A stretch of 28,391 bases of DNA from a virus. Positions 1 to 28,391 of this stretch are shown here, in pieces. The position numbers were made by a program, and so were the translations under genes. The stretch is taken from the IMG/VR virus record IMGVR_UViG_3300030380_005517, positions 1 to 28,391 of that record. The stretch is one strand, 5' to 3'. Positions within the stretch are counted from its first letter, which is position 1. Each line of letters begins with the position of its first letter. A model generated the notes under the pieces. That model worked only from the letters and a program-made list of their open reading frames with translations. It ran no database searches and had not been told where the DNA came from.

Positions 1-670
1 TTCTCTGTTTGTTTTTTCGCCAGCCTTTCTCATAAATTACCATGCAGGCTTTACACCAGGACTTTAAACCACCAATCCCTTTATCACGTTTTGAATATTC
101 AGTTGCAGCTTTTCTCTCGTGACATTTGCTGCAAACCTTAGAAGTTAAAGCACCCCACTCATTGTAAACAGGGGCAGCAGCAGATTGCCGGATCCCTGCC
201 TTTTTGTTTGATACAAGGCAGCTGGCACACTTTGACTGACGACCACCCCAATCATTTGAGTTTAAAGGAATCTTAGAAACCCTACGATAACAAGAAGTAC
301 ACCTGCGAGAGATGAGCCTACCGGTGCGAGAAAACTGTGGTTCCAAGTTGTTAAACTCAATGACAGCCCTGCTTATGCTTTTGTCAACATCAGAACTTAA
401 ATCCATTCTTTGACGATTAAGTCCAGGGATCCCCATTAGGCCCTGGTCATCTTTTCTAATTACAGCAGATGCAACGCATTCATTCATTACAGGGCATCCC
501 ATGCAGATGAGATGCGACTCATAAACCTCGAAATCCGTGTACGAACCTGTGCCGAAAAAAATATTGGTATCAAGACCACTACAAGCAGCACGGTCATACC
601 AATCGCTAGCATACGCTTGATTTTGGTAGTCATTAACTTGACGGCTCCGTGACTTCTTGGGTTGTGACAT
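1..670 (-). CDS. WhiB-like Fe-S protein with C-terminal zinc ribbons (partial at left edge)
   Basis: At least 223 residues, open at the window edge, so the C-terminus is missing. The N-terminal part has the WhiB signature: Cys30, then Cys56-x2-Cys59-x5-Cys65, the usual ligands of a 4Fe-4S cluster, followed by GLMGIPGLNRQRM (77-89) in place of the family's G(I/V)WGG turn and basic tail. Unlike ordinary WhiB proteins (about 80-130 residues), it continues into two C-x2-C pairs (Cys124/127 with Cys148/151), then a second ribbon (Cys180/183 with Cys206/209) of the type seen beside HNH nucleases and phage DNA-binding proteins. A role as a DNA-binding, redox-sensitive regulator of host or phage transcription is inferred. 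The ATG at 670 lies inside the 3' end of the Rad52-like gene (38-base overlap); no strong ribosome site precedes it. An ATG at 634 is in another frame and opens only a 47-residue frame. The WhiB call is strong; the function of the fusion is unknown. Confidence 0.82.
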   Translation of the reverse strand, partial: MSQPKKSRSRQVNDYQNQAYASDWYDRAACSGLDTNIFFGTGSYTDFEVYESHLICMGCPVMNECVASAVIRKDDQGLMGIPGLNRQRMDLSSDVDKSISRAVIEFNNLEPQFSRTGRLISRRCTSCYRRVSKIPLNSNDWGGRQSKCASCLVSNKKAGIRQSAAAPVYNEWGALTSKVCSKCHERKAATEYSKRDKGIGGLKSWCKACMVIYEKGWRKNKQR

Positions 671-1058
671 CTTGGTTCTTATTATATAAAAAATATTCGT
701 CTCCGCACCACAAATGCAAACCAAGTCCCAGGTTCATTGCAGCACGTTTAAAAGCATCAGACTCAGCATGCTTTAAATTTGCACCATTGGTCCCTTGGTT
801 ATGTTCAACATCACCGGATCCCTGAACCTTGATGTCTTTACCACCAACACGAACAGTAAGAGTACCAATGCAGCCCGTAAGAGTTCCATCCTTTTGATAA
901 ATCTCTCGATCAATAGACCAATCATAGAACCCAACAACATCCAACAGACGCTGACGGATTACTCCATGGTTTACATAGGATGCGTTGGCCTTTCCTGGTT
1001 TTTGTCTTATGTACTTATCAGGGAACGGAGTAGCCAGTTCAATTAATTCATTTTCCAT
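633..1058 (-). CDS. Rad52/22-family single-strand annealing protein
   Basis: 141 residues, short like phage Rad52-type annealing proteins. Family hallmarks are the central VGFYDWSIDRE segment, a strand pair around GTLTVRVGGKDIKVQGSGD, and the diagnostic helix HAESDAFKRAAMNLGLGLHLW (split here: ESDAFKRAAMNLG, then LGLHLW). These proteins anneal complementary single strands during phage recombination, replication and repair. The ATG at 1058 follows AAAGGA about 7 bases away and overlaps the 3' end of the excisionase gene by 11 bases, so the two are probably translated together. Its position beside integrase and excisionase marks an early or recombination module. No exonuclease partner is seen in the window. 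Confidence 0.8.
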   Translation of the reverse strand: MENELIELATPFPDKYIRQKPGKANASYVNHGVIRQRLLDVVGFYDWSIDREIYQKDGTLTGCIGTLTVRVGGKDIKVQGSGDVEHNQGTNGANLKHAESDAFKRAAMNLGLGLHLWCGDEYFLYNKNQDVTTQEVTEPSS

Positions 1059-1224
1059 TTATTATCCTTTCAAGGTCGTCCTTTTTTACTAAAATTTTAC
1101 GAACACCAGGCAATTCAAATCTAGGCAGCCTGCCATCAGATATCATGTCATAAACGGTAGTTTTACTGACTTTTAAGAGTTTTACAATCTCATCAACGGT
1201 AAGTAGATTATCTAAGTTGGTCAA
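1048..1224 (-). CDS. xis: Excisionase / MerR-type helix-turn-helix protein
   Basis: 58 residues from the TTG at 1224. The sequence LLTVDEIVKLLKVSKTTVYD is the classic winged helix-turn-helix start of the DNA-binding excisionase family, followed by DGRLPRFELPGVRKILVKKDDLERI, the wing and final helix. I chose TTG at 1224 because GGGGG precedes it by 6 bases; a GTG at 1242 would add six residues but has no ribosome site. It overlaps the stop of the upstream small gene by 17 bases. Next to a tyrosine integrase, the likely role is a recombination directionality factor that bends attachment-site DNA for excision. A small transcriptional regulator of the MerR-like class is the alternative. Confidence 0.75.
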   Translation of the reverse strand: MTNLDNLLTVDEIVKLLKVSKTTVYDMISDGRLPRFELPGVRKILVKKDDLERIINGK

Positions 1225-1480
1225 CAGATACCCCCATGACACCTACATCATGCAAGGGTAAGACGTACTGCTGGCCTTCAAATATGAAACAAACACGGTC
1301 TACTCGGTCACGAACGTAACACTTGATAAATGTAGAATTTTTGTACTCGATAACTTCCTGACTTGGATGCTTTGAGTAAATTAGATTTATTTTATCGCCC
1401 CGTTGATAGCCAAAAGAGCGGAGTGCATGTCCCGTACGTACAAAAGGGCTTAAATTAGAACTAATTTTTTTGATTGTCAT
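1208..1480 (-). CDS. Hypothetical small protein between integrase and excisionase
   Basis: 90 residues, not recognised. It is basic at the N-terminus (MTIKKISSN) and predicted mostly beta, with an RVCFIFEGQQYVLPLHDVGV segment. There is no signal peptide, membrane segment or metal motif. The ATG at 1480 is the only good start. Its nearest Shine-Dalgarno-like GGAG is 13 bases upstream and sits in the distal arm of the hairpin at 1490-1535, so translation could be controlled by that structure. Its place between integrase and excisionase suggests a role in integration control or lysogeny, which is inference only. Confidence 0.6.
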   Translation of the reverse strand: MTIKKISSNLSPFVRTGHALRSFGYQRGDKINLIYSKHPSQEVIEYKNSTFIKCYVRDRVDRVCFIFEGQQYVLPLHDVGVMGVSVDQLR

Positions 1481-1559
1481 AACAAAACACCCACTCCGTC
1501 TTTTTTACCAATCTACTACAAAAAGACAAAGTGGGCATTTTAGAATTAGTTTTTTTTTG
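1455..1559. repeat. Imperfect direct repeats flanking the integrase-proximal hairpin
   Basis: TTAGAACTAATTTTTTTG at 1455-1472 and TTAGAATTAGTTTTTTTTTG at 1540-1559 are near-identical direct repeats, one on each side of the inverted repeat at 1490-1535. The left copy is inside the start of the 90-residue gene; the right copy touches the integrase stop. Short repeated arms around an inverted core can be integrase or excisionase binding sites, but both copies are T-tract rich and could be coincidental. Confidence 0.35.
1490..1535. promoter_or_regulatory. Long inverted repeat downstream of integrase, covering the next gene's ribosome site
   Basis: Arms 1490-1505 and 1520-1535 pair over 16 positions with one two-base interruption (CC opposite AA): CCCACT..GTCTTTTT against AAAAAGAC..AGTGGG, with a 14-base loop. 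In the leftward transcript it lies 25 bases after the integrase stop. The GGAG that would serve the gene starting at 1480 is in its second arm. T-rich sequence (TGTTTTGTT) follows the stem on the minus strand, so it may act as a leaky terminator or a translational switch. An integrase core site is another reading. Confidence 0.55.
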
Positions 1560-2756
1560 CTACTCTTTTATTTCATCAGCCCAGGCAACCTGCCCAGCTT
1601 TCAAATCCTCCTCATTGATATGAACATAAGTACGCAAGAACGTCTCAGGGGTTTGACCCAAGAGAGTTGCTGACGCAGCAATTGGAACGTTTGCACGGTG
1701 CAAACCAGTAGCAACAGTATGACGAGTCGCATGGAGTCCCATGTAGCGGATCCCTGCCTGCTTACAATAACGCTTGAATGCAGACGTATAGGAATCAGGC
1801 ACAACAGCTCGGCCATTACCACGATGAAATAACCATCCATCATTTGACCAAATGTCCCGGTCCTCATTGTTTGAGTTCCAGGCACGACCGTAGACCTCGC
1901 CTGAGTGGCACCGTTCCAGGTGCCTTTTTAACTCAACAGTTGATGCCACGTCAAGCGGCACTAAGCGGTTGTGGTTCTTTTTTGAGCTGGAACCGACAAA
2001 GTCTACGGAACGGCCTCCGTTTTTGACACTTTCAACTGACTTGTTAATCGAGATGATTGCAGTAGTTCCGTCAGCTGAATAACTTATATCGTCCAGCCGG
2101 ATCCCTGCAAGTTCGCCTCGCCTCATGCCTGTGGTCAAGGCAAGATAAAAGAAAAAATAATCTCTGCGGATAGAGTCATTCTCTTTTATAAAAGCCAAGA
2201 TGGCACGAACCTCATCAACTGAGTAAGCGTCACGATTGGTTTTAGGAATTTTGACCCTGGCCGTGGCTTTCTTTTTCATTGGATTGCTGCCCATTGCGTT
2301 AGTTTCAACAGCAAGCTCAAATAAACCACTCAAGGTCATTTGCATACGAGCAAGATACCCGTCAGACAAACCCTCGGCCTTTTTCAGTTCAAGCCAACGG
2401 TTTAACTGCACCGGCTCAATCTGTGTCATTTTTAAGTGACCCAGGATGTCAAGCCAGTGGTTATTTAGGTACATTTCGTACTTTTTAAGAGTCGATGGAC
2501 GTTCCACCTTTACACGACAAGCAGGCAGCCAAACATTAAGAGCAAACTGCCTAAAAGTATGTTTATCAACAACATGCTTGATAGTTCCTTTATTTACACC
2601 ATCAAGATACTCGGCAGCAGCAGCCTGGGCTTCGCCTTTTGTTTTATAAGTTCCGGACCAAACAGTCTTATTTTTTTGGTCGATTACTTCACGAACAGAT
2701 GCCTGATATTTAACACCAGTCTTGGAAGTACGTTTGCGGATAGTTGACCAAGCCAT
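1560..2756 (-). CDS. int: Tyrosine recombinase (phage integrase)
   Basis: 398 residues from the ATG at 2756. An N-terminal arm-binding domain (about 1-60, GVKYQASVREV then SGTYKTKGEAQAAAAEYL) is followed by a SAM-like core-binding domain (about 65-170) and the catalytic domain. Catalytic residues visible are Arg212 in TTGMRRGELAG, Lys260 region, His342-x2-Arg345 in LHATRHTVATG, and the nucleophile Tyr377 in FLRTYVHIN. The usual histidine after LG (LGH) is Gln368 here. Its role is site-specific integration and excision of the phage genome, so the phage is temperate. A start at 2777 is possible, but 2756 overlaps the preceding stop (TAATG) with GGGGAG 9 bases upstream, the usual coupled arrangement here. 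It is unusual only in being the fourth gene of a leftward operon of small genes. Confidence 0.93.
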   Translation of the reverse strand: MAWSTIRKRTSKTGVKYQASVREVIDQKNKTVWSGTYKTKGEAQAAAAEYLDGVNKGTIKHVVDKHTFRQFALNVWLPACRVKVERPSTLKKYEMYLNNHWLDILGHLKMTQIEPVQLNRWLELKKAEGLSDGYLARMQMTLSGLFELAVETNAMGSNPMKKKATARVKIPKTNRDAYSVDEVRAILAFIKENDSIRRDYFFFYLALTTGMRRGELAGIRLDDISYSADGTTAIISINKSVESVKNGGRSVDFVGSSSKKNHNRLVPLDVASTVELKRHLERCHSGEVYGRAWNSNNEDRDIWSNDGWLFHRGNGRAVVPDSYTSAFKRYCKQAGIRYMGLHATRHTVATGLHRANVPIAASATLLGQTPETFLRTYVHINEEDLKAGQVAWADEIKE

Positions 2757-3088
2757 TATGAACGCTCCCCAGGACAAAGAACATGTCGCCAGGACTCAAC
2801 ACGGTCCTGCGGACTAAACAAGTCCTCGATGTCCTCAAAACCATAGCCACACTTACAACAAGTCTCAGGACCAGCAACAGTACGGCTTTTACCATTTGAG
2901 AACCACTCAAAGAACCAGCCGTCAACTTCCTCGATTGCTGAATTCAATTTGAAATTACCAGGGTCACAAGGAACAGGCAGACAGCCAGGTGTGCATTCCT
3001 CATCATGAAACCAGTCGCCGTTTCCAGTTTGGTCATAAAGAGCAGCTCCGTGCTTACATTTAGGCAATTTAATAACTTCCCAGGACAT
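2756..3088 (-). CDS. Hypothetical cysteine-rich protein upstream of integrase
   Basis: 110 residues, not recognised. Eight cysteines occur as C11, the CTPGCLPVPC group, CCKC and one near the C-terminus, with KCKHGAALYD and ECTPGCLPVPCD early and ETCCKCGYGFEDIEDLF late. This suggests a small zinc-binding fold or two half ribbons. Aromatic residues are frequent (WFFEWF). Start ATG at 3088 overlaps the stop of the upstream gene (TAATG), and its own stop overlaps the integrase start in the same way, so all three are probably translated in series. A metal-binding accessory of the integration operon is a guess. Confidence 0.65.
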   Translation of the reverse strand: MSWEVIKLPKCKHGAALYDQTGNGDWFHDEECTPGCLPVPCDPGNFKLNSAIEEVDGWFFEWFSNGKSRTVAGPETCCKCGYGFEDIEDLFSPQDRVESWRHVLCPGERS

Positions 3089-3504
3089 TATGAAACCTCC
3101 TCAAACTCAACAAGACGGTAAACCTGAGCCACACGGTCAGAATTTTCTTGTCGGATTTTGTACTCAATAGCTTCAGCAAGAATTTCAAAAGTTGCAGAAC
3201 CAGCAAAAGCACCAGCATGCCTCTCATGGTCTTGCGGAAACCAATATTTTACTACAAAGTTAAGACCATTAGAACGGTCCCAGGCTTCCTGACAAGCCTC
3301 AGCAATTACACCACGCTCATGACTTGAGAGCTTTACATTATGCGGTAAAGAGTCCTCAATGCTTCCCATAAGAACATTTTTAGCTTTGCCGTTTTCTAGA
3401 TCGCTAAGAACTTCCTTAGCAATTGCTTGATATTCCCAAACAGAGAGCCTGACGTTATCAGGCATAGTGCTCATGATTGGATAAGTTAAATTATAAGCGT
3501 CCAT
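3088..3504 (-). CDS. Hypothetical protein with internal duplication
   Basis: 138 residues, not recognised. Two adjacent segments align: MPDNVRLSVWEYQAIAKE (about 14-31) and LPHNVKLSSHERGVIAEA (about 53-70), sharing P-x-N-V-(R/K)-L-S, an I-A-(K/E) helix and a trailing N-G. It looks like a tandem repeat of a small alpha-helical motif of roughly 39 residues, followed by a helical C-terminal part (ATFEILAEAIEYKIRQEN). Start ATG at 3504 is 3 bases after the zinc-ribbon stop, with GGGGGTAATTA before it. It belongs to the integrase operon; the role is unknown. Confidence 0.65.
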   Translation of the reverse strand: MDAYNLTYPIMSTMPDNVRLSVWEYQAIAKEVLSDLENGKAKNVLMGSIEDSLPHNVKLSSHERGVIAEACQEAWDRSNGLNFVVKYWFPQDHERHAGAFAGSATFEILAEAIEYKIRQENSDRVAQVYRLVEFEEVS

Positions 3505-3507
3505 TAA

Positions 3508-3639
3508 TTACCCCCACTCATTTAATAAATTATGACAATGATGGCAGAAAACCATCTCGGCATATTCGTGGATCGGTTGCTCCAGTAAATTTTTTGAACC
3601 GCAGCTCAAACAATTTACGCTATCTTTTAATTTAGGCAT
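3508..3639 (-). CDS. 43-residue zinc-ribbon protein, first gene of the integration module
   Basis: 43 residues (MPKLKDSVNCLSCGSKN start). Two Cys pairs, C10-x2-C13 and C32-x2-C35 (FCHHCHN), make a treble-clef or zinc-ribbon knuckle with a spacer of 18. The start is well supported: AAGGAG 8 bases before ATG at 3639. It is the first gene after the repeat-rich region at 3640-3956 and 3 bases ahead of the next gene, so it likely heads the integrase transcript. Possible roles are DNA binding or a protein-protein adaptor; nothing more specific can be seen. Confidence 0.65.
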   Translation of the reverse strand: MPKLKDSVNCLSCGSKNLLEQPIHEYAEMVFCHHCHNLLNEWG

Positions 3640-3704
3640 TTTGTTATCTCCTTTGTTTTTAACCATGACTAATAAGACCATAAATCCAGGGCATTTGCAA
3701 CTCG

Positions 3705-3726
3705 TTTTGGCTCAGTTTTGGCTCAG
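3705..3726. repeat. Tandem pair TTTTGGCTCAG, left flank of the repeat region
   Basis: Two exact 11-base units at 3705-3715 and 3716-3726, followed by TTTC. The same dimer with A changed to C recurs in the same orientation at 3930-3950. Paired direct repeats on both sides of a central structure resemble the arm-type binding sites of phage integrases. Confidence 0.7.
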
Positions 3727-3737
3727 TTTCATCCGGA

Positions 3738-3743
3738 ATTATA
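3738..3743 (-). promoter_or_regulatory. Perfect TATAAT -10 hexamer abutting the repeat array
   Basis: On the minus strand the sequence is CCTATAATTCCGG, a consensus -10 box pointing toward the zinc-ribbon and integrase genes about 100 bases away. The -35 position, 17 bases upstream (3761-3766), falls inside the GGAAAC repeats and reads TTTCCG, far from TTGACA. A promoter here would therefore need an activator, or be covered by a repressor bound to the repeats. This is an inference from one good hexamer and its location. Confidence 0.45.
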
Positions 3744-3827
3744 GGAAACCACGGAAACCACGGAAACTACGGAAACCAAATGTCGGGCTTTTCTTTCCGT
3801 TATTTCCGTTATTTCCGCCATTTCCGC
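3744..3827. repeat. Phased inverted array: four GGAAA units facing four TTTCC units, 9-base period
   Basis: Left half: GGAAACCAC at 3744, GGAAACCAC at 3753, GGAAACTAC at 3762 and GGAAACC at 3771. Right half: TTTCCGTTA at 3794, TTTCCGTTA at 3803, TTTCCGCCA at 3812 and TTTCCGC at 3821. The halves are mirror-symmetric around 3784/3785: each GGAAA pairs exactly with a TTTCC, while the 4-base spacers only partly pair. TCCGGAAT occurs as a direct repeat just outside each half (3732-3739 and 3832-3839, exactly 100 bases apart). The array looks like iterons or a cooperative operator, or the centre of an attachment site. Long palindromes are rarely kept without function. Confidence 0.8.
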
Positions 3828-3929
3828 TGCGTCCGGAATACCTGGGGAGAGTAGGACACCGCCGGCCTTTCGGCAAGAACTGCAATAAAAGCAGGGTTTG
3901 CTGGCCTTAACCGGGGCTGAATCAGACGA

Positions 3930-3950
3930 TTTGGCTCCGTTTTGGCTCCG
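3930..3950. repeat. Tandem pair TTTGGCTCCG, right flank of the repeat region
   Basis: TTTGGCTCCG at 3930-3939 and TTTTGGCTCCG at 3940-3950, again followed by TTTC. It ends 6 bases from the stop codon of the tail gene. It differs from the left pair only by C for A in each unit. Between the central array and this pair are two small hairpins: GCCG..CGGC at 3861-3874, whose minus-strand reading includes GCC-GAAA-GGC, and CTGC..GCAG at about 3880-3894. Confidence 0.7.
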
Positions 3951-3956
3951 TTTCAG

Positions 3957-5183
3957 CTAATAACCCAATCGGTCATCATTTAAAGAACCAAACACCGTGT
4001 CATTTAGCCTGAAAAATGCTGCATTTACAGCATCAGATACGTTAAAACGAAGTACAAAATCATCGGGAGTTATTGCAAAGTTAACACCATCAATTACAGA
4101 TTGCCTTGAAATTTGAGATCCCTCACCAGGTGGTGTTATTTCAATTTTTATTGCACTTGAGAGCTCCAGGCCCAAAACGGTTAATTGATTTGCATCAGAC
4201 AAAGTGTCAATATTTAAGACCATTTGACTAAATCTAGGCAAAGCATCCTTGAATTTACCAAGCAAAAACGTTGCAGCAAGAGCAACATCTGAATCAGATG
4301 AATTTAATAAATTATTTCTTTCCAGATAACGCTTTAAATATTTACCTTGACTAGCCGTGTCTTGAGCAGTTTGTTGAGAACCACCTTCCCTAGTTAAATT
4401 TATAACGTTAAAAATTAAGTCATCATCAACAGGTTGATTGACCTCCAAGTAAGGAATGTCAGAACCATCATCAGAAAATATAGTCGTGGTGGCTGTTGGA
4501 AATGAACTATGTCGATTTTTAAAGTTTAGAGTGCCGTCAGAACCAGCAAAAAAACTGCCATTTTCAGACTTTTCAATTTCTTGGATCAACGATAAAACGT
4601 TAGTTGATTTGTTTATAGATTGCATTGTTGAGTTTCCGGTTTCAATAGAAGTGGTACCTGAATAAGCAACTTGAGCATTTGACAATATAGAACTAACCAT
4701 AGAACCTGAATCAGTTGAGCTAACAGCCAAACTAGTGGTTTCAATGTTTGCAAGTTTTACAAAAGCATCTGAACAAGAAACTTGAACCTTTGATGTTGTT
4801 TTATTTGGATATTGAGTAACCCAATCAGTTACAAAACCACGGTAAAGATTAGTGTGGCTAGATTGTCCAGCAACAAGACAATCAACAATTACCTCAATCA
4901 ATGGCTCAATGCCAGGATAATATGGACCGTTAACATTAGCCGGATTAAAACGTCCATCAGCTGAATTTTCTAACTCAATCGTTGCAGAACCTGAAACAAA
5001 TGCATTCAAATCACGAGAACGACCTCTCGATATTGATACGGATTGAACATAACTAGTCACGTCAGTAAATGTTGAAGTACCGCCTAAAACGTTGTTGGAA
5101 GTTAATCGACCACGGATCGGGTCATCAAGAGTAAAAGTATTTGGAGTAAAGCCAAACCTTACACGAAGTGTAGGTGCAGCCAT
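3957..5183 (-). CDS. Minor tail / tail hub-like protein
   Basis: 408 residues, placed directly after the tape measure, where siphophages encode distal tail and hub proteins. The N-terminus (TLRVRFGF..DVTSYVQSVSISRGRSRDL) and the segment SATIELENSADGRFNPAN..YPGIEPLIEVIV are typical of actinophage minor tail proteins. A middle region (SMVSSILSNAQVAYS; EIEKSENGSFFAGSDGTLNFKNR) resembles the gp27 or tail-hub fold used by baseplate hubs. It would form the tail tip and DNA exit channel. Start ATG at 5183 overlaps the tape measure stop by one base. No further tail-tip genes follow: the fibres are encoded far upstream. The family call is from pattern recognition; the hub role is inferred. Confidence 0.7.
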   Translation of the reverse strand: MAAPTLRVRFGFTPNTFTLDDPIRGRLTSNNVLGGTSTFTDVTSYVQSVSISRGRSRDLNAFVSGSATIELENSADGRFNPANVNGPYYPGIEPLIEVIVDCLVAGQSSHTNLYRGFVTDWVTQYPNKTTSKVQVSCSDAFVKLANIETTSLAVSSTDSGSMVSSILSNAQVAYSGTTSIETGNSTMQSINKSTNVLSLIQEIEKSENGSFFAGSDGTLNFKNRHSSFPTATTTIFSDDGSDIPYLEVNQPVDDDLIFNVINLTREGGSQQTAQDTASQGKYLKRYLERNNLLNSSDSDVALAATFLLGKFKDALPRFSQMVLNIDTLSDANQLTVLGLELSSAIKIEITPPGEGSQISRQSVIDGVNFAITPDDFVLRFNVSDAVNAAFFRLNDTVFGSLNDDRLGY

Positions 5184-7405
5184 TAGATTATATCAAAACC
5201 GCTAAGTCTTAAATTAAGCGGACCATTACGTCTTTGAAATTTTCTTAGTTCCTCAACAATGTCACGACCAACATCAGCTCCATTAGTACCCATGCCAGCA
5301 TTGACCGTAACGTTTATATTTGTCTGGCCAAGGTTGCCGCCAGCTCTCGACAACGGAATTACAGCCTCAGGTCCACGCTCACCAATTAAGGCAGTTGTAG
5401 GCTGAGATACAATACCACCCCTGGCCAATCTTGGGATGTTCGGTAAATCAGGTGGGTCAATGTCAATGCCAAAGAAACTGAAACCCAGGCCTGAATTTAA
5501 AGAATTAATAAAATCATTAATTTTGTCAATAACTTTATTAAATACAAACTTAACTCCTTCAAACACAACACCAGCTGAGGTTTTAAGCACGGTGCTTATA
5601 GTTTCTAGTAAACCTTTACCAAACTCTTTTAGTTTAGGTGCAACAAAGTCCTTGACTCTTCCGAGTCCCTCAATAATTACATCTTTAAGAACACCAATAA
5701 AATCCCAGGATCCCTTGAAAAAATCTAACAAGCCATTAAAAATTGCTTTAAAACCATCAACAGCAAGAGAAACATCGCCAGTTAAAAGACCAGTTATAAC
5801 ATTTACAATCCCCTGGAAAAACACCTGCAACCTTAAAAACTTATCAACCACAAAGTCAATAGCATTTGAAAAACCCTGCTGAAACCCATCACCCTTAAAA
5901 AACGCAACAAAACTGCTAAATAAATTTTTAAGGAATCCTACAGTATTCTCAACAAAGTTACGAAAAACCTCGACATTATCAAAAGCGAATCTAAAACCAG
6001 CAGCTAAAGCAGCAATCAACCCTAAGACCACCGTAAACGGGCTAAACAAGGCAGCAAAAGCCGTAGCAAGGGAAACTACAGATGCAAGCAAGATCCCTCC
6101 AATTACAACCGCTAAACCAGTAAATACAACTTTGGGGTTTTCTTTTGTAAATTTTCTTATTTTTTCAAATACAGGTGTAAGTTTCTCTTCAAGTTTTTCA
6201 AAACCAACCCTGATATTTGTTATTAAACCCAGGAATTGGTCAGAACCAATAAACTCCCGGACCGCATCACTAAAAGCCTTTACCCGGGGCTGCAATCTTT
6301 CAAATACACCTTGGGCCTTTTCAATAAACTCTAAAAGAATCGGTGCTAATTTTTGACCAATCTCAATAACAAAAACATTGATCGCTGCCCTTATTTTGTC
6401 CAGGACAAGACCAATACCACTTGCACCCTGCTCAAAAGCAACCTCAGTAGCACCAGCTGCCTCACCCGCAGCTTTAAGTTCAGCTGCAAACTTCTCAGCA
6501 CCCTTACCAGTTAAGACTTGAGCAGCACCAGCAGCTTCAACAGAACCAAAGTAAGCAGCCAAAGAAACTCCATTTTTATCAGCTTCTTTTTTAATTAAGC
6601 CCAAAGCATCTGCTACGTTTCCGCCTTCAGAAATAAACGTGGCAAAATCCTTTCCACTTAACTCTTTAAATAATTTAGATACAACAGTTGTAGGCTTTGA
6701 CAATTCAGCAAAAACAGCACGCAACTGAGTCGCTGCAACAGAAGTAGGAGTACCAGCAGCAGTTAATGTAGCCAAAGCAGCCGTGACATTACCAAACTCA
6801 ACACCCAAACCAGCAGCAACAGGTGCAACTTGGAATAAAGACCTTGACAATTCATCAACCGTGGTTTTACCACCTTTTACAGCTGTAAAAATTTGATCAG
6901 ACGCAGTACCAACATCAATGACATCAGCACCAAAAGCATTGACAACAGTAGTCAAACCATCAACAGCAGTACCCAAATCAGTAGCACCACCAACAGCTAA
7001 TTTATTTGCAGTTTCTAAGAAATCAAAAACATTTCCAGGTGGCACACCAGCAGATAAAGAGTTATACAAAGATGGAATGACATCCTCCGGTAGCTTTCCA
7101 ATTTCTTTTGACACTTGCAATATATCTGCGGACATTTGATCCATGGCCTCAGAACTTATACCTGGCAAAAGAGTGAAAACTTCATTCATTCCATCCTCAA
7201 AAGAACGGAACTCACCTAAGGCCTTAGTTGCAACAGCACCAGCAGCTAAACCAATACCTGCAAAAACTTTATTTATTTGACCACCTACACGGTTCATGTC
7301 CTGGCCTAGAGCGTCAAACTTCTTTCCAACAGCCCCAACTTTGCCTAAAAACTTCTTAGTGTCAGCTAAAAACTCAAACCTTAACGTTTTTTTTGTATCC
7401 GCCAT
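5183..7405 (-). CDS. Tail tape measure protein (TP901-type core)
   Basis: 740 residues. It has the TP901 core near the N-terminus (GVPPGNVFDFLETANKLAVGG; GTAVDGLTTVVNAFG; TTVDELSRSLFQVAP), long alanine-rich helices, and a hydrophobic stretch near 430-480 (VVFTGLAVVIGGILLASVV, FTVVLGLIAALAAGF) thought to insert into the host membrane. The C-terminal motif LARGGIVSQPTTALIGERGP is typical. It sets tail length and escorts DNA ejection. At about 1.5 angstroms per residue the tail would be about 110 nm, an inference from the general rule. Start ATG at 7405 overlaps the upstream stop (TAATG) and follows AAAGGTAAG. Confidence 0.92.
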   Translation of the reverse strand: MADTKKTLRFEFLADTKKFLGKVGAVGKKFDALGQDMNRVGGQINKVFAGIGLAAGAVATKALGEFRSFEDGMNEVFTLLPGISSEAMDQMSADILQVSKEIGKLPEDVIPSLYNSLSAGVPPGNVFDFLETANKLAVGGATDLGTAVDGLTTVVNAFGADVIDVGTASDQIFTAVKGGKTTVDELSRSLFQVAPVAAGLGVEFGNVTAALATLTAAGTPTSVAATQLRAVFAELSKPTTVVSKLFKELSGKDFATFISEGGNVADALGLIKKEADKNGVSLAAYFGSVEAAGAAQVLTGKGAEKFAAELKAAGEAAGATEVAFEQGASGIGLVLDKIRAAINVFVIEIGQKLAPILLEFIEKAQGVFERLQPRVKAFSDAVREFIGSDQFLGLITNIRVGFEKLEEKLTPVFEKIRKFTKENPKVVFTGLAVVIGGILLASVVSLATAFAALFSPFTVVLGLIAALAAGFRFAFDNVEVFRNFVENTVGFLKNLFSSFVAFFKGDGFQQGFSNAIDFVVDKFLRLQVFFQGIVNVITGLLTGDVSLAVDGFKAIFNGLLDFFKGSWDFIGVLKDVIIEGLGRVKDFVAPKLKEFGKGLLETISTVLKTSAGVVFEGVKFVFNKVIDKINDFINSLNSGLGFSFFGIDIDPPDLPNIPRLARGGIVSQPTTALIGERGPEAVIPLSRAGGNLGQTNINVTVNAGMGTNGADVGRDIVEELRKFQRRNGPLNLRLSGFDII

Positions 7406-8076
7406 TACTTACCTTTTATCGCTTTCTTTACAATTTGCTGCATTTCAGATGCATATTCCTCACCGAGTCCAGGAGTAATTTTTGCTATTGTTTTTTCAGC
7501 AACATAACCGCCAAACTTAGTGCCTTCAGGAAACCCTCCACGATTGGACCAAAAGGTGCCAATCCATTCTTTATAGACCCTGCGTCTCATTTTTTCAGCA
7601 GGATAATAAACACCGATTGTCTTTAATCTTTGCTTGCCTTCGTCATCTCTAAATGCACGGTTTACATTGCCTCGTTGAGTTTTACTCAACTCATTAGTTG
7701 CAAATCCAGGCTTTCTGTCGCCTCCGGATCCCGCAGCTAAACCAGGAATAAACTGATATTTTCTACCAAACTCAAGGTTTCTAGCAAATTTATTGGTTTT
7801 TCTTATGTCCAGGAACGCAACACGATCCGTACCACCACCAACAAAACCAGCAGATCCCCGGGCTCTTTTAGGCACGGCACGGCCTTGTTCTTTTTGTCTT
7901 AAAGCCTCAGAACGAGTGTCAGCCTCAACAGACTTAGCTAAGCCTTTATGAAACTGCCTAAATTGACTGCGGACCTCACCGGCCTGCTCCATACCTCGTA
8001 AACCTCTTAAAACATCATTCAAACCCTCAACAGCTATACCACTGCCTGCGGCTTTTTTCGTTATGCCTTTCGCCAT
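7405..8076 (-). CDS. HK97 gp10-like morphogenesis protein
   Basis: 223 residues, strongly basic. The opening GIAVEGLNDVLRGLRGMEQ and the following helix resemble the HK97 gp10-like family (head-tail joining or tail completion), which contacts the top of the tail. Family members are usually shorter (about 110-150 residues); here a central insert (KYQFIPGLAAGSGGDRKPGF and onward) and a C-terminal WIGTFWSNRGGFPEG segment extend it. It is unusual in lying between the chaperones and the tape measure rather than with the head connectors. Start ATG at 8076 overlaps the preceding frame's stop (TAATG), with AAAAAGG upstream. Confidence 0.55.
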   Translation of the reverse strand: MAKGITKKAAGSGIAVEGLNDVLRGLRGMEQAGEVRSQFRQFHKGLAKSVEADTRSEALRQKEQGRAVPKRARGSAGFVGGGTDRVAFLDIRKTNKFARNLEFGRKYQFIPGLAAGSGGDRKPGFATNELSKTQRGNVNRAFRDDEGKQRLKTIGVYYPAEKMRRRVYKEWIGTFWSNRGGFPEGTKFGGYVAEKTIAKITPGLGEEYASEMQQIVKKAIKGK

Positions 8077-8234
8077 TATTTGCCTTTTTCTTGTTCGCTT
8101 CTTTTTAAAAGCGAGTTTTGCAAACCCATAAAGAACTCGAGTGGCATGTCGGCCACTTCCACCGGATTAAGTCCAGCAGCAAGTGCAACATCACAAATTA
8201 AAGAAACAAAGTGGCCGGTAGTTAGTCCGAGGAA
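8076..8234 (-). CDS. Second tail assembly chaperone segment (no clear start; possibly frameshifted)
   Basis: An open frame of 52 codons immediately after, and in the -1 frame to, the first chaperone gene. It reads VALAAGLNPVEVADMPLEFF and then MGLQNSLLKRSEQEKGK, a typical C-terminal part of a G/GT-type chaperone. It has no start at its beginning: GTG occurs at 8162 and 8156, and ATG at 8147 (GGAAG 8 bases upstream). A -1 shift would have to occur in the last few codons before the stop at 8222, because a TGA in this frame lies just upstream at 8237-8235; I see no canonical slippery heptamer there. Either a non-standard frameshift or independent initiation is needed. Coordinates give the open frame, not a proven start. 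Confidence 0.5.
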   Translation of the reverse strand, partial: FLGLTTGHFVSLICDVALAAGLNPVEVADMPLEFFMGLQNSLLKRSEQEKGK

Positions 8235-8491
8235 TCATCCCCATCTAAGCCATCAATGCTTGATACTTTCTCAAGCCATTTGTCAAAATTTTCTGTAGTT
8301 CCTAAACGTTTTGATGCATGCCAACATAAATACATGAGTTCCTCAAATGCCAAATTTTGAAGTTCGGCAGCTGGACGGTTCCCAAATTTACGCTCAACAG
8401 CAACAAAGTCAATAGGACGCAAATCAAGTTCTTGCGTGGTTTCGTCTACATACACCAAAGTGAGCTGGTGTAACCCTGATGAACCTGCCAC
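8222..8491 (-). CDS. Tail assembly chaperone (G-like)
   Basis: 89 residues from GTG at 8491, three bases after the tail tube stop. It is acidic, with HQLTLVYVDETTQELDLRPI leading and an all-helical ELMYLCWHASKRLG segment. Size and position, between tail tube and tape measure, match the first chaperone, which keeps the tape measure soluble during tail assembly. A TTG at 8533 would add 14 residues (MANFRHNN..) that merely shadow the tail tube's coding frame, so I prefer the GTG, although its ribosome site (GAG) is weak. The next frame (8076-8234) supplies the expected second chaperone part. Confidence 0.6.
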   Translation of the reverse strand: MAGSSGLHQLTLVYVDETTQELDLRPIDFVAVERKFGNRPAAELQNLAFEELMYLCWHASKRLGTTENFDKWLEKVSSIDGLDGDDSSD

Positions 8492-8493
8492 GA

Positions 8494-8901
8494 TTAACTC
8501 GTTGCTCTCGTTATTGTGCCGGAAGTTGGCCAAGTCACTGAAGTAGTGGCAAGGTCACCTACAGCATTTCCTACAGGTACATGCTGAGTCACCAAACAAT
8601 TACCTGAATAGGATGGATTAGTAGCACTTACTGAACCACTTGTAGGTTTAACAACATATGCAACATTAGTTCCTAGGATAGGAAATATAGTTGCATCGAT
8701 CTCTGCCGCAGCAAAGTCACTGTTGAACTCCAAACTCAGGCTGCCTTCTTTAAGGCCTCCTTTTCTGGACCTAAAAGTCGAACCCATGGCCGTATCATCT
8801 TGCTCTTCAGCTGTGATATCTAAAGTAACAGAACGGACATGGTCAGATAAGTCTACTGAATTGATTGTCACAGACGCATCTGTGAAAACAAAAGTAGCCA
8901 T
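8494..8901 (-). CDS. Tail tube protein, short paralogue
   Basis: 135 residues. It shares an N-terminal pattern with the 243-residue protein at 18010-18741: MATFV-x-TD, then N-x2-D-(M/L)-S-x-H-x2-S-(M/V)-TLD-(L/I)-TA-(D/E)-E, then G-FRS-x3-GL. This is the start of the tail-tube or major tail protein family of actinophages. The C-terminal half is beta-rich (ATSVTWPTSGTITRA). It sits just ahead of the chaperones and tape measure, the canonical place for the tube subunit, so it is the better candidate for the polymerising tube. AAGGA lies 8 bases before ATG at 8901. A 353-base region without a clear gene precedes it, where a promoter could sit. Confidence 0.7.
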   Translation of the reverse strand: MATFVFTDASVTINSVDLSDHVRSVTLDITAEEQDDTAMGSTFRSRKGGLKEGSLSLEFNSDFAAAEIDATIFPILGTNVAYVVKPTSGSVSATNPSYSGNCLVTQHVPVGNAVGDLATTSVTWPTSGTITRATS

Positions 8902-9127
8902 AATATTATCCTTTTCTTTTTGCTTACCTATATGGTACTGAACAGATCCCTTATTTTTGGATAGTGGCCTAGCAAAAAAAATAAAAATGAACTTACAGAA
9001 ATTAAATCAATATATTGCTCTATACAGGCCATTTAGAGCCTTTCTAAGAGCTTTGAACTATCCCTAGGCCCAACGGTAGCCTGGACATTAAATATGCCTT
9101 AAACGGCAACGTGCGGCCTCTTAGGCA
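8902..9127. other. Gene-free spacer upstream of the tail tube gene
   Basis: No open frame worth calling. It contains TGCCT..AGGCA as an imperfect hairpin within 9090-9128 around GGCAACGTGCGGCC, two copies of CATTAAAT about 40 bases apart, TGGCCTAG at 8965-8972 followed by an A-tract, and a GCTCT/AGAGC type repeat near 9017-9050. It is probably an untranslated leader, promoter or terminator zone between the lysis cassette and the tail genes. I could not pick out a convincing -35/-10 pair. Confidence 0.4.
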
Positions 9128-9220
9128 TTAAATCTCTTTATTAGCTAACCATTTGTAAAATTTTATGTGCAAGCCATCAGTCCACCAGTAAAACTCCCAG
9201 CAGACCTCATAAAAAAACAT
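9128..9220 (-). CDS. Possible 30-residue tryptophan-rich mini-protein
   Basis: ATG at 9220 to TAA at 9130-9128: MFFYEVCWEF start, then YWWTDGLHIKFYKWLANKEI. Five tryptophans and many aromatics in 30 residues are unlike random AT-rich sequence, and the protein would be an amphipathic, membrane-active peptide. It follows the lytic transglycosylase gene in the lysis cassette by 34 bases. There is no Shine-Dalgarno sequence, and the frame is short enough to arise by chance. Confidence 0.33.
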   Translation of the reverse strand: MFFYEVCWEFYWWTDGLHIKFYKWLANKEI

Positions 9221-9254
9221 GAGTGTGACTTGTAAGTAAATTTTAAATTTTATT

Positions 9255-9686
9255 TTAATGAATAAGGTTAAATTTTTTATCATCATTAGGTCCTTTCCAA
9301 CACGCAGCAGACTCAGACCAATGGTCCCAGCCTTGTGGTGTTTGATATTTTAAAAACGCAGCAAAGTGCGTGGATAGATGAGGGTCAAAAGCTGACCCTT
9401 CAGTTTGTAATTTGTATGAAACCCAGTTCCAGGTTTTATCAATGAACTGCCATAAACCCTTTGCGGTAGAAGTTGGGTTCTTAGCTGACGGGATCCCCCA
9501 ACTTTCACAACCAATAATTTTGTATGCGGTCAAATGGTCACTTGGCTCAAAATGGGATACAACAAGGTCAGACCATTCAAAGCCAAGCTCCCAAACTTGG
9601 GAATATTGCTGGCAATGCTGATATTCAGCGACATCAGACATCGATGCTGGCATGCTTAAAGTGCAAGCAAACAATAGGGCTACCAA
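9255..9686 (-). CDS. Secreted lytic transglycosylase-like (SLT/lysozyme-fold) enzyme
   Basis: 143 residues from TTG at 9686. A short hydrophobic N-terminus (VALLFACTLSMPASMSDVA) looks like a signal peptide. The body has the transglycosylase signature: CESWGIPSAKNPTSTAKG (catalytic Glu directly after Cys) and LWQFIDKTWNWVSYKL, like SLT and resuscitation-promoting-factor domains that cleave the glycan strand of peptidoglycan. AGGAGG lies only 3 bases before the TTG; ATG at 9641 or 9629 would remove the signal. It is the last full gene of the lysis cassette, 12 bases after a two-helix membrane protein. It could aid lysis, or be a virion-associated or secreted wall enzyme. Confidence 0.72.
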   Translation of the reverse strand: MVALLFACTLSMPASMSDVAEYQHCQQYSQVWELGFEWSDLVVSHFEPSDHLTAYKIIGCESWGIPSAKNPTSTAKGLWQFIDKTWNWVSYKLQTEGSAFDPHLSTHFAAFLKYQTPQGWDHWSESAACWKGPNDDKKFNLIH

Positions 9687-9698
9687 AAACCTCCTAGG

Positions 9699-9929
9699 TC
9701 AATCTCTAAAGCCGATAGTTAAAAGCCAAAGAGTTATCGAAATAATAATCGCTATTCCAACTATATCCTTAGCGGCTCCAGTTAACGTGAGCCAAGCAAT
9801 AAAAAAACCAAGAAGTGTAAAAGTTTGAGCCAGGGTCTCTTTTAATATTGACTTAAGCCAATTAAAAGACTTTCCTAACCAGGCAAACTTAAAAACACCT
9901 TTAGTTATATTTATTATTTTTTTAATCAT
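9699..9929 (-). CDS. Two-helix membrane protein, holin-like
   Basis: 76 residues: a basic amphipathic start (MIKKIINITKGVFKFAWLGK), then two strongly hydrophobic segments (TFTLLGFFIAWLTL; DIVGIAIIISITLWLLTIGF) with a charged C-terminal end. Size and topology suit a second holin or antiholin. Ribosome site AGGAGGAG is directly upstream, and its bases are also the last codons of the 694-residue gene (4-base ATGA overlap). It sits between that gene and a transglycosylase, alongside a separate r1t-type holin at 12059-12262, so it may be an antiholin or a membrane partner of the large secreted protein. Confidence 0.6.
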   Translation of the reverse strand: MIKKIINITKGVFKFAWLGKSFNWLKSILKETLAQTFTLLGFFIAWLTLTGAAKDIVGIAIIISITLWLLTIGFRD

Positions 9930-12010
9930 AATCTCCTCCTATATGGTACCACACTGGCCGATACGATTTGAGATGCAATAATTACAGGAACGACAACCTC
10001 CTGGCTTTTTTCTTTTTGCTGCAACGTCATACCTTGGTCTAGTGCAGAAAAACTAATTTCTTGGAAATCTACCTCAAAAATAACGGTCGGATTTGCAAGA
10101 AACTCCTCTGTTTGATATTCAACAACAGCATCGGCAACGTTGTAATCCTCAACGTCCGAGTTCTCTTCAGACGCAGCACGCTCAACATAAGAATCTACAG
10201 CAGCTGCAACAGCCTCATCCTCTTGAACATTTGCAGCCAAAACAGCAACATCGTCTGAATCATCAAGCCCCAGGACTTCCGCAACAGTCTCAACTTGCTC
10301 CTCATCAAGCTCCTCAACATCATCGATCGCTGACTCAACAACAGCAGCAACAACCGTGACCTGCTCATCAGATAACTCTTCCAGGCCAACCTCAACAACG
10401 TCCTCAATAATTTCAACTTTGGCCTCAACCTCCAGGGTTTCAACATAAGTGTCAACAACAGCCTCCACTTGGTCCTCAGACAAGTCCTCAATTATTTCAT
10501 CAGGAACTTCAGGGATCTCATCATTTGCAGCCTCAATAACCTCAACAAGCTCCTCAACAGCTTGCTCTACCTCTATTATTTCCTCCTCAGATAAAATTAT
10601 TTCTTTTTCTTTTATTTCCTCAACAATTTCTGTCACAGGCTCAACATCCAAAACTTCGTCCTCTTCCTCATCAAAAATTTCAATTACAGGTGGTGGTTCC
10701 TCTTCCTTCTCTTTTTCATCAACAATTACAATTACAATGTCATCGTCAAACTCTAAATCCACTTCAAAATCATCATCGTCAACTTCAAAAACATCAAAGT
10801 CGACATTTTCCTGGATAAAAATTATTTGATCAATAAGCTCCTCAATTTCCTCAAGCTCTTCATCTGATAACTCTTCAATAGGACCATCAAAAAATGTTCC
10901 GTTACTTTCTAAGTCTTTTATTATTTGGTCCTCTTTTTCCTCAAGTTCATCAAGCTCCTCATCGATTGGTTCAAGGTCATCAAGCTCCTCATCGATTGGT
11001 TCATCCAGGTCCAAAATATCATCTTGCATGTTTTCATCAAAGTCATCTGAGTCCAAAATATCAGTTTGCAAAGTTTCATCATTTTCAAGATCCTCAAAAA
11101 TATCAATATCACCACAATCGCCACGGGCCACTTGTGCGTCAGTTGCCTCACAGCCCAGCTCTTCAAGGTTTTTTGCTCTTTCTTTCTCTCTTTCCACCGT
11201 GCCGTCAGCGATCTCACTCTCAGTAAATTCAACCTCCTCGCCACCAATTATGATCACCTCGACAATTTCCTCAGGTTCCGGTTCAGGTTCAGGGATCACC
11301 ACAACAGGTGCAGGTGGCAAAGTTGTAGTCGTAGTTGTTGTAGTCGTAGTTGTTGTTGTTGGTGGAACCGTTGTAGTTGTTGTTGTTGGTGGAACCGTTG
11401 TCGTTGTTGTGGTTGTTGTTGTAGTAGGTGGAACTGTTGTCGTTGTAGTTGAAGTTGTTGTAGTGGTTGTTGTTGTCGTTGTTGTTGTAGTTGTTGTGGT
11501 GCTTGAAGTTGTTGTACTGCTTGAAGTTGTTGTGGTTGTGACCGGAGTGCCATGAGTCCAAAAAATATCATCGACAATAACATAGTCATCATAAACAACA
11601 GCAACAGAAGTGATATATTTACCAGTTACAGAATGAGATATATCCTCGTACATTGTGGCAACGTTTGCATTACTTTGAGCTGAATAGTTTTCAGTTGCAG
11701 AAGTTCCATCGGAATAGTTCCAAGTTACGGTATACGGATCGTTAACGCAGCCACTTAAAAACCCAGCAGCAGATACGTCAGACTCCGGGAATGTCATAGT
11801 TATAGTCCCATCAGCCGCAGATTGCATATTAAAATGAACAGCCTGACTCGTTGAACCGCAATCGCCACTGTGAATATCTAATCTATTCCAGGAAACACTA
11901 CCATAGTCAAAACTTAAACTAGTTTGATTTTGACCATCAGCAGCAATACGCTCATAGGTTGTGGTTTCACTAGCAAGGACCGGAAATGGAAAAACCAGGA
12001 ATAACACCAA
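9926..12010 (-). CDS. Large secreted Thr-rich and highly acidic surface-type protein
   Basis: 694 residues from TTG at 12010. A signal peptide (LVLFLVFPFPVLASE, cut after VLA) is followed by a beta-sandwich, carbohydrate-binding-like domain (about 15-150; SGDCGSTSQAVHFNM, YITSVAVVYDDYVIVDDIFW), a threonine and VPP linker (about 150-235), a very Glu/Asp-rich region (about 240-480), helical repeats of the form LSDEQVTVVAAVVESA / LDEEQVETVAEVLG (about 490-610), and a hydrophobic stretch VVVPVIIASQIVSASVV before the terminal YRRRL. Upstream in-frame codons would encode a basic stretch (AYKFNSLIRIG) that makes a better signal peptide, but no ATG, GTG or TTG precedes 12010, so the true start may be a rare codon. 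A cell-surface or lysis-linked protein is inferred. It is not a known endolysin. Confidence 0.75.
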   Translation of the reverse strand: MVLFLVFPFPVLASETTTYERIAADGQNQTSLSFDYGSVSWNRLDIHSGDCGSTSQAVHFNMQSAADGTITMTFPESDVSAAGFLSGCVNDPYTVTWNYSDGTSATENYSAQSNANVATMYEDISHSVTGKYITSVAVVYDDYVIVDDIFWTHGTPVTTTTTSSSTTTSSTTTTTTTTTTTTTTTTSTTTTTVPPTTTTTTTTTTVPPTTTTTTVPPTTTTTTTTTTTTTLPPAPVVVIPEPEPEPEEIVEVIIIGGEEVEFTESEIADGTVEREKERAKNLEELGCEATDAQVARGDCGDIDIFEDLENDETLQTDILDSDDFDENMQDDILDLDEPIDEELDDLEPIDEELDELEEKEDQIIKDLESNGTFFDGPIEELSDEELEEIEELIDQIIFIQENVDFDVFEVDDDDFEVDLEFDDDIVIVIVDEKEKEEEPPPVIEIFDEEEDEVLDVEPVTEIVEEIKEKEIILSEEEIIEVEQAVEELVEVIEAANDEIPEVPDEIIEDLSEDQVEAVVDTYVETLEVEAKVEIIEDVVEVGLEELSDEQVTVVAAVVESAIDDVEELDEEQVETVAEVLGLDDSDDVAVLAANVQEDEAVAAAVDSYVERAASEENSDVEDYNVADAVVEYQTEEFLANPTVIFEVDFQEISFSALDQGMTLQQKEKSQEVVVPVIIASQIVSASVVPYRRRL
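10947..11003. repeat. Exact 27-base direct repeat, 30-base period, in the acidic region
   Basis: Positions 10947-10973 and 10977-11003 are identical over 27 bases, separated by three. They encode two copies of EPIDEELD in the large secreted protein. This indicates recent in-frame duplication within the acidic domain. Confidence 0.85.
11305..11555. repeat. Threonine-codon microsatellite (GTT/GTA/GTC on the plus strand)
   Basis: About 250 bases made almost wholly of ACN codons on the coding strand, broken by GTTCCACC-type VPP codons. It encodes the linker T(n)VPPT(n) of the secreted protein. Synonymous codons are mixed but trinucleotide runs remain, so length changes by slippage would stay in frame. 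Confidence 0.85.
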
Positions 12011-12058
12011 ACCTATACGAATTAAGCTATTAAATTTATAAGCTAAATTTATTTAAAT

Positions 12059-12262
12059 CTAGCCTTTATTTTGTGGGGTCCACTCTTCTAGGCCGTTTTG
12101 AAGTGCAGTAATTGCAGCAACGCTCCCGGCAACAAGTGCGTTAGTTAAAACATCCATCTCAACCATTCCAGTCCCACTTGCGGTAAGTATTCCTAAAAAA
12201 GCCTGAATAAAAGTTCTGAGAGTTCTTATCCCAACTTTTATAGCCCATGCTTTAAAATCCAT
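12059..12262 (-). CDS. Phage holin, r1t-type
   Basis: 67 residues from ATG at 12262. The sequence MDFKAWAIKVGIRTLRTFIQ, AFLGILTASGTGMVEMDVLT and NALVAGSVAAITALQNGLE has the r1t holin pattern: a helix, the conserved LTASG turn, a short acidic loop and a second transmembrane helix. Holins permeabilise the membrane so that the endolysin can reach the wall. AAGGAG, which also spans the endolysin stop, is 10 bases before this ATG; the ATG at 12283 (MSRSKNK..) has no ribosome site and lies inside the endolysin gene. It directly follows the endolysin. Confidence 0.82.
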   Translation of the reverse strand: MDFKAWAIKVGIRTLRTFIQAFLGILTASGTGMVEMDVLTNALVAGSVAAITALQNGLEEWTPQNKG

Positions 12263-12269
12263 TTTATTT

Positions 12270-13016
12270 TTACTCCTTGACATATTTACTCAAAGCGATC
12301 GCTGTCATAAAGTCAATTGAGCCGGATGGGTCGAGTCCATGAGATGACTGAAAACCTTTAACAGCTTCCAGGGTTTCGCCACCAAAGTCAGAATCAGCTC
12401 CAAACTTTGGTAAACAACCTGAGTCCCAGGACAATAGTAAGTTTTGTAGAAACTTAACGTTTAAACCATTGTCGCCTTTATTCAAAAGATGCTCCTCTTT
12501 TTTTACAATTTTATCATTAACAGGCTCAGGTTCCACCTGGCCTAGATTTGTATATTTAATGGTCACTTTTTCGCCAGCAAGCAAAGCATCTCTAACCTTT
12601 GGATACAAAGCCTCATAAGCAGCTCTTGATCGACCAATAAAGCCGTCTTTATTTTTGTCCAGGTCTTGCTGAGTTTGGCCGACCAAAAGACAGCCCAGGG
12701 TGTCGGAATCGTCATTACCAGGGTGTATTAATATGAACTCGAACCCAGGGATATTTCGGACCCAAAGCATGCCCTGATGCCATCCAGGACCAAAACCTTC
12801 TTTATTATCGTAGTGTTTTTTTGTACGGGTATGGTAACCACCAACAGTTCTAAATGTTACTTCGTACTCACCAGCTGGAACGGCAGTCTCGCCGTAGACC
12901 TTAGGGCCATCTCGAACTTCATCCTCCAGGGTAAAACACTCCCGGACTCCATCAATGAACAGCTCACCATTTGTGGCATCAACACCTAGCTGTGTCCTTT
13001 TAACTTCAAGTTTCAT
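12270..13016 (-). CDS. Endolysin: DUF5675-like catalytic domain plus peptidoglycan-binding domain
   Basis: 248 residues. Residues 1-157 fit the DUF5675 pattern: GELFIDG, a FTLED motif, GETAVPAGEYEV, then IHPGN (His98-Asn101) and TLGCLLVG (Cys109). The His and Cys pair recalls L,D-transpeptidase or cysteine-peptidase active sites. A proline-rich linker (EPEPVNDK) leads to a peptidoglycan-binding domain of the PG_binding_1 type (about 178-246; LLNKGDNGLNVKFLQNLL, SDFGGETLEAVKGFQSSHGL). It would cleave or modify host wall peptides and works with the holin just downstream. No signal peptide is present, as expected for a holin-released enzyme. No Shine-Dalgarno is seen before ATG at 13016; TAAAAT lies 8 bases upstream, so a leaderless or very short-leader transcript is possible. 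Confidence 0.75.
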   Translation of the reverse strand: MKLEVKRTQLGVDATNGELFIDGVRECFTLEDEVRDGPKVYGETAVPAGEYEVTFRTVGGYHTRTKKHYDNKEGFGPGWHQGMLWVRNIPGFEFILIHPGNDDSDTLGCLLVGQTQQDLDKNKDGFIGRSRAAYEALYPKVRDALLAGEKVTIKYTNLGQVEPEPVNDKIVKKEEHLLNKGDNGLNVKFLQNLLLSWDSGCLPKFGADSDFGGETLEAVKGFQSSHGLDPSGSIDFMTAIALSKYVKE

Positions 13017-13062
13017 ATAAGATATTTTAGACTTGCAACAAGGGGAGTCGGGCTGGCCTAAA

Positions 13063-13791
13063 TTAGTCTATATAATAATCCATGTTTTTGAAATTTTTAT
13101 TAAAAGAGGAATATAGCTTGCTCATGTTTTTTTTAATTATTTCTGCTTTTTTATTTTTAACATTTGTTATTTCTAAATTAAATTTTTGTCTTTTAAAAGG
13201 TGCGTAAACACATAAAGGTTGACCCTGCTTAATTAAAATATTTTTATTAGCTGTTTTGTAACCTATTTGTATATTTACCTCGTGGACCTTATCGCTTCTA
13301 AAGATGCCATATAAAGCCTCCCATTCATTGTTATATTCAAATGGCAACGGCATCTGCCTTACACTTATACCTTTGGAAGTAATTATTTTATAAGGCATAT
13401 TTAATTTAAAAATTTTTTTAAAAGGTGTTCCAGGCAAATGGTTCAACATTTGGTCATTACCATGCACGGTTACTTGATCCCCATTATTTATTAAAGAAAA
13501 ATCATCATATTTGATTGGAGTGTCCCAGGACCAAGCTCCGCTGTCAGAATTATAAGAGAGCAAATAATCGTGCGGTGCTGGAATTACAAAACCATCTTTA
13601 TAAACTTCTAAAAAACTTGGACAAGACTTAACGTTAAAAACAGTATTTATAAAATTTTTTACATCTTTATCAGTCTTTGAAATTTGCATATCTTTGTACC
13701 ATTTAGGTATAAAATTACTTATTGGTTGCGGATGCAAATCATTGTTGGCTAGCAAATACTCATCTTGAATTACAAAAGTTATGTTATTCAT
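13063..13791 (-). CDS. Tandem paralogue C of an uncharacterised ~240-residue phage family
   Basis: 242 residues, AT-rich. It shares an ordered pattern with the two upstream proteins: P-x-WYK near residue 30, K-x-CP with a following GFVI, a W-rich strand, FKLNMPYKIITSKGISVRQM, an aromatic segment, and IKQGQPLCVYAPFKRQ near 195-210. The fold is probably a beta-rich barrel with a helical tail. It resembles, from memory, the DUF6065 group of marine phage proteins, which has no assigned function; that match is unverified. The most divergent copy: the GY of P-(K/E)-GY is GI here. Start ATG at 13791 overlaps paralogue B by 8 bases. Confidence 0.65.
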   Translation of the reverse strand: MNNITFVIQDEYLLANNDLHPQPISNFIPKWYKDMQISKTDKDVKNFINTVFNVKSCPSFLEVYKDGFVIPAPHDYLLSYNSDSGAWSWDTPIKYDDFSLINNGDQVTVHGNDQMLNHLPGTPFKKIFKLNMPYKIITSKGISVRQMPLPFEYNNEWEALYGIFRSDKVHEVNIQIGYKTANKNILIKQGQPLCVYAPFKRQKFNLEITNVKNKKAEIIKKNMSKLYSSFNKNFKNMDYYID

Positions 13792-14485
13792 ACTGCTTTT
13801 TTTTATGGTAATTATTTGCGTAATTATTTTTAATTAATTTATTGTGGTTAATTTCCTGTTGAATCAAATACTCTTCCAAGTCATGATGACCATAAGTGCT
13901 TTTAAAATTAGTTCTTTTTATTGGTATGAGTTGAGCAAGGGGTGTGTCTTTTGGAATTATTCCATTGTGGTTTTTACTTACCCAAACAGGCAATGCATAA
14001 TTTACGCTGTAATTATCGGTGTCGATTATTGCTGGCACCGCATGAAATGGTAAATTATTATGCAGCAACGGTGGTACAACCAATAAAGAATAACCTTTAG
14101 GAGTGTGAACTGTCATAGCAAAATTATATTTAACAACTAAATCATGATAACCAAAAGGTGCATCCATTAAAGTTGTTGCAATCGTGTGGTTTTCAAACAC
14201 GTCGACCTCAGGCCTCCAAGTTATGCTAAAACTGTTGTCAGATTGCTCTAAATTTACATCTGCAAATGTTTGAACAATAAAACCTGTTTCCATAGCATCG
14301 ATCATTGGAATACACTTCTTCATCGTGTAATTTGTCCTGTTAGTTGAAACCTTAAGAGTCTGCTCAGGGTAATGTATTGGTAACTTTTTCCACCAATTTG
14401 GTTTGCTGTTATTTTTTGCAGGGATTGGCTTAGGCAGAATTTTATGCCACTTTTTACTGATTGCTTTAAATTTTATTATTTTCAT
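13784..14485 (-). CDS. Tandem paralogue B of an uncharacterised ~240-residue phage family
   Basis: 233 residues. Family landmarks are PNWWKKLPIHYPEQTL, KKCIPMIDAMETGFIVQTF, YNFAMTVHTPKGYSLLVVPP, and GIIPKDTPLAQLIPIKR. This copy has the most complete version of the family motif set. The C-terminus is rich in Asn, His and Lys (NYANNYHKKKQYE). It overlaps paralogue A by 20 bases and paralogue C by 8, so all three are probably made from one mRNA. No signal peptide or membrane span. A virion-surface or host-metabolism role would fit the position between tail-fibre and lysis genes, but nothing in the sequence decides. Confidence 0.65.
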   Translation of the reverse strand: MKIIKFKAISKKWHKILPKPIPAKNNSKPNWWKKLPIHYPEQTLKVSTNRTNYTMKKCIPMIDAMETGFIVQTFADVNLEQSDNSFSITWRPEVDVFENHTIATTLMDAPFGYHDLVVKYNFAMTVHTPKGYSLLVVPPLLHNNLPFHAVPAIIDTDNYSVNYALPVWVSKNHNGIIPKDTPLAQLIPIKRTNFKSTYGHHDLEEYLIQQEINHNKLIKNNYANNYHKKKQYE

Positions 14486-15203
14486 TGTAATTTTTATGAC
14501 GATAAGTCTCAGTAGTTAAAAACAACTCATAAATATCATCTTGCACTTTTTTATAATGTTCTTTGTCACCTTTTAAAATATTAAGGGCAATTTTTTCATC
14601 ATCTCTTTTATAAGGTATGGCCAAAACAAGCGGGGATCCAGCCTTAATCATAAAACTATCTTTTAATATTTCAAATGGGAACTGAACATACGACCACTTA
14701 TCATGTTGAACAATTCCACTTAAAAACCTAATATCTTTTCTTTCATGATAAAAAGGGTCAACATAAGCAACATTGTAACCTTCAGGAACTTCAATCGAAT
14801 AAGGAAGTTTAAACTTAAGAACATCACCATTAATAGTTTTATGCAAACTTATCATTTCATGCTGCCTTGGACCATGAGCGTTTACGTATTCTTTTATGTT
14901 CTCATTGTTATACATTCGTGGAGTAAAGTCCCAGCTTTGCCTTACAGGCATATTATTATCGTCATATTCTGTGTGAAAATAAAAATGACCCCAAAGCCGA
15001 ATCACAAAACCACTGGTAACAAAATCTTGAATAGCCGGGCAATCTTTTATGCTTTGCGGTTTATCACCTTTAAATGTTTCAAATTCAGTTGTTAACTTTG
15101 TCTCTTTGTACCATTTAGGTAATAATTTGTTGGCTTTAACAGGTGGAAAAAGCTCCAGTAATTTTTCAAACCGTTGCTCCATTGGTCTAAAGGTCACTTG
15201 CAT
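14466..15203 (-). CDS. Tandem paralogue A of an uncharacterised ~240-residue phage family
   Basis: 245 residues, first of the trio. It matches the others at LLPKWYKETKL, KDCPAIQDFVTSGFVIRLWG, DVLKFKLPYSIEVPEGYNVA, DPFYHERKDIRFLSGIVQHD, and IKAGSPLVLAIPYKRDD. The acidic or basic tails differ between copies, while the core order of motifs is constant. Start ATG at 15203; MEQRF at residue 8 is an alternative. There is no good ribosome site in either case, but TATAAAAT sits directly upstream. A 41-base gap separates it from the tail-associated gene at 15245. Confidence 0.65.
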   Translation of the reverse strand: MQVTFRPMEQRFEKLLELFPPVKANKLLPKWYKETKLTTEFETFKGDKPQSIKDCPAIQDFVTSGFVIRLWGHFYFHTEYDDNNMPVRQSWDFTPRMYNNENIKEYVNAHGPRQHEMISLHKTINGDVLKFKLPYSIEVPEGYNVAYVDPFYHERKDIRFLSGIVQHDKWSYVQFPFEILKDSFMIKAGSPLVLAIPYKRDDEKIALNILKGDKEHYKKVQDDIYELFLTTETYRHKNYNENNKI

Positions 15204-15244
15204 TATTTTATACTAGCAAGTAAAACCTTTTTAAGTCTTGTTTT

Positions 15245-15649
15245 TTATTCCGGTCCTTCCTCAAATTCAACCCAGGAAGTTGAGTCCTCATCCCAATAAT
15301 AACTTTTATCATCTACCGGACAAGAAGTCGGTGCTTTCCAGTCACCAGTTGCATCATCGTAAACCCAACTATCAAATTCGTGAGGTTTTGGTGGAATAAA
15401 TGCGTCTTTGCTTGAGTCATAACTGTAACCCTTACATGCGTAATTTTTTCTAAAAGGATCCCCACCTAAATCATGAGAGCCACGGTGTGTGTTATAAGAA
15501 GTCCTTTTGACCGTGCATCCATGAAAGTCAGAATAAAACTCTTCCCAAGAGTCAAATTCGTCAGGTAAGTTTGAAACATCATCTTCATCAACTCCATTAA
15601 TAACACCTGTGACTATGTTATTTTCATCTAGCAATGCATAGTGAGCCAT
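15245..15649 (-). CDS. Tail-associated protein of the marine phage MAH-x-A-x-LDENNIV type
   Basis: 134 residues, acidic and aromatic. The opening MAHYALLDENNIVTGVI, the middle TSYNTHRGSHDLGGDPFRKN then YACKGYSYDSSKDAFIPPKP, and the terminal SYYWDEDSTSWVEFEE follow a pattern I recall from many marine cyanophage and other phage genomes, where it is found among structural or fibre genes. The biochemical role is unknown; a small virion or fibre-assembly protein is the usual guess. It starts one base after the stop of the glycine-rich fibre gene, supporting a joint function. Confidence 0.6.
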   Translation of the reverse strand: MAHYALLDENNIVTGVINGVDEDDVSNLPDEFDSWEEFYSDFHGCTVKRTSYNTHRGSHDLGGDPFRKNYACKGYSYDSSKDAFIPPKPHEFDSWVYDDATGDWKAPTSCPVDDKSYYWDEDSTSWVEFEEGPE

Positions 15650-16576
15650 TTAATTGACCTGTATGTTTCCACTGCCACTATAAAGATAAGCGTGAGTCAT
15701 TCCACTATTGCTGTCGATTGTTTGCGTGCCAGTTAAACCTGCACCGATTGTGAGTGTCAAATCATTACTGAAATGTAAAATTATTATCCCACTGCCTCCG
15801 CTGCCTCCCGAGTTGCCTCCAAAGCCACCGTTGCCTGTATAAGATGACTGACTCGTTCCACCGCTGCCATTACCACCATCAGACAATAAAAAATTAGAAC
15901 TTGGATGACCCTGGTATGCCTCTCCAGCACCACCGGATGTGCCGTTGCCGCTTGCGTTTGGTGTTGTATTTGCAGAATAATCAGAATTACCTACTGCGGT
16001 TTTACCGCCTCCGCCTCCGCCATTAGCACCTAGACGACCAACTCCACGGCCTCCATCAAAACCTTGGCCTGATACACCAGTCCCTCCAACACCTCCAGGA
16101 CCGTATGAATAAGACGTAGTGAAGTTGTTTCCTCCGCCACCGCCTGAGCCACCGTTGCCGCCAGTTGCATTAGAACTATTGTAGTTATTTGATCCACAAC
16201 CGCCTCCGCCTCCGCCTTCAGCTGTAAATGTTCCTCCGGTATAAGCCAAAGTTGTATCGGTTCCGTCGCTGCCACTTTGAGCGTTTTGATTTGATGTGTC
16301 ATTTCTGCCGCCACCGCCACCACCGCCAATAGAAACAGCATAGTTAGTGGCTTTATTAAAAATTACTCCATAACCGGAAATAAGCCCACCGGCTCCGCCA
16401 CCACCACCTTGGTGGTTGCCCCATCCCGGATGAGCCTGGCCTCCGCCACCTCCGCCTCCGCCACCTAAAATGTAATATTCAATTTCAAGTGGATTTGCGG
16501 GTGCAGTTTCAGCCGCAGTTATTGATCGAAACTTTGAACCGGATAAACCGCCATTTGTAAGACTGTTTATAGACAT
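15650..16576 (-). CDS. Glycine-rich tail fibre / adhesin-type protein
   Basis: 308 residues dominated by poly-glycine runs (for example GGGGGGGGG near 38-46, and further GGGGGGG runs) alternating with short beta strands such as YYILGGG, YAVSIGGGG, FTAEGGGG and GGSGGSGIIILHFS. Such glycine-rich sandwiches are typical of receptor-binding tips of phage fibres, where poly-Gly II helices pack together. The C-terminus (LTIGAGLTGTQTIDSNSG) is a compact strand region. It is likely a receptor-binding or fibre-tip protein. Start ATG at 16576 overlaps the upstream stop by one base. The repeats make this gene prone to recombination. Confidence 0.65.
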   Translation of the reverse strand: MSINSLTNGGLSGSKFRSITAAETAPANPLEIEYYILGGGGGGGGGQAHPGWGNHQGGGGGAGGLISGYGVIFNKATNYAVSIGGGGGGGRNDTSNQNAQSGSDGTDTTLAYTGGTFTAEGGGGGGCGSNNYNSSNATGGNGGSGGGGGNNFTTSYSYGPGGVGGTGVSGQGFDGGRGVGRLGANGGGGGGKTAVGNSDYSANTTPNASGNGTSGGAGEAYQGHPSSNFLLSDGGNGSGGTSQSSYTGNGGFGGNSGGSGGSGIIILHFSNDLTLTIGAGLTGTQTIDSNSGMTHAYLYSGSGNIQVN

Positions 16577-16905
16577 TAGGTTATTTCTGTGCCGTAGGCT
16601 TGAAATGTCACATTAGCATCTGATGCACCAACAGATATCTCTGCACCAGTTTGTAAAGTAACACCCAAAGTAAGAGTTATAGTGTCATTAGCATTTATTG
16701 AACTGTCATAAGCAACATAGTCAGTATTTGCTACTGCTGAGTTGTCTGTTTTAGTTGCAATTCTAAAAGTGTTTGCAGCAGCTTCTCTATTGCAAATTAC
16801 AATAGTTGAAACCACGGCCTCTTTACCTGAGCCAACTAAATATAACTCAACATCATTAGCAGATGCATCAGCAACTTGTCCTAATATTTTGTATGCGTTA
16901 GCCAT
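16576..16905 (-). CDS. Small virion-associated protein in the fibre module
   Basis: 109 residues, beta-rich: ILGQVADASANDVELYLVGSG.., STIVICNREAAANTFRIATK, DTITLTLGVTLQTGAEISVG, and FQAYGTEIT. This looks like an Ig-like or tail-fibre accessory domain, of a type common between fibre genes in aquatic phages. AAAGGATAAT lies upstream of ATG at 16905. It is one base from the glycine-rich fibre and 12 bases downstream of the larger fibre protein, so it is part of the same set. The specific role is not known. Confidence 0.55.
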   Translation of the reverse strand: MANAYKILGQVADASANDVELYLVGSGKEAVVSTIVICNREAAANTFRIATKTDNSAVANTDYVAYDSSINANDTITLTLGVTLQTGAEISVGASDANVTFQAYGTEIT

Positions 16906-16917
16906 TAATTATCCTTT

Positions 16918-17814
16918 CTAAGCTCCTATTAAAAGCAATTGGTCAAATGCAGTACCTGAGCCGCCTCCAGCTGGATACAACGATAACGAGCCACTGCCGC
17001 CCATACCGCTATGGTTAGGGCAATAATAATAAAGAGTGCTTGTCGCTCCAGCAATTCCTAAAGTTTCTGGTGTTATTTCTATTTGAACGTAAGCGTTAGA
17101 TTGTCCAGGAGTTCCTGAACTTGTAACATTTGTTGTAAACTCGCTGCCACCCGCGTGGGTTCCGTTTGCAGTTGTTGAAAATTTTAATGGATGACCCGAG
17201 AGTGATGAGTCACTTACATCAAATTTATATTTAAAACCAACACCCAGGTCCATAGCCGGTGACCTAGTGCCAGCACCTGAATCAGTGCCATTTAAAAAAT
17301 AAAAAACGTTTTGACTGCCGGATCCATCATCTGCAACCTTTACGGTAAACAAAACAGTTAAAGTGCTTGTACCAGCAGTAACAGAATCAATAGCAGCTTG
17401 AGTAGCAGTTGAAACCGGCAGATCGGCTAAAGTGGTTTTTTTAGTTGCGTTAGACGCACTGACATCAGCTATTAAAATTTCATCACCGGATACAGGAGTT
17501 GCTGAACTTGCAGCATTAACATCCACATTTAAAGTAACCGCACCGCTTGAGCCACCACCATCCATGGCAGTACCAGCATTAACAGCTGTTATATCGCCCT
17601 CACCGATGTAAGAAGTCCAGGCTGAACCACTATAAAATTGTAAAACATTTGTATCGGCAAGGTAGCAAAACTGACCCTCAACAGGGCTAGAAATTTGAGC
17701 GTCTCGAGCAGTTGAATCTGCAAAAATAGCAATACTCTGCTCCATCAAATAATCGTTGACATCAGCAGCAGTTAAAACTTCAGATACTGCGAATACTTTA
17801 AAACCATTGGCCAT
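16918..17814 (-). CDS. Tail fibre-like protein with a cupredoxin-like copper motif
   Basis: 298 residues from ATG at 17814 (TTG at 17820 would add two). The N-terminus (MANGFKVF..LTAADVNDYLM) and the DSTARDAQISSPVEGQFCYL and LQFYSGSAWTSY segments are typical of phage fibre shafts. Residues about 145-280 form a separate beta domain carrying His208 in LSGHPLKFS and Cys265-x2-His268-x2-Met271 in YYYCPNHSGMGG. These match the ligand order His..Cys..His..Met of type-1 copper (cupredoxin) sites, although the C-x2-H-x2-M spacing is tighter than in plastocyanin. The domain may bind copper, or keep the fold only. It follows a 189-base non-coding region and heads the fibre cassette. No clear ribosome site is visible. 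Confidence 0.65.
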   Translation of the reverse strand: MANGFKVFAVSEVLTAADVNDYLMEQSIAIFADSTARDAQISSPVEGQFCYLADTNVLQFYSGSAWTSYIGEGDITAVNAGTAMDGGGSSGAVTLNVDVNAASSATPVSGDEILIADVSASNATKKTTLADLPVSTATQAAIDSVTAGTSTLTVLFTVKVADDGSGSQNVFYFLNGTDSGAGTRSPAMDLGVGFKYKFDVSDSSLSGHPLKFSTTANGTHAGGSEFTTNVTSSGTPGQSNAYVQIEITPETLGIAGATSTLYYYCPNHSGMGGSGSLSLYPAGGGSGTAFDQLLLIGA

Positions 17815-17820
17815 AGGCAA

Positions 17821-18009
17821 AGAATACTATATAAACAATAAAAAAAATGTTTATGGCCTAGAAAACGACAAACCGGGCAGCGTGTGAAAACAATCTACCC
17901 GGTTCTTTGTTAGGTTAAAAACAAAGAGTGTCGCATCGGTTGCCCGATATTCATTAATTAAATAAACAGGTCAATATGAATATTAACTATTTAATTTTAG
18001 TAGAAAGTT
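17821..18009. promoter_or_regulatory. Intergenic region with hairpins before the fibre cassette
   Basis: In the leftward transcript it contains, in order: TTGACC then AATATC 17 bases on (a weak promoter candidate near 17944-17972); a compact hairpin ATCGG-TTGC-CCGAT at 17935-17948; AACCGGG/CCCGGTT arms at about 17870-17907 with a 20-base loop; TGGCCTAG at 17854-17861; and TATAGT about 20 bases before the fibre gene. It probably ends transcription of the tail-tube gene and restarts it for the fibre and lysis genes. No coding frame is convincing. Confidence 0.45.
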
Positions 18010-18741
18010 TTAAACAATACCAACGCTAATGAAAACCTTAAACGATGGGCTAGTTCCACTAAGCGTGTAATTTATTCTGAAATGTGAATCAGTTATTGCA
18101 CCAGCAACTTTTGAATATTGTGCTCCAACAGTTGTGAAGTTTGTCAAAGTTATACGATCGGTAGGACTTGTAAAAGAACCATTGTCGTCACTTTGAACTT
18201 TTAGGGCCAAAGTTGGTGTCGAAGTTCCGGATACAGATACAACATGAGCAGCTACAAATAAAGACTTACCAGCTGCAACAGCTCCAAGGTTTCGGCCAGT
18301 TGAATTACCAGTTGCTGTCAAATTTGCAGAATCATCAACCATGATAGTGCCACGAACAGCACGATCGGAACTGTTAGCATTTGTTATTGAAAACGGCATC
18401 ACATCGCCAACCGCACCACCAATTGAATAACTAAAGTTCCTGGACTTTAAAAAATATGCAGTATCGCCAGCAGATGAAGTAGGGGATACAGTACCAATGA
18501 GTTCAGCACCAGCTGATACACCAAGTAAACCGTCAGGCTTGTCAGTACCTGCCTCAAAAAATCCATTTGCTGTCAAGCTAGCATCTTGAAGTCCTGCTAT
18601 TTTTGACCTGAAACCGCCTGAGTTTATGGACGTAACATCGACCTCATCAGCAGTTAAATCCAGGGTCATTGATTGAGTATGGCCTGACATGTCAAAGCCA
18701 TTAAGAAAAAATCTACCGTCAGTTAATACAAAAGTAGCCAT
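18010..18741 (-). CDS. Tail tube-like protein, long paralogue with extra C-terminal domain
   Basis: 243 residues. The first 130 residues parallel the 135-residue protein at 8494-8901: MATFVLTDGRFFLNGFDMSG, SMTLDLTADEVDVTS, then GFRSKIAGLQDASL. The extra C-terminal half (about 140-243) is a beta-sandwich domain (SLFVAAHVVSVSGTSTPTLA, DRITLTNFTTVGAQYS), resembling domains that decorate tail tubes. It follows the tail-terminator-like gene directly. It could be the major tail protein with a decorating domain, a tail-tip initiator, or a head decoration. GGTGGAGG in the preceding mini-gene is its ribosome site, 10 bases from ATG. Confidence 0.65.
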   Translation of the reverse strand: MATFVLTDGRFFLNGFDMSGHTQSMTLDLTADEVDVTSINSGGFRSKIAGLQDASLTANGFFEAGTDKPDGLLGVSAGAELIGTVSPTSSAGDTAYFLKSRNFSYSIGGAVGDVMPFSITNANSSDRAVRGTIMVDDSANLTATGNSTGRNLGAVAAGKSLFVAAHVVSVSGTSTPTLALKVQSDDNGSFTSPTDRITLTNFTTVGAQYSKVAGAITDSHFRINYTLSGTSPSFKVFISVGIV

Positions 18742-18804
18742 TTATCTGCGGCCTCCACCTTTACGGCCTCCGCCTTTTTTAATTTTTGTTTTTTTGTAAG
18801 GCAT
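18742..18804 (-). CDS. Possible 20-residue Lys/Gly/Arg-rich mini-protein
   Basis: ATG at 18804, adjoining the previous stop (TAAATG), encodes MPYKKTKIKKGGGRKGGGRR and ends at the TAA before the tail-tube start. The strongly basic, glycine-spaced composition is like short basic peptides encoded in head-tail modules of other aquatic phages, and could bind nucleic acid. The GGAGG inside it also serves as the next gene's ribosome site, so the frame may exist only for that reason. Confidence 0.38.
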   Translation of the reverse strand: MPYKKTKIKKGGGRKGGGRR

Positions 18805-18957
18805 TTATTTTTTATCCTTTTTTTTAGCAGATCCCTGGACCTTTTCTATGTGGCCTCCAGCTGCAAGAGTTTCAGCCAACATTTCATCCTTTATTTCAAT
18901 GACCTCGCCAGGTTCTTTACCGTTGATTTTTTTATTACCAATTATTTTAAACTTCAT
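18805..18957 (-). CDS. 50-residue head-tail region protein
   Basis: 50 residues: MKFKIIGNKKINGKEPGEVI, a short acidic helix (DEMLAETLAAGGHIEKV), and a lysine tail (AKKKDKK). It is not recognised, but the form (a compact beta-hairpin, then K-rich end) is common among small gene products between connector and tail-tube genes. ATG at 18957 overlaps the stop of the tail-terminator-like gene by 4 bases (ATGA), good evidence for translation. The role may be structural or in nucleic acid contact. Confidence 0.55.
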   Translation of the reverse strand: MKFKIIGNKKINGKEPGEVIEIKDEMLAETLAAGGHIEKVQGSAKKKDKK

Positions 18958-19373
18958 GCTGTCCCCTTAGTGTAAACAGTTATACCTAACCGAGCTCCGA
19001 TGCATTCAATACCATTGACCGCATAGGTGCCTCCATAATCACTCATTGTAGTGACCACCGCAGACGTGTCCGATTGGCCTAGGCTGGAGTTTTGAAATAT
19101 GGCCTGACGTATTGATGATGACCCGGAACCATTTATGAAACCATCCAATTGATTTTGGCCCGATCGTGAATCAGCACGAGATACAACAACAATTAAATCA
19201 AACTCATAACTGTCAGTCCCACGAGCCATGGCCTCATTAAAATTTATTGACGATGGAATTAAAACAGCAGCAGGAACATTGACCATGTCCTCAACTGTGT
19301 CAAAGACTCGAAGTCCAGAGATCCCTCCCAGGGTTGTTTTTATTGCGGTACGGATTGTACTAAAGCTGGCCAT
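18954..19373 (-). CDS. Tail terminator-like / head-tail joining protein
   Basis: 139 residues. ASFSTIRTAIKTTLGGISGL, FDTVEDMVNVPAAVLIPSSI, DSYEFDLIVVVSRADSRSGQ then a terminal GIECIGARLGITVYTKG have the arrangement of the tail terminator or minor tail U fold, which caps the tail tube and joins it to the head. It stands directly after the head-tail connector gene, the standard position. Its start overlaps the connector stop by one base. Confidence 0.6.
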   Translation of the reverse strand: MASFSTIRTAIKTTLGGISGLRVFDTVEDMVNVPAAVLIPSSINFNEAMARGTDSYEFDLIVVVSRADSRSGQNQLDGFINGSGSSSIRQAIFQNSSLGQSDTSAVVTTMSDYGGTYAVNGIECIGARLGITVYTKGTA

Positions 19374-20002
19374 TAAGCGATACCGTGAACTACCTCGCCA
19401 CGTCTGAACGGGTCAATCATCCTGGTTATTTGTCTGTTTTGTCGAACTGCCAGGACACCAAACTCACCAACACCAGCAATACCTAGGGGAGTGTTACGCA
19501 TTGCAAAGTTCTCACTGCTTAACATTAAAGCAGCTTGTCTTATTGGTTCAGGCACAGCTGCAAATCCCCAGTTTGCAGTTACTTCAATCGCTGGTCGATT
19601 ATTTATGTGAGTTGTTGGAAACTCGTGGGATCCATCATTAAACAATTCAATAGAAGTGAAACCAAGCCCAGCAATACCGAAGCTCTCACCATTTAAAGGA
19701 AGTAAAACAAAATCTGTAGATGCAACGGTTGTCTCGTAGGTTCCATCCTCGTCATCATCATACTTCAAAACCAAACCTGTTGAAGTTGAAATATCATCAA
19801 CAACTACTTTATAAGGATTAGAAGTTCTATATACCTTTGCAGAAGTTGCTCCATCAGCAAAAAATTGACGACCACAATAAGCGTCTATTTGACGGCTTGC
19901 AGAATTTACAGCGTCCTCAAGTTGGTCGTCGTCGTTTGAGTCGCTTATATTAACGAATGCCTTTATCTCTGCTAAGGTGCAGTAGCCATTGGTTATCGCC
20001 AT
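19373..20002 (-). CDS. Head-tail connector (gp6-like) protein
   Basis: 209 residues. AITNGYCTLAEIKAFVNISD, EDAVNSASRQIDAYCGRQFF and the C-terminal helix PIRQAALMLSSENFAMRN.. match the gp6-like head-tail connector family (HK97 gp6, SPP1 gp15), which forms a ring under the portal. An insert (YDDDEDGTYETTVASTDFVL) and the segment around GFTSIELFNDG are typical of the actinophage branch. Start ATG at 20002 is 3 bases after the stop of the small lysine-rich gene. The family match is good. Confidence 0.75.
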   Translation of the reverse strand: MAITNGYCTLAEIKAFVNISDSNDDDQLEDAVNSASRQIDAYCGRQFFADGATSAKVYRTSNPYKVVVDDISTSTGLVLKYDDDEDGTYETTVASTDFVLLPLNGESFGIAGLGFTSIELFNDGSHEFPTTHINNRPAIEVTANWGFAAVPEPIRQAALMLSSENFAMRNTPLGIAGVGEFGVLAVRQNRQITRMIDPFRRGEVVHGIA

Positions 20003-20005
20003 TAT

Positions 20006-20212
20006 TTATTTTTTAGGTTTTGACTTTGCCGCTGGTTTTTTCTTTGCAGCTGTTTCAGCCTTAGGCTTAGCAGATGCAGACTCAGGAACTCCTGCGTCTT
20101 TTAAAACTTTTCTAACAGCAGCAGCTCTTTTGGTTTTTTTGAAAACAAGATAACCCTTTAGCTCTGCTTGCAAGGCAGCAATTTCATCTTTACTTAATTT
20201 AAATTTAGCCAT
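20006..20212 (-). CDS. Small lysine/alanine-rich protein after the capsid gene
   Basis: 68 residues: a helical front (FKLSKDEIAALQAELKGYLV, RAAAVRKVLKDAG) and a histone H1-like tail of KPKAETAAKKKPAAKSKPKK. It is not a recognised family. It may bind DNA or the capsid interior, or be a connector accessory. AAGGAG lies 8 bases before the ATG at 20212; a strong hairpin (20229-20260) separates it from the major capsid gene. Confidence 0.6.
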   Translation of the reverse strand: MAKFKLSKDEIAALQAELKGYLVFKKTKRAAAVRKVLKDAGVPESASAKPKAETAAKKKPAAKSKPKK

Positions 20213-20228
20213 TTAAAACTCCTTTTTA

Positions 20229-20260
20229 ATTTAGCGGGATCCCTAAAGACCCCGCTAAAT
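20229..20260. terminator. Perfect 10-bp hairpin after the major capsid gene
   Basis: ATTTAGCGGG (20229-20238) and CCCGCTAAAT (20251-20260) pair perfectly around a 12-base loop, 7 bases past the capsid stop. On the leftward strand the stem is followed by TAAAAAGGAG, not a U-tract, so it is not a classical intrinsic terminator. A partial, L-shaped or stabilising 3' hairpin for capsid mRNA is more likely. It may explain high capsid expression relative to the connector genes. Confidence 0.7.
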
Positions 20261-20266
20261 AATAAC

Positions 20267-21598
20267 CTAGAAACTAGGTGTTACTAATCCAGTACCTTGA
20301 ATTTTTGTAATTCCAGCTGGGTAACGGCCTGATGCATAAGCAACATAACCATAACATACCAACTTAACTGAAAGTGACCCGGATCCGACATCGTCGAATC
20401 TTAGTCTAAACGGACTACCTGTCTCTTCAAAGAGAATATGGTCGTCAGCTTTAACAACATAAATCTGGTCTTGGTTATTACCTCCACCGTCATCAGTTGC
20501 AATATTAGCGTCTGCAATTACAGGTAAACCTGCAATTTGACCAACAACTTGGCCATAACCAGCAGCCTCACCAACACCAAATGCATCGCTTGGGTTGTTA
20601 CCAGCAGGCAATACTAATGGTCTTGAGTTTCCATCTACACCAGCAGAAAAGAAACCCCATCTACGTGGATGCATGATGATAGCTGTAGCAGCAGCAAATC
20701 TATTGCTATTAATTTTTTGAATAGCATCAATTAATTTTGGATAAAGCTCTCCAACAGTTGGGGATGCATCGGTATAAGTTACGGTGTTTATTCCTGTAAC
20801 GTTTCTGATGCCTTCAGGTGCTCCACCTGTACCGTCTCCATTAATTAATTTATTATCAAGTTCTGTGTAATAAGCAGAAATCAAGTCACTAAATATGATG
20901 CCTTCAAGGTCAGTACCTCTCTCAATTGCTTGACGAGATACATCCTGCTGACCACCAATGGTGTTGACATTTACAGAATATAAAGTGTCGTCCATGTTGG
21001 TCTCTTGAAGTGCAGCGTTTTCAGTTGCTTGAAATGCATTAGCAGAACCTGTAGTAATTCTAGACAGCTCAACCTTCATACCTTTATCTGGTAAAGGTGC
21101 CTTAGGTAAAGCGTTATAGAATGGACTTCCAGCTCTTGCTTTTGTAGCAACAAGATCGGTCAAATATTGAGGAACGACTAAACCAGCAAATGCACCAGTT
21201 CCAACGTCTCTCTTTTCACCGTTACCTTGTTGATGACGGTTAATCCTGTCTTGAGCTAAGAAATCACCATTTCTAGCATTAAAAGCGTCTTGTAAAAATG
21301 AGTTTTCAGACCCTCTGTGATAAACACCAGGCTCTTCAATAGACTCAACAGCTGGCTCTAGGACTTCCTCGTCCACACCAAGTTTTTGTCTACTTTCCTC
21401 TATTTCTTTTTCAGCTTTTCTCAACTCTTCAGCTTCTTTTATTCTGTCGCCAAGTTCGTTGATTTCGCTTTTTAGGCTGTCAAATTTTGAAGTCTCATCT
21501 TCGCTAAAGTCTCTGTCTTCCTTTTCAGCAAGTTCAGTCATGTCCTTAGCATCAGAAATAAGTCCTTCTCTTTTTTCTAACATTTCTTTAATTTTCAA
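20267..21598 (-). CDS. Major capsid protein (HK97 fold) with N-terminal delta domain
   Basis: 443 residues. The first ~95 residues form a charged coiled coil (MLEKREGLISDAKDMTELAE; SEINELGDRIKEAEEL), the scaffolding delta domain that the phage protease removes. The mature part begins near GTGAFAGLVVPQYLTDLV and shows the HK97 arrangement of N-arm, E-loop and P/A domains (ELSRITTGSANAFQATENAA; AAATAIIMHPRRWGFFSAGV; GVGEAAGYGQVVGQIAGLPV). It forms the icosahedral shell. Start TTG at 21598 has AGGAG 6 bases upstream; ATG five codons on lacks a site. The candidate promoter at 21623-21651 could give it separate expression. Confidence 0.92.
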   Translation of the reverse strand: MKIKEMLEKREGLISDAKDMTELAEKEDRDFSEDETSKFDSLKSEINELGDRIKEAEELRKAEKEIEESRQKLGVDEEVLEPAVESIEEPGVYHRGSENSFLQDAFNARNGDFLAQDRINRHQQGNGEKRDVGTGAFAGLVVPQYLTDLVATKARAGSPFYNALPKAPLPDKGMKVELSRITTGSANAFQATENAALQETNMDDTLYSVNVNTIGGQQDVSRQAIERGTDLEGIIFSDLISAYYTELDNKLINGDGTGGAPEGIRNVTGINTVTYTDASPTVGELYPKLIDAIQKINSNRFAAATAIIMHPRRWGFFSAGVDGNSRPLVLPAGNNPSDAFGVGEAAGYGQVVGQIAGLPVIADANIATDDGGGNNQDQIYVVKADDHILFEETGSPFRLRFDDVGSGSLSVKLVCYGYVAYASGRYPAGITKIQGTGLVTPSF

Positions 21599-21622
21599 TT
21601 TAACTCCTATTGAAATAATAAT

Positions 21623-21651
21623 ATTTTATTTTTAAGTGTGAGTGTCCGCAA
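21623..21651 (-). promoter_or_regulatory. Candidate promoter for the major capsid gene
   Basis: Leftward TTGCGG (21651-21646), 17 bases, then TAAAAT (21628-21623), 24 bases ahead of the TTG start with AGGAG between. The -10 box is good and the spacing ideal; the -35 box matches consensus at only three positions. It lies in the only sizeable gap of the head operon, where extra transcription of the capsid gene would make sense. Confidence 0.4.
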
Positions 21652-21668
21652 AAGTGATAGATCGGCTT

Positions 21669-23522
21669 TTATGAACGGCTCTGTAAGTCCCAAACTTCAA
21701 TGTCTCGAACCGCAGCCCGTACTTTTGACTTTGAACTTTCAGAACTTGGTAACAAGTCAGATAACTGACCGATTACTTCTTTTATTTTGTCCGCTTGGTC
21801 AGTTGTTGCTTCATCATTTCTTACTTCAGCAAGAGTAGACTGCAACTCACCCAAATCGACTCCTCGGATTTTACCGATTGTCGCAGGGTTCGCTGGCCAA
21901 GTAACAACTGATACATCAAGTAAACGCAATTCTTTGAGCGTTCTAGTTTCGCCACCATCAGAAAACTCATCTTTGATAGCGTGGAATCCAAAACTCATCT
22001 CTGAGAGATCCCCTCTTTTTAGAGCGGATGATATCTCAGCAACTCTAGGGTTGGCTTCATCTAATTCAGCCTTAACAAACAAACCATGTTCATCTTCTCT
22101 AAGTTCTAGAGTGCCGGACTTGGTCCTGGCTAAAGGGATGCCATCATGATTTATTAAAAACTTTACATCGTCTTGTTCATTAAGAGTTTTAGAAAACGCT
22201 CCAGGGTTTACGATTTCATTATAAACACCTCGAGAGTCTGCTACAGAATAAGGGGAGTTGAATACAGATGCATACCCCGTGAATACTAAGTCCTCAGAAT
22301 CGATTGCAGCCTCAGCTCGCAACTCGAAATATCTTGTTTCTTTACTTTCGCTCATTGCTTTAATAATACCTGCGGATTGTAATACAGGTTGTGGCCTAGA
22401 GTTTTTTTCGCCTTCATGACGTGCAACTTGACGCTCGGCCCAACGCATAGCATCCATGCGAGTAGCAGCAGCTAAAGAACCACCCCACAAAAGCCAAGCA
22501 ACTTGTCCAGGACTCATGCGATCGGTCTCACCAGCTAAAAACTCTTTAGCACCCTCACCCTCCAGGTCAGTAACATGCCGAGCAAACCAAGCGGCCATAC
22601 GAAGTGCTTTATCATGAGATACATCACCATCACGCATCATGCGTGCCTCTCTTTTTGTTTTTTCAGTCAAACCTTGACCGGCAAATTGTAAATTTTCTAA
22701 ACCACGAGCAGCATTATTTTTTATAAAAGCTGGTACCTTTATATCATGCCTGAAACTATTTTTTTCTTTATCTTTCTTTTTGCTGTGCTTTGGATGAGCC
22801 TCAGGAAGTAAATCATTGTCACCAACGTACTTTGGATTTTTAGGTTTGTCGTTTATTAACAAATAACTAAATGCTTTTAAACGAGCAAGTCCCCAGGCAT
22901 TCCTAGATACACCAGGCCGATGAGATACAGAAAACGCACCAAAGCCTCGTCGAACAACTGCCTTAGCAGTTGGAGTCCTTAAACGTCGCCAGGTGCTCAT
23001 GCCTTTAGAATTTACTTGTTCGTTATGGTTTTCAACAATTGTAGCTATTGATTTTTCAGTTCCTTCAGAAAATTTTATGGATCCTGACTTTCCGGATGCA
23101 CTCCCTGGCTTGTTTGTTTTTGACCCTTCAATTTGGTCTTTTTTAGGTGCAGGTTCAGACTCCTGCCTTTCAGTCAAAGTGTAATCATCATCACTTGAAT
23201 GTTTCATTCCAGTAATCTCTTCATAATCGCTCATTTTTTCACAAGGCATAAAATAAACAACACCATCAATCTCATGAGTGTGAGAACCAACGCAACCAAT
23301 CTCTTTTGCTTTTGCTTCAGCCTCTTCTTTAGTTTTATAAATGTCATTATCAGGGTCAGCCTGACGATAACCACCTGACTCTGCCTCGGAAATATTAAGT
23401 GCGGTTATTTGTTTTTTTGCTTTTTCTCTAGAGTCATGGCAACCCATTAATTTATTATCGTCATCTTTGACAACACCAAATCCGTCACAATCCTCATGGT
23501 CTCGGACAATCGAGTAAGGCAT
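21669..23522 (-). CDS. Fusion of head-module domains with C-terminal HK97-type prohead protease
   Basis: 617 residues. The protease occupies about 390-570: ELRAEAAIDSEDLVFTGYAS, then NPGAFSKTL, LINHDGIPLARTKSGTLELR (His459), RGDLSEMSFGFHAIKDEF (Ser510) and VSVVTWPANP; His and Ser are the expected catalytic pair. It cuts the capsid delta domain. The 390 residues before it are unusual: a small GFGVVKDDDNKLMGCHDSRE domain, a GCVGSHTHEIDGVVYFMPCE segment, a basic low-complexity linker, then a helical domain (AFIKNNAARGLENLQFAGQG; LRMAAWFARHVTDLEGEG; WLLWGGSLAAATRMDAMRWA). HK97-type proteases are usually 200-250 residues alone. ATG at 22355 (MSESKETRYF) could be an internal start producing the protease by itself. 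Start ATG at 23522 overlaps the portal stop by one base. Confidence 0.85.
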   Translation of the reverse strand: MPYSIVRDHEDCDGFGVVKDDDNKLMGCHDSREKAKKQITALNISEAESGGYRQADPDNDIYKTKEEAEAKAKEIGCVGSHTHEIDGVVYFMPCEKMSDYEEITGMKHSSDDDYTLTERQESEPAPKKDQIEGSKTNKPGSASGKSGSIKFSEGTEKSIATIVENHNEQVNSKGMSTWRRLRTPTAKAVVRRGFGAFSVSHRPGVSRNAWGLARLKAFSYLLINDKPKNPKYVGDNDLLPEAHPKHSKKKDKEKNSFRHDIKVPAFIKNNAARGLENLQFAGQGLTEKTKREARMMRDGDVSHDKALRMAAWFARHVTDLEGEGAKEFLAGETDRMSPGQVAWLLWGGSLAAATRMDAMRWAERQVARHEGEKNSRPQPVLQSAGIIKAMSESKETRYFELRAEAAIDSEDLVFTGYASVFNSPYSVADSRGVYNEIVNPGAFSKTLNEQDDVKFLINHDGIPLARTKSGTLELREDEHGLFVKAELDEANPRVAEISSALKRGDLSEMSFGFHAIKDEFSDGGETRTLKELRLLDVSVVTWPANPATIGKIRGVDLGELQSTLAEVRNDEATTDQADKIKEVIGQLSDLLPSSESSKSKVRAAVRDIEVWDLQSRS

Positions 23523-24721
23523 TAGCCCTCCTTAGTTTCCTCATCTTGGATTTCAGGCTGAATTGAATCTGTGCCAACAGGTGGAATATCAGGTCCAACA
23601 GGTGCTCCTTGAAGTCCAATGTAAAAGTTGTCGCCACCCTCATAAGGTTCATAATCAAGTTGTTGTCTTATTTCATTAGGGGTAAATATACCTGAACTAA
23701 TTGCAGTTTGAGCTGCTCGAATCGTTGTGGCACGATCCCCACGGTTATATTCAGACACGTCAAACCTTGCATACGATGCTCCAGGTAAAAGGCTTGAGAA
23801 CCCTTCCTCAATCCTGGATAACCAGGGGAGTAGGGTATGCCTTACAAATTGGATACCGGAACTCTCAACATTAGAATAAAGTCCACTTGATCCATCAGCA
23901 TGAATCAAATAACTTGGAATCCTATAAACACGAGCAATCTCTTTGACAATTTGATCCCTTGCTTTTACAAGTTCATCACCAGCAGCATCGCTTATGGCCT
24001 TCCATTTCAAACCACCAGTAAGAACCGCAGGCTTTCTATTTCTGTTATGAGCTCCTGTCCAGGTAGCTTGTAATACTTCGGCCTGTTCTTTTGTCATTGC
24101 CTGGTCAGTTTCAAGGATTGACGATGGAGTCGCACCTTGTCCATAGAACTGCCCAATGTGCCGCTCCATTGCTAATGCAACTCCAATCGTGTTCTTTTGT
24201 GTTTTCAGTGGACTGACACCTACATGAGAACCTGGATGTGTGAACCAGGTAAAGTGCAGAATGTTATGTTTTGTATACATGCGGTCATTAAAAGAAAATA
24301 ATTTTTCATTGTTTTTGATGTTTACTTTTACTTTGTCCGGATGAATTATAGACATTGCAATTGGACGCTCAGCCGTGTCTCGATCGACAAGAACGTATGC
24401 ATTACCATGCAAAGCAAGTGAAGTAACAAGTTGATGAATAAACTCAAACCTTGATTGGTTCAAATTAGGTTTTTTTAAAAATTTTGGTGTTCTATAAGTT
24501 ACGTTTCTATCATCAAGTTCTCTGTAAACCTTTATAGGAAGTGCAGCGATTGAATCACCTAAGATAGATACGCAGGATAAAACAGTACCAACACCGAGTG
24601 CAGTAATTTCAGTAACAGCCTCACCTGAATAACCAGGGATCCCTTGACGTTGAGCCAAAAGCTCTGATAAGTTACCTAAAGCAGCGTCTCGTTGTTCTCT
24701 GTTCTTTCCAAATATACTCAT
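23522..24721 (-). CDS. Portal protein (HK97-type)
   Basis: 399 residues. Portal family features are GVGTVLSCVSILGDSIAALP near the N-terminus, LHGNAYVLVDRD, the GVSPLKTQKNTIGVALAMER helix, and ARVYRIPSYLIHADGSSGLY then ESSGIQFVRHTLLPWLSRIE. The dodecameric portal sits at one capsid vertex, takes the terminase motor during packaging and joins the connector. Flexible Pro- and Gln-rich C-terminus. ATG at 24721 overlaps the stop of the small membrane protein (ATGA), so its translation is coupled. Confidence 0.9.
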   Translation of the reverse strand: MSIFGKNREQRDAALGNLSELLAQRQGIPGYSGEAVTEITALGVGTVLSCVSILGDSIAALPIKVYRELDDRNVTYRTPKFLKKPNLNQSRFEFIHQLVTSLALHGNAYVLVDRDTAERPIAMSIIHPDKVKVNIKNNEKLFSFNDRMYTKHNILHFTWFTHPGSHVGVSPLKTQKNTIGVALAMERHIGQFYGQGATPSSILETDQAMTKEQAEVLQATWTGAHNRNRKPAVLTGGLKWKAISDAAGDELVKARDQIVKEIARVYRIPSYLIHADGSSGLYSNVESSGIQFVRHTLLPWLSRIEEGFSSLLPGASYARFDVSEYNRGDRATTIRAAQTAISSGIFTPNEIRQQLDYEPYEGGDNFYIGLQGAPVGPDIPPVGTDSIQPEIQDEETKEG

Positions 24722-24858
24722 CGGTTATATAAATAGCTCCCTGCCAGTATGCCAGCACCTAATACAATTAAAGCCATTGCTTGACTAAACATATAAACGC
24801 CAGCCGTTATCAACAACAGACCAGCGACTTCAAGTGTTACAAACAATGCTCTCACCAT
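24718..24858 (-). CDS. 46-residue two-helix membrane protein between terminase and portal
   Basis: ATG at 24858 to TGA at 24720-24718: MVRALFVTLEVAGLLLITAG, then VYMFSQAMALIVLGAGILAG, then SYLYNR. Two hydrophobic helices are separated by a short polar turn, with a positive charge at each end. It overlaps the large terminase gene by 7 bases and the portal gene by 4, the pattern of a translated, coupled gene. Similar short membrane proteins occur at this position in other siphophages. The role is unknown; membrane docking of packaging is a guess. Confidence 0.62.
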   Translation of the reverse strand: MVRALFVTLEVAGLLLITAGVYMFSQAMALIVLGAGILAGSYLYNR

Positions 24859-26297
24859 TCTACAATACCAATGTTTGAGGGTTCAGGTGGCCTAGTTGGG
24901 AACGTTAATCTGTCCAGGCACATCACCATAGCGATAGCACCGTCAATCTTTCTTTTTGATTTACCCTTTGACAATCTGAATCCACGGTCTGTCGGTTTAT
25001 TTACAGCAGATAAAACTTGATCGTTGAATGTGTTGTGGTTTTTATGCCTAACCTTCTTTGAAGTTATCAACTCGTAGCTTTGACCGCAGGCAGGAACCAT
25101 CCTGCCGTGAGTTTGTGGAAACTCAACCATTGGAACGTTCTCATCATACAAAGCCTGAGCAGATCGCTCAAAGAACGCTGGGTCATACGCACACTCAACA
25201 ACATTAAACTCACGGTTTAATTTACTTATGAACGTCTCAACCTCTGCATAGTCAAACATTACTCCCTCATTCCTCCAAATTTTAGAATCTAAATAAATTA
25301 ATTCAGACTCCGGGTCTTGTTGACCCCAAACAACAGCCACACTATCGTGCTTCAAAGCCATGTCAATCCCGATGTAAGTCGGCAGATCAGGCTTCAATTC
25401 AAAAGAATCTGCAAGCTCAGCCCACAAACCCTCAGGTAACCAGGACTCCTCTTGGGTCCTTGTCCACATATTAAGATGGTAACGTTGAAACTCGGGGAGT
25501 GGTAATGCAGCTCTTCGCCTTCTTAAATTATCAACAGGCCACCAACCGCCACCTATTGCAGGATTAACTGACTTCCACATTTCCTCATCCTCAAAATCTG
25601 CACCCTCCTCAGGCTCTAACCAATAAAAATAAAACTCCGGATCCTCAGTCTCACCTGATTGTTTTCTTTTACCACGCAAGTAAAGACGGCCAGCCAAAGT
25701 GTCCAGGTCATAACCGGCAGTTGTAATATTTAAAATAAGGGAGTCCTTCCTTTTAGCCGTGTTGTTTGATAAAACATAATGAACTCTTTGCAAGTTTGGA
25801 GTTGACCATTCGTGAATTTCATCAGCAATAAATGCTGAGTTACGTCCACCATCAGCCGTGCCTGCTTTTGCAGCAACACGGAATACACGACCCGGTCCAT
25901 TCTTAACACCTATTGAATTATTAAAGACTTCAGTAAGACCTTTTAAATAAGGACTTTGCTCACACATTGTCCGCATCGTTCCAAATACAAGGTCGGCCTG
26001 CTCAAAGCTAGCAGCTGCAACAGTAACAAGCGGGGATACAGTACCAGCACCAAGCAGTTCATATAAACCGATGGCCGCAGCCATTTGAGATTTGCCGTTT
26101 CCTTTCGGAACTCCACAAAGAGCTTCTCTGTATTTACGCTCTCCATCTTTGTTTTTTTCGTAAAGATTATAAATCAATTGCTTCTGCCATAGGTCCAATT
26201 TAAAGGGCTGACCATAAAAGTCACCGTCACCATGAACGCAAAAGTTCTCAATAAACTTAACAACACGACTGCCATCGGACTCAGGCAGCTCAATCAA
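24852..26297 (-). CDS. terL: Terminase large subunit
   Basis: 481 residues. ATPase: Walker A GVPKGNGKSQ (62-71), Walker B AFIADEIHEWS, and the coupling motif LILNITTAGYD. Nuclease domain: YIGIDMALKHDSVAVVWG (first acidic residue) and a later VECAYDPAFFERSAQALYDE; the third acidic region is near DGAIAMVMCLDRL. It translocates DNA into the prohead and cuts it. This is the HK97/P27-type terminase_1 family. TTG at 26297 is the start: GGGGG lies 5 bases upstream and overlaps the zinc-ribbon stop. The N-terminus is compact (ELPESDGSRVVKFIENFC). Confidence 0.93.
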   Translation of the reverse strand: MIELPESDGSRVVKFIENFCVHGDGDFYGQPFKLDLWQKQLIYNLYEKNKDGERKYREALCGVPKGNGKSQMAAAIGLYELLGAGTVSPLVTVAAASFEQADLVFGTMRTMCEQSPYLKGLTEVFNNSIGVKNGPGRVFRVAAKAGTADGGRNSAFIADEIHEWSTPNLQRVHYVLSNNTAKRKDSLILNITTAGYDLDTLAGRLYLRGKRKQSGETEDPEFYFYWLEPEEGADFEDEEMWKSVNPAIGGGWWPVDNLRRRRAALPLPEFQRYHLNMWTRTQEESWLPEGLWAELADSFELKPDLPTYIGIDMALKHDSVAVVWGQQDPESELIYLDSKIWRNEGVMFDYAEVETFISKLNREFNVVECAYDPAFFERSAQALYDENVPMVEFPQTHGRMVPACGQSYELITSKKVRHKNHNTFNDQVLSAVNKPTDRGFRLSKGKSKRKIDGAIAMVMCLDRLTFPTRPPEPSNIGIVEW

Positions 26298-26422
26298 ATT
26301 GTCCCCCTATTACAATCAAAGCAAACATCCTCAACATCAAACATGTCAACGTACTTTTTACAAACCCTGCATTTTAATAACTCCTCATCAAGGTCATCCA
26401 TCTCATGTTTACTCCAAATCAT
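26294..26422 (-). CDS. 42-residue zinc-ribbon protein between the terminase genes
   Basis: ATG at 26422 to TGA at 26296-26294: MIWSKHEMDDLDEELLKCRV, CKKYVDMFDVEDVCFDCNRG, TI. Two C-x2-C pairs (Cys18/21 and Cys34/37), 12 residues apart, form a ribbon or knuckle. GGAGGAAGAG is directly upstream, and its start and stop overlap the neighbours by 1 and 4 bases, so it is almost certainly made. HNH endonucleases with Cys knuckles often sit at this locus and assist terminase cleavage; here only a minimal metal knuckle with no His-Asn-His is present. A terminase cofactor or remnant of such a nuclease is inferred. Confidence 0.68.
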   Translation of the reverse strand: MIWSKHEMDDLDEELLKCRVCKKYVDMFDVEDVCFDCNRGTI

Positions 26423-26934
26423 TACTCTTCCTCCAGGAGTTCTAAAATCCTTGGATCCGTAGCCGTGTCCTCGCTTGAATTTAAAAGATCGTTTATTGAT
26501 GCCAAAGAAGTTGCAGCCTCACCAACCGCAATCCCTAGCCTTTGACGAGCCATCGGTGTAAGGCCTAACTCGTTCTCGAGTCTAAGTATTTGAGTCTCGA
26601 GTTTCAGAGCATGCTCCGCCAAGGGATTGGTACGAATTTGTCCTGTTGAACCACGAACCACTAACGACTTTTTAACAACTTTCATGACCCTGGAATATTG
26701 ATCGTACATTCCAAACAATCTCTCAACAGCAGGAACGTCAACCTCTTGAGCAACACCAGCAACATCAGAATCCCAGTAAGTGTACCAACGGTCCCTAGTT
26801 TGTTTTAACCAGCCACGAGTTGGCTTCGGTGGTTCATTCTTTAGTTCAGTAGAACCTGAAATAATCTGCAACTCACGTGAACGATGGCCCTGGGCCTCAC
26901 CCGCTGGCTTAGGAAGTGGGCCTCTTTTACCCAC
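26422..26934 (-). CDS. terS: Terminase small subunit (P27-like)
   Basis: 170 residues from GTG at 26934 (VGKRGPLPKPAGEAQGHRSR). It begins with the GKRGPLPKP motif of P27-family small terminases, then EPPKPTRGWLKQTRDRWYTY and VPAVERLFGMYDQYSRVMKV, and ends with LGLTPMARQRLGIAVGEAAT, all typical. It binds the packaging site and loads the large subunit. GGAG is 6 bases before the GTG. An upstream ATG at 27027 would add 31 residues that only shadow the methyltransferase 3' end. It overlaps that gene by 8 bases. Confidence 0.85.
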   Translation of the reverse strand: MGKRGPLPKPAGEAQGHRSRELQIISGSTELKNEPPKPTRGWLKQTRDRWYTYWDSDVAGVAQEVDVPAVERLFGMYDQYSRVMKVVKKSLVVRGSTGQIRTNPLAEHALKLETQILRLENELGLTPMARQRLGIAVGEAATSLASINDLLNSSEDTATDPRILELLEEE

Positions 26935-28369
26935 CAGCAGCTCCAGGTAAATGCTTAACAGTTTCATCCGGGTAAGCATTTTTAAATCTATCAACAATGA
27001 CATCAACATAAGCAGGGTCAAGTTCAATCGTGTAACACTTTCTATTTAAAGCATGAGCAGCAATAAGCGTGCTGCCGGATCCCGCAAAAGGGTCCAGGAC
27101 TAAATCACCAGGCTTGGATGAATAAAGTATGGCCTTAGAGAGCAGCTCCAGGGGTTTCATGGTCGGATGATCCTTATTATTCCTAGGTTTTGGAACATTC
27201 CACACATTAGATGGCCCAAAAACCATCTCATTGACGTTAAAAGTTCTCGAATCGTCGTACATTTCCGAATTAGAACTGCCAAACAATCCAAGATTAAGCT
27301 CCGGGTTCTTTGTTTTCTTTAGTTCACGCAGCATTTCATCATCCTCATCGTCTAATTCAACAGTTAAATTAAAACCACCATCAAACAAATCAAGCTGAGC
27401 CTCACCAGCTTTATTATTTTTAAACTCATCCCAAACATTTGATAGGTCTCGTCGACCAATAAAATAATGTGACTTACCCTCAGGCCAACCATACATGATT
27501 GGCTCAAACCTCCAATGAAAATCAGATCGGCCCAAGACAAATGAATCCTTGACCCATATGATATTTGAGGAGTAGTGCATTTTTGCAGCAGACCAGGCTT
27601 GAAAAACAGAACTTGTCGCAGCAGTTGCATAAAACATATAAACAGCACCATCAGTAAAAGCATGAATCATAGACAAAGCATCATAAAGAAAACTTGTAAA
27701 AGAGTCCTCGGCCATTTTATCATTTTCAATTGAACGACCGTGCGTGTCTTTGTAGTCAACGTTGTACGGTGGGTCAGTTAAGCACAAAGCAGCCTGGCCC
27801 TGGATACCGTAATAACTTGATGGCTCAGTAGCAGAACCACAAACAACATAGTGGTCACCAAGCCTCCAAACATCACCTAGCTTAGTGACGGGATCCGCGG
27901 GGGCATCAATAATTTGCCCTTCAGATGGCAGCTCCGGCTCGATCCCTAAAAGTTTTTCAAGGTCAGCTAAGTCATAACCAGTCGCGTCAAGCATCGAATC
28001 ATCAACCGCAACTCTTTCTAACATTTCAGCCAAAGCCTTATCGTCGTAAGTTCCAAGGTCAGCTGTTCTATTATCGGCCAAAGCAAAAGCCTCAGATACA
28101 GAAACATCCTCATCAACAATTGATGCAGCAATATGAGTCCAACCTAACTGAATCGCAGCAAGCAATTGATGATTGCCTGAAATAACAATTAAAGAGTCGT
28201 CACTTTCACGTCTTGCAACGATTGGCTTACGCTGGCCAAACTTCTCGTAGCTTTTAACAACAGCTTGGACATTTCCTCGTCTTGGATTACCAGGCAAAGC
28301 CTTAAACAGCCCGATTGGTGTAGCCAAGTTCTCTAGATCCTTAATTATTCCGTGTTTTTTGTTAGCCAT
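26927..28369 (-). CDS. ParB-domain / DNA methyltransferase fusion
   Basis: 480 residues. A ParB/Srx-like N-terminal domain (about 1-120; PIVARRESDDSLIVISGNHQ, then ALADNRTADLGTYD) is followed by an amino-methyltransferase domain with LTDPPYNVDYKD (motif IV, about 193-204), NNKDHPTMKPLELLSKAI, and LVLDPFAGSGSTLIAAHALN (motif I). The order IV before I marks a beta-class N6-adenine or N4-cytosine methylase. A long insert (about 290-390, acidic) separates the motifs. Such fusions are common in phages just before terminase genes and probably modify phage DNA against host restriction. ATG at 28369 follows GGGGGG 6 bases upstream. No cognate nuclease is seen in the window. Confidence 0.9.
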   Translation of the reverse strand: MANKKHGIIKDLENLATPIGLFKALPGNPRRGNVQAVVKSYEKFGQRKPIVARRESDDSLIVISGNHQLLAAIQLGWTHIAASIVDEDVSVSEAFALADNRTADLGTYDDKALAEMLERVAVDDSMLDATGYDLADLEKLLGIEPELPSEGQIIDAPADPVTKLGDVWRLGDHYVVCGSATEPSSYYGIQGQAALCLTDPPYNVDYKDTHGRSIENDKMAEDSFTSFLYDALSMIHAFTDGAVYMFYATAATSSVFQAWSAAKMHYSSNIIWVKDSFVLGRSDFHWRFEPIMYGWPEGKSHYFIGRRDLSNVWDEFKNNKAGEAQLDLFDGGFNLTVELDDEDDEMLRELKKTKNPELNLGLFGSSNSEMYDDSRTFNVNEMVFGPSNVWNVPKPRNNKDHPTMKPLELLSKAILYSSKPGDLVLDPFAGSGSTLIAAHALNRKCYTIELDPAYVDVIVDRFKNAYPDETVKHLPGAAGG

Positions 28370-28391
28370 TTACAACCCCCCATCTTGTGGA

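Follow-up and report, generated by a model that had tools for sequence, protein, structure and literature searches.

Organization of the locus

The window (the whole stretch of viral DNA analysed here, 28,391 nucleotides long) contains a 250-bp region of phased and tandem repeats, positions 3705-3954, that separates a tail-like gene from a leftward operon encoding a tyrosine integrase (Table 1). The profile matches of this integrase were scored on the listed open reading frame (ORF) 1560-2777, and its arm-binding Pfam domain fell below cut-off (9.5e-4). The window's terminase finds its best-listed matches mostly among actinophages, at 31-32% identity, and the attachment region itself had no match when compared with annotated phages.

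Table 1. Features of the attachment region and the neighbouring genes (window coordinates; names follow the attachment-site reading)
Feature	Position	Strand	Basis or remark
HTH_17 excisionase-family protein, 64 aa as listed	1048..1242	-	start uncertain, conserved part 1048-1215; Pfam HTH_17 5.1e-14
Tyrosine integrase, 398 aa	1560..2756	-	Pfam Phage_integrase 7.9e-20, SAM-like 7.4e-9; PHROG integrase 6.3e-56; alignment
110-aa ORF directly upstream of int, no assigned function	2756..3088	-	in most relatives
138-aa ORF of int operon, no assigned function	3088..3504	-	in several relatives
57-aa ORF, weakly zinc-ribbon-like, first ORF of leftward operon	3508..3681	-	Pfam zinc ribbon 0.035, under cut-off
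P-arm pair, two tandem 11-bp arm-type sites TTTTGGCTCAG	3705..3726	+	repeats; position in relatives; match to G024 attR
Left iteron array, five 9-bp units starting GGAA (3735, 3744, 3753, 3762, 3771)	3735..3779	+	
TATAAT toward int operon, possible -10 box overlapped by iteron	3738..3743	-	sequence; no promoter in scan
Right iteron array, five 9-bp units, TCC at 3796, 3805, 3814, 3823, 3832, facing left array	3794..3838	-	
attP core	3844..3866	+	GGGAGAGTAGGACAC (3845-3859) and GCCG (3861-3864) match 5S rRNA 3′ end of the Actinomarina order; mismatch at 3860
P′-arm pair ATTTGGCTCCG, TTTTGGCTCCG	3929..3950	+	TTTGGC begins +85 from the core's first G (3845)
Tail-like gene, stop codon 6 bp from P′ arms (right attP border)	3957..5183	-	PHROG tail protein 6.9e-7

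An earlier note, made from the sequence alone, had described these repeats and proposed an attachment site or an early control region, and every repeat that it listed is present where it was placed. GGAAA recurs at 3744, 3753, 3762 and 3771, and TTTCC at 3794, 3803, 3812 and 3821. The exact 9-base phase claimed for this array is right; the count of four plus four is not, because GGAAT at 3735 and TCC at 3832 extend the phase to five plus five. Copies of TCCGGAAT do lie 100 bases apart (3732 and 3832), but they are the two outermost units of the 9-base arrays, and we have dropped the pair as a separate feature. Tandem 11-mers occur in the same orientation at both ends, as claimed, with TTTTGGCTCAG at 3705 and 3716 and ATTTGGCTCCG and TTTTGGCTCCG at 3929 and 3940. 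What had been missed is the key feature of the region, a stretch of 5S rRNA 3′ end at 3845-3864, between the arrays and the right arms. The phasing is not expected by chance: in none of 20,000 dinucleotide-preserving shuffles of 3728-3842 did at least four GGAAA fall in one 9-base phase together with at least four TTTCC in one phase. This anatomy, in which arm-type repeats flank a core on both sides as tandem 11-mers at conserved distances, is shown directly.

The core corresponds to the 3′ end of the host-order 5S rRNA gene

Between the right array and the right 11-mers lies GGGGAGAGTAGGACACCGCCGGCC (3844-3867), which we take to be the 3′ end of a 5S rRNA gene. It shares 15 nucleotides (3845-3859) with the 5S rRNA 3′ end of Candidatus Actinomarina relatives, followed by one mismatch and then four further shared nucleotides, and 16 nucleotides from 3844 match the attR copies of cassettes found in host-order genomes (below). 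When GGGGAGAGTAGGACACYRCCGRC was used to scan 84,980 genomes, there was a single match, in locus L021 of a Ca. Actinomarina single-cell genome (G001); the core joined to the phage's own CCTTT continuation had no match in genome contigs. Among 42 genomes of the host order, the 5S end pattern was found in 18, and the remaining 24 gave no match. Rfam reported nothing over cut-off for window positions 3400-4200, probably because only the last 20-odd nucleotides of the 5S rRNA are present.

The identity of the core with a host 5S end is thus shown, with one exception: position 3860 is C in the window and T in all 18 host-order genomes with a 5S end. The true host may therefore belong to another lineage, or the crossover may lie to the left of 3860. 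Helix I carries GGTGGTG in each of the 18 host-order 5S genes, and of its first eight pairs seven or eight are retained with the 3′ ends that the phage supplies; it is possible that common descent alone accounts for this pairing. There is no clear terminator on the right side of the window's core to replace that of the host (z -0.58), where the sole plus-strand candidate, at 3912-3939, overlaps the right arms. A terminator-like hairpin was seen by eye after the core in one viral relative (L005) and in both arm-flanked cassettes.

Arm-core-arm geometry is conserved among viral relatives

An integrase search of viral contigs returned eight relatives with 78-97% identity, one of them partial; further core-bearing records came from searches with the core (L010, L012 and L017) and with the arms (L048). 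In all, 12 viral records besides the window carry the core GGGAGAGTAG(G/A)ACAC, and each of the ten records searched whole has one copy. At the attachment site L005-L007 are identical, and L002 differs little from L009, as does L003 from L012, so the comparison covers about nine distinct sites, the window included.

We measured the geometry as the distance between the first G of GGGAGAG in the core and TTTGGC in the first arm. On the right side, the best arm match lies at +85 in the window and in all 12 records, and the tandem pattern of the right arms is exact in 9 of these 13 (there are two mismatches in L003, L004, L008 and L012). The left arms, measurable in 10 of the 12 records (L012 and L048 end short of that point), lie at -139 in the window, L002, L009 and L010, at -148 in L005-L007, and at -149 in L003, L004, L008 and L017. 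The TCC of the right array is found at -49, -40, -31, -22 and -13 from the core in nine of ten attachment sites, and L005 has four of the five. Both the 9-base phase and its register to the core are therefore kept in related phages, a comparison that the earlier note had proposed, and this conservation is shown.

Around the right arms some records carry further repeats. Tandem repeats of about 61 bp (AAACCCCAACGTTTATAGGCTTTT...) extend from the right attP arms in L010 (1697-2575), and similar repeats lie beside the right arms of L017 and L048; the window has none there. In addition, an arm 24-mer matched viral records L049-L053, which are without this core. Three tandem TTTTGGCTCAC 11-mers occur in L049 (49-263), 109 bp past a tRNA-Leu end, close to one terminus of this 41-kb viral record; because these 11-mers run in the opposite orientation, this array is merely a lead. 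Possibly, the arm motif seen there serves other integrases too.

Arm-flanked insertions follow the 5S gene in host-order genomes

Ca. Actinomarinales have a single rRNA operon in which 5S is the last gene (PMC7771536). Locus L021 of genome G001 contains a complete 5S rRNA gene (Rfam 4e-23) and most of the 23S, cut by the end of the locus, and the match to GGGGAGAGTAGGACACYRCCGRC is a second copy of the 5S end that lies 2,094 bp downstream of the complete gene. The intervening unit begins with a terminator-like hairpin, right-type arms at +85 and a gene for a 598-aa AIPR protein (Pfam 3.2e-34; PADLOC AbiU 1.3e-17); it continues with the left-type arms (at -149), the two arrays and the core, and another hairpin follows. 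Two more copies of the 5S end divide the insertion into tandem units of 2,094, 517 and 334 bp. This cassette lacks an integrase and retains both arrays in register to the core. An empty site is available for comparison: the relative G020 runs through the point at which G001 has about 2.9 kb extra, with flanks that are 96-97% identical.

A second genome, G024, has an arm-flanked insertion of 799 bp after 5S, in which lies a 202-aa HIRAN-like gene (Pfam 7.1e-5, below cut-off; a weak PADLOC match to PDC-M03B, 1.7e-4). Its left border, attR, is an exact 50-nucleotide match to window positions 3705-3754, after which the sequence passes directly to the core. This cassette lacks most of the array, so the array is not needed for staying integrated. 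The displaced core is altered, with GCAAAC for GCCGAC, as expected for a displaced copy without function. In both cassettes the gene is tightly fitted between the arms: TATAAT lies 8 nt (G001) and 6 nt (G024) before the start codon, and the stop codon is 0 nt and 4 nt, respectively, from the left arms.

Matching attL and attR around insertions directly after 5S are thus shown in two host-order genomes. Both surround integrase-less cassettes with the same arms, and no such junctions were seen for the phage itself or its relatives. A search of genomes for a segment shared with 3705-3954, along the lines suggested in the earlier note, accordingly yielded the 5S-end core and attachment junctions but no lysogen of this phage. 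With an integrase profile (A1), none of the 42 host-order genomes matched, in a search without a positive control. The arm pattern matched 4 of the 42 genomes, and the same pattern written backwards, as a control, matched 1; the arm matches in G023 and G029 lie in apparent coding sequences without a core, and we judged them to be chance.

Among the 18 genomes with a 5S end, second copies of that end were found only in G001, G016 and G024; the other 15 had none within the stretch examined, and for G032 that stretch was just 574 bp. In G016 (L079, 1500-2744), two armless one-gene units follow 5S, each ending in a 5S-end copy and a terminator; their products are a T5orf172 protein (PADLOC PDC-S57, 1.2e-67) and a 146-aa protein without an assigned function. 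In G033 (L087, 314-3619), a 1101-aa NB-ARC gene without a PADLOC match lies directly after the 5S terminator; having no second 5S copy, it was not counted as a cassette. Among the cassette genes, matches to defence models are mixed (good for AIPR and PDC-S57, weak for HIRAN and none for two genes), and "defence hotspot" is a lead rather than a count. Two queries made from cassette genes each gave six pattern-matching stretches in viral contigs, none of which was confirmed. Cassettes with similar tandem arms were not found in 20 tRNA-gene regions (14 in G001 and two each in G031, G035 and G024), a sample that does not cover every tRNA or genome; the tRNA-end copies in these regions are neighbouring tRNA genes, apart from one degenerate tRNA-Val end in L068.

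An excisionase-family protein is the candidate ligand of the arrays

Beyond int, the window encodes a small HTH_17 protein that scores 45.6 bits against TIGR01764 excise (cut-off 28.8). Relatives of this protein are encoded past int in L003, L004, L005/L007 and L008; L002, whose contig ends there, has part of one. Its predicted structure (mean pLDDT 85.6) aligns best with BldC-DNA complexes (Z 9.4 and 9.2) and then with Pukovnik Xis (Z 8.4) and RdfS (Z 7.5). Other searches were less telling: no Foldseek match of the model reached 0.001 (E-values were 0.014 and above), a sequence-only PDB search with the single protein returned no excisionase, and a profile search gave just a weak match to Pukovnik Xis (E 0.33).

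BldC assembles head to tail on direct repeats of 9 bp, whose consensus is AATTXXXX(C) (PMC5859096, PMC11963761). Four AATT at nine-base steps are present in the left array of L004 and L008; the window has just one. Because the protein belongs to an excisionase family, has a predicted BldC-like fold and would meet repeats with the 9-bp spacing that BldC binds, we read the arrays as excisionase sites. That the nine-base arrays bind this protein is likely; it is inferred from family, fold and spacing, without binding data.

A model for integration at 5S

These results make it very likely (roughly 0.88) that the 250-bp region is the attP of a temperate marine actinophage whose integration target is the 5S rRNA 3′ end; recombination and excisionase binding are the inferred parts of this statement. 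The arm-core-arm reading offered in the earlier note is supported by the host 5S segment, the attL and attR of two genomes, and the conserved arm geometry. The 5S target in Actinomarina relatives is a likely one: it is well supported for the shared attachment system and is not shown for a lysogen of this phage.

We propose that the N-terminal domain of the integrase binds the tandem 11-bp arm sites and the catalytic domain binds the core, which would be recombined with the 3′ end of the host 5S rRNA gene; integrase action and the exact crossover are inferred. Because the phage core supplies a 5S 3′ end, the host 5S is expected to remain whole, with the displaced copy at the far end of the insertion. 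The two converging five-unit arrays lie between the P arms and the core, on what would be the attR side, where the HTH_17 protein is predicted to assemble head to tail and drive excision. The same assembly may also control the int operon, given a possible -10 box overlapped by the outermost unit, although such promoter control is likewise only inferred.

A bolder reading, which we regard as a working hypothesis that the present data leave slightly short of even odds, is that the 5S 3′ end of Ca. Actinomarina relatives is an integration hotspot for one-gene cassettes, some of them anti-phage. Each cassette would have a complete phage-type attP and its own promoter without an integrase, and temperate phages such as this one would move it in trans with their integrase and excisionase; this movement is inferred.

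Alternative explanations

In the most serious rival, a repressor binds the arrays as the operators of a region that controls early genes or the int operon, with attachment confined to the arms and core. In its favour, ATTATA at 3738 (TATAAT on the minus strand) abuts or overlaps the outermost left unit, 57 bp ahead of the operon's first ORF, and winged-helix excisionases such as RdfS can double as regulators (PMC11963761). However, a consensus promoter scan reported no promoter at this TATAAT (minus strand, 3738-3743), the array register is fixed to the core, and the G001 cassette, with no int operon to regulate, still has both arrays in register. We therefore consider this rival unlikely. As a second role, early control, the other half of what had first been proposed for the region, is not excluded, given that the array is overlapped by a TATAAT directed toward the int operon; no independent evidence speaks for it.

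Could the inverted arrays instead form one RNA hairpin, a terminator or attenuator between the tail genes and the int operon? Minus-strand RNA of 3728-3842 does fold at -52.1 kcal/mol (z -6.9), but any site present in two opposite copies must pair. The spacers do not pair, and over ten attachment sites folded the minus-strand z ranges from -5.66 to -0.79 (L005 -0.79, L017 -2.22) while the 9-bp phase of the DNA is kept, although no formal covariation test was made. Because of the unpaired spacers and the weak hairpin predicted in some relatives, protein-binding iterons, as first suggested, are favoured over a single RNA stem, which is very unlikely. An equally poor prospect is that the arrays are replication-origin iterons or a packaging site within attP, so that the cassettes would be replicated or packaged by the phage. 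The retention of iteron-like arrays in an integrase-less cassette speaks for this, but there was no replication initiator match among the seven int-operon ORFs scanned, and all five units keep a constant register to the core. Finally, the 9-base GGA phasing might be coding, since both halves read as a collagen-like Gly-X-Y peptide in facing directions; every 9-bp unit beginning GGA reads so, however, and with in-frame stops in L004, among others, and no shared start codon, this explanation is all but excluded.

Comparison with known systems

Phage lambda and mycobacteriophage L5 exemplify the attP geometry of heterobivalent tyrosine integrases. The attachment-site reading of the present locus shares with them paired arms on both sides of the core, putative P-side sites of excisionase type, an adjacent int and junctions of attL and attR type in host-order genomes, seen there around integrase-less cassettes; it differs in that the target is the 5S rRNA 3′ end, rather than a tRNA or tmRNA, and in that ten convergent 9-bp units fill the P arm. 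The candidate ligand of these units resembles BldC and the HTH_17 excisionases Pukovnik Xis and RdfS, all small winged-helix proteins, and BldC acts on 9-bp direct repeats (PMC5859096, PMC11963761). However, BldC is a developmental regulator, and here two arrays face one another, with binding inferred.

The cassettes recall CIMEs, cis-mobilizable elements which are without an integrase but retain attL and attR, and which accrete in tandem at a gene end (PMC5704250). Those in G001 and G024 likewise keep attL and attR without an integrase, and tandem accretion is seen as three units in G001 and two armless units in G016; in contrast, CIMEs are decayed conjugative or mobilizable elements (PMC5704250), and the cassettes have phage attachment sites with single genes packed between the arms. 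In Ca. Actinomarinales, prophages have been described as rare, with one in tRNA-Val, and cassettes at tRNA genes have been reported without an integrase (PMC7771536). These too are small, with a duplicated RNA-gene end, and occur in the same organisms, but their targets are tRNAs, no integrase is named, and 5S is mentioned merely as one of the single-copy rRNA operon genes (PMC7771536, sections bearing on it). Integron gene cassettes have a folded attC site and rely on an IntI integrase; the attachment sites seen here are arm-core-arm. Phage satellites have been catalogued elsewhere (PMC11389934).

We found no report of a 5S rRNA attB in the open-access literature searched; subscription journals were largely outside this search, and priority is unproven. 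PMC5446998 and PMC8813620 concern integration targets other than 5S rRNA. Beyond adding an integration target not found in print in that literature, the shared attachment site ties uncultured marine phages of one group to a host order and is a clean system in which to ask how an excisionase might recognize ten phased sites. It also suggests a testable mechanism by which some of the smallest free-living bacterial genomes could gain small defence genes; if the bolder reading is true, streamlined ocean bacteria would have, in these cassettes, a counterpart of integron cassettes that is run by phages.

Other features of the window

Elsewhere in the window, a gene for a Rad52/Erf-like single-strand annealing protein (633-1058) follows the excisionase-like gene, and a DNA methylase gene (N6_N4_Mtase; 26927-28369) lies at the window end. 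Low-complexity, GTT-rich repeats occupy 11322-11540, within a 694-aa ORF (9926-12010).
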